Source: Armatimonadota bacterium (GTDB taxonomy: Bacteria > Armatimonadota > Fimbriimonadia > Fimbriimonadales > Fimbriimonadaceae). Taken from it: a stretch of 64,000 nucleotides of DNA. The stretch is from the NCBI GenBank assembly GCA_037138755.1, contig JBAXHT010000001.1:839805-903804 (forward strand), read 5' to 3'. Below are positions 1 through 64,000 of this stretch, piece after piece. The notes beneath the pieces are model-generated. The model ran no database searches and had not been told where the DNA came from. It was given only the letters and a program-made list of their open reading frames with translations. The translations under genes were made by a program, and so were the position numbers. Every line of letters starts with the position of its first letter. Within the stretch, counting starts at the first letter, position 1.

Positions 1-143
1 TTCTTCGTTTTTCTCCGTTTTAGATTTTCGACGCATTCTGCATTCTTTGCAGATCTAACCGGAGCCGGTTCTCACACTTTCCTATGTTCCTTGTGAGTCC
101 CAAGCCGCTCGATTTAAATCCGCTCGGTGCGCTTCCTGCGTCT

Positions 144-164
144 ATTGACTCGCATTGAGTCAAT
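144..164. promoter_or_regulatory. Inverted repeat upstream of the DinB-like gene
   Basis: ATTGACTC and GAGTCAAT form a perfect 8-bp inverted repeat around a 5-base spacer. A second, weaker repeat (GCATT...AATGC, 180-194) follows. The 260 bases before the first gene otherwise show no coding potential. It could be an operator for the gene at 261 or the end of a unit outside the window; there is no T-tract, so a terminator is unlikely. Confidence 0.35.
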
Positions 165-222
165 TTCATTATCACATACGCATTGCAGTAATGCAAGATT
201 TCTCAGCTTTTTGTCGGGTCTT

Positions 223-251
223 TTGGCTAATCTGGTGCGTCCGAATACAAT
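223..251 (+). promoter_or_regulatory. Promoter of the DinB-like gene
   Basis: TTGGCT (223-228) and TACAAT (246-251) are separated by exactly 17 bases, the usual spacing for a vegetative promoter. Only 9 bases separate the -10 hexamer from the ATG at 261, so transcription would start within a few bases of the start codon. No Shine-Dalgarno sequence fits in that space. Confidence 0.55.
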
Positions 252-260
252 TCCCTTGCC

Positions 261-713
261 ATGAATGACGCAATCGTTCAGTCCTGGGAGATCAATTCCC
301 GGCTCAATTTGTACCTACTGGAAGCGATTTCAGATGGGTTGTTGGACATCCAGCTCGAGAAAGGAAAGACCGTGCTCGGGCAGTTTGTTCATCTCCACAA
401 TGTCCGTCGAATGTGGGTGAAATCCGCTGCTCATGACTTGTACGACTCGGTTCCAAAACTCGATAATCCCTCCCGTCAGGTGTTAGTTGATGCTCTGAGC
501 CTAAGCACGCAAGCAATGACTGAGATCTTCAGGCGGGCCGAAAATCCCGAAGGAAGAGTGAAGGGATTTAAGCCCCATGCTGCCGGATTTTTGGGCTACA
601 TCGTGGCGCACGAGGCCTTTCATCGTGCAAGTGTTGAAATTGCATTGCGTCAGGCTGGGCACTCCCTTCCCGATAAAGTCGCGTACGGACTCTGGGAGTG
701 GGGTGTAAGATAG
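261..713 (+). CDS. DinB-like (YfiT/DinB superfamily) protein
   Basis: A 150-residue all-helical protein of the DinB/YfiT fold, a four-helix bundle that usually binds a divalent metal through three histidines. The candidates are His46 (in FVHLHNVRRMW) and His117 and His121 (in AHEAFHRAS), at the spacing the family uses. Members serve as thiol-dependent transferases or damage-induced proteins of unknown activity, and the substrate cannot be read from the sequence. The start is the first ATG after a well-spaced promoter, with almost no leader. Its stop is 8 bases before the start of the next gene, so the two may be co-transcribed, though their functions look unrelated. Confidence 0.75.
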   Translation: MNDAIVQSWEINSRLNLYLLEAISDGLLDIQLEKGKTVLGQFVHLHNVRRMWVKSAAHDLYDSVPKLDNPSRQVLVDALSLSTQAMTEIFRRAENPEGRVKGFKPHAAGFLGYIVAHEAFHRASVEIALRQAGHSLPDKVAYGLWEWGVR

Positions 714-721
714 TGGCAACC

Positions 722-2077
722 ATGCGATGGAGCATTCCGATACTCGCCCTTTTTGCTGTTGCACTCTCCGGCTGCGGATCCTCGGGGGCGGAAGACCCCA
801 AAACTGGCGACTCAATCCCAGCCCCCAAAGTTGGCGCGGCCAAGGCTCCGACCGGAAAGATCGAAGTGCAGTCGTTCAAAGGCGGTTACGGGATTGACTT
901 CTTCCAGACGGCGGCCAAGGAGTACACCGAAAAGCACCCAGGAACCGAAATCAAGGTCGATGGTAACCCACGCGTCTGGGAGCAGTTAAAGCCTCGATTT
1001 GTCAGTGGAAAAGTTCCAGATTTGACCTTCCCGGGTTGGGGCATGGATCACTGGGGTCTTGCTGAAGAAGATCAGTTAATGGCTCTCGAGGAGGTTCTCA
1101 AGACTCCGGCGGCCGACGGCAAGACCCCTTGGGGCGAGACTTTTGATCCGGCTCTGCTAAAGCTCGGACAATTGGACGGTAAGCAGTGGACCCTGCCCTA
1201 CTACGTCATCCTGTACGGCTGGTGGTACGACCCTGAACTATTCAAGGAGAACGGTTGGACTGTGCCAAAGACGTTTAACGAGCTTCTAGCCGTTAGCGAA
1301 AAGATTAAGGCAAAGGGCATGGCTCCCATAACCTTCCAGGGTCAATATCCCTTCTACATGCTGTGCATGATGATGCTGCCGTGGGTGGTCAGCGAAGGTG
1401 GTCAGCCCGCATTGACCGCATGTCAGAATCTGGAACCTGGCGCATGGAAGTCTCCGAGCATGCTCAAAGCTGCCCAGATGATCGCACAGCTACGCGACAA
1501 AGGTTTCTTCGAGAGCGGCGCAGTAGGAATGAGTCATACCCAATCTCAGGCTGGGTTCTTGAACCGCAAAGCCGCGTTCGTTCCCTGCGGAACCTGGATT
1601 CACCCGGAGATGAAGGATAGCTGGCCCAAGGGTCGAAAAATCGCTTTCATGTTGCCGCCGACTGTCGATGGCGGAAAAGGCGATCCGACCGCAATCCAAG
1701 TTGCAATAGAACCTTGGATGGTTCCGACGAAGGCGTCTAATCCTGAGTTGGCGATTGACTTCTACAAGTACATGACTTCACCCGCAAAGGCAAAGCAGTT
1801 TGTGGAGGAGAAGGGGACTCTCATGGCAATCAAAGGTGCCGCCGACGGTGCGAAGCTCCCAGAATATGTTGTTGAGCCGGCCCGAATTTACGGGGAAAGC
1901 AAAGACATCTGGTCGGTACAGTTCCGAAGCTGGTATCCGGCGATGTTCAAGGAGCTTGAGAATGCAACGACGGCACTTGTGAGCGGAAAGGCGACCCCAG
2001 AAGAGTTTTGTGAGCGCGCTGAAAAGGCCGCGCAAGCGACACGTGACGACGAATCGATCACGAAGCACAAACTCTAA
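722..2077 (+). CDS. Sugar ABC transporter substrate-binding lipoprotein
   Basis: Extracellular solute-binding protein of the family-1 carbohydrate type, 451 residues from the ATG at 722. That start gives a clean lipoprotein signal (MRWSIPILALFAVALSGC, lipid-carrying Cys18); an upstream in-frame ATG at 698 would overlap the preceding gene and spoil the signal. The mature part has the two-lobe family pattern: an early ligand-contact strand, a WYDPELF...WTVPKTFNELL segment, and a late helix with AIDFYKYMTSPAKAKQF. The WWYDPELFKENGW and GTW segments recall N-acetylglucosamine or disaccharide binders (NgcE-like), but the ligand is inferred. No permease or ATPase is adjacent; two sugar permeases lie about 18 kb away. 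Confidence 0.85.
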   Translation: MRWSIPILALFAVALSGCGSSGAEDPKTGDSIPAPKVGAAKAPTGKIEVQSFKGGYGIDFFQTAAKEYTEKHPGTEIKVDGNPRVWEQLKPRFVSGKVPDLTFPGWGMDHWGLAEEDQLMALEEVLKTPAADGKTPWGETFDPALLKLGQLDGKQWTLPYYVILYGWWYDPELFKENGWTVPKTFNELLAVSEKIKAKGMAPITFQGQYPFYMLCMMMLPWVVSEGGQPALTACQNLEPGAWKSPSMLKAAQMIAQLRDKGFFESGAVGMSHTQSQAGFLNRKAAFVPCGTWIHPEMKDSWPKGRKIAFMLPPTVDGGKGDPTAIQVAIEPWMVPTKASNPELAIDFYKYMTSPAKAKQFVEEKGTLMAIKGAADGAKLPEYVVEPARIYGESKDIWSVQFRSWYPAMFKELENATTALVSGKATPEEFCERAEKAAQATRDDESITKHKL

Positions 2078-2139
2078 GGCTTGGGCCACCGGGGCGAATG
2101 ACTCGCCCCGGCAATTCTAACAAGATACAATATAGGGGC

Positions 2140-3744
2140 ATGTCCCTCGTTGCCTCTATATCTTCTGAGTCGGTAGTCGTCGAACCAGGAGCCACCGCAC
2201 CGCTCACTCTTGAAGTTGAGAATCGTGGAGAGGCCACCGAAAGTTTTGAAATCGGTATCGAAGGCATTGACGGAGAGTGGATCGCAATCCCGGTTCCGTC
2301 TGCGGAGCTCAAGCCAGGTGAACGGCAGAGTCTCAAGGTCTTCTTCAAGCCACCTCGTCAAAGCGAGAGCACAGCAGGCAATTTTCCGTTCGTCGCAAAA
2401 GTTCGTTCGCTTGCCACAGGGGATCAGCGTATAGCTCAGGGAATTCTTACGGTCAAACCGTTCCATTCGCTCACCCTGGAACTTACGCCCAAAAAAGGCT
2501 TCGTTACTGCTACAAAGACCCAAAACATCTTTGCCGCGACAGTGATGAACATGGGGAACAGCGAACATACCGTTCAGCTGATGGCGGACGACCCCGAGAA
2601 CTCTTGTACATATGAGTTCGATGATGAGCAGATCACGGTAGGGCCCGGACAACAGCGAGATGTTGACTTCGCCGTTCACCCCAAAAAGGGTTCTCCTCTC
2701 GGCTCCCCTCGGCTCATTGGCTTTGCAGTGACTGGGCGTAGCACAACAACGCCGGGTGTGGTTGCCTCGTCGCAGGCTCAGCTTGAAGTCCGACCATTCA
2801 TTACACCTGCGACGATTATTGTGTTCTTCATCATGTCAATGCTCGCTTTGACAGTCTGGCTCACACAACCCAAAAAACCAGAGGTCATTCTCGACCTCAT
2901 GACTGGACCGACTAAGGTAACCCAGGGCACAAAAGTTGTTGTCCACTGGCAAGCAACGAATGCTTCAGCGGTCAAGCTTGTTGCCGGCGGAAAGCCGATT
3001 GGAGAAAATCTGCCGCCAGAGGGCACTCAAGAAGTCGAAACTCCGCTTCTGGGCAGCCTGACGATTCAGGCAGTTGCTTTCCGCGACAATCGACAGAGTG
3101 AGCCTGCTTCCGTTACCATCATTGTTGAAGCAGCTCCGTTCGTCCCTGAGCCAAAGATTCTTGAATTGAAACCCTCCCAGGACACGATCAACAAAGGTGA
3201 AAAGTTCACGCTCAGCTACAAATTCGACACTGGGGTGGTGAAAGCAAAGCTAGGTCCGGACAACATTGACCTTGATCTGCGACTGAATACGATCCTTATT
3301 GAGCCTGCTAAACTTGGCGAGAACGAGTACACCGTGGTTGCGGAGAACTCGGCTGGCAAGAGCGTCAAGAAGACTTTTAAGGTCCAAATGATCGAGCCGG
3401 TACTGGTGAAAATCGTCAAGTTTGAGATCTCTCCGGAGGAGGTGGAAGAGGGCGGAAAGGTTACGATGAACTGGCAGATTGAAAAGGCTTCAAAGATCGA
3501 GTTTAGCTATACGGGAAGCCAGCCGTACTCTCTGGATTCTTCAGGAACGACGGAGATTCCAGTTGTTGGAAAGACCACGTTTATCCTTAAAGCCACCGAT
3601 GCTAACGGCAAAGTGGTGACGAAGTCAATCACGGTCCGAGTGAAGAAGGCTGCCGAACCGCCTCCAACTGATCCTGATAATGGCGATTTGAGAGGCAATA
3701 CGACTGGTGCGACCACAGCTGGTGGAGGAACGAACGGGCGATGA
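2140..3744 (+). CDS. Membrane protein with Ig-like beta-sandwich domains
   Basis: About 534 residues from the ATG at 2140, chosen because a TACAAT hexamer ends 8 bases before it; an upstream ATG at 2098 would add 14 unlikely residues. The first ~215 residues look like two beta-sandwich domains of the CARDB/NEW3 type. A single membrane segment follows (about residues 223-242, ITPATIIVFFIMSMLALTVW). Three further Ig-like repeats and a Thr/Gly-rich tail complete it. There is no signal peptide although the N-terminal domain is of a kind usually found outside the cell. The 3' end overlaps purH by four bases (ATGA), so the two are translationally coupled. Function unknown; a cell-envelope scaffold is a guess. 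Confidence 0.7.
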   Translation: MSLVASISSESVVVEPGATAPLTLEVENRGEATESFEIGIEGIDGEWIAIPVPSAELKPGERQSLKVFFKPPRQSESTAGNFPFVAKVRSLATGDQRIAQGILTVKPFHSLTLELTPKKGFVTATKTQNIFAATVMNMGNSEHTVQLMADDPENSCTYEFDDEQITVGPGQQRDVDFAVHPKKGSPLGSPRLIGFAVTGRSTTTPGVVASSQAQLEVRPFITPATIIVFFIMSMLALTVWLTQPKKPEVILDLMTGPTKVTQGTKVVVHWQATNASAVKLVAGGKPIGENLPPEGTQEVETPLLGSLTIQAVAFRDNRQSEPASVTIIVEAAPFVPEPKILELKPSQDTINKGEKFTLSYKFDTGVVKAKLGPDNIDLDLRLNTILIEPAKLGENEYTVVAENSAGKSVKKTFKVQMIEPVLVKIVKFEISPEEVEEGGKVTMNWQIEKASKIEFSYTGSQPYSLDSSGTTEIPVVGKTTFILKATDANGKVVTKSITVRVKKAAEPPPTDPDNGDLRGNTTGATTAGGGTNGR

Positions 3745-5273
3745 GAGCACTTCTTTCTGTCACCGACAAGTCAGGAATCGTTGAATTCGCAAGTGGATTG
3801 GCTGAGATAGGTTTTGAGTTGTTGAGCACCGGCGGAACCGCAAAGACACTTCGAGAAGCAGGATTGGCCGTCACAGACGTGAGTCAAGTCACCGGTTTTC
3901 CTGAGATGCTCGAAGGAAGAGTGAAGACGTTGCACCCGATGGTGCACGGTGGTCTGCTTGGAGTTGTTGGAAATCCAGACCACGTCGCCGCTATGAAGGC
4001 GGCCGGAATAGAGCCAATCTCAGTTGTAGCGGTCAATCTTTACCGGTTTGAGGAGACGGTTTCTAAGCCGCATGAGCTTGCCGACGCGATTGAGTCGATT
4101 GACATCGGTGGTCCGGCGATGATCCGAGCCTCGGCGAAGAATCACGCTTCAGTGGCGGTTGTCACCGATCCTGCGGATTACTCGGCTGTGTTGGCGGCCT
4201 TAAAAGACGGCACGATCGGTGGACTTAGACCGAAGCTTGCTGCGCAGGCATTCAGGTTGACCGCGTATTACGACAGTCTGATCTCTCGCTACTTGTTCTC
4301 CACAACTGGGGCCGAGGAGCTTGATCAGGAGTTCTTGGCCGTCGGACTGCGTCGCGTTCAGGGTTTTCGCTACGGAGAGAACCCCCATCAGAGCGGCGCT
4401 CTTTATGCCGATGGCCTAGGACAACCAGGGCTCCCGCAATCGAAGCAGTTGTGGGGCAAGGAGTTGAGCTACAACAACATCAACGACTCGGTGGGAGCCT
4501 GGGAGCTTGTTGGCGACATGCCCGTGAATGCCTGCGCGATCATCAAGCACGGAAACCCATGTGGCGCTGCGACGGGCCGGTCGTTCGGCGAAAGCTACAG
4601 CCTAGCGCGCGCATCCGATCCGATCTCGGCCTTCGGGGGAATAGCCGCATTCAAAGGCGTTGTTGACATCGAAGCGGCTGAGATCATGACCGCTAAAGGC
4701 AATTTCCTTGAAGTCGTTCTAGCCACTTCGTTTACAGAAGAGGCAGTCGAGCTATTCAAGCAGCGCGCTGGTTGGGGGCAAGACGTCCGTTTGCTCGAAG
4801 TAGCTCTCCCTCCAAAGAAGAGTTTCCTGTCAATGAAGGCAATTCGAGGAGGTGCAATCGTTCAGCACAGCGATGAAGACCCTGCTTTGGATTGGAGAAT
4901 CGTCACCAAGAAGGCTCCGACGCCAGCTCAGATGGCGGCGATGAAGTTACAGTGGGCCATTGTGCAACACGTGAAGTCGAATGCGATTGTCGTCGGAAAT
5001 GACTCGCAAATGCTCGGGGTCGGTGCGGGACAGATGAACCGCGTCCAGAGTGTAAGGCTCGCGCTGGACCAGGCTGGAGATGAATCTGTCGGTGCAGTTC
5101 TCGCCAGTGACGCGTTTTTCCCTTTCCCCGATTCAGTCGAAACAGCTGCCGCAGCTGGCATTTCGGCGATTGTTCAGCCGGGGGGTAGCAAGAAGGATCA
5201 AGAAGTGATCGATAAAGCTGATGAGCTCGGAATTGCGATGTGCTTGACAGGAACCCGACACTTTAATCATTAA
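3741..5273 (+). CDS. purH: Bifunctional AICAR formyltransferase / IMP cyclohydrolase
   Basis: Catalyses the last two steps of de novo purine synthesis: formylation of AICAR with 10-formyl-tetrahydrofolate, then ring closure to IMP. It has 510 residues, the usual family length. The N-terminal methylglyoxal-synthase-like cyclohydrolase domain is visible (LLSTGGTAKTLREAG, EGRVKTLHPMVHGG). The transformylase domain follows, with YGENPHQSGALY and the IKHGNPCGAA block that carries the catalytic Lys-His. It starts within the stop codon of the preceding membrane-protein gene. No other purine gene is in the window, so purH is detached from its pathway here. Confidence 0.97.
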   Translation: MRALLSVTDKSGIVEFASGLAEIGFELLSTGGTAKTLREAGLAVTDVSQVTGFPEMLEGRVKTLHPMVHGGLLGVVGNPDHVAAMKAAGIEPISVVAVNLYRFEETVSKPHELADAIESIDIGGPAMIRASAKNHASVAVVTDPADYSAVLAALKDGTIGGLRPKLAAQAFRLTAYYDSLISRYLFSTTGAEELDQEFLAVGLRRVQGFRYGENPHQSGALYADGLGQPGLPQSKQLWGKELSYNNINDSVGAWELVGDMPVNACAIIKHGNPCGAATGRSFGESYSLARASDPISAFGGIAAFKGVVDIEAAEIMTAKGNFLEVVLATSFTEEAVELFKQRAGWGQDVRLLEVALPPKKSFLSMKAIRGGAIVQHSDEDPALDWRIVTKKAPTPAQMAAMKLQWAIVQHVKSNAIVVGNDSQMLGVGAGQMNRVQSVRLALDQAGDESVGAVLASDAFFPFPDSVETAAAAGISAIVQPGGSKKDQEVIDKADELGIAMCLTGTRHFNH

Positions 5274-5277
5274 CCCC

Positions 5278-5306
5278 TTGGCAAAAAAAGCAAAATGGTG
5301 TAACCT
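5278..5306 (+). promoter_or_regulatory. Promoter for the small membrane protein gene
   Basis: TTGGCA (5278-5283) and TAACCT (5301-5306) are separated by 17 bases, directly after the purH stop. It would yield a leader of about 30 bases carrying a GAAGGA ribosome-binding site (5327-5332), 10 bases before the ATG at 5343. Confidence 0.5.
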
Positions 5307-5342
5307 AGTCGTCTATCCCTTGCATCGAAGGAACTAAATATC

Positions 5343-5672
5343 ATGAGCAACACAGGTGCTGGACCGAATCCCCAAACGAACTTGATCATCTCGATCGTTG
5401 CGCCTGTGATTGCGCTCATCGCGATTGCAGTGTTGTATTTCACCAAGCCTACACTCGTTCCGGAGCCCGCGCCAACCGCAGTCAATACGACGACGGCCAA
5501 GCTACCAGATCCAGGAGTCCAACTTGGGAATGCACTACCAGGAGCCGGAGGAGCAGGAGGTTCAGCTGCTTCAGGTGCTGCTGCCGCGGCTGGATTTGGT
5601 GGTCCTGGCGGTGGGGCTCCTAATGGAGGTCGCGGAAAAGCAATGGCGGCGTCCTCTGGCGCAGGAAATTAG
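5343..5672 (+). CDS. Small single-pass membrane protein, Gly/Ala-rich tail
   Basis: 109 residues, family not recognised. One hydrophobic segment (about 14-34, IISIVAPVIALIAIAVLYF) is followed by a Pro-rich linker and a low-complexity Gly/Ala tail. The N-terminus is short and polar, so the tail probably lies outside the membrane. It has its own promoter, a GAAGGA ribosome-binding site and a terminator-like hairpin downstream, which supports a real single-gene unit. Its placement between purH and the remA-mreBCD operon gives no clear functional clue. Confidence 0.6.
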   Translation: MSNTGAGPNPQTNLIISIVAPVIALIAIAVLYFTKPTLVPEPAPTAVNTTTAKLPDPGVQLGNALPGAGGAGGSAASGAAAAAGFGGPGGGAPNGGRGKAMAASSGAGN

Positions 5673-5724
5673 ATTCGAATTTGTTTCGTAAGCAACTGGG
5701 ACGGTAGGTGCTTGCAAATCAAGT

Positions 5725-5760
5725 AAACTCCCTTGGCTAATCTGTCAGGGAGTTTTTTTT
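5725..5760 (+). terminator. Terminator hairpin whose 3' arm is the remA ribosome-binding site
   Basis: AAACTCCCT (5725-5733) pairs with AGGGAGTTT (5747-5755) across a 13-base loop, and a run of eight T (5753-5760) ends at the remA ATG (5761). It has the form of an intrinsic terminator for the upstream gene. AGGGAG in the 3' arm is also the only good Shine-Dalgarno for remA, eight bases before its start. A TAATCT hexamer (5738-5743) lies in the loop and could act as a -10 element producing RNA without the 5' arm. Confidence 0.6.
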
Positions 5761-6042
5761 ATGCCAGCACCAGTTGTCCTAAACGTTGGATTCTACAACT
5801 ATGTGCTCACAGACAAGATCATCGCTATGGTGAGCACGGAGTCAGCTCCGATGCGGAGGATGGTCCAAGGACTTCGCCAGTCGGGAAAAGTGATCGATGC
5901 CACACAGGGAAGGAAGACCAAGTCAGTGGTTTTTACGACCAGCGGTGATGTTGTCCTTTCCGCCATCTCACAAGAGACCTTGGCTCGCCGCTTGACAGAA
6001 ATCGGACACGCTCCGGACGATGCTGAGGAAGCTGAAGAGTAG
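5761..6042 (+). CDS. remA: RemA/DUF370 family regulator
   Basis: 93 residues matching the DUF370 family throughout (NVGFYNYVLTDKIIAMVS, GKVIDATQGRKTKSVVF). In Bacillus subtilis RemA is a ring-forming DNA-binding protein that activates biofilm-matrix and osmoprotection genes. The Arg-rich segment MRRMVQGLRQSGK (about 27-39) and the GRKTKS loop fit DNA contacts. Here it heads a run of closely spaced genes, 7 bases before mreB, so it may be co-expressed with the cell-shape genes. The start codon follows a poly-T tract and uses a ribosome-binding site buried in a hairpin. The target DNA is unknown, and the Bacillus role should not be assumed. Confidence 0.85.
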   Translation: MPAPVVLNVGFYNYVLTDKIIAMVSTESAPMRRMVQGLRQSGKVIDATQGRKTKSVVFTTSGDVVLSAISQETLARRLTEIGHAPDDAEEAEE

Positions 6043-6049
6043 TTAGAAA

Positions 6050-7096
6050 ATGAGTTTGATGCGATCGCTTTTTGGCAGGTTTCACCGAGACATCGGTATT
6101 GACTTAGGAACTGCCAACACCCTGGTGTACGTCGCAGGGCGAGGCATCATCCTTCGTGAGCCAAGTGTCGTCGCGGTCAGTCAGGACGACGGAAAGGTCA
6201 TCAAAGTTGGCGCAGAAGCAAAGCGGATGCTCGGACGAACTCCGGCAAACATTGTCGCAGTCCGTCCTCTCAAGGATGGGGTCATTGCCGACTACGAGCA
6301 CACCGAAGAGATGCTTCGGCACTTCATCGGTTCCGCACTGAGCCGAGGGGCCTTCCGGACAACGGTCGTGGTCGGAATTCCCTCCGGTGTCACCGAAGTT
6401 GAGCGTCGAGCGGTCATAGAGGCAGCTCGTAAAGCTGGCGCCACGGCCGCCTACGTCGTCGAAGAGCCGATGGCGGCGGCGATTGGCGCGGGTCTTCCCG
6501 TGGCTGAGCCGAGTGGTTCTATCATCGTGGACATTGGTGGCGGAACGACGGAAGTCGCAGTTATCTCTTTGGGCGGAATCGTCTCTTCGAAATCGGTTCG
6601 CACTGCCGGCGACGAGCTGGATGAGTCGATAATCAGCTACGTTAGACGAGCGTTCAACCTCGCCATTGGTGATCGAACCGCAGAGCAGGTCAAATTGGAA
6701 ATTGGCTCCGCATTCCCGTTGGAGCAAGAAATGGATATGGTGATCAAAGGTCGCGACCTCGTAACTGGGCTGCCTCGATCCGCGGTTGTTACATCCGAAG
6801 AGATCCGAACCGCCATTGCGGAGCCGATTCGAGAGATTGTCGATGCCATCAAACTCACTTTGGAAGCAACACCTCCCGAACTTGCTGGAGACGCCATGGA
6901 GCGTGGAATCTACTTGGCTGGAGGCGGTGCTCTCCTCCGCGGCCTGGACAAACTCATCTCTCGTGAGACACTGGTTCCGGTACACATCGCGAACGATCCG
7001 CTGAGTTGCGTTGCACTCGGAACTGGAATTATCGTCGAAGAGATGAATGAAAACGCTTTGATTCGCAAAATGCTTGAGAGGTCATCCCAGCCGTAA
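6050..7096 (+). CDS. mreB: Rod shape-determining protein MreB
   Basis: Bacterial actin homologue, 348 residues, full length. The phosphate-1 loop ([11 protein letters not shown], from residue 17), phosphate-2 loop ([13 protein letters not shown]) and adenosine-binding motif ([12 protein letters not shown]) are all present. An N-terminal MRSLFGRF segment could be an amphipathic membrane-binding stretch. It polymerises under the inner membrane and positions the elongasome that inserts new peptidoglycan. It is followed by mreC and mreD in the standard order, which implies a rod-shaped or elongating cell. Confidence 0.97.
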
Positions 7097-7140
7097 GAAA
7101 AGAATCGCAGCCCCGTCCGCTCCTCTGGTTTGCAGGGCTA

Positions 7141-7917
7141 TTGATCCTGGGCTTTGCTATCTCTTACATCCAGTCATCGCAACGCAATCAGGGAAAGACA
7201 AGCCCTCTCGACCTGGTTGTCAGGACCATCTGTCAGCCGATTGCCTCCATCTCAAACAAAACCTACCTTGGAATATCAGGATTCCTTTCTGGAGCGATTC
7301 AAGGTGACAAATACTCTCTCGAAAATGAGCGGCTTAAGCGTCAGCTAGATGCTCTCAGCCTCTATGACGACAGGATCAAAGACCTCGAATTTCAAGTCGA
7401 CTCGCTACGTCAGTTGTCTGAGCTGGAAAAGACTTTCGATCGTCCAAAAGTTCTCGCAGATGTCATCTACTATTCCGCAATCGAAGACCGAGTCACGATT
7501 GCCGCTGGAAAGAGCAAGGGAATCGAGCCGGGGATGGTGGTTGTTTGCGCAGCCGGACTCGTTGGCCGCGTACAAACTGTTGCCCCCAGCGAGTGTCAAG
7601 CACTTCTTCTCACGGCGCCCTCGTTCCAAATTGGGGCCACCGCTTTAGGCTACAATCCAGCCCCTTATGGCCTGATCCGAGGTGATGATACGGAAACCCT
7701 CATCCTTGGCTTTCAGAGCGAAAATGCTCCCGTCAAAAGCGGAGACATGATTGTGACGAGCGGATTCTCAGAAAAGCTCCCCAGAGGTATCCCGCGCGGA
7801 ATCATTATTGGCAGAGTTTTAAGCACGGAAACCAGACCCGAAGTAGGTGCTTCTCGTGCAATTGTCCTCCCAAAGGTCAACCCAGGAAATCTTCGTGAGG
7901 TTGTCATTCTCAAATGA
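7141..7917 (+). CDS. mreC: Rod shape-determining protein MreC
   Basis: Periplasmic scaffold of the elongasome; 258 residues from TTG at 7141. A coiled coil (about residues 60-100, ENERLKRQLDALSLYDDR) is followed by the two beta-barrel MreC core with typical phrases such as GIEPGMVVVCAAGLVGRV and GDMIVTSGFSEKLPRGIPRG. The start is uncertain. The TTG cuts into the membrane anchor, and the same frame stays open upstream to 7078, adding [16 protein letters not shown], a natural basic-then-hydrophobic N-terminus. No ATG, GTG or TTG exists in that extension. The 3' end overlaps mreD by four bases. Confidence 0.9.
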   Translation: MILGFAISYIQSSQRNQGKTSPLDLVVRTICQPIASISNKTYLGISGFLSGAIQGDKYSLENERLKRQLDALSLYDDRIKDLEFQVDSLRQLSELEKTFDRPKVLADVIYYSAIEDRVTIAAGKSKGIEPGMVVVCAAGLVGRVQTVAPSECQALLLTAPSFQIGATALGYNPAPYGLIRGDDTETLILGFQSENAPVKSGDMIVTSGFSEKLPRGIPRGIIIGRVLSTETRPEVGASRAIVLPKVNPGNLREVVILK

Positions 7918-8405
7918 ACAGCAGGGCTCTTGTGTGGGTGGCGATCCTGACCTTTTGGATTTGTGGTGGGCTCAATGAGGGGTTGGCAAAGGACATCGCG
8001 ATTTTTGGTGCTCAGCCAGATTTTTTGATCGTGGCAACAGTGGTAATTAGCATGTTATCGGACATGCGGGGAGCTGCAGTTGCCGGCTTTACAGGTGGAT
8101 TCTTCCAAGGCGCGATCACCGGGGCCAACATGTGGCAGTACGTCGTGACGAGGCTGATCGTTGGCTGGATCGGAGGGTCGATCATTGAACTGCGGTTCCA
8201 AAGAAATGCCATGATCGCGGCAATGGCGTGCTTTGTTGCGTCAATCCTTGCGGGTCTGGTCTTCCTGTTCTTAACGTCACAACCGAACATCCTTGGAAGT
8301 CTGAGGGATACACTGATATCCGCGATGTACAACGCCGTTCTCGCTGCCCTGGTCTTCGCGCCAGTCGAAAAGCTGTCCGGCGTCAAAACGAGACAATTAT
8401 CATGA
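7914..8405 (+). CDS. mreD: Rod shape-determining protein MreD
   Basis: 163 residues, nearly all hydrophobic, with four to five predicted membrane spans, as usual for MreD. It bridges MreC and the RodA/PBP2 synthase in the inner membrane. Sequence similarity is weak, as is normal for MreD, and the call rests on topology, length and position directly after mreC (ATGA overlap). It is also coupled by ATGA to the glutamate dehydrogenase gene downstream. Confidence 0.85.
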   Translation: MNSRALVWVAILTFWICGGLNEGLAKDIAIFGAQPDFLIVATVVISMLSDMRGAAVAGFTGGFFQGAITGANMWQYVVTRLIVGWIGGSIIELRFQRNAMIAAMACFVASILAGLVFLFLTSQPNILGSLRDTLISAMYNAVLAALVFAPVEKLSGVKTRQLS

Positions 8406-9655
8406 GCGCACACCACGACGTCCTCGGCATGGCCCGCGAGCAGCTTAGCGTAGCGGCCAAGTACCTTGATCTTGATGCTGGTCTGCATCAGGTCCTGAGC
8501 AAGCCCATGCGGCAACTCATCGTCAACTTCCCCGTTGTGCTCGACAACGGCGAAGTGATGTGTTTCGAGGGTTACCGCGTTCAACACAACTCGTCGCGAG
8601 GTCCCACGAAGGGTGGAATCCGGTACCACCCAGACGTCGATGTTCACGAAACAACCGCTCTGGCAATGTGGATGACTTGGAAGTGCGCGGTTGTTAATAT
8701 TCCTTACGGCGGAGCAAAGGGCTCCGTCAAAGTCGATACCAAGCAATTCAGCCGCCGCGAGATCGAAAAGCTCACTCGCCGATACGTTACCGAGATCAAC
8801 ATGATCCTTGGCGAGCGCAGCGACATTCCGGCTCCAGACATCGGCACAAACGCTCAGACCATGGCGTGGATCATGGACACCTTCTCGATGCAAAAGGGCT
8901 ATACCGTGCCGGGAGTCGTCACCGGTAAGCCAGTTGACCTCGGCGGTTCATTGGGTCGCGTAGAAGCAACCGGACGAGGCGTCATCGTTGCTACTGAAGA
9001 AGCCGCTAAGACAATGAACATGAATCTCGGCGGTGCCAAAGTGGTCGTTCAAGGCTTCGGAAACGTCGGCGCTACCGCTGCCAAGATTGCCGAAGAGCAT
9101 GGAGCAATCGTCGTTGGGATCTCAGATGCCGTCGGAGGGATCTACAACCCCAATGGCCTTCCGGTTGCCGAGCTCATGAACCGCTATGCAGGACGCGAAG
9201 GCGGAATCCAAGAGTTCAAAGAGTGTGAAAAAGTCTCCAACCGAGAACTCCTTGAGCTTGAATGCGACGTTCTGATTCCCGCCGCGATCGCCGCTCAGAT
9301 CGATGAAGGCAACGCAAACAAAATCAAAGCGAAGTTACTCGTCGAAGGTGCAAACGGACCTTGTACGTTTGAAGCTGACAAGATTCTTCACGATCGTGGT
9401 GTTCATGTGGTCCCCGACATTCTTGCGAACGCAGGCGGTGTCGTCGTCAGCTACTTTGAGTGGGTCCAAGACCTTCAAAACTTCTTCTGGGAAGAAGATC
9501 GGGTGAACGACCAGCTCACCAAGATCATGCAGCGTGCTTATGGCCAGGTTGATGCGACGATGCGGCAGCACAAGACTGACATGCGAACCGCAGCACTCAT
9601 CATCGGTGTCAAGCGAGTTGCCGACGCAACCGTACGCCGCGGAATCTTCCCCTGA
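8402..9655 (+). CDS. Glu/Leu/Phe/Val dehydrogenase (glutamate dehydrogenase)
   Basis: 417 residues from the ATG at 8402, which overlaps the mreD stop; a longer in-frame ORF from 8228 runs into mreD and was rejected. It interconverts glutamate and 2-oxoglutarate plus ammonia with NAD(P). Substrate and catalytic lysines are visible at 70 (GPTKGGIRYH), 94 and 106 (PYGGAKGSV). The Rossmann nucleotide site follows (VQGFGNVGATAAKIAEEHGA). Cofactor preference is not read with confidence. Coupling to mreBCD is unusual and may reflect co-regulation of nitrogen metabolism with growth, or only operon packing. Confidence 0.93.
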   Translation: MSAHHDVLGMAREQLSVAAKYLDLDAGLHQVLSKPMRQLIVNFPVVLDNGEVMCFEGYRVQHNSSRGPTKGGIRYHPDVDVHETTALAMWMTWKCAVVNIPYGGAKGSVKVDTKQFSRREIEKLTRRYVTEINMILGERSDIPAPDIGTNAQTMAWIMDTFSMQKGYTVPGVVTGKPVDLGGSLGRVEATGRGVIVATEEAAKTMNMNLGGAKVVVQGFGNVGATAAKIAEEHGAIVVGISDAVGGIYNPNGLPVAELMNRYAGREGGIQEFKECEKVSNRELLELECDVLIPAAIAAQIDEGNANKIKAKLLVEGANGPCTFEADKILHDRGVHVVPDILANAGGVVVSYFEWVQDLQNFFWEEDRVNDQLTKIMQRAYGQVDATMRQHKTDMRTAALIIGVKRVADATVRRGIFP

Positions 9656-9665
9656 TGTTTCCGTG

Positions 9666-9701
9666 TCTCCCCTTTCCGACAAAGAACGGGGAGATTCTAT
9701 T
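9666..9701 (+). terminator. Probable terminator after the dehydrogenase gene
   Basis: TCTCCCC (9666-9672) pairs with GGGGAGA (9688-9694) across a 15-base loop, followed by TTCTATTT. It sits between the stop of the + strand gdh gene and the stop of the minus-strand gene at 9697. The large loop and interrupted T-tract make it moderate. Confidence 0.5.
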
Positions 9702-10089
9702 TCGCTCGCACCCGATTGTTCTTCGGGTTGTGTTCAAGTTCGACTAAACCGAGCACTTCCATCAGCGGCGGAACGTACATGCCGAACCGACCACGGAAGC
9801 CCTTCTTCTGACCATACCAGCCGCCAATGGGATTGGATTCCGATCTGCCCCATGCTTCGACGGTGCCCGGCTTTGCTTCTTTCTGCTCATCTGCGGAGCC
9901 TAGGTCCATCCAGTCGTCGTGCTCTTTCAGCATAGCGTGGCAGTCTTCGATGCATCGCCAAAGGTAGTGAAGAGTCGTTGAGCCGACTTTACAGACGAGA
10001 ACATCACCATCTCGATACATCGTGTATTCCGAGGTTCCAGGCGCTGTTTTGAGTTGCCAAGGTGTTTCCTTGGTTCCAATCTCTGGCAT
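9697..10089 (-). CDS. Conserved hypothetical protein
   Basis: 130 residues, soluble, no signal or membrane segment. The pattern GTKETPWQLKTAPGTSEYTMY...VLVCKVGSTTLHY...DWMDLGSADEQK...NPIGGWYGQKKGFRGRFGMY resembles an uncharacterised small family that I recall from other bacteria (DUF6855-type); the name is from memory. Two cysteines lie within WRCIEDCH. It is a stand-alone gene, divergent from fabG (63 bases between starts). No function can be proposed. Confidence 0.7.
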   Translation of the reverse strand: MPEIGTKETPWQLKTAPGTSEYTMYRDGDVLVCKVGSTTLHYLWRCIEDCHAMLKEHDDWMDLGSADEQKEAKPGTVEAWGRSESNPIGGWYGQKKGFRGRFGMYVPPLMEVLGLVELEHNPKNNRVRAK

Positions 10090-10152
10090 GGTGAAATGAT
10101 ATCAGGCTCCCTTTTGAGGGTCAAGTTAAGGTTGCTCAAGTATCCTAGAAGG

Positions 10153-10878
10153 ATGCGTTTTCAGGATCAGGTTGTGATTGTTACGGGTGCGAGCCGGGGA
10201 ATTGGACGGACGATTGCTGAGGCGTTTTCCGCCGAAGGCGCAAAAGTCGCCTGCATTGCAACCACTCTGGAAGGGGCAAACAAGACGGCTGAGGCGATTG
10301 GCGGCAAGGGCTATGCCTGCGATGTTTCGTCGACTGCTTCGGTAGAAGAGGTTTTTGCGGCAATCGCGAGCGACTTAGGTACACCAGCCGTGTTGGTGAA
10401 CAACGCGGGAATCACCCGAGACACCTTGATGCTCCGAATGAAGGACGACGACTGGGATCGCGTTCTTGAGGTGAATCTCAAGGGCGCGTTTATCACTTCT
10501 CGAACCGTCGCCAAACCGATGATGAAAGCCCGGTACGGGAGAATCATCAACATCACCAGCGTGATCGGCCTCCACGGCGGAGCTGGGCAGGCGAACTACG
10601 CGGCGGCCAAAGCGGGCCTGATCGGCCTGACAATGACCATCGCCAAGGAGTTTGGCTCGCGAGGGATCACCTGCAACGCGGTGGCTCCGGGCTTCATCGA
10701 GAGCGATATGACCGAGGCTTTGCCGCAGGAGTTTAAGGACGACGTGATAAAACGCGCTCCCGCAGGACGTCTAGGGACTCCGGCGGATATTGCTCCTGCG
10801 GTCCTCTTTTTGGCCTCCCAAGATGCAGCCTATGTCACAGGGCAGACTCTCACGGTTGACGGCGGACTGTTTCTTTAA
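10153..10878 (+). CDS. fabG: 3-oxoacyl-ACP reductase (SDR family)
   Basis: Short-chain dehydrogenase of 241 residues from ATG 10153, which has an AGAAGG ribosome-binding site; an upstream in-frame ATG at 10054 overlaps the divergent gene and was rejected. It reduces 3-oxoacyl-ACP with NADPH in fatty-acid elongation. Visible motifs are VTGASRGIG (cofactor loop), NNAGITRDTLMLRMKDDDWD, the catalytic Ser in ITSVIG, YAAAKAG (Tyr and Lys) and VAPGFIESDMTEALP, the latter typical of true FabG rather than a generic SDR. It is away from other fab genes. Confidence 0.93.
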   Translation: MRFQDQVVIVTGASRGIGRTIAEAFSAEGAKVACIATTLEGANKTAEAIGGKGYACDVSSTASVEEVFAAIASDLGTPAVLVNNAGITRDTLMLRMKDDDWDRVLEVNLKGAFITSRTVAKPMMKARYGRIINITSVIGLHGGAGQANYAAAKAGLIGLTMTIAKEFGSRGITCNAVAPGFIESDMTEALPQEFKDDVIKRAPAGRLGTPADIAPAVLFLASQDAAYVTGQTLTVDGGLFL

Positions 10879-10918
10879 CAGCTAAATCAGTCAAGAGTGT
10901 CAACAAAATCTATGACAT

Positions 10919-10946
10919 GGAATCCTGCCACTTTCGGTGGGATTCC
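10919..10946 (+). terminator. Possible terminator after fabG
   Basis: GGAATCC and GGATTCC bracket an inner CAC...GTG stem, giving a hairpin in the fabG-10997 gap. Only TTTCC follows, so efficiency is doubtful. Confidence 0.4.
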
Positions 10947-10996
10947 TTTCCAAAACCCTCTTGCGGGCATCCAAAAAGCACTAAGTTATAAGTGTC

Positions 10997-11722
10997 ATGG
11001 ACCCAAAAGGATTGATCTTAGCCCTTAGCATTCTCGCCGGAGTGGTGATCTACCAATCGACAAGCTCGACCGCGCACAAGTACAACTTCGAGCCGGATGC
11101 AAACAAGAAGTTTTACGTTGCTAACCTTGCCGACGGCGTTGACGCAGTAACAGTGTCCACTGGCGGCGGTTCCACTTCACAAGCCGTAGCGGTTGCCAGT
11201 CCTTCCCTGTTGCTTGAGCAGCACAAGGTGGGCGTCAAGGCAAACCCTAAGACGGTCAGCTACAGCGTCACTGGATCGAACGGTAACTTTGATGTCAAGA
11301 CCGACGAGACCAAGCTGGGTTATCATAACTTGATCGTCACGACTCGAACTCCGTCTGGCGATCGAGTTGAGGCCAAGACCCTCGTTGGAAAGGTTCAGCC
11401 GATGCTCCAAGTTGTCGTAGACGCTCCGATCAACGGCGTGAGCAACTTTGATGTTTACGTCACGAAGTCTGGTTCGATCGAAGCTGAACAGCCCGTTGCA
11501 ACCTACGGCGAGTTTGGCAAGGTTGTGGAGCTACCTGGGGACACAATCAAGTCCGGTTTCAACTACACGGTGACCTTGACCAAGGCTGGTTCCAAAGAAT
11601 CTCTCAGCCAGGTGAAGAGCGATGCTGGTCTGCTAACTGGCTGGTACCGACTGCATGCCTTTACTCACAAGGCTGGTCAGTTGGTTCAGACCAAGTTTGA
11701 CGTTGATGCTTGGCGAAGCTGA
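10997..11722 (+). CDS. Hypothetical exported or membrane-anchored protein
   Basis: 241 residues, not recognised. A short hydrophobic N-terminus (about 5-19, GLILALSILAGVVIY) could be a signal anchor or uncleaved signal, and the remainder is beta-rich and polar. A TATAAG hexamer ends 4 bases before the ATG and there is no ribosome-binding site, so the transcript is probably leaderless. It is a single-gene unit closed by a strong terminator. No cysteines, metal motifs or repeats stand out. Confidence 0.65.
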   Translation: MDPKGLILALSILAGVVIYQSTSSTAHKYNFEPDANKKFYVANLADGVDAVTVSTGGGSTSQAVAVASPSLLLEQHKVGVKANPKTVSYSVTGSNGNFDVKTDETKLGYHNLIVTTRTPSGDRVEAKTLVGKVQPMLQVVVDAPINGVSNFDVYVTKSGSIEAEQPVATYGEFGKVVELPGDTIKSGFNYTVTLTKAGSKESLSQVKSDAGLLTGWYRLHAFTHKAGQLVQTKFDVDAWRS

Positions 11723-11731
11723 GCTTTCTTG

Positions 11732-11775
11732 AAAAGCAAAACGGGCACACCAATTGGTGTGCCCGTTTTGCTTTT
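11732..11775. terminator. Strong bidirectional terminator
   Basis: A perfect inverted repeat, AAAAGCAAAACGGGCACACC with its complement, around a 4-base AATT centre. It gives A-tracts on one side and T-tracts on the other in both orientations. It serves the + strand gene ending at 11722 and the minus-strand infA ending at 11801. Confidence 0.92.
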
Positions 11776-11800
11776 GCCCTTTTGTGTTTGATGGGGCGGC

Positions 11801-12067
11801 TTAATTTCGGTGCCGGAAGGTGATTCGGCCCATGGTTAGGTCGTAGGGGCTCAGTTCGACCTTGACCCGGTCGCCTGGCATGATTCGGATATAGTGCATT
11901 CGCATTTTTCCGCTGACGTGGGCGAGCACTTCCATATCGCCTTCGTCCAACTTGACTCGGAATCGGGCGTTTGGAAGGTTCTCGACGATTGTGCCATCGA
12001 GTTCGATCCCTTTTTCCTTATCCGACTGGTCGTTGGTTTTGGGTTTATAGTGCCTTCGTCGAGCCAT
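11801..12067 (-). CDS. infA: Translation initiation factor IF-1
   Basis: 88 residues with the S1-like OB fold of IF-1 ([52 protein letters not shown]). It binds the ribosomal A site and helps select the initiator tRNA. The usual length is about 72. Here a basic N-terminal extension of about 16 residues ([16 protein letters not shown]) precedes the core. The gene stands alone rather than in a ribosomal-protein operon. A TAAACT hexamer lies 8 bases before the start with no ribosome-binding site. Confidence 0.95.
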
Positions 12068-12157
12068 GTGGTTTTAGTTTACCGCTAACGTCAAATTTGC
12101 CCTTTGCGTAAGTACAATGCAGTCGGAGTCTTGCTGGCTCTGTTTACTAGGATCGCC

Positions 12158-12778
12158 ATGAATCGCAAGTCTCTTCTCCTCGCTCTTCCGTTTGTTCTTT
12201 TGGTCGGCTTCGGCTCGCGCCGCGCCGCTCTTCAGCAGTACGAGATTCAGGATCCGAAGGGGGCGAACGGATTTACGTTTGCGATGGTCGATGGTCTTGA
12301 GCCAGTTCATGGCCAAGGCAACGATGTTTCTGGCTCGATCATGCTGGATCTGGAGCATCCGGAGAAGTCGAAGGGCAAGGTTGTGATCGGCATCAAATCT
12401 CTGAAGCTGACCAGCGAAGTGATGTCGAATAACATGATGGGCGAGTGGTGCCTGGACGCTGCGAAGTTCCCAACGGCAACTTTTGAAGTCACCTCGGGCA
12501 AGGTGAAGAAGGCGAAGAACGGCGAGTTTGAGGGCACGGCCACGGGCAATCTGACGATCAAGGGCGTGACCAAGTCGATTTCGGTTCCAGTGTCGGCTCG
12601 CATGGTGAAGGACGGCGTGAAGGAGCGGTTTGGCGATAAGGGCGGTGACCTCTTGATGTTCAACACTCGTTTTTCGTTCAACCGCTTTGACTTCGAGATT
12701 GGGAAGGCGGTTAAGGAGACTTTGCTGAGCAACAAAGTCGAGGTTAGCTTGAGCTGCGCGGGAATGTTGTACCGGTAA
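12158..12778 (+). CDS. YceI-like lipocalin-fold exported protein
   Basis: 206 residues from ATG 12158, which gives a signal-like N-terminus (MNRKSLLLALPFVLLVGFG). The body matches the YceI pattern: YEIQDPKGANGFTFAMVDGL, then a long beta series with VVIGIKSLKLTSEVMSNNMM, KFPTATFEVTSGKVKK and an ATGNLTIKGVTKSISVPV hairpin. YceI proteins are periplasmic beta barrels that bind isoprenoids or other amphiphiles; the ligand here is unknown. It is divergent from infA and ends in a hairpin shared with the next convergent gene. Confidence 0.85.
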   Translation: MNRKSLLLALPFVLLVGFGSRRAALQQYEIQDPKGANGFTFAMVDGLEPVHGQGNDVSGSIMLDLEHPEKSKGKVVIGIKSLKLTSEVMSNNMMGEWCLDAAKFPTATFEVTSGKVKKAKNGEFEGTATGNLTIKGVTKSISVPVSARMVKDGVKERFGDKGGDLLMFNTRFSFNRFDFEIGKAVKETLLSNKVEVSLSCAGMLYR

Positions 12779-12787
12779 CCCCGATTG

Positions 12788-12832
12788 GATGGGAAATTGG
12801 AGGTGGGGACCCCGTGGATTTCCCATCTCTTT
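12788..12832. terminator. Terminator between convergent YceI-like and ATPase genes
   Basis: GATGGGAAAT (12788-12797) pairs perfectly with ATTTCCCATC (12818-12827), with an inner GGGGACCCC palindrome, followed by TCTTTG. It lies between two convergent stops. Confidence 0.65.
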
Positions 12833-12836
12833 GAAC

Positions 12837-13871
12837 CTAGATGGCGAGTTTGTAGCGTTTTGGTCCCATCCGTTGGTGGTGAATTTTCACGGCACCGGTT
12901 TTCAGGAGCTTGGTTAGCCGATACTTGACAGTTGGAGCGCAGAGTCGGGTTTCGGCTACAAGTTCGGCGAGCGAGAGGATGCCATTCTGGAGAGCTTTCA
13001 GGATGGGTTCGGTGCTGATGTCTCTTGGGTCAAGGTTTGCGAGGGGGTCGGGGTTGTGGGGGGCGTAGTGGGTTTCGTTTTCGCTGCGGAAGTGGGCGAT
13101 TCGGCAGATTCCGGTGCCACGGCCCTTGCTGATCCACTGGATGATTCGGTGGTTCTCGCGTTGTTCTAGCTTCATCTGGATGGTTTGGCTGACGGCGGCT
13201 TGGAGTTGGGTGTGGTCGGCGATCTGGTTTCCTCGGCTGTCGGTGTGGTGGAGCAGGATGATGGTTCCGGCTCGTTCGGCGATGCGCTTGAGGGGGTCGA
13301 TGAACTTTCTTACAGCCCTTGCGTCCTTGGTTTGACTCTTCCGGATTGCGGCATGGAGGGAGTCGATGAAGAGGACGGCTTCTCCTTTGTGTTTGATGAG
13401 GAAGTTCTCGATTTGTTCTTGTCCGGACGGAGTGTCGATCGGGTCGCCGCCGAAGCTGAGGTAGAGCGGGGTGGTTTGGTTGACGTCGGCGTGACGGTCG
13501 AGGGTGGCGAGGATTTCGCCGGGGGAGTCGTCGAAGCTGAGAAACCCGGCGGCGGCTTGTTCCATCGGGAACCCGCCGAAGGTCTTTCCTTGGGCGATTG
13601 CTTTGGCGAGCGCGATTGCGATGGTGGTCTTGCCGATTTTGGGTGGTCCGGCGAGGAGGACGAGGCTGTTTTGACTGAAGAGGCGTTGGTTTCCGTTGGC
13701 TCTTGAGTAGAACTGGAGGTTCTTCTCTTTTGCTTGTAGGAAGTTGTCGGTGATGGCGGGCTTCCGGCTCGACTTGGGTTCGCAGGCGAAGTCGATGTTA
13801 GTCCGTAGGATGTTTGGTTGGTCGTCTTCGTCGTCATCGAGGTTTGCGTAAACGCTGAGATCTGTGAGCAT
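12837..13871 (-). CDS. RepA/AAA_25-like ATPase with C-terminal winged helix
   Basis: 344 residues. A RecA-fold ATPase of the RepA-like hexameric helicase/primase type (AAA_25): Walker A GPPKIGKTT at 75-83, Walker B VLFIDSLHAA with Asp170, and a sensor-like IILLHHTD. The last ~60 residues look like a winged helix (LSLAELVAETRLCAPTVKYRLTKLLKTGAVKIHH). Such proteins usually belong to plasmids, phages or integrated elements, but no integrase, primase or att site is visible here. It has a strong promoter with a short inverted repeat at its edge and only 3 bases between -10 and ATG. It may be an orphan of an old element or a regulator. Confidence 0.8.
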   Translation of the reverse strand: MLTDLSVYANLDDDEDDQPNILRTNIDFACEPKSSRKPAITDNFLQAKEKNLQFYSRANGNQRLFSQNSLVLLAGPPKIGKTTIAIALAKAIAQGKTFGGFPMEQAAAGFLSFDDSPGEILATLDRHADVNQTTPLYLSFGGDPIDTPSGQEQIENFLIKHKGEAVLFIDSLHAAIRKSQTKDARAVRKFIDPLKRIAERAGTIILLHHTDSRGNQIADHTQLQAAVSQTIQMKLEQRENHRIIQWISKGRGTGICRIAHFRSENETHYAPHNPDPLANLDPRDISTEPILKALQNGILSLAELVAETRLCAPTVKYRLTKLLKTGAVKIHHQRMGPKRYKLAI

Positions 13872-13874
13872 TTA

Positions 13875-13905
13875 CTTATAGGCAACGATTGGGGGTGTTT
13901 GTCAA
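13875..13905 (-). promoter_or_regulatory. Strong promoter of the ATPase gene
   Basis: On the minus strand, a perfect TTGACA (13900-13905) is followed after 19 bases by TATAAG (13875-13880), which ends 3 bases before the ATG. The transcript would begin at or inside the start codon. ACCTG-A-CAGGT (13905-13915), an 11-bp inverted repeat, abuts the -35 and is a plausible operator. Confidence 0.6.
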
Positions 13906-13999
13906 CCTGACAGGTGAGAAGTTTGGATTCATTTCCCTGTATAGTCCTAATGCCAAACCACTTCTGGCAAAATTTGGCTCTCCCCTGTCGCCGATTTAT

Positions 14000-16009
14000 C
14001 TACTGCGTCTTGCCCCATTTTGAAGTCACCGGCTGACCGAAGACGGAGTTTCCGTTTAGGGTGTAGCGGGTCTTCTGATTCTGGTTGTAGGTCTCCCACC
14101 ATGTTTGGTACTTACTTTGGTGCGACCAGTGGTAGTCCATTGGAACGGCGATGATGAGCTCTTCATCTGGCGCCATGGTTGGACACGAGATCGTTTTCTC
14201 GAACAGATCTCGATAATCGACATTTCCACCGATGTTCTCCGAAGCCTTGGCAAATGCACCGACTTTGAGCGAGATGGTCGGTCCTTGCTCACGATAGTCG
14301 GAAGCCAGACCAGTAACCCGGTTGGTTCGGACCCGGAAGTAAGCAACCGCTGTGTGAATCATGAAATCTGGATCAGGCGCTAGACCCTGAATTTCTTCTT
14401 TACCAACTGCCAGGTAGGAATTGTCCCATGCCCACGAAACGACAGCCCCTTCAATATTGCCACCCATGATCCGTCGGGCCTGAGGGTCTTTCACGCCCAG
14501 ATCATCAAGCATCCGGACTTTTATAAATGAGGAACCCCTATTGACATAAGTTGGGATGAAACCCCCTACTTCATTCGAAATCTTCAGTGGTGCCAAAGCG
14601 ACTCCCCACGCCTTTTCGACGGATGCCTTCGATGCACCACATTTTTCCGCGACCTCATTTACTCCTTTCTTCAATGCTTCCTTCAAATTGAATTCTATCG
14701 TCGAAAAGATCGTGTTGAGATTGGACCATGATTTATAGATAAAATCCAAAACCGTCGCGATGGATTTGTAAACCTTTTTGTACCACGGGTCATCTGGCTT
14801 AGGTTCCTTTGGAGGAAGGTAAAGTTTATCGCCGCGTGCTGGTTCTTTGCCGATGATCTTTGTGACATCACCAACGATCTTTGGCGACAACTCGCTTGCT
14901 ACAACGAAGCGATATTTGTCGTCCCAGTTTCCGGTGTAAGCAGGCTCCCATCCAACCAGCTCGGTTGTAAAGGTCAGCTTTTTTGCGTTCGGATCGGCCT
15001 TTGCCACGGGTGCCAACGGTTCCGTCAGGGTCGTCTCTGGTGACGGCATTCCCGCAAGATCCCCGTTCTTCAGCAACGGGATCACTCGTACTTTGAACGT
15101 GGCGGGCTTCTTGCTGATTTTCAGCTTGCTAACCTCAATCGTGAAACTCTTTTTGCCGAGTTTGTTCGTTGGCAGATCCGCTCTGTAGACTTCGTTTTTA
15201 GCGTTAGCCCAAAGAGCCCAACTGGAAGGGAAATCGCCGTCAACTACCTGCACGAGAGCATATGTCGCCTCGGAAGCGGTAGCCCAGCGGAAAGAAAGAA
15301 GCGATTCGCCAGCTACGATTTCTTTCGCTGTTCCCCACCGCTCTTCGGGAAACTCCGGTGTTGAGCGTACGGTTTGAACCTCGAGGCTTGTGGTCCGGGG
15401 CTTTGGCACGGGCTCGCCGTACTGAATCTTCACCCAGTTGGACGCGCCACCGTCGGCGGATGTGAGTTGAGCGTAGTAGTCCGTTGTGCCGTTTTGAGCG
15501 ATATCTTGCAACGCATCCTTTCGATCTTGCGCCAATTGAGCGGTGGCGATGGCTTGAGTTGTGTTTCCAGCTGGCGGTGAGAAGGTGATGAGGGTCGAAG
15601 GGAACGGCGCGAACTCGGAGAACTTGACGTCGACTTTGAAGTTTCCTGACTTGGTGCCGAGATCGAGGACGCCAACGATTCGCCCGACCTTTTGTTTGAT
15701 TCCTGTTGCGGCTGGCTCTCGGCCACCAGCTGAGTGTTGACCTTCTTTGGGGACTCCGAAACCCCAAATCGCGAGGGTGAACTTGGTTGATCCGTTCAGC
15801 CTTGGCGCGGTTTGAGCGGAAAATGAGGCGGTGCCGTTCCCTCGCCAGTTGATCAAAAGCTCGTTGGTGGAAAGCTGATCGAGTTTTGCGATATTGAGTG
15901 TCGGATTATTCCGGTTCGGGGCGCCATCTTGAACAGGTGGACGGACCTGGGCGACAGAAAAAAGCGACAGCCCAAGGATGCCGAGCGCCGTGCAAAGACG
16001 TGAAATCAT
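14000..16009 (-). CDS. Large secreted protein, function unknown
   Basis: 669 residues with a signal peptide (MISRLCTALGILGLSLFSVAQ). The middle third contains fibronectin-III-like stretches (ESLLSFRWATASEATYALVQV; FTIEVSKLKISKKPATFKVRV). A later helical segment (KKVYKSIATVLDFIYKSWSNL) precedes a C-terminal beta-rich domain that may be a surface or enzyme module. No catalytic motif was found. It is monocistronic, transcribed away from aconitase, with the divergent region between them only about 215 bases. I cannot assign a family. Confidence 0.7.
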   Translation of the reverse strand: MISRLCTALGILGLSLFSVAQVRPPVQDGAPNRNNPTLNIAKLDQLSTNELLINWRGNGTASFSAQTAPRLNGSTKFTLAIWGFGVPKEGQHSAGGREPAATGIKQKVGRIVGVLDLGTKSGNFKVDVKFSEFAPFPSTLITFSPPAGNTTQAIATAQLAQDRKDALQDIAQNGTTDYYAQLTSADGGASNWVKIQYGEPVPKPRTTSLEVQTVRSTPEFPEERWGTAKEIVAGESLLSFRWATASEATYALVQVVDGDFPSSWALWANAKNEVYRADLPTNKLGKKSFTIEVSKLKISKKPATFKVRVIPLLKNGDLAGMPSPETTLTEPLAPVAKADPNAKKLTFTTELVGWEPAYTGNWDDKYRFVVASELSPKIVGDVTKIIGKEPARGDKLYLPPKEPKPDDPWYKKVYKSIATVLDFIYKSWSNLNTIFSTIEFNLKEALKKGVNEVAEKCGASKASVEKAWGVALAPLKISNEVGGFIPTYVNRGSSFIKVRMLDDLGVKDPQARRIMGGNIEGAVVSWAWDNSYLAVGKEEIQGLAPDPDFMIHTAVAYFRVRTNRVTGLASDYREQGPTISLKVGAFAKASENIGGNVDYRDLFEKTISCPTMAPDEELIIAVPMDYHWSHQSKYQTWWETYNQNQKTRYTLNGNSVFGQPVTSKWGKTQ

Positions 16010-16224
16010 GTCCAGATTTTACAGGATTGGCTAGGCTTCAGATTGTTAAAATTTTTGTGTTTTGAAGCGACTAAAATGACAGCTTGATTTCTGGTGTCGG
16101 AGGCTAACAGTCTGAAAAGTAGCTCTCCAGGTATCCTCTCATGAAGCGCACGGAGCCTCTTCGATCACTGTTTTGACCCCAAAATTGCACTCGGAGTAGC
16201 AGGATTCCGTTCGGAGGGAAATGA

Positions 16225-18939
16225 ATGCTGAACAGTTTTGAGACGAAGAGTTCGCTGGAAGTTGGGGGCAAGAGTTATGCCTACTATTCGCTGAAGTCGC
16301 TGGAGGTGCGAGGGTTTGACATCTCGCGACTGCCTTACTCGCAAAAGGTGCTTTTGGAGAACCTGTTGCGGCTTGAGGACAACAAGTCGGTTTTCAAGGC
16401 AGACATCGAGGCTTTGGCGGCTTGGGATGCGAAGGCGGAGCCAACGAAGGAGATCAGCTTTACTCCGGCGCGGGTTATTTTGCAGGACTTTACGGGCGTT
16501 CCTTGCGTGGTGGACCTCGCGGCGATGCGGGATGCGATGGCGGCTTTGGGCGGCGATCCGACGAAGATCAATCCTTTGCAGCCGGTTGAGCTGGTCATCG
16601 ACCACTCGGTTCAGGTGGATGCTTACGGTTCGGAAGCGGCTTTGCTGATTAACCGCGACCTTGAGTTTGAGCGCAACCAGGAGCGGTATGAGTTCCTGAA
16701 GTGGGGCCAGAAGGCTCTCAACAACTTCCGTGTCGTTCCTCCGAATACGGGAATTGTTCACCAGGTGAACCTGGAGAACCTTGCGCGGGTGACGTTTGTG
16801 AACCCGGAAGGCGTTGCTTATCCGGACACTTTGGTTGGTACCGACAGCCACACCACGATGATCAACGGCCTGGGCGTTTTGGGCTGGGGCGTGGGCGGAA
16901 TCGAGGCGGAGGCGGCGATGCTTGGTCAGCCGGTGACGATGTTGATTCCTCAGGTCATTGGGTTCAAGCTTTCGGGTCGTTTGCGTGAGGGGACTACGGC
17001 TACTGACCTCGTTTTGACGGTTACCCAGATGCTTCGGGCACGGGGCGTGGTTGGTAAGTTTGTTGAGTTCTTTGGCCCTGGACTTGAGACGATGCCGCTT
17101 GCGGATCGGGCGACGATTGCGAACATGGCTCCGGAGTATGGCGCGACTTGCGGAATCTTCCCGGTTGACGCGGAGGCTCTGCGGTACATGCGGCTTACCG
17201 GTCGATCGGAAGAGTCGATTGAGTTGACTGAGGCTTACTACCGGGCGCAGGGAATGTTCTGGGAGCCAGGGGCTCCCGATCCGGTGTTTACGGATACGTT
17301 GACGCTTGATCTGGGAACGGTTGAGCCTTCGGTTGCAGGACCTAAGCGGCCGCAGGATCGGTTGGTGTTGTCGGAGATTCGGTCGAACTTTGCTTCGACG
17401 TTTAAGGATCAGATTTCGGTTGCAGCCACTGCGGGTGGAGTTGAGCGCGGGCTGAGTACGTTGACTGAAGCTGAAGCCGAGGCGAATGCGGCGGTTGGTT
17501 CGGTTGGGCATGGCTCGGTGGTAGTGGCGGCGATTACGTCATGTACCAACACCTCGAACCCTTCGGTGCTTTTGGCGGCCGGTTTGGTGGCTAAGAAGGC
17601 GGTTGAGAAGGGTCTTGATGTCAAGCCTTGGGTGAAGACGTCACTGGCTCCGGGTTCGCGCGTTGCGGGAGATATTTACCGCGCGGCGGGCTTGCTGGAG
17701 TACATGGAGGCGCTGAACTTCCACATCGTGGGCTACGGTTGTACGACTTGTATTGGGAACTCGGGACCGTTGCCGCAGGCGATTAGCGACAAGGTCAATA
17801 AGGAGAACTTGGTCGTTACGTCGGTGCTTTCGGGGAACCGGAACTTTGAGGGACGAATCGGGCCGGACATCAAGGCGAACTACCTGATGTCGCCGCCGTT
17901 GGTTGTTGCCTACGCCTTGGCAGGGACGATCAATATCGACCTGAACACTGACCCGCTTGGAGTTGGGGCAGATGGCTCGCCGGTTTATCTCAAGGACATC
18001 TGGCCGACTCAGCACGAAGTTGCGGAGGCGGTTGCGGGCGCGGTGACGACGGGCTTGTTCAACAAGCACTATGCCGACGTCTTCAAGGGCGACGAGAAGT
18101 GGCAGGCGATTGGGGTTGAGGGGTCTGACCGATTTGGTTGGGATTCCGCGTCCACCTACATTAAGAATCCGCCTTACTTTGAGGGCATGTCGGCGACGGC
18201 ACCTTCGACGGTCGCTGATCTGCACGGAATGCGGGCGTTGGCGGTTCTCGGCGATTCGATTACCACCGACCACATCTCGCCGGCAGGTTCGATTAAGGCG
18301 AACACTCCGGGAGGTCAGTTCCTGATCTCGCGGGGGGTTGAGGCGAAGATGTTCAACTCTTACGGCTCGCGAAGGGGGAACGACGATGTGATGGTTCGGG
18401 GGACGTTTGCCAACGTTCGGCTTCGGAATCAGCTCGCTCCGGGAACGGAGGGTGGCTACACCACTTATCTGCCGACGGGCGAGGTGGAGTTCATCTACGA
18501 TGCGGCGGTTAAGTACAAGTCTTCAGGAACAAAGTTATTTATTATTGCCGGTAAGGAGTACGGTTCGGGTTCGAGCCGGGACTGGGCTGCGAAGGGGACA
18601 TTCATGCTGGGTGTGAAGTCCGTTCTAGCAGAATCGTTCGAGCGGATTCACCGGTCGAACTTGGTTGGAATGGGGGTTCTTCCTTTGGAGTTTGTGGACG
18701 GCGCTTCCAAGGAGTCGCTTGGGTTGACCGGGCACGAGGTGTTTGATCTACAAGGTCTTTCTGTTGCGGTGGCTTCTGAGTTTGCCGATGGAAAGGTGCT
18801 GACGATGAAGGCAACCGCGACCGATGGCTCCGTTAAGGAGTTCCCGGTTCGAGTCCGAATCGACACTCCGCAGGAGATCCAGTACTACGTTCACGGCGGC
18901 ATTCTGCAGTATGTTCTGCGATCGCTGCTGAACGGTTAA
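16225..18939 (+). CDS. acnA: Aconitate hydratase
   Basis: Converts citrate to isocitrate in the TCA cycle. It has 904 residues, the length of the AcnA/IRP-type enzyme. Iron-sulfur ligands are Cys440 ([10 protein letters not shown]) and Cys506 and Cys509 ([12 protein letters not shown]). Substrate motifs include [20 protein letters not shown] and the swivel-domain [16 protein letters not shown]. The start at 16225 is set by GGAGGG (16213-16218), six bases upstream; an out-of-frame ATG four bases earlier is ignored. It is monocistronic with a strong terminator. Confidence 0.97.
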
Positions 18940-18952
18940 TTGCCAGCTGCTA

Positions 18953-19000
18953 GGAACGGGGAGATCAGTCCAACGATTGATCTCCCCGTTCCCTTTTTTT
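18953..19000 (+). terminator. Intrinsic terminator of aconitase
   Basis: GGAACGGGGAGATCA (18953-18967) pairs with its perfect complement (18978-18992) across a 10-base loop, followed by seven T. Confidence 0.93.
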
Positions 19001-19032
19001 AACCTGAGCAAAACGGCTAATCTATTTCCAAC

Positions 19033-20004
19033 ATGTTGAAAGTTGGGCTGGTTGGGTGCGGGTTTATGGGGTCGATGCATGCGAATGTTTATGCAGCCCT
19101 TGATGAGGCTTCGCTGGTTGGGGTCTTTGATTTGAGTCCGGAGAAGGGGAAGGCTTTTGCAGAGAAGCATGGAGTGAAGTGTTCTACTTCGTATGAGCAG
19201 CTGCTGAGCGAGGTTGAGGCGGTGGATATCTGCTTGCCGACTTACTTGCACAAGGAGTTCACGGTTCAGGCCGCGAATGCGAAGAAGCATGTTCTTTGCG
19301 AGAAGCCGATGGCTCTCAATGTGGCGGATGCGGAGGCGATGAAGGCGGCTTGTGAGGAGAACAATGTGCGGCTGATGATTGCTCACTGCATCAGGTTCTG
19401 GCCGGAGTATGCGATGTTGAAGCAGATTGCCCTGACGGGCAACATCGGTGAGCTTTTGAGTCTGAACCTTACGCGCTACGGCGAGTTTCCGAGTTGGGGG
19501 AGCGACAACTGGTTGGCCGATGAGAGCAAGGCGGGCGGTGGCGCGTTGGATATGCACATTCACGACACTGACTACGCAATGTACATCTTAGGGTCCCCAA
19601 AGGAAGTTTTCTCAAAGGGAACTATCGATGAGAAGGGGGTCAGCCACATCTTCTCGACGTTTGTTTACGATAAGGCGATTTGCCACCTCGAAGGCGGCTG
19701 GAACATGCCTCCAAAGACGCCTTTCAAAATGGCTTTCCGAGCGGTTTTCGAGCAAGGCGCGGTGATTATGGATGGGGGGCCGATGACGGTTTACGAGAAG
19801 GGCAAAGACCCTTACGTGCCGGAGTTCCCTAAGATGGCGGCGGCGGGTGGCGGCAACATCAGCGATATGGGCGGGTACTTCCACGAGATCAAGCACTTTG
19901 TCGATCGGGTCACGACAGGTAAGCCGTTCGACGTGACAACACCTGAGAGCTCGATCGCTTCATTGCGGATGACTCTGAAAGAGATAGAATTGTCCAAGGC
20001 TTAA
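19033..20004 (+). CDS. Gfo/Idh/MocA family oxidoreductase
   Basis: 323-residue NAD(P)-dependent sugar or inositol dehydrogenase. The N-terminal Rossmann fold shows VGLVGCGFMGSMHANVY. The family hallmark EKPMALN gives the catalytic Lys, and the HIHDTDYAMYILG segment supplies active-site His and Asp. The substrate is not predictable from sequence. The stop overlaps the next gene's ATG (TAATG), and two sugar-permease genes follow, so it likely acts on the imported sugar. A TAATCT hexamer lies 9 bases before the ATG. Confidence 0.92.
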   Translation: MLKVGLVGCGFMGSMHANVYAALDEASLVGVFDLSPEKGKAFAEKHGVKCSTSYEQLLSEVEAVDICLPTYLHKEFTVQAANAKKHVLCEKPMALNVADAEAMKAACEENNVRLMIAHCIRFWPEYAMLKQIALTGNIGELLSLNLTRYGEFPSWGSDNWLADESKAGGGALDMHIHDTDYAMYILGSPKEVFSKGTIDEKGVSHIFSTFVYDKAICHLEGGWNMPPKTPFKMAFRAVFEQGAVIMDGGPMTVYEKGKDPYVPEFPKMAAAGGGNISDMGGYFHEIKHFVDRVTTGKPFDVTTPESSIASLRMTLKEIELSKA

Positions 20005-20870
20005 TGCTCAAACGTCGCCTGTTTGTCCTGGCGTATCTGTCGCCTGCCGTGCTTCTGTACGCGCTGTTTGTCGGTGTTCCGTTGGTCCAGACGTTCTATT
20101 ACTCAATGTTCCGGTGGAAGGGACTGTCTAAGAAGATGACCTTTGTGGGTTCGAAGAACCTGTTGACGGTGGCACAGGACGACGTCATGCACAAGGCGGC
20201 GGTGAACCAGTTTCTGCTGCTCGTTTGCGGGGGAATCTTGCTGATCGGAGTGAGCGTAGCGATTGCCCATGCACTCGCTCAGCCGACTCGACTCGCGCGG
20301 ACAGTGCAAACAGTGATGCTGTTTCCACAGGTGGTCTCCATAGTGGTGGTGGGCATCATGTGGTCGTTCCTGTTCAATCCAAGATTTGGCATTACCCAGG
20401 CGCTCGGTTGGCCGAAGCTCGAGAACGGGGTTCTGGGTACCGAGGGGTGGGCGAATGCGGCGGTACTACTCGTGTTCTGCTGGCACGCGGTCGGATTCTA
20501 TGTGATGCTTTTCGGGGCGGGAATTAAGAATATCGATGGGGAAGTTTTGGAGGCCGCGCAGCTGGACGGTTCGGGCGGCTGGCACCGTTTTAAGAACGTG
20601 ACTTGGCCACTTCTTTGGTCAGTGAAGAAGGTCGCAGTTGTGTACGTCGTGGCGAACGTTATGGGCATGTTTGCTATCGTAAAGTTGCTCACAAAGATGG
20701 GTCCAGACAATTCGACTCAGTCCATTCTGACCCTCGTTTATCAGAGGGGCTGGGATGAATCTCAGATGGGCCAAGCGGCGACACTGGCGGTGTATGGCTT
20801 CATTGTCGCGATGTTGCTGGGCGGGTTAGCTTCTTTGGCAATTGGTCGAAATCCGGAGAGATCGCGATGA
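20004..20870 (+). CDS. Sugar ABC transporter permease (MalF/UgpA type)
   Basis: 288 residues, six membrane spans. The EAA loop that contacts the ATPase is visible as EVLEAAQLDGSGGWHRFKNVTWPLL (about residues 180-204). It is one half of an inner-membrane carbohydrate channel and is coupled to the next permease by ATGA. No ATP-binding subunit is nearby; such systems often share a MsmX/UgpC-type ATPase encoded elsewhere. Confidence 0.94.
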   Translation: MLKRRLFVLAYLSPAVLLYALFVGVPLVQTFYYSMFRWKGLSKKMTFVGSKNLLTVAQDDVMHKAAVNQFLLLVCGGILLIGVSVAIAHALAQPTRLARTVQTVMLFPQVVSIVVVGIMWSFLFNPRFGITQALGWPKLENGVLGTEGWANAAVLLVFCWHAVGFYVMLFGAGIKNIDGEVLEAAQLDGSGGWHRFKNVTWPLLWSVKKVAVVYVVANVMGMFAIVKLLTKMGPDNSTQSILTLVYQRGWDESQMGQAATLAVYGFIVAMLLGGLASLAIGRNPERSR

Positions 20871-21691
20871 GCAGATTCCTAGGCTGGCTACTTCTCTGGG
20901 TGTTTCTGATCTCAATCGTCGGGCCTTTCGCTTGGGTGCTTTTGACTTCTTTCAAAAGTGGTGCAAATATCCTCGCTTCGCCATGGTCACTGCCGACAGA
21001 CCCTTCGCAAGGCGCAAAGAATTTCTCAGTCGCTTGGGGTGAAGGCGGATTTGCAAAGAACTTTGTCAACTCTTTGATCATCACGATCGGCACTTTGGTG
21101 ATCCTCATTCCGGTTGGCTCGATGGCGGCTTACGTGCTAGCCAAGTATCCATTCCGGGGCTCAAAATTCATCCTGGGAGGATTCATGGGCGGCTTGATGT
21201 TCCCTAACTTTTTGGTCATCGTTCCGCTCTTCCTGTTGGTCGACAAGCTCGGCTTGCTCAACACGAAGATTGGTCTGATCCTGGTTTACGTTGCTTATTC
21301 GCTTGCCTTTACGGTGTTTGTGCTCCACGGATTCTTCCAAGCGCTTCCGGGAGAACTGATGGAAGCCGCGCGGCTGGACGGATGTTCGGATAACGCTACA
21401 TTCTGGAAAGTCATGTTGCCTTTGGCTAAGCCCGGGGTCTTGGTCGTCGCCATCTTCAACTTGATTGGACTCTGGAATGAATACCCATTAGCCTTGGTAC
21501 TGGCGAACACTCCGGACTTCACGACGCTCCCGGTCGGAGTCGCAAACCTGACTGAGAATCAGCAGTACGCTGGGGACTGGGGAGCGTTGTTTGCGGGAAT
21601 TGTGATCGTCATGATTCCGGTGATGGTGGTGTACTTGATCTTCCGCGAACAGATTCAGAAGACGATGCTCGCCGGGGCACTTAAAGGTTAG
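20867..21691 (+). CDS. Sugar ABC transporter permease (MalG/UgpE type)
   Basis: 274 residues with six spans and the EAA loop LMEAARLDGCSDNATFWKVM followed by PLAKPGV. It pairs with the upstream permease to form the channel. A substrate-binding protein is missing beside it; the lipoprotein at 722-2077 is a candidate partner. Nothing marks a terminator before the next gene. Confidence 0.94.
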   Translation: MSRFLGWLLLWVFLISIVGPFAWVLLTSFKSGANILASPWSLPTDPSQGAKNFSVAWGEGGFAKNFVNSLIITIGTLVILIPVGSMAAYVLAKYPFRGSKFILGGFMGGLMFPNFLVIVPLFLLVDKLGLLNTKIGLILVYVAYSLAFTVFVLHGFFQALPGELMEAARLDGCSDNATFWKVMLPLAKPGVLVVAIFNLIGLWNEYPLALVLANTPDFTTLPVGVANLTENQQYAGDWGALFAGIVIVMIPVMVVYLIFREQIQKTMLAGALKG

Positions 21692-21733
21692 GGGATACTG
21701 CTTGGCACAAGAATTGCCTACAATACTGTTGTG

Positions 21734-22258
21734 ATGCAGATTAATCGACTTGCCATCCTCGGTTTGGCTACTCTTGGACTTGCGGGAGCAGCCAATGCAC
21801 AGCTCGCCCTTAGTGCAGGAATTTACTCCGCCAACGATTCCGCTGTCCGAGATGTTTTCGGAAGCAACGCTTTCGCCTGGGGGCTCGGCTTTGGTCAAGC
21901 TGACCGAGCGGGTCGAGCAGGGGGAGGATTCGATTTCGTTGGCCTGAGCTTGAGTGCGCCGGGCAACCGATTCTCGACCATCGGAGCAACCTATGGTTTC
22001 GAGGTGCAGCGCGGGAATGACACGAACGCCATGACCTATTTCCGAGCCAATGCCGGAGTCGCTTACTACGACTTTAGCCTCGGAGCACCTCTGGTTCCAT
22101 CCCAGGACCGCTACGTTCGCCCAATCACCACTCTTGAGGCTGGTGTTGTGCTCAGCAAGCGATTTACCCTCTCTGCACAGTACCTGCTGATGCCGGATGC
22201 AGGAAACGTGAACTTCAGCGGTTTCCGCATCCAGGCGCTGTTCTCGTTGACGAAGTAA
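21734..22258 (+). CDS. Exported beta-barrel-like protein, unknown
   Basis: 174 residues with a signal peptide (MQINRLAILGLATLGLAGAANAQ). The rest alternates aromatic and small residues in strands (GATYGFEVQRG, FRANAGVAYYDFSLG, FTLSAQYLLMP) and ends in FRIQALFSLTK, which suggests an 8-stranded outer-membrane barrel. A GTG three bases upstream of the ATG is the alternative start. TACAAT lies 9 bases before the ATG without a ribosome-binding site. It follows the sugar permeases but has its own promoter-like element. Confidence 0.65.
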   Translation: MQINRLAILGLATLGLAGAANAQLALSAGIYSANDSAVRDVFGSNAFAWGLGFGQADRAGRAGGGFDFVGLSLSAPGNRFSTIGATYGFEVQRGNDTNAMTYFRANAGVAYYDFSLGAPLVPSQDRYVRPITTLEAGVVLSKRFTLSAQYLLMPDAGNVNFSGFRIQALFSLTK

Positions 22259-22261
22259 CGC

Positions 22262-23428
22262 TTACGCCGTTTCTTCGCTGAACTTGAGATGAATTCCTCG
22301 CTTCTGGATCTCTTCCACGAAGCGAGTTCCAGAAAGGGCGAGCTCATATCGGAGTGCGCCCTTTTCTAGTTTGCCGTTGGCGGCATCAATCGCGTAGATC
22401 GCCAGCGAAAAGCCGGTTAGGCGCTCCATGCTGGTAAAGCCGGTCGTCTCGCATTGCCGGTCGTGAATATCGATCTGGAGTTTCTTCTTACTCCCACCCT
22501 TGGTTCCGACGCCAACCGCGCGAATGATGCACTGATCGAGATCCTTGATCTTCATCAGTTCTTCGCCAAAGACTCGGCACCAGACGTCTTTCGGGCGTAC
22601 CTTAACACCTTTGACTTCCACCTCGTCCTCGCGCCAGAATCCGAAATCCTTGTAGAGGCGCATCGCGTAGCAGTGACCAGGGAAGCGGAAGGTTTTGTAC
22701 TCGTAGTTGGTCACTTTGCCTTGGAAGGAGTACGGTGCCATGCTCGTCCCGCCGGAGGTCACAAAGGCTTCCATTTCGCCCAGCTCGTCGACATGAAGTG
22801 TCTCCAACTCGGTAAGCGTATCAACCATTTGGATTTCGTTGTTCCTGAGAACAACCGCTTGATAGTCGTACTCGGTTACGAGACCTTCGACGTTGAAAGT
22901 GACCTTGTAGTTGAGAGGCGGAACGGGGTTCTGGGGGAGCACTCCGCAGTAAAGCTTAACGGAGTCGGTGGTATCGAGATTCTCGATGAGCCAGCAACCG
23001 AGAGAGTTGACCAAACCCGGAGCTAGGCCGCAATCAGGGACTAGGCTGACACCGGCGGCTTTCGCAGCATCGTTCATGGCCAGCGTCTCCATCGTCACGT
23101 CGGTGTTTCCGCCAAGGTCGCACATCGAGGTTCCGGTTGCAATCGCGACTCGGGCGATGGAGGGGTGCATGTAGTACGGAACGCACGAGAGCAAGACGTC
23201 GGCATCAGCCAGGAGAGCTGACAAGGAAGCTTCATCCTTGGCGTTCGCTTGAGCCGCGACGCAGGCGGTTGATCCGACGAGCTTGTTCACCCGGTCAGCA
23301 GCCTTTTGCGCCTGTTCGAGGCTCATGTCCGCGAGGGTGATGGATTCGGCGTCAGCGAATTTTGCGAGATCGTATGCGGCGGCGGTGCCTTGCATACCTG
23401 CTCCGAGGATGACGTATTTAGCTTTCAT
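22262..23428 (-). CDS. Saccharopine dehydrogenase-like / lysine 6-dehydrogenase-like
   Basis: 388 residues. The N-terminal Rossmann domain has ILGAGMQGTAAAYDLAK, and the family's CVPYYMHPSIARVAI and DLGGNTDVTMET segments follow, then PDCGLAPGLVNSLG. This is the saccharopine dehydrogenase/lysine-6-dehydrogenase superfamily, acting on amino-acid side chains with NAD(P). The exact reaction is not fixed by sequence alone. Only 3 bases separate its stop from that of the convergent gene. Confidence 0.85.
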   Translation of the reverse strand: MKAKYVILGAGMQGTAAAYDLAKFADAESITLADMSLEQAQKAADRVNKLVGSTACVAAQANAKDEASLSALLADADVLLSCVPYYMHPSIARVAIATGTSMCDLGGNTDVTMETLAMNDAAKAAGVSLVPDCGLAPGLVNSLGCWLIENLDTTDSVKLYCGVLPQNPVPPLNYKVTFNVEGLVTEYDYQAVVLRNNEIQMVDTLTELETLHVDELGEMEAFVTSGGTSMAPYSFQGKVTNYEYKTFRFPGHCYAMRLYKDFGFWREDEVEVKGVKVRPKDVWCRVFGEELMKIKDLDQCIIRAVGVGTKGGSKKKLQIDIHDRQCETTGFTSMERLTGFSLAIYAIDAANGKLEKGALRYELALSGTRFVEEIQKRGIHLKFSEETA

Positions 23429-23550
23429 TTTTTGGGGGTCCTACAACGCCTTTGTAGCGGGACAAAGCGAGCGCGTTTCTAGTTCAAATTATCCTGATTT
23501 TCAGGGGCTTAGGCGTGTTCTTTACCATCTGTTAAGATAACCTGTCATGA

Positions 23551-23569
23551 AACGTGTTTGAAACACGTT
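23551..23569. promoter_or_regulatory. Perfect 19-bp palindrome upstream of the M48 peptidase
   Basis: AACGTGTTT-G-AAACACGTT, perfect over both nine-base arms. A TAAGAT hexamer (23533-23538) just upstream could be the -10, which would put the palindrome about +6 to +24, where a repressor would block elongation. It could also form a stem in the leader RNA. Confidence 0.6.
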
Positions 23570-23625
23570 CGTTGGATAACTCTGGATGCGGGTAGCGAAG
23601 AGTGCCCTGTGGAGAGGTCAAGAAA

Positions 23626-25500
23626 ATGAAAAAGCCCTTTGCGATGTTTGGAGCCGGAGTACTGGCTCTGTTGATGTGTACTTCGGCGGTAGCAGGGCAA
23701 TCAGCCCAATTCACTACTGCCGACCTTGAGAAGATGGTAGCCGAGCTGACGAAGTATCTTCCTGAAGATCCTCTTTTGCAGTATCCGGTGAAGTGTTTTG
23801 TCATTGAGAATCCAGATGTGAACGCAAATGCTTCGGCGTACTACCCAGATGAGAAGAAGAAAGAAGGAAAGCCCCTCGCTCGAATGCGCGTTTTTACGGG
23901 GTTGTTCAAGTGGATGAACAATGATGTTCGACTGGTGAGGGCAGTTGTGGCTCATGAGCTGGCCCACCTCTCCAAGCTCCACTTGCGGGGCGGGTACAAC
24001 CCTGCCGATTTGGACATCATCTACACCCGTCAGAAGGAGTACGAGGCGGATGCGACTGGTGCAGCAGTTCTCGAAAAATGTGGATATTCGCGGAAAGACA
24101 TGACGGATATGCTGCTCCGCCTCGGCGAAGTCGCCCGAACGGCTCCGGCAAGTGTGAAGGTCATGGGAGACCATGCTGACTGTCAGCGACGGGCCGCGGC
24201 AGTGGATAAGAACAATTTGGTCCTTCGATCGATGGTGTCTTTCACCACCGGTGAGGCCTACATGGACGTTCGAGCTTATAACAAGGCAAAGGAGCAGTTT
24301 GACCTAGCTACTGAGCAAGCCCCCGACTTTTATGAAGCGAAGTTCAACGCGGCGCAAGCCGCGCTCATGTTCTACTATGACAACGTAGATCCGGTGATGC
24401 GAGAAGTCTGGTACCAACCGGATTTTGGGGCTTCTTTGCTGTTGCCCTTGAGACCAGGGAAGGCAGGCAAGATCACGGATCAAGATCAGCTGAACTATGC
24501 CGAAGCTCTGAAAAGAATTAGAATCCTTTCTCTACAGATCACCGCGAGACAAGAAGCCAACGAACTTCTTGGCCTGGCGCTGGTGCTGGAACCAGATGGC
24601 AAAGCCGCATCGATCTCTGAAGGGATCAAGACCCTCGAGAAGGCCCTGACTACTGCGGTCACTCCTGATGATCGTCTGAGAATCGTGAATAACCTGGCGA
24701 TCGGCTACCAGCGACAAGGCAACGTCGCGACGGCAATCGACAAGATGTTTGGGGAGCAGAAGAAGTCCACCCGGTTCAACGCCTTTCTGGCAGCGAATCT
24801 GGGGGCTCAGCCGCTTCCGGCGAAGATTAAAGGTGACGAGGCTAAGACTGCTCTCAACGTTTTGTTCACCTATTTGAGCAATACGAGCCAAGGTGCAACC
24901 GGGTATTCGAGTGTTCAAAAGAGCTTCGATGACCTCAAGAAGAGGCTGGGAGTCACAACAAAGGAGATTAAGCGGCAGGGGATTCCGATCTGTACGGCCT
25001 TCTCGCTGACGGATCAAGGACGGACCGTGTTCATGCTTGACCCGTTTGAGAAGTACTACCGAAGTATCGGAGCTCTCGATGCGATTCGGAGCTACAACGA
25101 GAAGTATTCGAGCATGCTGGAGTTCGTTTGGCAGGGTGGAAACTTCACAATTCTTACCGACAAGCAGTACGACCCGGACGATAAGAACGACGGGAAAATA
25201 ACCCCCGAGTTTGTGAAGACGCTCGAGGTCATTCGCGTGACCAGCTACAACCCCGGTGCTTTTGTGGAAATGCGATCAGCGGATCGTAAGGTTGACATGG
25301 CGTTTCGGGTCACGGTCGGAATGACCATCGAGGACTTTAACAAGTTCCTTGATTCAGGAAGCGGGCAGGCGCGCCAACTCATCCGAAATGCCGCGATGGA
25401 AGAGTGGATTTACTTCCAGGGGCTGAACTTTGGGATCTTTGTGAAGGACAAGAAAGTGGCGGGAGTAACGGTCTGCCCCTTGAATGCACCCGAAGAATGA
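23626..25500 (+). CDS. M48-family zinc peptidase with TPR-like region
   Basis: 624 residues from ATG 23626, preceded by GGAGAGG at 8 bases; the upstream in-frame GTG/ATG codons were rejected. Signal peptide MKKPFAMFGAGVLALLMCTSAVAG. The catalytic motif HELAH (His110, Glu111, His114) and third ligand Glu140 (EYEADATG) are intact. A TPR-like helical region (about 200-400: TGEAYMDVRAYNKAKEQFDLATEQAPDFYEAKFNAAQAAL) follows, then a C-terminal domain of unknown type. It is probably a periplasmic quality-control protease (BepA-like layout). It ends in a strong terminator. Confidence 0.88.
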   Translation: MKKPFAMFGAGVLALLMCTSAVAGQSAQFTTADLEKMVAELTKYLPEDPLLQYPVKCFVIENPDVNANASAYYPDEKKKEGKPLARMRVFTGLFKWMNNDVRLVRAVVAHELAHLSKLHLRGGYNPADLDIIYTRQKEYEADATGAAVLEKCGYSRKDMTDMLLRLGEVARTAPASVKVMGDHADCQRRAAAVDKNNLVLRSMVSFTTGEAYMDVRAYNKAKEQFDLATEQAPDFYEAKFNAAQAALMFYYDNVDPVMREVWYQPDFGASLLLPLRPGKAGKITDQDQLNYAEALKRIRILSLQITARQEANELLGLALVLEPDGKAASISEGIKTLEKALTTAVTPDDRLRIVNNLAIGYQRQGNVATAIDKMFGEQKKSTRFNAFLAANLGAQPLPAKIKGDEAKTALNVLFTYLSNTSQGATGYSSVQKSFDDLKKRLGVTTKEIKRQGIPICTAFSLTDQGRTVFMLDPFEKYYRSIGALDAIRSYNEKYSSMLEFVWQGGNFTILTDKQYDPDDKNDGKITPEFVKTLEVIRVTSYNPGAFVEMRSADRKVDMAFRVTVGMTIEDFNKFLDSGSGQARQLIRNAAMEEWIYFQGLNFGIFVKDKKVAGVTVCPLNAPEE

Positions 25501-25523
25501 TTCAGTAGGATCGAAAAACGAGC

Positions 25524-25554
25524 ACCCCAGGCATCGAAATGCCTGGGGTTTTTT
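25524..25554 (+). terminator. Intrinsic terminator of the M48 peptidase gene
   Basis: ACCCCAGGCAT pairs perfectly with ATGCCTGGGGT around a CGAA loop, followed by TTTTT. Confidence 0.93.
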
Positions 25555-25570
25555 GCTAACATCGATATAG

Positions 25571-26254
25571 ATGAGCGATGCTTTAGAAAGTCTGAGCAAA
25601 CGTGAGAGGCAGATCATGCTACTTGCCGCAAAAGGACTTACCGATGCTGGCATTGCTCAGAAACTAGAGATTAGCGCGGCAACGGTCGGAACATATTGGG
25701 GCCGCATCCGCACAAAGCTCGGTCATCACTCTCGAACGGAGCTCGTTGCGAACTACATGCGAGAGAAGGCGTCTGCGACGCTCGACGAGATGCGAAAGCA
25801 GAACGAGGCCCTCCAAGCCGAACTTGAATTGAAATCAAAGACTGCCGATCAGGCTCGTGGGAAGGCAGAGTTGCTGCGGCGAGTATTAAGCGCGGCGCCG
25901 GATGCGATCCTGTTGGTCAACGAAGGCGGTCAGATCGAATATGCCAACGAAGAGGCTGAAAGGCTGTTTGGTTATGGCCCGCATGAACTGGCTAATCAGG
26001 CCGTCGCTTGTCTGATTCCAAAGCGTTTTCACGGTTTACACTCTCAACACCGAAGCCACTATCTTGCTGATCCTAGCAAGCGGCGGATGGGGGATCACTA
26101 TGGGACGCCTGCCCTGCGAAAGGACGGTTCCGAGTTCCTGACGGCGACGACATTGAGCGCGATGAAGACCCCGCAGGGGCAGGTTGTCACCGTTTTTGTT
26201 CGAGCCATTGACGAAGCTAAGATCATGGATGCGCCTGAGCCAGTGGGTTCTTAG
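25571..26254 (+). CDS. LuxR-type HTH and PAS-domain regulator
   Basis: 227 residues. A LuxR/GerE helix-turn-helix occupies about 4-60 (LSKRERQIMLLAAKGLTDAGIAQKL, then SAATVGTYWGRIRTKLG). A coiled coil follows (about 62-100), then a PAS domain (about 105-215, AAPDAILLVNEGGQIEYANEEAERLFGY). The DNA-binding domain is N-terminal and the sensor C-terminal, the reverse of the usual order. PAS may bind a small ligand; no cofactor residue is obvious. TAACAT lies 8 bases before the ATG and there is no clear ribosome-binding site. Confidence 0.88.
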   Translation: MSDALESLSKRERQIMLLAAKGLTDAGIAQKLEISAATVGTYWGRIRTKLGHHSRTELVANYMREKASATLDEMRKQNEALQAELELKSKTADQARGKAELLRRVLSAAPDAILLVNEGGQIEYANEEAERLFGYGPHELANQAVACLIPKRFHGLHSQHRSHYLADPSKRRMGDHYGTPALRKDGSEFLTATTLSAMKTPQGQVVTVFVRAIDEAKIMDAPEPVGS

Positions 26255-26289
26255 CCCCGTAGCCTGCGACTCGCGCGGCTAAGGAAAAG

Positions 26290-26937
26290 ATGCCCTACAA
26301 AAACCGAGTTGACCCATTCAAGCTCCTCCACGCTGTTCCACAGCGTGGAGCGTGGTTTGGCAACCGGGGATGTATTCATGATCGTCATGGGAACATTAGG
26401 TGGCTTCAGCGGACAGACCGTTGGATTATCTGCGAGCTTTCGTTTAAGAATCGCCGGCGCCCGCTTTTGCAACCTGGCAAGTACACTGAGCTTTTCTTTA
26501 TGGACGAGGCAACTGCTCTCGCCGCTGGGCACCGACCTTGCATGGAATGTCGTCGCCCGGCGGCCAAGGAGTTCCTTGGATTGGCTGGGTTCAAAACGGT
26601 CGCGGCTTTGGATGCGCAACTGAGTTCAGAGCGACTGCTTGATGGCCCGGTTGTGCTCGATCCTTTGTCGCTTCCTAATGGGGTGATGGTTGGCTGGCTG
26701 TTTACTGCCTACCTGGTCTTCGAAGGCGGACTTTATCGTTGGAGTTTTGATGGGTACCAGCGGGTGGAGTCGATTCAGCAGGATGTTGAGACTTTCGTGA
26801 TTCCCAACTCGAAGGGTCTCAGCCAACGGGGGACCATGTTTTCTGACGAGCAAATCAGGCTCATCACACCCCGGACTACGGTCGAAGCATTGCGCCGGGG
26901 CTATCCGGTTCAACTCGCTCTGGGAAGAGCTGCCTGA
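26290..26937 (+). CDS. Conserved hypothetical protein with Ada-like CxxC
   Basis: 215 residues, soluble. The segment GKYTELFFMDEATALAAGHRPCMECRR (here in parts: His81, Cys84, Cys87) resembles the zinc-binding motif of Ada and related small domains. The conserved N-terminus (NRVDPFKLLHAVPQRGAWFGNRG) and C-terminus (LITPRTTVEALRRGYP) match an uncharacterised family I recall from other bacteria. Its 3' end overlaps the end of the minus-strand gene at 26876 by 62 bases. Function unknown. Confidence 0.72.
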   Translation: MPYKNRVDPFKLLHAVPQRGAWFGNRGCIHDRHGNIRWLQRTDRWIICELSFKNRRRPLLQPGKYTELFFMDEATALAAGHRPCMECRRPAAKEFLGLAGFKTVAALDAQLSSERLLDGPVVLDPLSLPNGVMVGWLFTAYLVFEGGLYRWSFDGYQRVESIQQDVETFVIPNSKGLSQRGTMFSDEQIRLITPRTTVEALRRGYPVQLALGRAA

Positions 26938-27646
26938 TGGACCAACCGCGTTCTCGAAGATATTCTGCGAAGGACGTCTGGTCTGCGAGAGGTTGCCAAG
27001 CGCGCTTAAACGTCGGAGCGTCTTCCCAAAACTCGCTCCACATCTGAGCGAGCTCGGCAGACACTGCCTCGCGAACCCGAAACTCTCGCTCGTCATGAAC
27101 AGAAACTGACGCGCAGTCAACAACGATGAATGGCCCCACCGACAGTTTGCCCCCTCTTCGTCCAGAGACATCTACCTCAGCAATCCACTGAAGTCTTCCG
27201 TCCTGCCTGAAGAACCAATCGCGGTACAGGTAATCATGACCTGATGGCTTCTCATAGCGATAGAATCGGACGACACCGTCTGCCCTTGCGGCAAGAGTCG
27301 TTTGGTAGACAACGTCGTGGAAGGTTATCAGGACATGATTCTGGATTTCAGGAATGTCTACGCCAGCCAGAGTCGCCACCTGCTCCAAAAACTCGTCAAG
27401 CCAAAGATCTCCCAGCGTGACAGAGAACTCTTGATCAGCACGCTCGAAACCCAACAGATAAGCGTCATGAAGCATCCCGTAGAAGTACTGAGCGATGCCT
27501 TCCAATCCTACTACCGGATTCTCCTTCAGTGCGTGGTAAGTGTTGTCACGCTTTTCCTGAGTTTCCCAATCCTGGTTCGTCGAATACACATGCGACCCCA
27601 GGTCCTGCATGTGCTTCACGTCCTTCAACCAGCTCCGGTAGCTCAC
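26876..27646 (-). CDS. Unknown 256-residue protein coupled to the helicase
   Basis: Not recognised. I place the start at GTG 27646, which overlaps the helicase stop (GTGA); the longer ORF to 27757 begins inside the helicase and was rejected. The protein is soluble and aromatic-rich with phrases such as YFYGMLHDAYLLGFERAD, LEQVATLAGVDIPEIQNH, HDYLYRDWFFRQDG and MWSEFWEDAPTFKRAW. No nuclease or ATPase motif is convincing. Translational coupling to an MrfA-like helicase suggests a partner, by analogy with the helicase-nuclease pair mrfA-mrfB, but it does not look like MrfB. The gene's 3' end overlaps the convergent gene by 62 bases. Confidence 0.65.
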   Translation of the reverse strand: MSYRSWLKDVKHMQDLGSHVYSTNQDWETQEKRDNTYHALKENPVVGLEGIAQYFYGMLHDAYLLGFERADQEFSVTLGDLWLDEFLEQVATLAGVDIPEIQNHVLITFHDVVYQTTLAARADGVVRFYRYEKPSGHDYLYRDWFFRQDGRLQWIAEVDVSGRRGGKLSVGPFIVVDCASVSVHDEREFRVREAVSAELAQMWSEFWEDAPTFKRAWQPLADQTSFAEYLRERGWSIRQLFPERVEPDSPGAMLRP

Positions 27647-29835
27647 AAGCTCAGCCTCCGCAAGAGCGACACTGCCTCGGTCTTGTCCAACTGCTCGTTT
27701 CCTACCTCGCATCCTGCCAGGAGCAAGCAGCTTGGGCAGCCCGACTCGCACGGGCAATTCTTGACTTGTTCATACGCCGCGTGCACGAGTTCTTCGGCCC
27801 TTTGGAAAAGAAGCTCTGCGATTCCTACGCCTCCTGGAGTGCGGTCGAAGAGGAAGATGGCGGGATTTCCGGTGTCGACGAAGTGGGTGAACCACGCCGA
27901 GCCGATATCACCTCGGTCGCATCCGGCGAAGAGCGGTGCGAGCGCGAGAATGGCGTGTTCGGCACCGTGAAGTCCGGCAATCTGTTGATTCAGGGTCTCA
28001 TCGAGATCGAGCGATGGGAGGTCAATACGCAGACAAACGGTGTCAAAAGACACCTCGGGTAGATCGAGGTTAACAACGTCTAGGACAGTGTCACCATCAA
28101 ATGACTTCTTTGCATAGGCAACTACTAAATCTGTTACGGTGCATCCAGACAGATGGAAAGCAGCTTTGGATTGAACTGCAGATCTTGGAACTAACATCGA
28201 CTGAATTCTTGCTTGAGAGTAGTAACTGCCACTAAATCGAACCAGTTCTGCATTTTTGGTCGCTAGGTTGAGCTCGGTGACTTCAAATGGCTCGCCTCGA
28301 TGGAGGTAAATCGCACCAGTATGAGCCTGAGACAAGGCTCGCTCGTATTCCATCGAGCCGATTTCTTCCTGGCCTACCCGCAGAGTAACGGAATCCCGTC
28401 CGGCTCCACGAATGTTGACTTTGAGTGCTGGCGGATCGTAGGCCGGATAGTAGAAGTGTCCCCCTGAGAAGGTCAGCTCGCCAGCTCGATCCATTTCTTC
28501 GGCAACATCCAAAGCACCTTCAACAAACTCCGATAACTCAGACGGTGAAATCGGTCGTTCATGCGCTGCGCAGAGTAGCTGTGCGGATAAAACAGCTCGA
28601 TTCGATGGCTGAATCGAAACACTCTCTGATCTCGAGTCCAAGATTCGCCCGGGATGTGAAAGCAGATACTGCTCTAGCGGGTTATCGCCCGCAACGTAGA
28701 TTGCCAGGCCATCACGGTCTCCGCGTCCTGCGCGTCCTGCTTGTTGCCAAAAGCTGGCCACAGAGCCGGGGTATCCGTTCAGAACCACGGCGTCGAGCGA
28801 GCCGATGTCGATTCCGAGCTCGAGCGCATTCGTCGCTGAAAGCCCTTTCAAGCGACCCTTCAAAAGATCTTGCTCAATCTGGTGCCGCTCCTTGGCTGTG
28901 TAGCCTGCGCGGTAGCTTTCTACTTGGCTAGCAAGCGACTCAGGCAGCCGCTTCCGCGTATACCGAAGCACCAGTTCTGTCGCCACCCGCGACCTGTTGA
29001 ATGCCAGGGTAGAGACCCCGGTTTCCACAAAAGAAGATACCACCTCCGAAGTTGTAATGTTCGTACTCAGCCGCTCCCCCGAGGGAAGCTGCGGAGGATT
29101 CAAAAAGATGACGGATCTCTTTCCTGAAGGCGATCCGTCCTGATCCACCACCAGCGGTGAACGACCGCAGAGCCGCTCAAAGAGCTCTTCCGGATTTCCA
29201 ATCGTCGCCGATCCGGCGATAATCTGGGGTCTGTTGTGGTGCATCGCGCATAGCCGTAGCAGCCGACGCAGTATCAGGGCGACGTGGGAACCAAACACGC
29301 CGCGGTAGGCGTGAAGCTCATCAATCGCAATAACGCGCAGCGCCTTTAAGAACTTAGTCCAATGCGCGTGAGTGGGCAATATCCCCGTGTGGAGCATATC
29401 GGGATTTGTCAGAACAATATGAGAGAGGTTTCTGATCGACGATCGGTGAGATTTCGGGGTGTCGCCATCGTAGGTCGAAACTCGAATCCCGAGATCGAGG
29501 CTCATCTTGGTCAGCCGCGCTGCCTGGTCTTGAGCGAGAGCTTTCGTTGGGTAGATAAACAGTGCCCGGGCAAGAGGCTCCTCCATACAAGCTGCAAGCG
29601 CAGGCACTTGAAAGCAGAGTGACTTCCCTGAGTTCGTGCCGGTCACGACCAGTACATCGCGACCTTTGCGAGCCGCCGATACCGCCTCGGCTTGGTGCGA
29701 GAACGGTCTGTTGGGCAACGTGGCTAGAAGCCGGGGATCAAGCCGAGACCACTCGCCAAACACCGCTGTCCGAGCGGGAACTTCATGCGTGAAGACGATC
29801 TGATCGGATAGAACCTCGTGCTCAAACGGAGTCAT
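27643..29835 (-). CDS. DEAD/DEAH helicase with C-terminal Zn domain (MrfA/YprA-like)
   Basis: 730 residues. Walker A TGTNSGKS (65-72), the DELH box (AIDELHAY), a helicase-C motif QQAGRAGRGDRDG and the C-terminal DUF1998-type zinc ligands in CPCESGCPSCLL. This layout is that of the YprA/MrfA family, 3'-5' helicases that act in repair of mitomycin-type damage in Bacillus subtilis. Its usual partner there is the MrfB nuclease. Here the next gene encodes an unrelated protein. Its start overlaps the end of tatC by 14 bases. Confidence 0.9.
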   Translation of the reverse strand: MTPFEHEVLSDQIVFTHEVPARTAVFGEWSRLDPRLLATLPNRPFSHQAEAVSAARKGRDVLVVTGTNSGKSLCFQVPALAACMEEPLARALFIYPTKALAQDQAARLTKMSLDLGIRVSTYDGDTPKSHRSSIRNLSHIVLTNPDMLHTGILPTHAHWTKFLKALRVIAIDELHAYRGVFGSHVALILRRLLRLCAMHHNRPQIIAGSATIGNPEELFERLCGRSPLVVDQDGSPSGKRSVIFLNPPQLPSGERLSTNITTSEVVSSFVETGVSTLAFNRSRVATELVLRYTRKRLPESLASQVESYRAGYTAKERHQIEQDLLKGRLKGLSATNALELGIDIGSLDAVVLNGYPGSVASFWQQAGRAGRGDRDGLAIYVAGDNPLEQYLLSHPGRILDSRSESVSIQPSNRAVLSAQLLCAAHERPISPSELSEFVEGALDVAEEMDRAGELTFSGGHFYYPAYDPPALKVNIRGAGRDSVTLRVGQEEIGSMEYERALSQAHTGAIYLHRGEPFEVTELNLATKNAELVRFSGSYYSQARIQSMLVPRSAVQSKAAFHLSGCTVTDLVVAYAKKSFDGDTVLDVVNLDLPEVSFDTVCLRIDLPSLDLDETLNQQIAGLHGAEHAILALAPLFAGCDRGDIGSAWFTHFVDTGNPAIFLFDRTPGGVGIAELLFQRAEELVHAAYEQVKNCPCESGCPSCLLLAGCEVGNEQLDKTEAVSLLRRLSL

Positions 29836-30667
29836 TGCCCGCCGGAAGCTCCTCGGGTTCGGACCAAAGGAACGCCTCTGGTGGACGGCCCTTCTGAGTG
29901 AACTTCACTGCGTAAACGCTGATTGCAAACAGCCCTGTCATTGGGATCGCAATCGCGAGCATCGAAATAGGATCGTTGGACGGCGTGATCGCACCCGCTA
30001 GGAAAAAGATTGCAACTGCGGCATGTCGCCAGTACTTAATCAGAGTCTGAGCGGAAAGCAAGTTAAGGGCACCAAGGACATAGACGACCAGAGGGAGCTG
30101 GAAGCCGATACCGAAGGCAAGCAAGGACTTGAGCGAAAGCATCGCCATTGAACCTGCTTCCTGTTTGATATCCACACCGGGGAAGTAGTCGATGTAGGAA
30201 GCAAACCACTTGAACGCCTCTGGAAGAATCATCCAACAGAAGAACGCGCCGAGAACAAACAGGAATCCTGAGACTGGAGCGAGTCTTTTGAACGGCTTTT
30301 GTTCGGCAGGTTTTAATCCGGGCGCAATGAAGCCCCATAGTTCCACAACAATGAACGGAAGCGCGATGATCAGTCCGACGTATGCCGACACCTTGAAGAC
30401 CAAGAAGAATGCATCCGGCATGTGCAGGATGATTTCTTCGTACTTCTTGCCTCTTGGAATCAGCTGCTTGTTGACAGCGGTTGCTGCTCGGTCTGTGAGC
30501 AAATTAAAAACGATAGGGAACTGGAACCAACCAATCGCGAATCCTGCGAGGCAGTAGCCTAACGAGCGGATGATCCGCTTACGCAGTTCTTCAAGATGAC
30601 CAACCAGGGAAAGCCGAAACTCCTCAGGATCGTGATCCGAGGAGTTCCAGTTTGGACGCTTGAGCAT
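29822..30667 (-). CDS. tatC: Twin-arginine translocase subunit TatC
   Basis: 281 residues with six membrane spans. The N-terminal cytoplasmic motif GHLEELRKRIIRSL and Glu in the first periplasmic region fit TatC, the receptor for RR signal peptides of folded exports. tatA/tatB genes are not in the window. It lies 3 bases after the stop of a secreted Gly/Pro-rich protein gene and is followed by the helicase gene (14-base overlap), so tatC is probably co-transcribed with unrelated neighbours. Confidence 0.95.
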   Translation of the reverse strand: MLKRPNWNSSDHDPEEFRLSLVGHLEELRKRIIRSLGYCLAGFAIGWFQFPIVFNLLTDRAATAVNKQLIPRGKKYEEIILHMPDAFFLVFKVSAYVGLIIALPFIVVELWGFIAPGLKPAEQKPFKRLAPVSGFLFVLGAFFCWMILPEAFKWFASYIDYFPGVDIKQEAGSMAMLSLKSLLAFGIGFQLPLVVYVLGALNLLSAQTLIKYWRHAAVAIFFLAGAITPSNDPISMLAIAIPMTGLFAISVYAVKFTQKGRPPEAFLWSEPEELPAGNDSV

Positions 30668-30670
30668 CCT

Positions 30671-32131
30671 TTATTTTTCCAGCGTGAAGATGTATTGAGA
30701 TCGGATTCGGACGAAGCTCATTTGAGCAGCACCGTCGCCACCAGGTCCACCTGCGAATGGACCGGCTCCTCCAGGAGGAGGTCCACCTTGGGGGCCTCGA
30801 CCACCGGCAGGTGGTCCACCACCTGCTGGGGGACGTCCGCCTCGTTGCTGCCTGAGCGAGTCAGGCCGACCCTTTGTCATGGAGAAGTCAGCTGGACCCT
30901 TTGCCCCCGCCCGACCGCCTCCACCACCTGGGGGTGCACCGCCGGCTGGCGCGCCACCTCCACCTGCGGTGAATCCAAAGTCACCTTTTCCTTCGGTGGT
31001 GATGTCTCGGTAATACTGAACAATCTTCTTGGTATCGAGCGCGAACCAGATCGTCTCTTGAACGGAAATCTTACGATCGGCGATGTCCTGGAACTGTGAG
31101 CCTACTTTGGCCTTTACCGGACTTCCTGCCGCAATCGAGTTCTTGATTACAGCGCACGGATGTCCCTGTTCCCATTCCACTCCGACAAACTCGCCGCGCG
31201 CAACCGAAGTGTTGACAACTGTGTTGACCTCGCTCTTTTTGTTGAGGTCGAGTGCGCCCTGTTGGAATGCAGCTTGCCAAGTGTCTCCTGGACGAACGTT
31301 CTTCGAAGGAAGCACGGGAAGTGGGAAGGAGGCGTAGAGCCCGAGCCGATTTCCAGCACCAACATTGCCCTCAAAGCCAAAGTAGTCTGGAACTGATCCA
31401 AAAACTTCTCGTCCGGTCGAGGTAATTCTCATGTAGATCGGAGCCATGTTTTCCGGATAGAACTTCTTTGGACCAGTTGCTCCAGTCGTCGTTAGCATGG
31501 CGTATTCGCGATTGTTGACTCCCTTGTCCGCGAGGACTTGTAGGCGCATCAGACCTTCGCCGTTGGAGTAGGCGTTATCGCAGGCATATAACAACCGGAT
31601 GGCTTCTCCATCCTCAGAAATCTGGAAAGGTCGGTCTCCACTCTTCTTTTGGTCATTTTCGCTGATCACGTTGACGACTTGACGTTGCTCAAGACGATAG
31701 ATCGATTCCGTGCCAGGATTGAAGGCATAGCGAAGACTGATTCCACCTTCGGGAACTTCAATGCTTGACTTGTTTGCAACGACGATGTCTACGGAGCTTG
31801 TATCAACGATTCGAGGTTGGCTACTATAATCGACGTATAGCTTGAGTTCGAGCTTGTGCGAGCCGTCGGCGATGTCCTTGGTGTTCAGGGGGTACTCAAG
31901 GTATTTGCCATCCTTCGATGGCTTGGGGGTCATGGCCTCAACGAAGTTGCCGTCGAGAAACACGCCAACGTAGCCAGTCCCTTCGGGAACGCTGCTCTTG
32001 GGCATCAAGACTTTGATCGTCTCGCGAACCTTTGACCCGTCGAACGGGCGAACGATGGTGAAGGAGCTTTGGCCAAATGCCAAAACTGATGCTCCACCAA
32101 AAATGATGCTCCAAACTGCTCGTTTCATCAC
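30671..32131 (-). CDS. Secreted protein with Gly/Pro-rich C-terminal region
   Basis: 486 residues, signal peptide MMKRAVWSIIFGGASVLAFGQ. An Ig-like N-terminal domain (FTIVRPFDGSKVRETIKVLM, about 24-120) is followed by a beta-rich middle, then a Gly/Pro/Ala/Arg-rich low-complexity segment (about residues 385-470) and a short ordered end (MSFVRIRSQYIFTLEK). The middle contains AGGGGAP and similar repeats. The first gene of the tatC-helicase operon. Function not recognised; it may be a surface or matrix protein. Confidence 0.7.
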   Translation of the reverse strand: MMKRAVWSIIFGGASVLAFGQSSFTIVRPFDGSKVRETIKVLMPKSSVPEGTGYVGVFLDGNFVEAMTPKPSKDGKYLEYPLNTKDIADGSHKLELKLYVDYSSQPRIVDTSSVDIVVANKSSIEVPEGGISLRYAFNPGTESIYRLEQRQVVNVISENDQKKSGDRPFQISEDGEAIRLLYACDNAYSNGEGLMRLQVLADKGVNNREYAMLTTTGATGPKKFYPENMAPIYMRITSTGREVFGSVPDYFGFEGNVGAGNRLGLYASFPLPVLPSKNVRPGDTWQAAFQQGALDLNKKSEVNTVVNTSVARGEFVGVEWEQGHPCAVIKNSIAAGSPVKAKVGSQFQDIADRKISVQETIWFALDTKKIVQYYRDITTEGKGDFGFTAGGGGAPAGGAPPGGGGGRAGAKGPADFSMTKGRPDSLRQQRGGRPPAGGGPPAGGRGPQGGPPPGGAGPFAGGPGGDGAAQMSFVRIRSQYIFTLEK

Positions 32132-32232
32132 GTCTCTACTTAATCTCCAACCCTAATTTACGAGTATGACGCCCTATTCTAACGGGAAGTCACGTTTTCG
32201 CGCAAGTTTCTTGGCGGTAGTTCATAATTTTT

Positions 32233-34461
32233 ATGCCCATGACCACCGCGTTCGACCTGGCATCCCTTAATCCCGAGCAGTACGAGGCGGTTGTCCATCC
32301 CGGCGGGCCATTGCTTATCTTCGCTGGGGCAGGTTCCGGTAAGACACGAGTTATCACGTATCGGATTGCGCGGCTGATCGAGGAGGGCGTCCCTGCGCAG
32401 TGCATCCTGGCGGTCACCTTTACTAATAAGGCCGCCAAAGAGATGGTAGAGCGCATTACTCCTTTGGTAGGGGAGCGCTCCAAGGGGCTGTGGATCGGGA
32501 CCTTCCACTCGCTCTGCGCCCGAATCCTACGAATCGACGGATCCGCGATCGGAATCGATCGAAACTTCGTCATCTACGACGACGGCGACCAACTCTCGAT
32601 CATCAAAGATATCTTTAAGAAGAAGAACATCGACGACAAGTCGATCCAGCCGAGGGCGGTGCTCAACGAGATTTCAAGAGCCAAAGAAAAGTTGCTCAGC
32701 CCCGAACAGTACAAAGAACGTGCCGCAGGCTTCTTCGAGCAAATTGTCTGCGATATCTACAAGTCTTACAACGAAGCCTTGCAAAGAGCAAACGCTCTCG
32801 ACTTCGACGATATCCTTTATTATGTCAATCGCCTTCTGGAACAACGTGCAGAAGTTCGCGAGAAGTATCAACGGCGATTCCAGCATGTGATGGTGGATGA
32901 GTACCAAGACGTCAACCTTGCCCAATACAACATCGTCCACATTATGGCGGGGCACCACCGAAACGTCGTCGTCGTTGGTGACGACGACCAGTCAATCTAT
33001 GGTTGGCGCGGAGCCGACGTCAGCCTCATTCTCAAGTTCGGCAGCGACTATCCTGACGCCAAAATCGTCAAGCTTGAACGCAACTACCGTTCGACCCAAA
33101 ACATCCTAACCGGCGCCAACGAGGTCATCAAGAAGAACAAATCCCGGGCTAGCAAGGAGCTGTGGACCGAAAACGGCACCGGAGCACCGATCACCCTCAC
33201 CATGTCCGGCACCGAGCAAGACGAGGCGATGAATATCGCCTCCGACGTCCTCCGAGACGTGCGTCTCGGCCGCCGCGAGTTCCGAGACTTCGCCATCCTC
33301 TACCGAACGAACGCCCAAAGCCGCGTGGTTGAAGAAGCTTTTCTCACCAATCGTATCCCCCACATGCTGATCGGTGGACAGCGGTTCTACGAACGAAAAG
33401 AGATCAAGGATATGATCTCCTACCTAAGACTTGTCTATAACACCCGCGACGACGTCAGCTTCCGGCGGGTCATCAACACGCCGACAAGAGGCATCGGAAA
33501 CTCGGCCATCCAAGCGATGGAGCAGTATGCCGCAGTCAATCAGTGCTCGCTGTTCATGGCTTCGCAAGATCAAGGCGTACAGTCGATGCTCCAGAAGAAG
33601 GCTGCGTCCTCGGTTCGAGTCTTTTCTGATGCCATCGAGGAAGCTGTGCAGATGATGGAGCAAGGGCCGGTAACACCGGTTCTCCGGCTCCTGATGAGCC
33701 GATCTGGCTATCTTGACGCGCTCAAAGCTGAACATTCCGAAGAAGCTATTGGGCGCCTGGAAAACCTCCAAGAACTGCTCAATGTCACTTCGCAGTTCGA
33801 CGAGACTGCTGAGGAGGTTAACCTAGGCATGTTCCTCGAAAGCGTCTCACTGGTCGCAGATATCGATAACTTGGTTGATAGCTCGAACGCAGTCACTCTG
33901 ATGACCCTTCACAGTGCCAAGGGCCTCGAATTTCCCGTGGTCTTCCTCGCCGGACTAGAGGAAGGCGTGTTCCCCCACTCCCGTTCGCTCTACTCGGATT
34001 CTGAACTGGAAGAGGAACGTCGCTTATGCTACGTCGGCATGACCCGAGCCCGCGAAGAATTACACCTGTCGCACGCCCACAGAAGGTCACTCTACGGAAT
34101 GCCCAATTTCAATGCGCGTTCGCGCTTCATCGACGACATCCCCGCCGACATCCTCGACCTTCGCGGCGACGCCGCACCTGGTGGCTACGGCGGAAACTTC
34201 GAGCGTCCCTCCCGAACCGTTACCCCGACCCGCTCTGGTGGCTACATCGTCAACGATCCTCCCAAGCCCGCTCCGAACTTCGCGGCCAAAGCCCCGTTCC
34301 AAGTCGGCGACCGCGTGCGTCATGCTAAGTTCGGCGTCGGAGTCACCATAGCCTGCAACCCAATCAAAGACGACTTTGAGGTCACGGTTGCCTTTCCGGG
34401 CGTCACGGGAATCAAAAAGCTCGTTCAGAAGCTGGCAAAATTGGAGAAGGTCGAAGCATGA
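32233..34461 (+). CDS. pcrA: ATP-dependent DNA helicase PcrA/UvrD
   Basis: Superfamily 1A 3'-5' helicase, 742 residues. GAGSGKTRVITYRI (Walker A), DEYQDVN (motif II), YRTNAQSR (motif IV), HSAKGLEFPVVFLAGLEEG (V) and YVGMTRARE (VI) are intact. A C-terminal Tudor-like module (QVGDRVRHAKFGVGVT) matches the PcrA domain that binds RNA polymerase. It works in nucleotide excision repair and replication restart. ATG 32239 is an alternative start; CATAAT sits 4 bases before 32233. It overlaps the next lipoprotein gene by ATGA. Confidence 0.96.
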   Translation: MPMTTAFDLASLNPEQYEAVVHPGGPLLIFAGAGSGKTRVITYRIARLIEEGVPAQCILAVTFTNKAAKEMVERITPLVGERSKGLWIGTFHSLCARILRIDGSAIGIDRNFVIYDDGDQLSIIKDIFKKKNIDDKSIQPRAVLNEISRAKEKLLSPEQYKERAAGFFEQIVCDIYKSYNEALQRANALDFDDILYYVNRLLEQRAEVREKYQRRFQHVMVDEYQDVNLAQYNIVHIMAGHHRNVVVVGDDDQSIYGWRGADVSLILKFGSDYPDAKIVKLERNYRSTQNILTGANEVIKKNKSRASKELWTENGTGAPITLTMSGTEQDEAMNIASDVLRDVRLGRREFRDFAILYRTNAQSRVVEEAFLTNRIPHMLIGGQRFYERKEIKDMISYLRLVYNTRDDVSFRRVINTPTRGIGNSAIQAMEQYAAVNQCSLFMASQDQGVQSMLQKKAASSVRVFSDAIEEAVQMMEQGPVTPVLRLLMSRSGYLDALKAEHSEEAIGRLENLQELLNVTSQFDETAEEVNLGMFLESVSLVADIDNLVDSSNAVTLMTLHSAKGLEFPVVFLAGLEEGVFPHSRSLYSDSELEEERRLCYVGMTRAREELHLSHAHRRSLYGMPNFNARSRFIDDIPADILDLRGDAAPGGYGGNFERPSRTVTPTRSGGYIVNDPPKPAPNFAAKAPFQVGDRVRHAKFGVGVTIACNPIKDDFEVTVAFPGVTGIKKLVQKLAKLEKVEA

Positions 34462-35051
34462 AACAGCTGTTTCTAATCCTCCCCGTCTTTGTGGTAGTCG
34501 GCTGCAGTGGTGGCGATTCAAGCCAATTCATGCCACTCGCCAAGGGTAAAGAGTGGGGATATGAGGTCCGCGCCGGGTTCCAGCGCAACATCTCGACCCT
34601 GCGGGTCGTCGAACCGAGCGCGGTTGGTTCGGTCAAAGGCTGGCGGCTCGTCGGCTCTCTGGGCGAGTCAAGGATGGCGTGGAAGGATTCTAAACTCGTT
34701 GTCTCGGAGTTTTCTAACTGCCGATTCTCGGTACCCGTTCCGATTCTGGATACCGCCAAGATTCCAGCGAAGAGCAAGAGCCAGGGGGATGCATTCAGCC
34801 AGGCTCACACGTGGAAAGGAAAGATGGAAAGCTTTGGGGTAATCCGACCTTGTGGAGCGACTCTCCGACAAAGACAGACCAAGCTTGAAGGGAACAAGGC
34901 TGACCTCGTCCAGACCATCCTCGAACTCTCGGTCGGCGGGGCGACGATGGAGATCCGTACCTGGTTCGAGCGCGGAAAGGGGATCGTCAAGCAAGAGCAG
35001 CGCACGAACGGCAACCTGGTCGTCGCAATGGACCTCCTCAAATACGAATAG
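34458..35051 (+). CDS. Hypothetical lipoprotein
   Basis: 197 residues with a lipobox (MKQLFLILPVFVVVGC, Cys16). The mature protein is beta-rich and not recognised. It overlaps pcrA by ATGA and is thus in the same transcript. A hairpin follows within its stop codon region. The function, perhaps an envelope sensor, is not supported by sequence. Confidence 0.6.
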   Translation: MKQLFLILPVFVVVGCSGGDSSQFMPLAKGKEWGYEVRAGFQRNISTLRVVEPSAVGSVKGWRLVGSLGESRMAWKDSKLVVSEFSNCRFSVPVPILDTAKIPAKSKSQGDAFSQAHTWKGKMESFGVIRPCGATLRQRQTKLEGNKADLVQTILELSVGGATMEIRTWFERGKGIVKQEQRTNGNLVVAMDLLKYE

Positions 35052-35078
35052 CCCTCTGACGTTTGTCAAAGGGCTATT
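35047..35078. terminator. Hairpin between convergent lipoprotein and PEP-CTERM genes
   Basis: AATAGCCCT and AGGGCTATT pair, with an inner TGAC-GTTT-GTCA stem. The + strand stop codon is inside it. No T-tract follows on the + strand, so termination may be weak. Confidence 0.55.
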
Positions 35079-35092
35079 GAGAGGGGTGGTGC

Positions 35093-36046
35093 CTACTTCG
35101 ACGAGCGTCGACGTCGAGCGAGGCCAAGGATTCCGAGTCCGAGAACAGCCATGGATGCTGGCTCTGGAACGACGGTGAAGCTGGACCATGAGCCGGTGTA
35201 TTTCAGCGATCCATTAGTTCGCGTGAGGTTAAGTAGAGAATTTCCTGGTGACGCCATACTGAAGTTCAGGTTGGCATTCTGGGTTCCGGTCGCCTGAGCG
35301 AGGACGCCAGCCGAATCGGTCACCGAGGTGTAGACATCGTTGGCCGCTCGGAAATCATCTGCCGCGATAGCCTGGTTGTTAGCGACTCGATCGAATCCGC
35401 TGAACAGGTAATAGGTTCCTGCTCCAAGATTTACGTTCAGTTGGGCTGCGTTAGAGAAGGTGGAGTCGCTGAGATTTCCTTTGACAGGGTTGAAGTTGGC
35501 ATCGTAAAGCCAGAGTTCGGCGAAAGCTGTCCCCGTGTCCTTAAATGTGTAAGCACCTGGGTTGAACGTTCCGGAGATGACAGTAGGAGTTACCGCAGTC
35601 TGGGTCCAGGTCGTTGTGTAGGCCGCCGTTGTCGCGCTGGTTCCAGATACTCGGTAGGAAATGTTTGTCGCCGCACCGAAGGTGTAGAACCGGTTGATCC
35701 GAGCCGTGCCCGATTCTGCGACCGCACCCACTTGCAAGCTTACATCGCCGCCAGCGATCGGGAGTCCACCGTTATCGGTAAACAGGCCTCGGAGCGAAAC
35801 GGTGTGGCCCGTCGTAGTGGACGCGAGGCTGAATGTATTCAGGTAAATCGCGGGTGCTGAACTGCCTAATCCGACATTGAAATAGTCAAGGTCCGTACCG
35901 GTCGCGGTTCCGGTAATCGTCCCTCCAGGAATGATGCTCCCGGAGTTAGCTGTCGCCTTTGTCCCATTATTCTCTGTCTCGACCAGCTGTGCCATCGCAA
36001 CTGAGCCCAAGACGAAAACGCCTGCCAATAGAGTGAAAATTCTCAT
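35093..36046 (-). CDS. PEP-CTERM sorting-domain exported protein
   Basis: 317 residues from ATG 36046 (MRIFTLLAGVFVLGSVAMAQ as signal peptide); a longer ORF to 36157 has no signal and was rejected. The C-terminus shows VVPEPASMAVLGLGILGLARRRR, the PEP-CTERM sorting signal recognised by exosortase, which anchors or releases proteins at the cell surface or in the extracellular matrix. The central part is beta-rich with no known enzyme motif. It is divergent from the HD hydrolase; the 123 bases between hold strong inverted repeats. Confidence 0.85.
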   Translation of the reverse strand: MRIFTLLAGVFVLGSVAMAQLVETENNGTKATANSGSIIPGGTITGTATGTDLDYFNVGLGSSAPAIYLNTFSLASTTTGHTVSLRGLFTDNGGLPIAGGDVSLQVGAVAESGTARINRFYTFGAATNISYRVSGTSATTAAYTTTWTQTAVTPTVISGTFNPGAYTFKDTGTAFAELWLYDANFNPVKGNLSDSTFSNAAQLNVNLGAGTYYLFSGFDRVANNQAIAADDFRAANDVYTSVTDSAGVLAQATGTQNANLNFSMASPGNSLLNLTRTNGSLKYTGSWSSFTVVPEPASMAVLGLGILGLARRRRSSK

Positions 36047-36086
36047 AGTGCCTTCAATCAGGGCAACGCAAAGCCATGCCCAACCC

Positions 36087-36136
36087 TCACATATTACTAC
36101 AGGTTTTCGCGAAAACGTTATCATAGGTGCGATAAC
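36087..36136. promoter_or_regulatory. Operator region between PEP-CTERM and HD-hydrolase genes
   Basis: GTTTTCGCGAAAAC (36103-36116) is a perfect 14-bp palindrome. GTTATC and GATAAC (36117-36136) form a second inverted repeat with an 8-base spacer. CGAAAACGTTATCA (36110-36123) matches the LacI/GalR cre-type consensus TGWNANCGNTNWCA at all but the first base. TCACATAT (36087-36094) and GCGATAAC (36129-36136) both recur upstream of the other PEP-CTERM gene. Confidence 0.55.
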
Positions 36137-36169
36137 TGGCAAAATATACGTCAACAAAGCCTAAGCCTG

Positions 36170-36859
36170 ATGGAAAACATCTCAATCCTTAGCCCAAAAC
36201 CCGTCACTCTCAAAGAAGTGAAGGCCAACCCGAAGGTCAAGAAGCTGATCGACGGGGCGAATGAAGTGATGAGAGCGATGGGTTATACCGAGCATGGGCA
36301 CCGCCATGTTGGAGTCGTTTCCTCAATCACCCGTTACATCCTCGATAATCTCAAGGTAGGCGAAAGAGATATCGAACTTGGCCAGATTGCCGCTTACCTG
36401 CATGACATCGGAAACGTCATCCACCGCGTCAACCACCCGATGCATGGCGCAAGCATAGCGTTCGTGATCCTCAACGAAATGGGAATGGACGCCGCCGAAA
36501 TTGCCCCGGTGCTCAGCGCGATTGGGAATCATGAAGAGTCAAGCGGCTTACCGATTTCCACTATGTCTGCTGCGCTGATCATCGCCGACAAAAGCGACGT
36601 TCACTTTAGCCGTGTGCAAAACCCGATCATCGAAACGTATGACATCCATGACCGCGTCAACGCTGCTGTGCAGAAGAGTCGGGTCGAGATGGACAACGAA
36701 GCTCGTACGATCCAACTTGTGCTCGAGATTGACACCAGCATGGCGAGCGTGATGGAGTACTTCGAAATCTTCCTCAGTCGAATGGTGATGTGCCGACACT
36801 CGGCAGAACTGTTCGGCTACGACTTCAAGCTAGGTGTCAACGGGACGTTGCTCGAATAG
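36170..36859 (+). CDS. HD-domain phosphohydrolase
   Basis: 229 residues. The HD metal motif is visible as GHRHVGVVSSIT, LHDIGNVIHRVNHPMHG and a downstream Asp in ADKSDVHFSR. HD enzymes cleave phosphate esters or nucleotides, metal-dependent. The substrate is not predictable. It is divergent from a PEP-CTERM gene and followed by a hairpin. Confidence 0.87.
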   Translation: MENISILSPKPVTLKEVKANPKVKKLIDGANEVMRAMGYTEHGHRHVGVVSSITRYILDNLKVGERDIELGQIAAYLHDIGNVIHRVNHPMHGASIAFVILNEMGMDAAEIAPVLSAIGNHEESSGLPISTMSAALIIADKSDVHFSRVQNPIIETYDIHDRVNAAVQKSRVEMDNEARTIQLVLEIDTSMASVMEYFEIFLSRMVMCRHSAELFGYDFKLGVNGTLLE

Positions 36860-36860
36860 C

Positions 36861-36890
36861 AAAAACGCCCAGCCGGATTGGCTGGGCGTT
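36861..36890 (-). terminator. Terminator of the second PEP-CTERM gene
   Basis: AACGCCCAGCC and GGCTGGGCGTT around a 5-base loop. The A-run at 36861-36865 gives TTTTT on the minus strand, so it serves the gene ending at 36913; on the + strand no T-tract follows. Confidence 0.88.
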
Positions 36891-36912
36891 GAAGGTTCTG
36901 TTCTTTGGGAGG

Positions 36913-37686
36913 TCAGTTCTTGCGTCGTCGTCGGGCAAGTCCGAGAATGCCAAGACCAAGCGCAGCCATGGATGCTGGTTCAGGAACGACTTGGACGGAG
37001 TCGAAGTAGACTCGACCAATGCCGGCGCTAGAGGTGCTCGACACTCCTCGGGTGAAAATGCTGAAACCGTTCACTTTGCTGGTGTTCGAGATGCCGGACT
37101 GAATCGTGAAGTTCTGCCCGTTAATGGTTCCAATCATGGTTCCCACGGTGGCATCGAAGTTGATGGCCATGTCAATCCACTGGTCGTTCACGGGCGTAAT
37201 GGTTCCGAGAGTGGAAGTCGTGAAGCTCGAGTTTTGGCCAATCACGTTCCCAGCCTTATCAATCATGAACAAGGCGTTGACGCCCCGCATCTGGAAGCCA
37301 AACTGTCGGCCTGTTCCGGTGTTTGCGCTGTCGATGTACTGCTTCCAAGAAACGCCGAATTTGCTATAGCCTGTGAAGCCGTTGAAGTTTTCAGAGGCGA
37401 TGCTGTAGTTGGTGACGTTTGAAGTCGTGTTGTTATACGTTGCAACCTGACTGCCCTGAATCGCAGTGAAGGCCGGAGTACGGGTCACGGCCGTCGCAGT
37501 GGTCACAACACCTAAAGTTGTAGCCGGCGAGCCGCTTACCGAAGTTCCCCACGGTCCAAGCCATGGAGTAGAGCTCGAAGCGTTCCAAGTCGGTGATTCA
37601 GTTGCCTCGAATCCGGTGAAGTAGCTTTGACCGAAAGCAGCACTAAATGAAGCAACCAGCAGCCCTGTAAGAAGAATCTTTTTCAT
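36913..37686 (-). CDS. PEP-CTERM sorting-domain exported protein
   Basis: 257 residues from ATG 37686 with signal MKKILLTGLLVASFSAAFGQ. A jelly-roll-like beta body ends in VVPEPASMAALGLGILGLARRRR. It is probably exported and processed by exosortase like the protein at 35093. The two differ in sequence outside the ends. On the minus strand a perfect TATAAT (37745-37750) lies about 60 bases upstream, with no good -35. Confidence 0.85.
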   Translation of the reverse strand: MKKILLTGLLVASFSAAFGQSYFTGFEATESPTWNASSSTPWLGPWGTSVSGSPATTLGVVTTATAVTRTPAFTAIQGSQVATYNNTTSNVTNYSIASENFNGFTGYSKFGVSWKQYIDSANTGTGRQFGFQMRGVNALFMIDKAGNVIGQNSSFTTSTLGTITPVNDQWIDMAINFDATVGTMIGTINGQNFTIQSGISNTSKVNGFSIFTRGVSSTSSAGIGRVYFDSVQVVPEPASMAALGLGILGLARRRRKN

Positions 37687-37736
37687 GTCCAACCAAACTC
37701 CCATATCGCGTCGACCAGTGCCATCGCCAATCAAGA

Positions 37737-37775
37737 GCGATAACATTATAGTTCACATATCACTCAAACTTTGAG
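37737..37775 (-). promoter_or_regulatory. Promoter region of the second PEP-CTERM gene
   Basis: On the minus strand TATAAT (37745-37750). CTCAAA-C-TTTGAG (37763-37775) is a 13-bp inverted repeat near the expected -35. GCGATAAC (37737-37744) and TCACATAT (37753-37760) are shared with the region upstream of the other PEP-CTERM gene. No good -35 hexamer is present, so an activator may be needed. Confidence 0.45.
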
Positions 37776-37905
37776 AATTGTTGAAAAAAAGTCGAATCTA
37801 GCAACATTGCTGGTTCGTCTGCCCTAGAATCCCGACGCGGTATACTCTCTGTTCACCTCTCTGTCCGACCTTTTTGAGCCGGGCCGATAGACCTAAGGGA
37901 GAACA

Positions 37906-38241
37906 ATGGCTAATCGAAATTACGAAGCACTTTATATCGTCCGACCCGAGCTGAAGGATGCCGACATCACCAAGATCGCTGACCGATTCAGCAAGGTCGT
38001 CACCGACAACGGTGGAACCGTCGCCAAGGCCGGACTCTGGGAAAAGCGAAAGTTCGCTTACGAGATCGACGACATCAAAGAAGGCAACTACATCATCATG
38101 CACTTCGAAGCTCCGGGCACCGTTCCTGCCGAGCTCAACCGATTGATGCGCATCAGCGATGACGTTCTTCGCCACACCATCGTCAAGCAAGAAGAAGTCG
38201 CCGCTCCGGCCGAAGCCGCTGCTGCTGCAGTCGAGGCTTAA
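37906..38241 (+). CDS. rpsF: 30S ribosomal protein S6
   Basis: 111 residues with the S6 pattern (RNYEALYIVRPEL, KRKFAYEIDDIKEGNYIIMHF) and an Ala/Glu-rich tail. It binds the S18 region of 16S rRNA. AAGGGAG (37895-37901) is a strong ribosome-binding site. TATACT (37841-37846) is the likely -10. It is followed 6 bases later by ssb. Confidence 0.97.
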   Translation: MANRNYEALYIVRPELKDADITKIADRFSKVVTDNGGTVAKAGLWEKRKFAYEIDDIKEGNYIIMHFEAPGTVPAELNRLMRISDDVLRHTIVKQEEVAAPAEAAAAAVEA

Positions 38242-38247
38242 GAAGTC

Positions 38248-38661
38248 ATGCTCAACCGCGTCACCCTGATTGGCCGCCTGGTTCGCGATCCCGAAATGCG
38301 AACCACCACCACCGGCAAAAGCGTTGTCTCGTTCTCCATCGCCGTCAATAAGCGCGTGAAAGCGCAAGACGGCACCGAGGCCGATTTCTTCCGAGTCACC
38401 GCCTGGGGACAAACCGCTGAATACGTCAACACCTACCTCACGAAAGGTCGGTTAGTCTCCGTCGATGGTCGGCTCGACACTCGCAAATGGACCGACCAAA
38501 GCGGCGCTAACCGCGAGACGGTTGAAATCGTTGCGGATAACGTCAACGGCCTGGATCGCCCTCGTGACGATGCCGCCGGTAGCGGAGCCTCTGCCCCCCG
38601 GGCTGCTTCTAACGCCCCGGCTCCGGCTGCCGATGAGTACGACCCGTTTGCGGACGAATAA
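38248..38661 (+). CDS. ssb: Single-stranded DNA-binding protein
   Basis: 137 residues, OB fold (NRVTLIGRLVRDPEMRTT, SFSIAVNKR, FFRVTAWGQTAEYVNTYL) and an acidic C-terminus (DEYDPFADE) for partner proteins. It is coupled to rpsF. The usual rpsR and rplI do not follow; a terminator does. An Ala/Pro-rich linker lies before the tip. Confidence 0.96.
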   Translation: MLNRVTLIGRLVRDPEMRTTTTGKSVVSFSIAVNKRVKAQDGTEADFFRVTAWGQTAEYVNTYLTKGRLVSVDGRLDTRKWTDQSGANRETVEIVADNVNGLDRPRDDAAGSGASAPRAASNAPAPAADEYDPFADE

Positions 38662-38683
38662 GCCTGCAATCGCCGACGATGAT

Positions 38684-38715
38684 GCCTCGGGATACAACTT
38701 ATCCCGAGGCTTTTT
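38684..38715 (+). terminator. Intrinsic terminator of rpsF-ssb
   Basis: GCCTCGGGATA and TATCCCGAGGC around CAACT, followed by TTTTT. Confidence 0.93.
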
Positions 38716-38718
38716 ACT

Positions 38719-39153
38719 TTAAACTACGGTCGTCACCGGAATCCGGAGCGATTTTGGCTTCTCTTCCTCGCGTCGCTGAATAGTGATCGTCACCATTCCA
38801 TGGCGGAAGCTGGCCTCGATGCCTTCGGTATTGAGATTCTCTGCCAGCCGAATCGAGCGTTGGAAGACGCCATAGACGTTCTCGCGGCGGAAGACTTTGC
38901 CGTCTTCCGCAAGTTCCTCGTGCCGATGCTCGCCCTTGATGGTCAGCACGTTTTTCTCGACCGTTACCTCAAGTTCCTCCGGCGAGATGCCCGGAACGGC
39001 GGCTCGGATCCTGACCTTGCCATCCTGCTCGGTCACGTCGATGGGAATGCTGTGCGAGGTCGAGCCGGAAGCCGGGGCAGAGAAGAGTCGGTTGAACGAC
39101 TCCTCGAATCGTCGGATGTCCTCAAGTGGGTTGATAGCGATGATGTTGTGCAT
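38719..39153 (-). CDS. Small heat shock protein (Hsp20/alpha-crystallin)
   Basis: 144 residues with the alpha-crystallin domain (IPIDVTEQDGKVRIRAAVPG, LTIKGEHRHEEL, YGVFQRSIRLAENL) and a C-terminal IPV anchor (RIPVTTVV). ATP-independent holdase chaperone. It is preceded by a TTGACA-17-TATGCT promoter that carries a HAIR-like inverted repeat, and by a GC-rich leader hairpin, so it is probably heat-regulated. Confidence 0.95.
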   Translation of the reverse strand: MHNIIAINPLEDIRRFEESFNRLFSAPASGSTSHSIPIDVTEQDGKVRIRAAVPGISPEELEVTVEKNVLTIKGEHRHEELAEDGKVFRRENVYGVFQRSIRLAENLNTEGIEASFRHGMVTITIQRREEEKPKSLRIPVTTVV

Positions 39154-39166
39154 GTTTTCTCAAGTG

Positions 39167-39184
39167 GGCCCCCTTCACGGGGCC
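39167..39184 (-). promoter_or_regulatory. GC-rich leader hairpin of hsp20
   Basis: GGCCCC pairs with GGGGCC across six bases in the hsp20 5' leader. In the RNA the 3' arm begins AAGGGGG, the best Shine-Dalgarno of the leader, although it lies about 15 bases before the ATG. It could be an RNA thermometer, but a six-bp GC stem is strong for one. Confidence 0.35.
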
Positions 39185-39203
39185 TTCATGTGATACATAC
39201 GCC

Positions 39204-39233
39204 AGCATATAACCTGAGTGTTTCAGTGTCAAG
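39204..39233 (-). promoter_or_regulatory. hsp20 promoter with HAIR-like (HspR) operator
   Basis: On the minus strand TTGACA (39227-39232), 17 bases, TATGCT (39204-39209). Overlapping the -35, CTTGACA-N7-ACTCAGG (39213-39233) fits the HspR operator CTTGAGT-N7-ACTCAAG with 11 of 14 positions and the exact spacer. HspR represses hsp20 or dnaK in several phyla. Confidence 0.6.
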
Positions 39234-39254
39234 ATAATTTTCAAGTTTGCAGTG

Positions 39255-39275
39255 AATTCTATGGTAAATTCTATG
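39255..39275 (+). repeat. Direct repeats before the toxin-antitoxin genes
   Basis: AATTCTATG occurs at 39255-39263 and 39267-39275, start-to-start 12 bases, ending one base before the antitoxin ATG. Antitoxins usually repress their own operon by binding such repeats. The second copy overlaps the translation start region. Confidence 0.5.
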
Positions 39276-39276
39276 T

Positions 39277-39570
39277 ATGATCGATCTCACTCGCATCCAT
39301 CCCGTCACTGACTTCGTTCGGAACTACAAGAGCTTTCTGACTCGAATCAAAGAGACGGGTCAGCCTGAAGTGCTGACCGTAAACGGGGTACCTGAAGCAG
39401 TCTTGGTCGACGCGAAGAGCTATCAGGAGATGGTCAATGCGCTTGAGCATGAGCGGTTCGTGAAAGCGGTCAACGAAGGAATCGCCGATATGAAGGCGGG
39501 TCGGGGTCAGCCTTTGGAAGAGTCTTTTGCGGACATTAGGCGGGAATACGGACTTGGCCGAGGCGAATGA
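39277..39570 (+). CDS. Phd/YefM-family antitoxin
   Basis: 97 residues. A YefM/Phd N-terminal fold (VTDFVRNYKSFLTRIKETGQ, EVLTVNGVPEAVLVDAKSYQEMV) dimerises and binds DNA, and the C-terminal part (QPLEESFADIRREYGL) is likely the toxin-binding extension. The ATGA overlap with the toxin gene is typical of type II modules. Confidence 0.88.
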   Translation: MIDLTRIHPVTDFVRNYKSFLTRIKETGQPEVLTVNGVPEAVLVDAKSYQEMVNALEHERFVKAVNEGIADMKAGRGQPLEESFADIRREYGLGRGE

Positions 39571-39899
39571 AGTCGTACAAGATCATCCAACAAGACTCCG
39601 CAAAAGACGATGTTCGGAGATACGTCGATTACATCATCGGTCGGGAGAACTCGAGAGTGAATGCTGAACGGTGGCTAGCTGGATTATTGGCGGAAATTCG
39701 CACGTTACAAGAGTTGCCACGACGGTGCCCTCGAATTCCAGAACAAGAATTGTTCGAAATTGAATTGAGACAGTTTGTCTATCACTCCCACCGAGTGATT
39801 TTCCACGTCAGCGAAGAGACAAACGTGGTGCACGTATTGCGGATTTATCACGGCGCACTTCCCGAATTAGAAGCGTGGCAGATCAAGCCTCCTGGTTAG
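39567..39899 (+). CDS. RelE/ParE-family toxin
   Basis: 110 residues of the RelE/ParE superfamily (YKIIQQDSAKDDVRRYVDYI, LQELPRRCPRIPE, RQFVYHSHRVIFHV, VVHVLRIYHGA). RelE-type members cleave mRNA on the ribosome; ParE-type inhibit gyrase. The His and Arg residues in HSHRVIFHV and RIYHG do not settle which. Its stop overlaps the stop of the convergent PP2C gene. Confidence 0.86.
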   Translation: MKSYKIIQQDSAKDDVRRYVDYIIGRENSRVNAERWLAGLLAEIRTLQELPRRCPRIPEQELFEIELRQFVYHSHRVIFHVSEETNVVHVLRIYHGALPELEAWQIKPPG

Positions 39900-40720
39900 T
39901 CCCGAACTTCCAACCGCTCAACCCTCAGAACCATCGCAGTTGTGTTATCGCTTCCGCCGCCCAATAGGGCCTGACCGACCATCTTCCAAGCCGCCGCCGC
40001 CGGGCCGTTCGAGGAGAGGATCGAATGAATCCCCTCGTCGTCAACGTGGTTCATCACCCCGTCTGAGCAGAGGAAGTAGACATCACCTTCGACAATGTCG
40101 AACTCAAAGAAGTCAGGGACGACGTTTTCTTCAACGCCTACCGCTCGAGTAATCACGTTCTTCTTCGGATGGTTGATGGCGTCTTCCGGCGAAATCGTAC
40201 CGAGCCGGACGAGTTCGTTCACGAACGTGTGGTCTTCAGTGATTTGGGTGAGTTCGCCATCGCGGAGCCGGTAAATTCGTGAGTCGCCGACCTGGACAAT
40301 GTAGGCCTTTTCTTGTAGAAGAACCAGAGCTGAGAGGGTTGTGCCCATGTCCTTCCGGGCCGTGTTAGCTCGAGCCGTGAGGAAAACCCATCGGTTTGCG
40401 GCGTGGATGGCGGTGCCAAGAGCCTCTTTCGGGTCGGAGCCGGGGTGGCTGAGATAGACGTCAATAAACGTCTTGCAAGCGAGTTCGCTAGCAATTTGGC
40501 CAGCAGCGTGGCCGCCCATGCCATCACAGACGACGAAAACCTGCCCGCGCGAAGCCAAAACAAGCTCGTCGTCGGGAATGTAGAACTCGAACTTGTCTTC
40601 GTTGTTCTCCCGAACCCGGCCCAGATCCGTCTTCGCACCCACGCTGACGTGCGCCAAAACCTTCAGCTCCGCTTGCGGCAGAAGGTCGGCAATGGCATAC
40701 TCAGCGGTGATCTCGTCCAT
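39896..40720 (-). CDS. PP2C-family Ser/Thr phosphatase
   Basis: 274 residues. All PPM motifs with metal-binding Asp are visible: DLGRVRENNEDKF, VCDGMGGHAAGQ, MGTTLSALVL, VGDSRIYRLRDGELTQITEDH, LCSDGVMNHV and GGSDNTTAMVL. It reverses Ser/Thr phosphorylation. It follows a double-FHA protein gene by 20 bases, which suggests the pair act in one phospho-signalling pathway. No Ser/Thr kinase is in the window. Confidence 0.93.
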   Translation of the reverse strand: MDEITAEYAIADLLPQAELKVLAHVSVGAKTDLGRVRENNEDKFEFYIPDDELVLASRGQVFVVCDGMGGHAAGQIASELACKTFIDVYLSHPGSDPKEALGTAIHAANRWVFLTARANTARKDMGTTLSALVLLQEKAYIVQVGDSRIYRLRDGELTQITEDHTFVNELVRLGTISPEDAINHPKKNVITRAVGVEENVVPDFFEFDIVEGDVYFLCSDGVMNHVDDEGIHSILSSNGPAAAAWKMVGQALLGGGSDNTTAMVLRVERLEVRD

Positions 40721-40740
40721 GGTCGGTGTAGCGAGAGTAC

Positions 40741-41637
40741 CTAAGCCAAACTGACAGTAAGTTCAATCGCCCCGATTCGGATGACGTCGGCTTCGCCCAT
40801 CAGCGTTCTCATATTGGGGTTCAGCTTGCTGTCGTTGATCATTGTGCCGTTGGTCGAGCCGATATCTGTGACGTAGACGCCGTCCTCGGCGATCTCCACC
40901 GTGGCATGAGAACCAGACACATAGGGGTCCGGGATGCAGATGTCTTTGTCGCTCTTGCGGCCGAGGGTGTTGACTCCGGCCTTGAGAGTGAACAACTGAT
41001 CGTTCCACTTCAAAGTGCCAGCACCAACTTCCTTTCGTGGTGCGACGCTAATGGCCGCCGTTTTGTTGCCGCCAAAAGCCTGTGTCACCCCTGCACCTGG
41101 GCCTCCGGGGAGTTGGATGGCAACCTCAAAGCCACCAAAACTGATCTTGTCGCCTCCGCTCAAAGTGACCTTTTCACCAGCAGCGACCTTGTTGCCGTTG
41201 ACCTTCGAACCGTTAGTCGATCCCAGATCCTCGAAGACGAGCACTCCGTCTGTATTCGTCACCTGACCGTGCCGTCGGCTGATTTTGCTGTCCATCAGCG
41301 AAATATCGGCTTCGCGGCCAATTACGGTTGTTCCTGGGCGGAGAGGGTACTCGCGGCCATTCATATCTACGAGCATCGGAACCTGAACGGCCGGTGCTCC
41401 GAAGGCATCACCGTCCAAGGCTCGATCAAAAATGAGTCCGCAGTCGACGCAGAACATCACGCCACCTGGATTGAACGTTTTGCAGACTGGACACTGAATC
41501 GGCTTGATTGTTACTGTGGCGTTGATCGTCGGTGCCGAGCCCATGATGGTCTTGTTAGGGTCGAGTGTCGGCGCGCTTCCCATCACCGTCCGGTTCGGGT
41601 CGCTGGTCAGCATCTGGGTTCGGTTAGCGTCGCTCAT
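40741..41637 (-). CDS. Double-FHA protein with zinc ribbon
   Basis: 298 residues. N-terminus with repeated DPN[RK]T[VI]MGSAPT motifs (about 13-38). A zinc ribbon (CPVCKTFNPGG, then CVDCG, about 49-67). Two FHA domains (about 95-165 and 220-290), each with the phosphothreonine-binding core GREADISLMDSKISRRHG and GSTNGSKVNGN, or GRKSDKDICIPDPYVSGSHA and GSTNGTMINDS. It probably binds phosphothreonine partners, possibly its own N-terminal Thr residues. It is upstream of the PP2C gene. Confidence 0.9.
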   Translation of the reverse strand: MSDANRTQMLTSDPNRTVMGSAPTLDPNKTIMGSAPTINATVTIKPIQCPVCKTFNPGGVMFCVDCGLIFDRALDGDAFGAPAVQVPMLVDMNGREYPLRPGTTVIGREADISLMDSKISRRHGQVTNTDGVLVFEDLGSTNGSKVNGNKVAAGEKVTLSGGDKISFGGFEVAIQLPGGPGAGVTQAFGGNKTAAISVAPRKEVGAGTLKWNDQLFTLKAGVNTLGRKSDKDICIPDPYVSGSHATVEIAEDGVYVTDIGSTNGTMINDSKLNPNMRTLMGEADVIRIGAIELTVSLA

Positions 41638-41717
41638 CGGTCTACATCTATTTTCTCGGTATTTTTACGGAATCGGTTAGTTGGAGGGTGAGTTTTCTGA
41701 AGTTTCTGTTGCTGGCC

Positions 41718-42083
41718 TCATGGTTCGGACGCGACATACTCAAAGCCTTCGTGCCCTTGCGAGCGAACGTAGACGAATTGTCGTTTGCTAAACGCAGTCG
41801 TCGACAATTCTTGGTAATCATCCCAAAAACGCGGCCATGCTGCACTGCAGAGATCGAGCAGTTCCTTGAAACCGGGGTTGTCCTCACTTGCCACAAGGGT
41901 TGAAGTAGGTGACTTCAGAACCAGTTCTAGAGTGTCGTAGGTGAAGCAATCCAAGCAATAGAATTCGACGACTATCGACTCGTTGCTCTTAAACACGCCT
42001 TCCCAACGCTGAATGTCAACTGGCAATTTGGCCCTTTCAGCGGTACGAGCTTTAGCTTTGATCGACTTCAAGAACTTTATCAC
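41718..42083 (-). CDS. Hypothetical protein
   Basis: 121 residues from GTG 42083, which has AAGGGGG 10 bases upstream. The N-terminus is basic (IKFLKSIKAKARTAER), the middle shows VEFYCLDCFTYDTLELVL with a CxxC, and the end is aromatic (AWPRFWDDYQELS). Not recognised. It overlaps the end of the DUF167 gene by 32 bases and is probably co-transcribed with it. Confidence 0.6.
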   Translation of the reverse strand: MIKFLKSIKAKARTAERAKLPVDIQRWEGVFKSNESIVVEFYCLDCFTYDTLELVLKSPTSTLVASEDNPGFKELLDLCSAAWPRFWDDYQELSTTAFSKRQFVYVRSQGHEGFEYVASEP

Positions 42084-42273
42084 GCGAAGTGTGCCCCCTT
42101 ACAATTTCCACCTTACTCGGAGCAACTCCGAAGTGCTTCGCGACGAGCTTGATCAAAGCCTCATTCGCCGCTCCGTCGATTGGAGGGGCCGAAACCCAGG
42201 CTTTGTAGGTCTCGCCATCCTGCTCCAGCCGATTCTGGCTCGATTTGGGTTGGAGGCGTACTTGGATGAGCAT
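42052..42273 (-). CDS. DUF167/YggU-family protein
   Basis: 73 residues, the usual size. It has the family motif VSAPPIDGAANEALIKLVAKHFGV and the V..G..SR.K end (IVRGHTSRDKVLEV). The fold is known but the function is not. It overlaps the next gene. Confidence 0.88.
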   Translation of the reverse strand: MLIQVRLQPKSSQNRLEQDGETYKAWVSAPPIDGAANEALIKLVAKHFGVAPSKVEIVRGHTSRDKVLEVDQS

Positions 42274-42420
42274 GGAGGGAAGAGTTGGAATCCTGGATGA
42301 CTTGCTAGATTTTGGCGTTTCTGTACGGAGAACGAATCAGTGATATCCCACAATCAAGAGTGTTTTTGACTAGGTCCGCCACTTAAGGAGAACAAGAAAG
42401 CGAAGAAAAATGCAGTTGTC

Positions 42421-43473
42421 ATGAATCGCTACGTTTCTCTTTGCTCAGTTTTAGCTGTTTTCATCTTTGGGTGCGGGGGTAGCGGCAGCGGAGTTCCGGT
42501 GAACAGCACCCCGCTTACACGGGCGGTTGTTCTAAACCGAACTGGCTTCGATCACGTTCTACCCCAAGGTGGCGGAGACTCAATCATTGCCGGACGAGCG
42601 TTCACAGCGTCGGGTGATACCAAAGCAGTGTTGTGGAGCGACGCCAGCCCAGAACCGATTGACCTTCATCCCTCCGGTTACCTTTCTTCGATGGCCGCGG
42701 CAGCGGATGGTAACAACACTGTCGGGGAGGTGTTTGACGGTCTCAAGTGGGCAGCGGCGGTTTGGAACGGTTCGAGCAATTCTCCGACGATCATCCATCC
42801 AGCATCTGGATATACAAGCACACATGCTTTCGGAATCTCTGGACTGAGGATCGTAGGGATGGGATATGAAAATGTTACTGAGCGTCGTGCCCTCGTTTGG
42901 GACGGAGTCAACAGCCAGCCACGAAGTCTTCATAACAGCGAGCTTTTCAGCGATACGATTGCGACCGACACGGACGGCGTTAGCGTTGTTGGTGGGGGCT
43001 GGTGGGGTGGGAACTGGGGATTCAACAGTGCAATCGTTTGGAAGGGGCCCGGACTTGTGCTGACGAATTTACACCCAAGGGACTCGATGATGAGGAACAC
43101 CTATGCGAACGCAGTAAGTGGAAATATTGTTGTCGGAGAAGGGCAGCTTGGAAACGATTTTCACGCTTTGGCTTGGCGCGGCACGGCGAACTCGATGGTC
43201 GATTTGCATCCAGTGAGCGGCTACATTTCATCGTACGCACTTGCCGTTCGGGGATCTACTATTGTGGGAAGTGGTTGGACAGGATTTACAGGGGATCGAG
43301 CTCTGCTTTGGAACGGGTTAAACAATCAACCGGTTAATTTGCATGACTTGCTAGCGGGTCATGCGCTCGCGTTCACCAGTTCCGAAGCAACGGATATCTT
43401 GGAGAACGGTGACGTAGTCGGAAGTGCCGTATCGGCTGATGGCAAAACCTATGCGGTGCGTTGGACCCGTTGA
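42421..43473 (+). CDS. Repeat lipoprotein, probable beta-propeller
   Basis: 350 residues. A lipobox (VFIFGCGGSGSG) with Cys17 or so. Then six repeats of about 50 residues, each with a ...A(V/L)(L/V)W(D/S/N)G... and ...LHP..GY(L/T/I)S.. unit (around residues 60, 110, 160, 210, 255 and 300). The layout resembles the HAF/extracellular-repeat family and would form a six- or seven-bladed propeller on the cell surface. Function unknown. It has no clear promoter. Confidence 0.7.
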   Translation: MNRYVSLCSVLAVFIFGCGGSGSGVPVNSTPLTRAVVLNRTGFDHVLPQGGGDSIIAGRAFTASGDTKAVLWSDASPEPIDLHPSGYLSSMAAAADGNNTVGEVFDGLKWAAAVWNGSSNSPTIIHPASGYTSTHAFGISGLRIVGMGYENVTERRALVWDGVNSQPRSLHNSELFSDTIATDTDGVSVVGGGWWGGNWGFNSAIVWKGPGLVLTNLHPRDSMMRNTYANAVSGNIVVGEGQLGNDFHALAWRGTANSMVDLHPVSGYISSYALAVRGSTIVGSGWTGFTGDRALLWNGLNNQPVNLHDLLAGHALAFTSSEATDILENGDVVGSAVSADGKTYAVRWTR

Positions 43474-43476
43474 AAT

Positions 43477-44019
43477 CTAGCCAGACATTTTCTTCTTAAC
43501 CCTATCGATATTCGCCTTTGCAGGGAGATCGTTGGGCCACTTCTTGATCTGCAGCTCCCAGACTCGAATCGCGTCGGCGTACTTGTTCTGACGCTCGTAG
43601 CACTTGGCCAAGATGCGAAAGGTGTTTGCATGAACCGCCACCTTCAAAGTCGGCTCCAGCACTTGCTCCGCCTCCGGATACCGCTTGCGCATGTAGTAGA
43701 AATATCCAAGCGGGTATGCGGCTTCTGGGTTTCCGGGGTTGTCTAGACGAAACTTCTTGTAGAAATCCTCTGCTTCAGCCCACTCCTGAACGTTTTCAAG
43801 CATCCAGCCCAGGTTCGTTGCCGTTTCGTAGTTCTTTGGCTCATCCGCAAAGCTCACCTTGAGCATGGAGATCACAAAGGGAAAGTCGCCATCTTCAAAC
43901 GACTGATCCATTTGTTCGGCGAGTCGATTCGTGGTATGCCCCCAAATCTCGTCGACGCGGTCCTGGGCAATCGCAGCTCCGGCGAGCAGTAGGGCGGAGG
44001 CGAAAATAGCGATTCTCAT
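43477..44019 (-). CDS. Exported TPR protein
   Basis: 180 residues with a signal peptide (MRIAIFASALLLAGAAIA). Three TPR-like units (NYETATNLGWMLENVQEWAEAEDFYKKF; AAYPLGYFYYMRKRYPEAEQVLEPTL; ILAKCYERQNKYADAIRVWELQI) span most of the mature protein. It probably scaffolds protein complexes in the periplasm. It lies 8 bases after gatB on the same strand, and may be its operon partner. Confidence 0.75.
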   Translation of the reverse strand: MRIAIFASALLLAGAAIAQDRVDEIWGHTTNRLAEQMDQSFEDGDFPFVISMLKVSFADEPKNYETATNLGWMLENVQEWAEAEDFYKKFRLDNPGNPEAAYPLGYFYYMRKRYPEAEQVLEPTLKVAVHANTFRILAKCYERQNKYADAIRVWELQIKKWPNDLPAKANIDRVKKKMSG

Positions 44020-44027
44020 ATTGATCT

Positions 44028-45482
44028 CTACGAACTTAGGAGCTCGTCAAGTAATTGTTGGACGATACCGGGATTTGCACGACCCTGTGTTGCTTTCATT
44101 ATCTGGCCGACCAAGAATCCTTTGACGCCAAGATTTCCGCCTTTGAACTTAGCGACGACATCTGGATTGGCATCCAGAACACCTCGAACTTGCGCTCGAA
44201 TGGCGTCGGTATCCGTGATCTGAGTGGCCCCGCTTGCCTCAACCAATTGCTTGGGCATCTCTCCAGTTTGATACGCCTTCGCAAAGATGGTTTTAGCGAT
44301 TTTTCCGCTGATGGTTCCATCCTCGATCAGCATCACGAGTTCAACGATGTGGTCCGGCGTTACTTTGCTTTGCCGCGCTGTGATGCCTTCTTCATTGAGC
44401 ATCTTGGCAAAATCGGAGTTCATCCAGTTACAGATCGCCTTCGGGTCTCCGCCCTTCTCGATGGCTTCTTCAAACCAGTACGCCCACTCTCGATCGGAGA
44501 TGATCAGGTTGGCGTCGTAGGAACTCAGACCGTATTTTTGGGTGTAGCGCTGAAACTTTGCTAGCGGGAGCTCGGGCAGGTTTGCTTTGAGTTCGGCGAT
44601 GTATTCCGGTGTGAAGGACATCGGTACGAGGTCTGGGCAAGGGAAGTAGCGGTAGTCGTTCTCGGCTTCCTTGATTCGCATGGCGAAGGAACTTTCTTTC
44701 TGCTCGTTCCAACCCCTGGTTTCTTGGAGCAATTGTTCTCCGTTTTCAATAGCTGCTTCTTGGCGGCGGCTCTCAAAAGCAATACCCATCTGGACCGAGC
44801 GGAACGAGTTGAGGTTCTTCAGCTCGCTCTTGACGCCGAGTTCTTTGGCGCCTTCCGGCGCGATGGAAATGTTAGGCTCGCAGCGCAGTGACCCTTCCTC
44901 CATCTTTCCATCGCAAACGCCGAGATACATCAGAATCTGTCGAAGTTGAGATAGATACTCTTTGGCTTCTTCGCCATTATGGATGTCGGGCGGGAAGTCC
45001 GTAACGATCTCCATGAGCGGAGTTCCGGCTCGGTTGTAATCAATTCCCGAACCACCGGAAGGCAGATGCATCAGTTTCCCGGTGTCTTCCTCAAGGTGAA
45101 TGCGCCGAATACCGATTCGCTTGGTACCGCCATCGGGCGTCGGGATTTCGAGATAGCCGTGATAGCCAAACGGATTCTCTTCGCCGTACTGGGTCGTTTG
45201 ATAGCCCTTGGGAATGTCGGGATAAAAGTAGTTCTTTCGGTGAAAAATGCTTTCTTCCTTGGTGCCGCCGATCTTGCAGTTCAAAGCAAGTGCGGTCTTG
45301 ATCACCATCTCAATCGCTTCACGATTTGGAACCGGCAATGATCCCGGCAAAGCTAGACAAACCGGACAAGTCCGCGTGTTTGGCTCACCGCCAAACGCCA
45401 CCTGGCATCGGCAGAACATCTTGCTTTTTGTGGAGAGTTCAGCATGAACCTCCATTCCGACGCTGGTCACATAGTTCGGCAT
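44028..45482 (-). CDS. gatB: Asp/Glu-tRNA amidotransferase subunit B
   Basis: 484 residues. Family motifs [48 protein letters not shown] and the C-terminal YqeY-like domain. With GatA and GatC it converts Glu-tRNA(Gln) and Asp-tRNA(Asn) to the amidated forms. The Cys residues near CRC and CPVC may bind zinc. gatA and gatC are not in the window. Confidence 0.96.
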
Positions 45483-45579
45483 GAATCCCCTCCATTGTAC
45501 CGAGCGTAGCTTTGTATCTGGACGGCACGCTGATGAGCTATCCTTATGAAGTCAACGCAGACACTGGCGCAGGCCGAAT

Positions 45580-47670
45580 ATGGAAATCAAGCTCCCATCA
45601 AAGCTGACAAACACAAAACGTTCGCCCCTCATGAAGTGGCTGCTCGAGGGACACGTTCCTGATCCTGACGGACCATTTGAGGCTGAGAGCACCAAAGAAC
45701 ATAAGCACAAGACTCACCTTTGGTGGCAGGTCATGTGTCTCACCGGAGTTGACTACTTCTCTACCCTCGGCTACCAGCCTTCAATCGCGATTAGCGCGGT
45801 AGGAAACTTGTCCCCGTTCGCCACGATGATCCTGGTTTTGGTCACGATCTTTGGTGCCTATCCAGTCTATGCGCGAGTCGCCAAAGCGAGTCCTCATGGC
45901 GAAGGCTCAATCTCGATGCTTCAGAAGCTCCTGAAGGCATGGCAAGCCAAGCTGCTGGTCCTCGTTTTGTTAGGGTTTGCTGCTACAGACTTTATCATAA
46001 CGATGACTCTTTCGGCGGCGGATGCCGCCGAGCATATTGTTGGTAACGCTTTCTTTGAGAAAAGCGTCTCTAACGCTCACGCCTGGTTGATTCCGTTCAC
46101 GTTAATTCTGCTGTGTGCCCTTGGCGCAGTTTTTCTGAAGGGATTTAAGGAGGCGGTTGGTCTCGCGATCGGCTTGGTCGCCCTTTATCTAGTCCTCAAC
46201 GCAGTCGTCATTGGTCGAGGAGTTCAAGAGCTGTTTTCCAGTCCGCAACTCATCGCGGACTGGCAGAATAGCCTTTCGGCGGGACCTAAAGCTCCAAGCA
46301 TTTGGCAGATCGGTTTGCTGATTCTGATTGGGTTTCCTAAGCTAGCGTTGGGTCTTTCTGGTTTCGAAACCGGTGTTGCCGTCATGACTCTTGTAAAGGG
46401 AAGCAAAGGGGATTCTGAAGAGCATCCTATTGGGCGCATCAAAAACACAAGAAAGCTGTTGCTGAGTGCGGCGCTCATCATGAGCGTGCTGCTGATCTCA
46501 TCTTCATTTGTCACGACGATCCTAATCGACCATAAGCTGGTCACGGAGCCGACCGGACCCGCCAACGGCCGCGCCCTCGCCTACCTGGCGCAAAAGTTTT
46601 TCGGGAGTGGATTCGGAACGCTTTACGACATCAGCACCATCCTAATCCTTTGGTTTGCAGGCGCATCGGCAATGGCTGGTCTGCTGAACCTTGTCCCGCG
46701 CTACCTTCCCAAATACGGAATGGCTCCAGAGTGGACCCGTGCAAATCGTCCGCTAGTTCTTCTCTTCATGGGCATCGCCATCATGGTCACTATGATCTTC
46801 AAGTTCACAGTCGATGCCCACAATCACGATTGGGCTGAGTTAGTCAAGCGAGTTGGCGCAAGCGCCGCCGAAGACCTCGTGAAGGCAGGGAAGGAAGTCA
46901 AGCCCCACACATTTGTTGAAGCTCAAGCCGGTGCTTATGCGACTGGCGTTCTGGTGCTGATGACGAGTGCGGCATTTGCTGTCATGATCACTCTGAAAAA
47001 GCGGCATAAGGCAATGCGGGCCGCGTTCGGCTTGATCACGCTAATCTTCTTCTACACGCTGCTCGCGAACATCTACTTCCGCAGCGACGGCCTCAAAATC
47101 GCCGCATTCTTCATTGGCATTGTTGTCTTTGTTTCCTTTGTGTCGCGCATCTGGCGTACATTGGAACTACGTGTCAACGGTGTTGATCTCGACCTTCGCG
47201 CAATCCAATTTGTTCAAGAAGCAGCTAGCCAAGGTGGACAAATTCGCATTATTCCCAACCGTCCGGATGAGCGCGATAAAGCCGAATACGAGCAGAAAAT
47301 CGCCGAAACTCGCCGAGATCATGATATCCCTGAGAACGAGCCCATTCTCTTCCTCGAGATCATGGTCCGCGATGCGTCGAATTTTGAAGGGAACGTCAAA
47401 GTTCGTGGATATGAAGTCGAAGGGTATCGAGTGCTGCGTGCATCAGGCGTCGCAGTCCCGAACTCTCTTGCGGCGCTGTTACTTCACATCGGAAAGCTGA
47501 CCGGAAAGCGTGCTCATGCCTACTTCAACTGGGGCGAACGTGGCCCTGGTGCCTACCTTCTTAAGTTCTTGTTCTCCGGAGAGGGAGACATCGCTCCCTT
47601 GACCAGGGAGATACTAAGACGGGTCGAGGCTGATCCCAACCTTCGACCCGTGATTCACGTGGCGAGTTAA
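45580..47670 (+). CDS. APC-superfamily transporter (KimA/amino-acid permease-like)
   Basis: 696 residues, 12 predicted membrane spans and a C-terminal cytoplasmic domain of about 160 residues. TM1 has the motif [15 protein letters not shown], close to that of KimA-type K+ importers and APC permeases. The substrate (K+ or amino acid) is not determined. ATG 45631 is an alternative start. The stop overlaps the stop of the convergent lipoprotein by four bases. Confidence 0.85.
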
Positions 47671-47897
47671 CCGCGTTGCATGCCGCCGGCAGGCAGCTCA
47701 ACCATGCCGCCGTTTGAGGCGTCCGCCTGACCACCAACGCCTCCTGCAGGAGTCGTTGTCTGAGTCGCTTCGGGTGTCGGTGCAGCTGCAGAGGCTGCCG
47801 GAGCTGCCGAAACTGCGGGAGCCTCTTCCTCTTTAGCCGAACAGCCGACTACGATCAGTCCTATCAAAAGAAGGAGTCCTAGTTTGTTCTTGCTCAT
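47667..47897 (-). CDS. Small lipoprotein, Ala/Pro-rich
   Basis: 76 residues with a lipobox ([12 protein letters not shown], Cys19). The mature part is Ala/Pro/Glu-rich then Gly-rich. Not recognised. Its ATG overlaps the stop of the prepilin gene by one base (TAATG). Composition resembles the small protein at 5343. Confidence 0.6.
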
Positions 47898-48817
47898 TAG
47901 TTCTCAAACGTATTGTCAGGGCAGAAGGCAGCGGCGTAGTTTGCACCTCGCAGGGAGCCCATGCCTCGGAAAGCTGCCGGAGAAGCAATTCGTCCAGTCG
48001 TCGTGTTCACGAAGTTCCAGACGACCGGTCGGTTGGCTGTAAGCGGTAGCGAGCCTTGGTTACCGTTTCCGTAAGGGATGTAACGTGCGGATGTGTCCGC
48101 AAACGTGTGGATCGATCCCTGTCCGTAAATGTAGTAGGTCGCAGCCGTTTGGGTAAACGCGAAAATCTGAGGGTTTCCTGTAGCGCCCGCTTGAGGGACT
48201 CCCGCTGGGTTGAACATGCACAGTCCACCGGTGGCCGAGTTGCAGTTAAGTCGGGGGGTCAGAATCGCGGTTCCAGCGGTAGCTGCATCGCCGTAACCCG
48301 GCCAAAGCATCGTGAGTTTGCTCGGAGCAGCAATTGCCGTGGTCGAAAGGTACTGCATCAGACCATTAAAGGCTTGGGTGACGGTCTTTGGTCTGACAAC
48401 GGCCCCAGGCGCTGGAGTTGCTGAGCCCAGCTCACGGGTCGCCGGAACCAGCAACATGTCGTAGTTCTTCATGTATGGCTGGATGGTGTTGTGCCAAACG
48501 AGGGAGTCCTCTGCGGCGAGAGCAGCATTGCCGTCCCAGCCTGCTGGTGAGAGAGGGGTTGAGGTGTTAAACTTGTATGCAACGAATGGCGATGCCAAGT
48601 TTGGGACGATACCAAGGGGATATTGATCATCTACGTCGGATGTGTAGATTGTCATCGCGGTTCCTGTCTGCTTGTAAGAGGAGATAGCGGCGGCCTTTTT
48701 TGCCGCAAGCTTCGCCTGAGCGAAGACCGGGAAGAGGATGGCGGCAAGGATAGCGATGATGGCTATGACGACGAGAAGTTCGATGAGCGTAAACGCTGCG
48801 GTGCGTTGAGTTTTCAT
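47897..48817 (-). CDS. Prepilin-like protein with N-terminal cleavage/methylation domain
   Basis: 306 residues. The N-terminus AFTLIELLVVIAIIAILAA is the prepilin-type signature with Glu5, cleaved by a prepilin peptidase; it is followed by ILFPVFAQAKLAAKKAA, common in Armatimonadota. The C-terminal beta domain is of the DUF1559/GspG-like sort. It may be a pseudopilin or surface protein. A small lipoprotein gene follows. Confidence 0.88.
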   Translation of the reverse strand: MKTQRTAAFTLIELLVVIAIIAILAAILFPVFAQAKLAAKKAAAISSYKQTGTAMTIYTSDVDDQYPLGIVPNLASPFVAYKFNTSTPLSPAGWDGNAALAAEDSLVWHNTIQPYMKNYDMLLVPATRELGSATPAPGAVVRPKTVTQAFNGLMQYLSTTAIAAPSKLTMLWPGYGDAATAGTAILTPRLNCNSATGGLCMFNPAGVPQAGATGNPQIFAFTQTAATYYIYGQGSIHTFADTSARYIPYGNGNQGSLPLTANRPVVWNFVNTTTGRIASPAAFRGMGSLRGANYAAAFCPDNTFEN

Positions 48818-48853
48818 AAGGAAAGACCTGCAAAGAGGAAGATGAGTCAGGTG

Positions 48854-48867
48854 TTGACCGAAGTCAA
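48854..48867. promoter_or_regulatory. Inverted repeat upstream of the prepilin gene
   Basis: TTGAC-CGAA-GTCAA, perfect in both five-base arms, about 36 bases before the prepilin ATG and downstream of a minus-strand TATATT. In RNA it gives a short stem with a four-base loop. Too short to be certain. Confidence 0.35.
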
Positions 48868-48901
48868 TCGAATTAAATATACACGAGAAATAACCTTCTC
48901 G

Positions 48902-49486
48902 TTAGCGGCTCAGCACTTTAAGGGCCGCCTTCAGCCTTGATTCAGTATTTTCGCTGGGTGAAGTCTTTAGGGCAGCCGCTTCGGCGTCCGGGCGGCGGTA
49001 ACCGAGAGCGATCAGTGCCTCGACAAGTTCTGCGTCCGCCGAAATTGTGGGTGACGCTCCTGAACTACCGGTTACAACTATTTTGAACTGATCGATCTTT
49101 GGCTTCAACTCCAAAATGATCCGCTCCGCAAGACGCTGACCCACCCCTGTCGCTCGGGCCAAGGTTTTCGGCTCGTTTACGTAGATGGCGTCCAGTACAT
49201 CGTCGGTCCCAACTTGTCCTACCAGAGCCTGCGCCACCTTTGGCCCGCACCCCTTCACGTCAAGAAGTAGATCAAAGACTCGTCGGTCTTTACGCTCTAG
49301 AAAGCCGCAAAGTGAAACCCCGTCTTCTCGGAAAATCTGTCGTGTGTAGAGCGACGCCGAAGTACCCGGCAAAAGTTTCGGAAGGCAAGAATCGGGCACG
49401 GTCACCTCGTAGCCAACGCCTTGAACGTCGAGCAAAACCATGCTCCCTTCAACCTCAACAACGGAACCAATCAGGCGTCCGATCAT
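48902..49486 (-). CDS. ruvA: Holliday junction branch migration protein RuvA
   Basis: 194 residues. OB-fold N-terminus (MIGRLIGSVVEVEGSMVLLD), tandem helix-hairpin-helix motifs (LLDVKGCGPKVAQALVG; GVGQRLAERIILELK) and a C-terminal RuvB-binding domain (VEALIALGYRRPDAEAA). It binds the four-way junction with RuvB. ruvB and ruvC are not in the window. The start overlaps the stop of the DUF4127 gene by four bases. Confidence 0.96.
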   Translation of the reverse strand: MIGRLIGSVVEVEGSMVLLDVQGVGYEVTVPDSCLPKLLPGTSASLYTRQIFREDGVSLCGFLERKDRRVFDLLLDVKGCGPKVAQALVGQVGTDDVLDAIYVNEPKTLARATGVGQRLAERIILELKPKIDQFKIVVTGSSGASPTISADAELVEALIALGYRRPDAEAAALKTSPSENTESRLKAALKVLSR

Positions 49487-51108
49487 CGATGGTTACCCGC
49501 TGGTTCCACCTTGAACTTGAAGTCAATCGCCGCCTCATAGGCACGCGGCCAGGGCAAGTGAACACTCAATGCTTCCAACCCCACAATCCGATAATCCTTG
49601 TTGCTGGCAAAGAACGTTTTCCCTTCGAACTGGAGGTCAAAAAGCTGCCGGGAGTACTTCGTCAAATCCTCTTCGACGAACTGGTTGACGCGTTCAAATG
49701 TCGTACCGTACACCTCGTCTCTCTGCGTCTGATACTTGTCGATCAACTTGTAAGCAGCCGGGCGGGTGTACTTGTGATAAGCGTAATCGTCAATCATCCG
49801 GTGAAGCAAGAACTCTTTCTGTGCCACTTCGCGCGCCAGTGAGTCGCTCTCCAGCGCCCGACCGCTTAAGTAAACATTCGCGGCGGGAATCGCGGTTCCA
49901 ATTGTGTTCCCCGCCGTGTTCCATCCCGCAAAAGCGAGTAATCGATGGGCCCGTCGTTCCTCACTCAGCCCAGCAAAAAGCTCCTCGTCCGATGTCCCGT
50001 CTACACCAAAATTGATGTCCGCAACCGCAACTGGGAAGCCTTGATCGATCTCATCCTTGAGGTTTCGCATGAACGGCTGGAAAGTGCTTCTTCGCCGTCC
50101 GGGAGTATTGACGTACAGCGTGTAGTCGAACTCTTGACCCGGTTTCACCAAGACCGCTCCGGACGCAAAGAGCTGATCAGACAGGCTCTCTTCGATTGGC
50201 TTCGACTCGTACAGGGCGTAAGCCTTTTTGCCATCGCCGTCGCTGTAAACAATCCGAACCTTAGGCTGAAACTTCAGATCAGCCAGAATCGCTCGGGAAA
50301 CCAGGATGTTGCCGTGTTGGTCGATCCCTTCACAAAAGTAGGCGCGGTCACCAAGTTCGATGTACTTCGCAAACTCCCTCAGTTTCGCGTTCTCCTGAAT
50401 CTGAGGTCCATCCGGCTTGGCATCGTCCTGACCAATGATAAGGTAGTCAACCGGACCTGCTTTGACCATCTTCATGAGGGTCCGGATCACCTCAAAGTTC
50501 CTGTTCCGAGTGTTCTCGTAACGCTGGATCTCCTCCTGCGGAACCATTGCTTTCAAGTTCTTAAGCTTGCTCAGAAGATTCTTATCGTTGGTGCGCTCAA
50601 ACTTATCTTTGATTTCCTCGTACTTGGCAAGGTTCATACGATAAGGCGCGGCCTTGATAGTAGCAGTAGGAGTCAACCTCATGTTCGAGGCAAAGATGTA
50701 GAACTTGATATCGGCTTCTTGTTTCGCTCGGAAGGTCAGCAGTCGCCTAAGTCGTTGGATGGCTGTTGTCGAGTCCACACCAGTCACCCTCGACTGGATG
50801 AGACCCCCGTAAGCCACCATGTCCGCGCTGGCGATCAACGCTCGCACATTGGTCAAATCTTGGCCTTCGAGCCACTCAAAAATCTTGTCGACTTGGGCTT
50901 CCTCTGTAAATCGCCCCAGCAGGTTCTGTGGAGGCAAGATGACGTCGTAACCCGCCATCGCTCCGATCATTTTCGCAAACTGTCCAGCCGCTGGTCGCCC
51001 GTCAAGGGGAATCATTAAGATTCTAGGCGCAGGAGTAGCTTTGACTTGCGGCTCTTGAGGCACAATCGTGGCAAAGCACAAGGCACCCGCAAGAAGAAGT
51101 TTGAACAT
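49483..51108 (-). CDS. DUF4127-family exported protein
   Basis: 541 residues from ATG 51108, with signal peptide MFKLLLAGALCFATIVP; the longer ORF to 51165 has no signal. It has the family's opening RILMIPLDGRPAAGQF and the phrases LPPQNLLGRFTEEAQ and LIASADMVAYGGLIQSR, plus IVYSDGDGKKAYALYE. The family is of unknown function and is seen in Armatimonadota and Firmicutes. It precedes ruvA on the same strand (ATGA overlap). Confidence 0.87.
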   Translation of the reverse strand: MFKLLLAGALCFATIVPQEPQVKATPAPRILMIPLDGRPAAGQFAKMIGAMAGYDVILPPQNLLGRFTEEAQVDKIFEWLEGQDLTNVRALIASADMVAYGGLIQSRVTGVDSTTAIQRLRRLLTFRAKQEADIKFYIFASNMRLTPTATIKAAPYRMNLAKYEEIKDKFERTNDKNLLSKLKNLKAMVPQEEIQRYENTRNRNFEVIRTLMKMVKAGPVDYLIIGQDDAKPDGPQIQENAKLREFAKYIELGDRAYFCEGIDQHGNILVSRAILADLKFQPKVRIVYSDGDGKKAYALYESKPIEESLSDQLFASGAVLVKPGQEFDYTLYVNTPGRRRSTFQPFMRNLKDEIDQGFPVAVADINFGVDGTSDEELFAGLSEERRAHRLLAFAGWNTAGNTIGTAIPAANVYLSGRALESDSLAREVAQKEFLLHRMIDDYAYHKYTRPAAYKLIDKYQTQRDEVYGTTFERVNQFVEEDLTKYSRQLFDLQFEGKTFFASNKDYRIVGLEALSVHLPWPRAYEAAIDFKFKVEPAGNHR

Positions 51109-51124
51109 GGAGAACGCCCTTAGT

Positions 51125-51463
51125 TTACGCGGTTCGGGCAGCGCGGTTCCGAACATACTCGGCACTACGGTCCAACCACTTCATAAACTCAGCGGTGTCA
51201 TCAAGAATCGTCTTCGGAAATCGCACATATTCGCGCAAAGGATCTGCGCCAGGCTCAGGCACCATTACAGACGCGCCATCAATTCCCATGGCTTCCTCGT
51301 AATCAGAAGGGTTGAGCTTGAAGGCAACATCGTTGTCCATCAAGAATGCGAACATTCGCTCGCTGGTATATACCCCCATTCCGCCGAACATGCGACGCGC
51401 ACGCACTTCGTAGGCATCAGCGGCCTGCATAATCTGTTCGTACCGAAGTGGTCTGTACACCAT
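51125..51463 (-). CDS. TfoX/Sxy N-terminal domain protein
   Basis: 112 residues. The TfoX_N pattern is visible as VRARRMFGGMGVYTSERMFAFLM, AFKLNPSDYEEAM and PDTAEFMKWLDRS-like ends. In gamma-proteobacteria TfoX regulates competence, but stand-alone N-domains in other phyla have no established role. It is upstream of the DUF4127 gene. Confidence 0.82.
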   Translation of the reverse strand: MVYRPLRYEQIMQAADAYEVRARRMFGGMGVYTSERMFAFLMDNDVAFKLNPSDYEEAMGIDGASVMVPEPGADPLREYVRFPKTILDDTAEFMKWLDRSAEYVRNRAARTA

Positions 51464-51580
51464 CGTTTCAGCTACCAGAAACGGGCCAGCAACTTTGCTG
51501 AATCACCGTAAATCAAGTGTACCAGCGGTACAGTCTCGGTTTAGAGTGCAACGGCCTTATTTCGGAGTTAAACTCAATCA

Positions 51581-54163
51581 ATGTCGGAAAAGCGACTGGT
51601 GATCATTGATGGCTACGCCCTTCTATTTCGGGCGTTCTACGCCACGCGCTACCTCTCGACGAGCGACGGGCGCCCGACGAATGCGCTCCACGGATTCACC
51701 TCCATGCTGTTCCAGATTCTGGAGATCATCCGACCGAACGCAATTGTAGTAGCGCTAGATGCGCCGGGGAAGACCTTTCGACATACCGAATTTGCTGACT
51801 ATAAAGGGACCCGAAAAGAGACCGCTCCCGAGTTGATTGTTCAGCTTGATGAATCCCGAAACCTCTTGTCCGCCTTAGGCATTCCTCAGTTGGAGCTTGT
51901 CGGCTTCGAAGCCGACGACATCATCGGAACCCTCTCTCTGAAAGCCGAACAAAATGGCTACAAGACCACGATCGTGACCGGCGACATGGACACCTTGCAA
52001 TTGGTCGACGACTGGGTGAGCGTCTTGACTCCCAAAACCGGAATGTCCGAGACGATGACCTACACTGCCACGGAGGTCTTTGAGCGTTGGGGCGTCACGC
52101 CGGCACAAGTGGTCGACTTCAAAGCCATCAAGGGTGACCCAAGCGACAATATTCCCGGTGTTCCTGGCATCGGAGACAAAGGTGCCGCGGAGCTGATTTC
52201 GCTCTTTGGCTCGATCGAAGCCATTCTGGAACGATGGGAAGAGGTTCCCGAAAAGTATAAGAAGAAGATCGAGCCGGCTGTCGATTCGATGAAACTGTCG
52301 AAATGGCTTGCGACCATCAAGCGCGATTGCGAGGTGACCTACGACTTCGAGCCATTTGTCTTGACGCAAGCCGAGTTTGCTGCAGGAAAGGAGTTTCTGG
52401 AGCGATTCGAAATGCGATCTCACGCAAAGAACATTCAGCGCGTTCTCGGGCCGTATGTCGAGGGAGCCTCGTCTTCCGAACCCGACGTGGAAGTGGTTCA
52501 GCAAAAACTTGAGTTCGCTACTCGCGAAGTCGGCTCGTTCATCATGCTCAAAAGCACAGTTAACAGCCAGCCCTTCGGACTCCACTTTGCCGCCTTGCAG
52601 ACGGAAGATCTATTCGATGAGAACGCGGAGCGTGCTTATGTCGCTGTCGGTCACGAAGTCCTGACTTGCTCTCGCGAAGACGGGATGCGTCTGCTGGCTA
52701 CTTTCCCGTCCCAGGCGATCGTCCACGATGCAAAGCCTCTCTATAAAGCTGCGAAGAAGTTCGACCAAGCCGTCGGTTTCGATGCTCTGCTAGCTGGCTA
52801 CGTGCTTCAATCAGGTCGAGCTGGATATGTGTTGGGTGACCTAGTCCAAGGCTACACAGATCTAGTCGTTCCAACCACACCCGAGGAAACCGCTGCCTCG
52901 CTCCTACACCTCCAAAGAGCCATGCTCGACCGACTTGAAAAAGAGGGCCAGACATCCGTGCTTCAAACCATCGAGCTTCCACTCACCCCTATCCTTGCTG
53001 AGATGGAAGTCCTCGGAATCCGAACGTCGAAGAGCCAATTGCACGAGTTTTCCAAAGAACTTGGGATCGCTATCGAAGCCTCGACAAAGCGAGTCTACGA
53101 ACTCGCAGGACAAGAATTCACTATCGGCTCCCCCAAGCAACTCGGCGAAATCCTCTTCGACAAAATGCAAATCCCTGGTGCAACCAAGACCAAGACTGGT
53201 TACGCCACGGGTGCCGAAATCCTGCAGCAACTCGCCCCAACCTACGAGATTGCGGGCGAAGTTCTCACCTGGCGCGAGCTCACCAAGCTCAAATCCACTT
53301 ACGCTGACGCTCTCCAAACTCAAATCGGCTCCGACGGTCGTATCCACACCACGTACTCCCAAACTACTGCCGCCACTGGGCGCCTTTCCTCAAACGATCC
53401 CAACCTGCAAAACATCCCCATTCGCACCGAACTCGGTCGGTCAATCCGCAAGGCTTTCATCGCCGCAGAAGGCTACTCACTCGCCTCATTCGACTACTCC
53501 CAGATCGAACTTCGAGTTTTGGCTCACATGTGCGGAGAACCAGCTCTGGTCTCCGCGTTCGAGAATAGGGAGGATGTCCACTCGGCTACCGCTCGGATCA
53601 TGTTCCACACTGGAGAGCCGACGAAAGACCAGAGGCGCTACGCCAAGCTCCTCAACTATGCCGTCCTCTATGGAGTTACCGATTTTGGCCTTGCCAATCA
53701 ACTTGGTGGTGGCTTCAGCCGTGCGGAGGCGAAAGAGCTTATCAACTTGTACAACGAGCGATTCCCGACCGTGAAAGGTTTCACTCAGGACGTGGTTGTC
53801 GACGCTCGAAGCAAAGGATTCACGACAACTCTGACGGGCCGCCGACGCTACTTCCCCGATATCCATTCGAGTCGATTCAACGACCGAAACTACGCCGAGC
53901 GACAAGCCATGAACGCTCCAATCCAAGGCACCGCGGCCGATATGATCAAGCTGGCGATGATGACTGTACGAAAACAACTCGCCGGATCACAGACCAAAAT
54001 GCTCCTGAATGTCCACGACGAACTCGTCTTTGAACTGAAAGATGGCGACAGTCAGGTTCTGGAACCCATTCGCCACCTCATGGAGACTTCGCTTCCGCTC
54101 AAAGTTCCAGTCGAAGTCGATGCCAAGGTGGGGGAAAACTGGAACGAGATGACCACCGTTTAG
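51581..54163 (+). CDS. polA: DNA polymerase I
   Basis: 860 residues. A 5'-3' exonuclease domain (about 1-290; GDPSDNIPGVPGIGDKGA), a 3'-5' exonuclease-like domain that lacks the DxE metal-binding pair (SFIMLKSTVN at the corresponding strand), and an intact polymerase domain: motif A FDYSQIELRVLAH, motif B RRYAKLLNYAVLYG, motif C VHDELVFE. The residue corresponding to Taq Phe667 is Tyr and the next is Ala. TAAACT ends 6 bases before the ATG and no ribosome-binding site is clear. Confidence 0.97.
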   Translation: MSEKRLVIIDGYALLFRAFYATRYLSTSDGRPTNALHGFTSMLFQILEIIRPNAIVVALDAPGKTFRHTEFADYKGTRKETAPELIVQLDESRNLLSALGIPQLELVGFEADDIIGTLSLKAEQNGYKTTIVTGDMDTLQLVDDWVSVLTPKTGMSETMTYTATEVFERWGVTPAQVVDFKAIKGDPSDNIPGVPGIGDKGAAELISLFGSIEAILERWEEVPEKYKKKIEPAVDSMKLSKWLATIKRDCEVTYDFEPFVLTQAEFAAGKEFLERFEMRSHAKNIQRVLGPYVEGASSSEPDVEVVQQKLEFATREVGSFIMLKSTVNSQPFGLHFAALQTEDLFDENAERAYVAVGHEVLTCSREDGMRLLATFPSQAIVHDAKPLYKAAKKFDQAVGFDALLAGYVLQSGRAGYVLGDLVQGYTDLVVPTTPEETAASLLHLQRAMLDRLEKEGQTSVLQTIELPLTPILAEMEVLGIRTSKSQLHEFSKELGIAIEASTKRVYELAGQEFTIGSPKQLGEILFDKMQIPGATKTKTGYATGAEILQQLAPTYEIAGEVLTWRELTKLKSTYADALQTQIGSDGRIHTTYSQTTAATGRLSSNDPNLQNIPIRTELGRSIRKAFIAAEGYSLASFDYSQIELRVLAHMCGEPALVSAFENREDVHSATARIMFHTGEPTKDQRRYAKLLNYAVLYGVTDFGLANQLGGGFSRAEAKELINLYNERFPTVKGFTQDVVVDARSKGFTTTLTGRRRYFPDIHSSRFNDRNYAERQAMNAPIQGTAADMIKLAMMTVRKQLAGSQTKMLLNVHDELVFELKDGDSQVLEPIRHLMETSLPLKVPVEVDAKVGENWNEMTTV

Positions 54164-54172
54164 CCTCGCTGC

Positions 54173-54334
54173 TCAGCTGGGGTTGCTCGTTGCGACGTCG
54201 GTGAGAGTCGGGATTGATGGCGGACGTTGGCGAGGCATAATCCAAAACAGGTAGATCGATCCAATCAACAGGACGAGCCATAGCCAAGGGAAGTTTGACT
54301 TCGAGCGGCGCACATTGCTCCGGATTCTTGCCAT
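54173..54334 (-). CDS. 53-residue single-pass membrane protein
   Basis: A small ORF on the opposite strand, beyond the end of polA. MARIRSNVRRSKSNFPW is basic, then a hydrophobic span (LWLVLLIGSIYLFWI), then a Pro-rich tail. The basic-to-hydrophobic arrangement supports N-in topology. No ribosome-binding site is clear. It could be a chance ORF, but the membrane pattern is coherent and nothing else occupies the space. Confidence 0.45.
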   Translation of the reverse strand: MARIRSNVRRSKSNFPWLWLVLLIGSIYLFWIMPRQRPPSIPTLTDVATSNPS

Positions 54335-54354
54335 CGATTAAGAATGACACAAAG

Positions 54355-54383
54355 AAATCCCCTCAAGTTCTTTGAGGGGATTT
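54355..54383 (-). terminator. Terminator of rpsT
   Basis: AAATCCCCTCAA and TTGAGGGGATTT around a five-base loop; on the minus strand TTTCTTTGTG follows, a broken T-tract. Confidence 0.7.
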
Positions 54384-54411
54384 GGGTTCGGAAATGGCTT
54401 CCGAGAGGAGG

Positions 54412-54690
54412 TTACTTGCCAACGGCTTTGAGAGCTGCTGCGGCTTTCTTCGCGATGCGTGACTTGCGTCGAGCAGCCTGGTTCGGGTGAATCTGACCGT
54501 TTTGCGCGGCTTTGTCCAGAGCCTTCACTGCGCTGACCAAGTTCACGCTGACTTCTGCGGGATCTCCACCTGCAGTTGCCTTGCGGCTCTTCTTGATGTA
54601 GGTCTTCAAAGCGCTCTTGACGCTGGTGTTAACTGCGGTCCGCTTCGCAATGCGGCGGATGTCCTTCTTACTCGACTTCTTATTTGCCAT
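54412..54690 (-). CDS. rpsT: 30S ribosomal protein S20
   Basis: 92 residues, basic, with the S20 pattern (KDIRRIAKRTAVNTSVKSALKTYIKKSRKA; NQAARRKSRIAKKAAAALKA). It binds 16S rRNA. It stands alone, as usual. Confidence 0.96.
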   Translation of the reverse strand: MANKKSSKKDIRRIAKRTAVNTSVKSALKTYIKKSRKATAGGDPAEVSVNLVSAVKALDKAAQNGQIHPNQAARRKSRIAKKAAAALKAVGK

Positions 54691-54756
54691 TTCTGAATCA
54701 GAGAGTGTACCTCAAAGAATCTTGTATTTCTCGCACCGTTTCATTGCCTCCATTCG

Positions 54757-55233
54757 TCAGCGAGTATCCACCTCAAACGTCGCCCCCGGCTGGTTTTGTC
54801 TAGAACGCCGTGCAGCCGATACAAGTAGCACCAGCGTTGGGATCGCAACAACTGCATTGATAACTTGAAATTGGAGCATCGCAAGTGGTGTGTCGAGGCT
54901 GATCGGCTCACAACCGCCGTCCCAAAGCATAGGCTCGAAGATAGTCAAGCCAAAAGCCTGGGAGAGGGCCACGACTCCAGCGAGACTGACCCCGGCAGCA
55001 ATCAGGGTCACATAGCTCTTGACTGACTGAAAAAACGGAGTTCCGGTAAATTCACTTCGGAAAAACCAGGCAAAGGTCCCCTCCAAAATTCCGAAGCACC
55101 ACCAGATGTTTCCCAGGATGTTTCCGCTGTGAGAAAACGGTGCGAAGATGTAGACAAGCGGGCCGGTCCACGCACAGAGCCCTAGTCCTGAGAAGCGGTA
55201 GATTTCTGTCTTAGTCGGGAATCGTAATCTCAT
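54757..55233 (-). CDS. Hypothetical four-span membrane protein
   Basis: 158 residues with four hydrophobic spans (about 15-33, 48-66, 75-95 and 120-140). Not recognised. Its start overlaps the 3' end of the propeller-like gene by 23 bases. Confidence 0.6.
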   Translation of the reverse strand: MRLRFPTKTEIYRFSGLGLCAWTGPLVYIFAPFSHSGNILGNIWWCFGILEGTFAWFFRSEFTGTPFFQSVKSYVTLIAAGVSLAGVVALSQAFGLTIFEPMLWDGGCEPISLDTPLAMLQFQVINAVVAIPTLVLLVSAARRSRQNQPGATFEVDTR

Positions 55234-56056
55234 ACAAATCCGCTTGCTCGTTCGTTACGATGAGCTTGTCACTACCGTCCCAGCAGACAGCCTCACACTG
55301 CTTAGCGCCTTTAAACCGAATCTGCTTCAGCGGATGAGAGAGCACTTTGTCGCCCTTCGTCATATCAAAAATCCAAACAGACTGTTGTGGAGCTTGGACC
55401 AAGACCGCGAGTCGCCGTCCGTCTGGAGAAAGGTCGCATGCCGTCACCCAGCCACCAAAGTCGAGCTTCGTATCCAACTTCTGCGGCTTGTTCAACTTGG
55501 TTGCAGACGGGTTCTTTAGCCTATAAAGCGAACCACCTCGTGCCGGGAGCTTATGAGTCTTATCGCGCCACTTCGTGACAAAGTACATCGTCCCTTTCCG
55601 AACGGCCAAAGCCTCGCAATCGAAATTCCAGTCACCAGTCGGCGGAAACTCGGTCTGATCCGGCCATGCGATCCGATACGCGGTCGATTGATAGTTGGCC
55701 GCCGCATGTCCTACCTTAAACTCTTTCACCGCGTACACCGTCAGCTCCTTTCGAAAGTTGAGGTTATTCCCAGTATCGGCAATGTAGATTGTATTGCCGT
55801 CGACGGCGATATCCTCCCAATCCAAGTTCACCGCTCCATCGATCAGATATCCTCCCTCCGAACCGACAGTGTTACCGCTTTTGTCGATCGCAAAAATCCT
55901 CGCCGTATCCCCACTATCGTTATGCACCCAATACGTCTTCGGGTTGAGGGACGAACGAGCAATGCCGCTCATCTCGCCGATCTCCTTGTTCTGAATCGAA
56001 CCCAGAGTTCTGAGTTCAACTTGAGTTTGGGTAAGAATCAGAGCAGTGAGCAGCAT
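55211..56056 (-). CDS. Exported beta-propeller-like protein
   Basis: 281 residues, with a possible short signal (MLLTALILTQTQ). Repeated strands such as GIARSSLNPKTYWVHNDSGD, RIFAIDKSGNTVG, LDWEDIAVDGNTIYIADTG and WVTACDLSPDGRRLAVLVQ suggest a beta-propeller (SdiA-regulated or SMP-30-like). The WED and CDLSPDG phrases may bind metal. Function unknown. Confidence 0.65.
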   Translation of the reverse strand: MLLTALILTQTQVELRTLGSIQNKEIGEMSGIARSSLNPKTYWVHNDSGDTARIFAIDKSGNTVGSEGGYLIDGAVNLDWEDIAVDGNTIYIADTGNNLNFRKELTVYAVKEFKVGHAAANYQSTAYRIAWPDQTEFPPTGDWNFDCEALAVRKGTMYFVTKWRDKTHKLPARGGSLYRLKNPSATKLNKPQKLDTKLDFGGWVTACDLSPDGRRLAVLVQAPQQSVWIFDMTKGDKVLSHPLKQIRFKGAKQCEAVCWDGSDKLIVTNEQADLYEITIPD

Positions 56057-56076
56057 TTGTAGGTTATGATACGCGC

Positions 56077-57492
56077 ATGGTCACCGTTCTCGCCGCAATG
56101 ATGTTTGCTCAAGAGGGCTTTCCCTTTCGAGTTTACGAGGCAGATAAGATTGCGGCTTCTGAATTCGCCGCTCGGCGAGCGGAGTACATTAAGTCGATCC
56201 CGAGCGGTTCGTTCGCTCTTCTCGTCACCAACCCGTTGCACCAACGCTCCAACGACACCGATTTTCCCTTCCGTCCCAACTCTTACTTCTGGTACCTGAG
56301 CGGTTGCGAAGAACAAGATTCAGCACTTGTTCTCGCTCCCGACGGGATCAGAGTGAATGGAAAAGTGGCCAAAGAAATTCTGTTTGTTGCCGACAAGAAC
56401 CCCCAAAGCGAAACTTGGACTGGAGTCTTGATGGGACCGGAAAAGGCGAAAGAGTTGCTCGGTGTAGAGATGGTTTTGTCCAACAAGTCCTTCGCCTCGG
56501 TCTTGGGATCGCTTACCCAAGCTAAAGGCGCGTTGATCGAGAAACCAGAGGGCCTGTCCGGCCGAGTCGCCAGCTTTGTGAAATCGTTTGAAGAGTGGCA
56601 AGCCCAGCACGCAGAAGAAAAGGGGTTGCGAAAACCTCTCGATGTGATGCGAAGCATCAAGTCTCCTGCGGAAGTCGCACTGACCTACAAGTCGATGAAT
56701 GCAACGTGCAACGCGCACAAAGAAGCTCTGATGTCCTGTGAACCAGGAATGCGTGAGTGGGAAATTGCCTCGCTGGTCGAATACATCTTCGCTAGAAACG
56801 GTTGCGAGGCAGTCGCTTACGGATCCATCGTTGGGTCGGGGATGAATTCTTGCATCCTTCACTACCCTTCGCCTAGAAAGAGGATCGAGAACGGGGACTT
56901 CATCTGTATGGATGTCGGTGCGGAGTACCACGGCTACGCCAGCGATGTCACGAGATCGTATCCGGCAAACGGAAAGTTCTCTGCTGAGCAACGAGCGATC
57001 TACGAAATCGTGTTAAGAGCTCAAGAAGCCGGAGTCCGAGCTGCCAACGTTGGCGCTCCTTTTACGGTGGCTGATACCGTTGCCAGGCAAATCGTTGCCG
57101 ACGGACTCATTAAGCTCGGCATCATCAAGGATGCAAAAGAGGTTCGTCGATACTTTATGCACGGAACCTCGCACTACGTCGGCCTTGATGTCCACGATAC
57201 CGGCGACTACGGCCCGCTCAAGGCGAACCAGATCATTACAGTTGAACCCGGAATCTATATCAAAGAGGGGTCCGCATGCGACAAAAAGTGGTGGAACATC
57301 GGAGTCCGCATCGAAGACACTGTTCTGATCTCAGACAATGGTCCGATCAACATGAGTGGCAACCAACTCCCTCGCTCGATCCCCGAGATCGAAGCTCTCA
57401 TGGCAAAGAAGGGGCTTGGAAATCGTCCCGAGGGCAAGATCGCGCTGAACGGAAACCCGTCAAAACTCTTTGATCTGGCTCATACTCACTGA
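56077..57492 (+). CDS. Xaa-Pro aminopeptidase (M24B)
   Basis: 471 residues. The N-terminal creatinase-like domain has PFRPNSYFWYLSGCEEQDS. The metallopeptidase domain shows metal ligands in MDVGAEYHGYASDVTRSYP (two Asp), HGTSHYVGLDVHD (His), ITVEPGIYI (Glu) and RIEDTVL (Glu). It removes N-terminal residues preceding Pro. TATGAT ends 6 bases before the ATG and no ribosome-binding site is seen. Confidence 0.94.
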   Translation: MVTVLAAMMFAQEGFPFRVYEADKIAASEFAARRAEYIKSIPSGSFALLVTNPLHQRSNDTDFPFRPNSYFWYLSGCEEQDSALVLAPDGIRVNGKVAKEILFVADKNPQSETWTGVLMGPEKAKELLGVEMVLSNKSFASVLGSLTQAKGALIEKPEGLSGRVASFVKSFEEWQAQHAEEKGLRKPLDVMRSIKSPAEVALTYKSMNATCNAHKEALMSCEPGMREWEIASLVEYIFARNGCEAVAYGSIVGSGMNSCILHYPSPRKRIENGDFICMDVGAEYHGYASDVTRSYPANGKFSAEQRAIYEIVLRAQEAGVRAANVGAPFTVADTVARQIVADGLIKLGIIKDAKEVRRYFMHGTSHYVGLDVHDTGDYGPLKANQIITVEPGIYIKEGSACDKKWWNIGVRIEDTVLISDNGPINMSGNQLPRSIPEIEALMAKKGLGNRPEGKIALNGNPSKLFDLAHTH

Positions 57493-57500
57493 GGACGGAG

Positions 57501-58055
57501 CTACAACCCCATCCGGACTTGGTGCAAGAATCGCCGAGCATCCACGTCTGGACCGCCTAGCTCGATGGTCGAAATCTCGTCGATATCGAGGTACTGAATG
57601 CCGTCTTCTAATCCGGATTTGTTAACCTCGATCAGCTCCAAGTGCTCCTTCGTGAACTCTTGAACGAATCCGTAGAAGCGAACATCGACCCAGGCGGAAA
57701 CCATCAAACGATTCCGATGGGCAAACTTCAGCAAGTCAGCAAACGCCTCCATCGGCGGCAGCTCCTGATCCTCGCCTTCAAGTGATTTAGCGCGTTCCGT
57801 AAGCAGGCGAACAGCGGTCAGATACTGAGTCCCAGTCGCGAGCCGAACCACGTCCTCCAGACGTCCCATGTAGTGCCCGTTGTACCGGCCCTTGGTGTCC
57901 ACCTTCTTTACAAAATAGGTGTCTTCGCTCACCGCGACAATGAAGCCCACCTCGAACTTATCGAGGTCCTGCGAGTCATCGTAGATCTCAACAAGTTCGC
58001 TCTTCCCGCAGTAGCGGCGAAGAACTTCACGGAATCGGTCAATGGCATCGGGCAT
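57501..58055 (-). CDS. Unknown protein, paralog of 58058-58609
   Basis: 184 residues, no signal or membrane segment. It has two similar halves with small beta-barrel (SH3/Sm-like) patterns: FEVGFIVAVSEDTYFVKKVD in the first, and VSAWVDVRFYGFVQEFTKEH followed by LELIEVNKSGLEDGIQYLDI in the second. GTQYLTAVRLLTERAK is a shared helix. Two bases separate it from the upstream paralog gene. Not recognised. Confidence 0.65.
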   Translation of the reverse strand: MPDAIDRFREVLRRYCGKSELVEIYDDSQDLDKFEVGFIVAVSEDTYFVKKVDTKGRYNGHYMGRLEDVVRLATGTQYLTAVRLLTERAKSLEGEDQELPPMEAFADLLKFAHRNRLMVSAWVDVRFYGFVQEFTKEHLELIEVNKSGLEDGIQYLDIDEISTIELGGPDVDARRFLHQVRMGL

Positions 58056-58057
58056 TA

Positions 58058-58609
58058 CTACAACCCCAGCCGAACACGGTTCAAAAACATCCGAGACTCT
58101 TCATCGGGACCGCCGTAGGTGAGCCGAGTGATGTCGTCTACCGGCATAATCCGGGTTCCGTCTTCGTAGCCCAGGAAGCTGATTTCCTCAAGCTCCACAT
58201 GATCGCTCGAATACGCGCGGATATAGCCGTAAAGCGTGCTCCCTTCCTCATTGTGAAGTCCCACCACGATGTTTCGACCTTTGCAGAACTCTAGCAACCG
58301 CTCCATCTCCAACGAATCTGGCGCGCCACGCGACGGCGTCGGACCCTGTTTAACCCGCTCCAAAAGGAGTTGTACGGATTGCATGTACTGAGTCCCGTGC
58401 TGGGTTCTTAAAACCTTATCAAGACTTCCAACAAATGAACCCCAGTTCTGGCCGTAACGGTCGATTCGCTCTAGCCGGAATGAGTCGCCGTCAAACTCGC
58501 GTACAAACCCGACTTCGAACACATCTGGTTCGTAGTGGATTCCAATCAGTTCCTCGCGGTCAAGGCAGGCCTGGATTGCATCGCGCAGGCGTTCGAAAAG
58601 TTCGGACAC
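58058..58609 (-). CDS. Unknown protein, paralog of 57501-58055
   Basis: 183 residues and clearly similar to its neighbour along the entire length (FEVGFVREFDGDSFRLERID; GTQYMQSVQLLLERVK; SSDHVELEEISFLGYEDG). The C-terminal half resembles an Sm or SH3 barrel. Tandem gene duplication is the likely origin. It follows the HAD gene by 18 bases. Function unknown. Confidence 0.65.
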   Translation of the reverse strand: MSELFERLRDAIQACLDREELIGIHYEPDVFEVGFVREFDGDSFRLERIDRYGQNWGSFVGSLDKVLRTQHGTQYMQSVQLLLERVKQGPTPSRGAPDSLEMERLLEFCKGRNIVVGLHNEEGSTLYGYIRAYSSDHVELEEISFLGYEDGTRIMPVDDITRLTYGGPDEESRMFLNRVRLGL

Positions 58610-58627
58610 GTCCTGGGTTGTACCTCT

Positions 58628-59269
58628 TTACAGCGGGAGGGTGACTTCCTCGAGTGAGGCCACGATTCGATCTGCCTTCGAGAAGTTGAGGTGTTCGGTA
58701 GTCGGGTTTGGGCACACCAAAGTCTTAATTCCAGCCGCCTTCGCCGCCGCAAGGCCGTTGGCGGAGTCTTCAAGCGCCCAGACTTGCTTGGGCTTGAGGT
58801 CATTCTTCTCAAGGCATCGAAGATAGAGGTCAGGAGCTGGCTTGGTTGGAACTCCCTCGTCGCGCGTGGTCAAGGACAAAAAGTGGTCACGAAGGCCAAG
58901 GTCGTGGAGGTGCCCTTCAACCCAGCGTTTCTCGCTACTGGAGACAATGTGCAACTCATATCCAAGCCCCGTAGCCATGGTAATCAGTTGTTCAACTCCC
59001 GGTCTGGCAACCTTTTCCAAGATCTGAAAATAGCGAGCTCGGAAGGTCTTATAGAGGCGCTCGGGATCCTCGTTGAGCTTGGCTTCGCGGACCAAAATGT
59101 CCTCTGGCTTCTCAGTAATCTGGTCGGGTCCCTTACCTACGATGGACTGCCAAACCTCTTTTGGGTATTCCAGATTGTGCTGGGCAAACATCCATTCCCA
59201 GGCTCGGACTTCGGGGGTTTCGGTGTCTAAAATCAGCCCATCGAAGTCAAAAAGAAGTCCTTTTCTCAA
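58628..59269 (-). CDS. HAD-family hydrolase (beta-phosphoglucomutase-like)
   Basis: 213 residues from TTG 59269. The HAD motifs are LLFDFDGLILDTE (nucleophile Asp), a Ser in HIVSSSEKRW, a Lys in PTKPAPDLYLRCL and WALEDSANGLAAAKAAG. It is a phosphatase or mutase of unknown substrate. A longer ORF to 59326 would overlap divergent ftsE; the TTG removes that overlap and puts the HAD nucleophile near residue 7, as usual. No ribosome-binding site is visible. Confidence 0.86.
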   Translation of the reverse strand: MRKGLLFDFDGLILDTETPEVRAWEWMFAQHNLEYPKEVWQSIVGKGPDQITEKPEDILVREAKLNEDPERLYKTFRARYFQILEKVARPGVEQLITMATGLGYELHIVSSSEKRWVEGHLHDLGLRDHFLSLTTRDEGVPTKPAPDLYLRCLEKNDLKPKQVWALEDSANGLAAAKAAGIKTLVCPNPTTEHLNFSKADRIVASLEEVTLPL

Positions 59270-59299
59270 GAATTCAATATACCCGCCGCTAGGTATCGT

Positions 59300-60127
59300 A
59301 TGGGAGTGGAGAAGGGCCAGCCGCATATCGAGTTTCGCGCTGTAGAAGTGTCATACCGGACCCACAAAGACGCCGTCCTCCCTCTATCGCTCCAGATTCA
59401 AAAAGGCGAGTTTGTCTTCTTGGTCGGAACGACCGGGGCAGGGAAGAGCACACTGTTGAAGCTCCTCAGCCGCGAAGTAAATCCCAGTAAAGGTGCGGTG
59501 GTAATCGACGGCAAAGAAGTAAACCGACAGCTTGCCTTGTTCATTCCAAAGCTAAGGCGAAAAATGGGAATTGTCCCCCAGGATTACGCACTGCTACCTA
59601 AAAAAACGGTTGAAGAGAACATTGCGTATGCGAGCAGGGCTGCCGGAAAAACCCGACGCCAAACGCGGCGCAGAACTCCATTTATCCTCATGGGAGTTCA
59701 CCTGCTCCATAAGGCGAAAAGCTTCCCGGAAGAGCTCTCGGGAGGCGAAAGACAGCGCGTTGCAATTGGCCGCTCGTTGGTCAACGATCCGCCACTTATC
59801 CTCGCCGACGAGCCAACCGGGAACCTTGATCCCGAACACTCAATGGAGATTATGCAGCTCCTGCTGGATCTTAACGAGCGGGGTTCGACCGTCATCGTTG
59901 CGACCCACGACATGCTGGTAGTCGAACAGGTTCCTGCGCGAGTGATCCGCATCGAAGCAGGAAAGATCGTCAGTGATTCGGGCCCGATAGAACGCTCGAT
60001 CGAAGAACCCATTGAAACCGAGTTGATCCCGCTCATTTCCGTCGTTGAGGGCAACGAAGATGCTGAAGTCGAGCCGGGGGAAGAACCAGACCTGGTAGTT
60101 GAAGAGTCGGGAGCTGATGATGCTTGA
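59300..60127 (+). CDS. ftsE: Cell division ATP-binding protein FtsE
   Basis: 275 residues. [14 protein letters not shown] (Walker A), [15 protein letters not shown] (signature), [13 protein letters not shown] (Walker B) and THDMLVV. It is an ABC ATPase that drives FtsX. The C-terminal extension of about 40 residues is rich in Glu and Asp ([20 protein letters not shown]...), unusual for FtsE. It is followed by ftsX. Confidence 0.95.
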
Positions 60128-60998
60128 TCGACTCCTTTTCATCCTAGGCGAAGCCCTTGTGTCGTTACGGCGAAACTTTGGAATGGTCGTGCTCAGCGTT
60201 CTGACAACTGCGGTCTGCTTATACGTTCTTGGCGGTCTCGGCCTCCTTTACCTCGGGCTTCAGCAAGGTGCGAAAGGGATGACAGGGGCCCTTGAAATGC
60301 GCGTGTATTTGAAAGAGGGGACAACTACCGAGCAAGTCTCGGCGTTTCTGAAGGACGTGCGCGCGACTCCGGGAGTTGAGAAAGCAATCCTGATCCCGAA
60401 AGAGCGAGCATGGGAGAAGTTCTCCAAAGAGAATCCCGAGATCGCCAAAGATATCGACAATCCTTACCCGGACGGTCTTAAAGTCATCCTGAATGATCTT
60501 AGTCTCGGAGATGCCATCGCCGCCCAGATGCGAGCCAGGACCGAAGTCGAACCAGAGAACGGTGTCAATTACCTCAAGAAGGAGCAAACACTCCTTGAGC
60601 AAGCCCTGAAGCTGTTGCGTTGGGTCGGTGCCACTGCGGGAGGGATGCTTCTCCTTGTGGCAGGGGTTCTGATTTTTACTGTCACCCGGCTAGCCGCAAT
60701 GTCTAGGAGGGTAGAGATCCGCATCATGAGGCTGGTTGGGGCCGGGTATTCCACGATGTACTTGCCGATGATCATCGAAGGCAAAGTCCAGGGGGTCCTA
60801 GGTGGGCTCTTGGCGGCCGGATTGCTCCAACTCACGTATCGTCAAGTGAGCCTTGTCGTCGCCTCTTACGCCTCGATCCCGCCGCTGCCTTCGTTTCCTT
60901 TCCAGCTGGTGTATCTGTGGACTGTCGTTGCGGGTGCTAGTTATGGCGTAGGCTGCTCTTGCTTGGCCCTCATTCGGCTCAACCAGAGGATCCGATGA
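60120..60998 (+). CDS. ftsX: Cell division protein FtsX
   Basis: 292 residues from ATG 60120; CGGGAG lies 6 bases upstream, though ATG 60117 and 60099 are possible. Four membrane spans with a large periplasmic loop (about 50-170) after the first. The loop recruits the hydrolase activator. It overlaps ftsE at its start and envC at its end (ATGA). Confidence 0.94.
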
Positions 60999-62125
60999 AG
61001 CGGCCCTGGCTCGTTCTGTTCCTCGTGATTCCCCTGGCGGTCGTGGCGCAGAAGAAGCCGTCTCTGAACCAGCTTAAGCAAGAGCTGAAGAAGATCGAGA
61101 TAAAGAAGGACAAGGCTCAGGATCAGCTTGATGCAGCAAAAGAAGATATCCGGGATGTACGGGCCGAGATTGAGGGAGTCGACTCTCGCCTAGAGGAAGC
61201 AGAAAACACTCTTGAGCAAACCGCAGAAAAGCTTTCGCTGGCGCAAAAACGGCAAGCTGAGCTTGTGGGATCATTATTGGCGGCAAATCTTGAACTGGAG
61301 AACAAGCAAGCCGAAGTTCGCCGCCGGCTTCGATCAATGTACATGCGCGGGAAAGAATCCACCCTCTCCGCGATGCTCGGCCTCGCGGACTCCGGTGACA
61401 TCGCTTCACGGCAGTTCATCCTTGACCGAATTGCGAAACGTGATCGCAAGCTATTCGAAGAGTTTGTTCTTGTCCGGGATCGCATCGAGAAGGAAAAGAA
61501 GGAACAGGATGCCCTGGTTGCAAGCGTCAACTCGATGCTTCAAACCCAGAAAGTCAAGCAAGAACAGCTAGAAAAGGCCCGCGCGGACAAAGTTGCCCTC
61601 ATGGACTCTCTCAAGGACCGCAAAGAGGAGATGGAGCGAATCGTCAAACAGTTCGATGACGACAGCCAAAAAATTGAGGACCAAGTGAACGAGCGCATGA
61701 GGGCGGCGATGAAGTCAGGGAAGAGCCTTCCGCCAATGGGAGACGGCCGATTCGGCCCGCCCGCCGCCGGGCGCAGCACCAGCGGATTTGGCATGCGCTT
61801 CCATCCTATTCTGAAGTACAACCGAATGCACAACGGGATCGATTTCGGTGGCGGCTACGGCGCGCCAGTGTACGCCGCGGGTAGCGGAGTCGTGATTAGT
61901 ACTTCCAAACTTGGCGGCTACGGAAACGCAATCATCATCGAGCATGGCGGCGGCATGTCGTCTGTTTACGGCCATCTGAGCCGGATCATGGTGTCTTCCG
62001 GAGCAACCGTGAAGCGAGGACAACGCATCGGATCAATCGGCTCCAGCGGCCTTTCAACGGGCCCCCATCTGCATTTTGAAATCCGGCAGAACGGTCGGCC
62101 GGTGAATCCGGCGGCGTATTTATAG
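60995..62125 (+). CDS. EnvC/PcsB-like M23 peptidoglycan hydrolase or activator
   Basis: 376 residues from ATG 60995, overlapping the ftsX stop. Signal peptide [19 protein letters not shown], coiled coil (about 25-235) and a LytM/M23 domain (about 255-376). Zinc ligands His279 and Asp283 (MHNGIDFG) and His360 (GPHLHFE) are present, and the active-site His in VYGHLS. E. coli EnvC has lost these residues, so this protein may be an active endopeptidase. It is driven by FtsEX at the division site. Confidence 0.93.
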   Translation: MKRPWLVLFLVIPLAVVAQKKPSLNQLKQELKKIEIKKDKAQDQLDAAKEDIRDVRAEIEGVDSRLEEAENTLEQTAEKLSLAQKRQAELVGSLLAANLELENKQAEVRRRLRSMYMRGKESTLSAMLGLADSGDIASRQFILDRIAKRDRKLFEEFVLVRDRIEKEKKEQDALVASVNSMLQTQKVKQEQLEKARADKVALMDSLKDRKEEMERIVKQFDDDSQKIEDQVNERMRAAMKSGKSLPPMGDGRFGPPAAGRSTSGFGMRFHPILKYNRMHNGIDFGGGYGAPVYAAGSGVVISTSKLGGYGNAIIIEHGGGMSSVYGHLSRIMVSSGATVKRGQRIGSIGSSGLSTGPHLHFEIRQNGRPVNPAAYL

Positions 62126-62134
62126 GCCTAACCC

Positions 62135-62164
62135 TTGTATCTGAGTGGCACAAACTGTGATAAT
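62135..62164 (+). promoter_or_regulatory. Promoter of the SLH porin
   Basis: TTGTAT (62135-62140), 18 bases, GATAAT (62159-62164), with an extended -10 TGT just upstream. The predicted leader is about 134 bases. Confidence 0.6.
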
Positions 62165-62184
62165 CAGCGTGTGGATTTCTGCCA

Positions 62185-62200
62185 ACTTGATTCGTCAAGT
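62185..62200 (+). promoter_or_regulatory. UUCG-loop hairpin in the porin leader
   Basis: ACTTGA and TCAAGT are perfect complements around TTCG, a stable tetraloop in RNA. It lies near the 5' end of the long leader, which also holds AGGAG (62286-62290) before the ATG at 62305. It may protect the mRNA from decay. Confidence 0.4.
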
Positions 62201-62304
62201 CCAAAACTCGGTGAGTAAGAAACTTAGGAAAGTGCTTGCAGGGTGAGGATGAAGCGCAGCAGGGAAGTTGAAGCCGCACTATTACAGGAGAATCTATTCT
62301 TAGC

Positions 62305-64000
62305 ATGAAGCGAACTTACAAGATTGCCCTTTCCTTGGTTCTGAGCCTCGGGATCGTGGCACCTGCATTCGCCCAGGACTCGTTCCCGGACGTACAGGAC
62401 ACCCATTGGGCTGCAGACGCGATTAAGCGACTGAAGCTCGAAAAATTCATCCAAGGTATGCCAAATGGCAATTTCGAGGGTAGTCGAGCGATTACTCGAT
62501 ACGAAATGGCTTCATTGGTGTACGCCGTCTACGCAAAGCTCGTCTGCTTTGACGAAGAGGTCGCGGTCAAGATCAAGGATCTTGAGGCGAAGATCAACAA
62601 GAAGTCGGGCGAAATCAGCACCCCTCCCGCTCCGGTTGACAACAGCAGCCTCAAGGCAGCTTTGGCTTCTCTCAAGAGCGACGTCGGAACTATGAAAGCA
62701 TGGGGATCCGATATCTCAATGCTCAAGAAAATGACCGCTTCGTACTCGAAGGAGCTCACCTCCCTCGGCGCAGACGTGACGGGCATGAAGAAGCAGCTCA
62801 ACGACCTCTCGATGCGCGTTTCGGCTCTCGAAAAGAAGACCGACAACGTCGTGATCAGCGGAGACGCTAACCTCTTGGCGTTTGCGTCCACCAAGGACAG
62901 CAGCTCGGCAGTTGGCTACAACCAAGATGGTCGATTCACCACCGGTACTGCTACCGGAGCCGGTCTCGACAGCCTTGGCGTCCTACACGAACTCGGGCTA
63001 AAGCTCAACAGCGGAGCATCCGCTCAGCGAGCATGGGGTGCAGAGCTCGTGGTCGGAAACGTGGCAACCACCGGAATCGGTAACCAGTCCGACTGGGCCG
63101 GTCAAATCGGAACTGCATACGGAAAGAGCCCGGCATCTGAGGTCTACCTCAATACCGCTTGGGCATCACTTCCAGAAGTTTTGAACTCGACAGTGGGTCG
63201 CCAAAACCTCAACCTCGGTAGCTACATCTTGGCTCGACCGGACTTCACCAGCTTCTATAACCAGGAGCGATGGGACAACGGCGCGTACCTGATGGACGGT
63301 CTCAAGACCGGCACCTATGGTTTCGGTGGAATCACCGTGAATGCATTCGTCGGTCGCTTCGGCGCAACCACCAGTGCAGGCACTGCTCTTCAACCGGTCG
63401 TCAACGGTGTCAATCCATCTCGCTTGATGGGTGGTCAGATCGGATTCAACCTCGGCGACTTCGCCAAGTTGACCGGTACGTACCTCAACCTTGATGGTAA
63501 CAATGGTCCGATCAACCGAAACGAGATCTACGGCGTTGATGGAGACTTCAACATCGCAGGACTGGCGTTCAAGGGTGGTTACGGAAAGTCGATCCAGAAG
63601 TTCAATCAGGGAACAATCGTTGATACCGATAACGTTCGATACAACGCTTCAACCACGTTGTTCAAGGGTCTCAACATTGGCTACGATCACGTTGAGCAGA
63701 ACTACGTTGCTCCAGGCGACTGGGGACGAACTGGTGTGTTCCGCAACCTCGTTGACGTCAACCGACTCACGGCTGACGCTGGCTTCGATATCAACTCGAA
63801 GTGGCACCTCAACGGCGGCTACGCTAGCAACAAGTCGATCAACGGCGTTGGCGAAACCAAGGGTTGGAACGTTGGCCTCAAGACTGCTCTCACTCCGAAG
63901 TGGGGCATGATGCTCACCCACGAGAACACCCAATTCGACGGCGGCTTCCAAGGTTCCACACCAGGCGGCTTCGCTCGATTCTCCACCATCTGGCTGGACT
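62305..64000 (+). CDS. SLH-domain outer-membrane porin (OmpM/SlpA-like), 3' end beyond the window
   Basis: At least 565 residues, open to the end of the window. Signal peptide MKRTYKIALSLVLSLGIVAPAFAQ. An SLH domain (about 25-77; FPDVQDTHWAADAIKRL, SRAITRYEMASLVY) binds peptidoglycan-linked polymer. A coiled coil (about 100-175) spans the periplasm, then beta strands of a porin barrel. Such proteins tether the outer membrane in diderm Terrabacteria lacking Pal/Lpp. Partial: the C-terminal barrel closure is not visible. Confidence 0.9.
   Translation, partial: MKRTYKIALSLVLSLGIVAPAFAQDSFPDVQDTHWAADAIKRLKLEKFIQGMPNGNFEGSRAITRYEMASLVYAVYAKLVCFDEEVAVKIKDLEAKINKKSGEISTPPAPVDNSSLKAALASLKSDVGTMKAWGSDISMLKKMTASYSKELTSLGADVTGMKKQLNDLSMRVSALEKKTDNVVISGDANLLAFASTKDSSSAVGYNQDGRFTTGTATGAGLDSLGVLHELGLKLNSGASAQRAWGAELVVGNVATTGIGNQSDWAGQIGTAYGKSPASEVYLNTAWASLPEVLNSTVGRQNLNLGSYILARPDFTSFYNQERWDNGAYLMDGLKTGTYGFGGITVNAFVGRFGATTSAGTALQPVVNGVNPSRLMGGQIGFNLGDFAKLTGTYLNLDGNNGPINRNEIYGVDGDFNIAGLAFKGGYGKSIQKFNQGTIVDTDNVRYNASTTLFKGLNIGYDHVEQNYVAPGDWGRTGVFRNLVDVNRLTADAGFDINSKWHLNGGYASNKSINGVGETKGWNVGLKTALTPKWGMMLTHENTQFDGGFQGSTPGGFARFSTIWLD

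Follow-up and report, generated by a model that had tools for sequence, protein, structure and literature searches.

The window (the whole 64-kb stretch of DNA that was analysed) carries purH, a small ORF, remA, mreB and mreC in this order on one strand, with mreC recognised by its Pfam match (PF04085) after mreB. This DNA belongs to an Armatimonadota genome, and the closest named relatives are Fimbriimonas and Fimbriimonadaceae. The argument below relies on the following features.

3741 to 5273, plus strand: purH (PF01808 and PF02142), a gene of the upstream unit.
5343 to 5672, plus strand: small ORF of 109 aa, the last gene of the unit that would supply any read-through.
5724 to 5729, plus strand: -10 box of remA (TAAACT), which overlaps the 5' arm and is recognised from genome statistics and its conservation before remA.
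5725 to 5733, plus strand: 5' arm of the hairpin, AAACTCCCT, read from the sequence; in relatives, compensatory changes maintain its pairing.
5734 to 5739, plus strand: predicted transcription start region (around G5736), placed by the leaderless -10 spacing.
5734 to 5746, plus strand: hairpin loop of 13 nt, containing TAATCT (5738 to 5743).
5747 to 5755, plus strand: 3' arm, AGGGAGTTT, with the only Shine-Dalgarno (SD) sequence, AGGGAG (5747 to 5752).
5753 to 5760, plus strand: T-run of the intrinsic-terminator kind, doubling as the spacer between SD and ATG.
5761 to 6042, plus strand: remA, RemA-like (PF04025, E 1.7e-29).
6050 to 7096, plus strand: mreB (PF06723), the next gene of the operon.

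The small ORF encodes a single hydrophobic stretch and a Gly-rich tail, and a Pfam search with it gave no match. It lies between purH and remA on the same strand in many Fimbriimonadaceae, the order purH, small ORF, remA, mreB is widespread among relatives, and mreB directly follows remA in nearly all of them. Wherever the upstream purH/small ORF unit of a relative could be identified, it is on the same strand as remA. The remA gene itself is undetectable or a very weak match in several genera of the family with near-complete genomes (g4, g6, g16, g17 and g47) and is otherwise widespread across it.

The two arms form a stem of 9 perfect pairs, 4 of them G-C, and are followed by 8 T, three of which are base-paired to the AAA in the 5' arm. 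This is the form of an intrinsic terminator, and its T-run leads directly into the remA ATG at 5761, with the SD 8 nt upstream of the ATG. The original prediction had described this terminator form, and an SD held only in the 3' arm, and both can be read directly from the sequence. The predicted energy of the hairpin is -16.2 kcal/mol, and a region of 131 nt around it folds better than its own shuffles (z -2.35). A scan with consensus terminators also lists the remA hairpin, in a result that as a whole resembles shuffled sequence (16 found, 15.4 expected). A possible outer pairing of GGUGCUUGC (5706 to 5714) with GCCAGCACC (5763 to 5772), which would also enclose the remA start codon in read-through RNA, was set aside, as it is absent in sister species.

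We sampled 2.0 of the 3.3 Mb of the same genome in stretches (contig C1, loci L144 to L243), with genes called by a simple script. A strict rule of at least 8 pairs, at least 4 G-C and at least 5 T gave 70 structures on both strands of these 2 Mb. In only 3 of the 70 does the T-run end no more than 5 nt from a called start codon, and one of these (at 1012039) has a doubtful TTG start.

The same sample allowed us to identify the -10 box. At the gene starts of the 2 Mb, TANNNT is found 50 times exactly 12 nt before the ATG, against about 8 at most other positions. This peak is the mark of leaderless genes, and it thereby calibrates the distance from the -10 box to the start of the RNA at about 12 nt from the first base of the hexamer. 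The 126 leaderless -10 boxes have TAAACT as their commonest hexamer (21, with 4.8 expected from other TANNNT) and favour a G immediately upstream; no -35 box is visible at the leaderless genes of this genome, and none is recognisable at remA. TAAACT or TACACT is kept before remA in 18 of 19 species of the same genus. The -10 box of remA is the TAAACT at 5724 to 5729. From this position the RNA is predicted to begin at about 5736, beyond the end of the 5' arm at 5733, so that RNA born at this promoter would be made without that arm. The original prediction likewise proposed an internal promoter whose RNA lacks the 5' arm, and this part stands with TAAACT as the promoter. The TAATCT in the loop, which had been proposed as the -10, is present, but the loops of the sister species L002 and L003 lack it, and an RNA started from it at about 5750 would begin inside the SD and cut it. 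A search of the literature, of which our coverage was incomplete, brought up no data on promoters or start sites in Fimbriimonas or its group.

Other places in the sampled genome show related arrangements. Near 6658 of locus L146, on the minus strand (G000:C1:46658), the T-run of a 14-pair terminator ends 2 nt before an ATG, and its 3' arm holds TAACGT at the leaderless -10 distance, which is another overlap of a promoter with a terminator. Near 13614 of L238, on the plus strand (G000:C1:1893614), a terminator abuts a leaderless-type promoter, being followed directly by TATAAT shortly before the ATG. The plan at about 11951 of L145, plus strand (G000:C1:31951), is the same as at remA: GAACTCC, a -10 TAAACT in the loop and GGAGTTTTTT before the ATG of a gene for a glycine/glutamine-rich, secreted-looking protein.

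The location of the promoter bears on whether remA could have a long leader, transcribed from an upstream promoter, in which the hairpin acts as a transcription attenuator. There is a precedent in rimP, where the leader has a terminator hairpin close to the start that may include the ribosome-binding site (PMC2965389). The rimP RNA has a long leader with the terminator inside it and is attenuated, whereas RNA from the remA promoter should not contain the terminator. The conserved -10 lies in the 5' arm, within the loop of the hairpin or just before the 5' arm, so that its RNA would lack most or all of this arm; in the window the only conserved -10 predicts, by sequence alone, a start beyond it. 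No conserved antiterminator is seen, and the loop and the upstream sequence vary. Given these points, we regard an attenuator of this kind as very improbable.

Folding predictions agree with the proposal that RNA read through from upstream hides the SD. In the window, the SD has a predicted unpaired probability of 0.00 in read-through RNA against 0.22 in the promoter-proximal RNA, where it is partly paired with the coding region. For the 11 leaders with the stem that were folded (L001 to L004, L006, L012, L016, L018, L019, L029 and L124), the predicted values are 0.00 to 0.02 in read-through RNA against 0.18 to 0.83 in the shorter RNA, with the highest in L006 (0.83). The gain in SD accessibility in the short RNA is not clearly larger than at other genes of the genome (P 0.09).

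Absence of the stem from relatives had been named beforehand as the observation that would speak against the original prediction, and the pairing is present. We gathered remA leaders from the genomes and contigs of relatives and split each at the predicted start. Over 33 leaders, the native upstream and downstream parts pair better than partners swapped between species (z -6.7), with z -4.8 within the genus, -3.6 for the rest and -6.2 for representatives. The comparison of leaders for covariation that had been suggested was made on 11 leaders anchored on AAACTC...GAG, and compensatory changes were found. Pairs outside the part constrained by the -10 box change on both sides, among C-G, T-A, A-T, G-C and G-T types: stem position 9 is T-A, C-G or A-T, position 10 is G-C, C-G, T-A or A-T, and position 11 is C-G, G-C, T-A or G-T. 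Permutation of the partners gives P 2.4e-4 for the 11 leaders and 0.002 to 0.04 for thinned sets. The shuffle P of single species is modest for many leaders (0.03 to 0.06 for the window).

The register of the pairing is not fixed. In L004, ACTCCTCGGT pairs with ACCGAGGAGT and the -10 box is inside the loop; in L008, CTGTAAGC pairs with GCTTACGG and the arm is just downstream of the -10 box; in L009, L010, L117 and L013 the SD is situated fully or partly in a loop of the hairpin. The loop and the register are thus not conserved, and often neither is the T-run. What is conserved is that the SD region pairs with sequence located upstream of the predicted start or at it. Hairpins that close on the SD are seen repeatedly across Fimbriimonadaceae, with compensatory changes and in different registers. 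This pattern also helps in judging whether the inverted repeat could be a DNA operator, bound by RemA or another repressor, that overlaps the promoter. RemA is a DNA-binding protein and the repeat does overlap the -10 box, but the spacing of the arms varies widely, the arms change with compensation and the registers shift between species, as would be expected if the arms pair in RNA, but not if they are a fixed dyad for a protein. We give a DNA operator hardly any credence. An extension of the effect to the whole genome is not claimed: in the window's genome, native differed from swapped pairing with P 0.035 for 28 genes that had been called crudely, and SD pairing showed no clear trend with the orientation of the neighbouring gene.

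Another reading would be that the hairpin is merely the intrinsic terminator of the purH unit, pushed against remA by genome compaction, and that its overlap with the SD reflects thrift and has no role in translation. The canonical stem and T-run fit this well, no other terminator lies between the small ORF and remA in the window, and other terminators of this genome also abut the promoter of the next gene. It is also in line with this reading that no leader preceded by a stand-alone terminator has a long helix. In seven relatives (L005, L013, L017, L021, L023, L114 and L120) a stand-alone hairpin terminator, in some cases without a clean T-run, separates the small ORF from the promoter. A leader helix of at least 7 pairs is found in 13 of the 22 species without a separate terminator and in 0 of the 7 with one (Fisher P 0.007), an exclusivity that is not significant after phylogenetic correction. 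On a remA-mreB tree the hairpin changes 6 times and the terminator 7 times, never together in one direction, and the sign test is not significant because there are too few independent pairs (3 supported, never in the same direction).

The terminator alone does not account well for the relatives that have lost the T-run. The T-run is present in about half of the relatives that bear the hairpin, being kept in L001, L002, L004, L006, L018, L029 and L124 and lost in L003, L008, L012, L015, L016 and L019. Without it, the SD is still paired in L003, L008, L012, L016 and L019, and in L003 the stem has been stretched to 12 pairs that cover the former T-run. In L012, L016, L019 and L008 no strong separate terminator is seen either, so no insulation is visible in these species apart from hiding of the SD. 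A terminator without a translational role has some plausibility, but we consider it unlikely.

The original prediction had viewed the arrangement as a switch. As a regulated switch, it would set RemA and MreB levels by changing between long (silent) and short (active) RNAs with the condition. The anatomy that speaks for it is the same as for an insulator. No evidence of regulation was seen: there is neither a second regulatory element nor a conserved long leader, Rfam gives nothing above the gathering score in the 64-kb window and thus no known element, and no condition or ligand is suggested. We find a regulated switch highly unlikely, and an insulator against purH read-through fits the pattern better.

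Our preferred reading, which we think is probably correct, is that of a compact insulator. It would terminate read-through from the purH unit or keep it silent, and at the same time allow remA-mreB to be translated; it would be always on and would not sense a signal. Its place is where the purH-small ORF unit gives way to the remA-mreB operon. Polymerases that come from upstream would copy the entire hairpin, and many would stop in the T-run, right ahead of the remA ATG. An RNA that passes the T-run would carry its SD paired in the 3' arm and so, we propose, would not be translated into RemA. Since the -10 TAAACT itself belongs to the 5' arm, the RNA that starts at about 5736 should be without this arm, which would make termination impossible and the SD more accessible.

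By analogy, such an arrangement would work like the late genes of phage T4 and the fold-back inhibition of IS10 and IS200. In fold-back inhibition, RNA that comes from outside the element folds and hides the ribosome-binding site of its gene. The protection of IS10 and IS200 from read-through is credited to Davis 1985 and Beuzon 1999, as they are cited in PMC2965389. The likeness is in the insulation from neighbouring transcription by folding of the incoming RNA; the remA locus differs in being syntenic and housekeeping, not a mobile element, and in that its 5' arm doubles as the -10 box. In T4, the late genes e and soc and the homing endonuclease genes I-TevI, segB and mobE have a hairpin at the ribosome-binding site only on the early read-through RNA (PMC2988022). 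As in T4, the ribosome-binding site of remA is about 8 nt before the AUG and is predicted by folding to be paired in RNA from upstream promoters, and the RNA of the proximal promoter, going by the predicted start, would be too short to form the hairpin. Unlike the T4 genes, remA heads a chromosomal cell-shape operon of a bacterium, has no known early/late programme and is read here from sequence alone; the hairpin of the window also carries a terminator T-run. We did not find the same arrangement at a chromosomal housekeeping operon in the literature, which was incompletely covered.

More tentatively, and as something possible rather than likely, we suggest that this is a vertically inherited, lineage-wide read-through shield of the chromosome. 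In such a shield, the SD of the gene pairs with the -10 box or the sequence flanking it, only RNA born at that promoter is translatable, and over evolution the hairpin and ordinary stand-alone terminators replace each other at the purH/remA boundary. If this is true, promoter DNA transcribed from upstream would serve as the complement of a ribosome-binding site, and bacteria with tightly packed genes could achieve translational insulation of an operon. A device of phages and transposons would then also operate at a conserved housekeeping locus, one for cell shape, and would have a sequence signature by which to look for it elsewhere.
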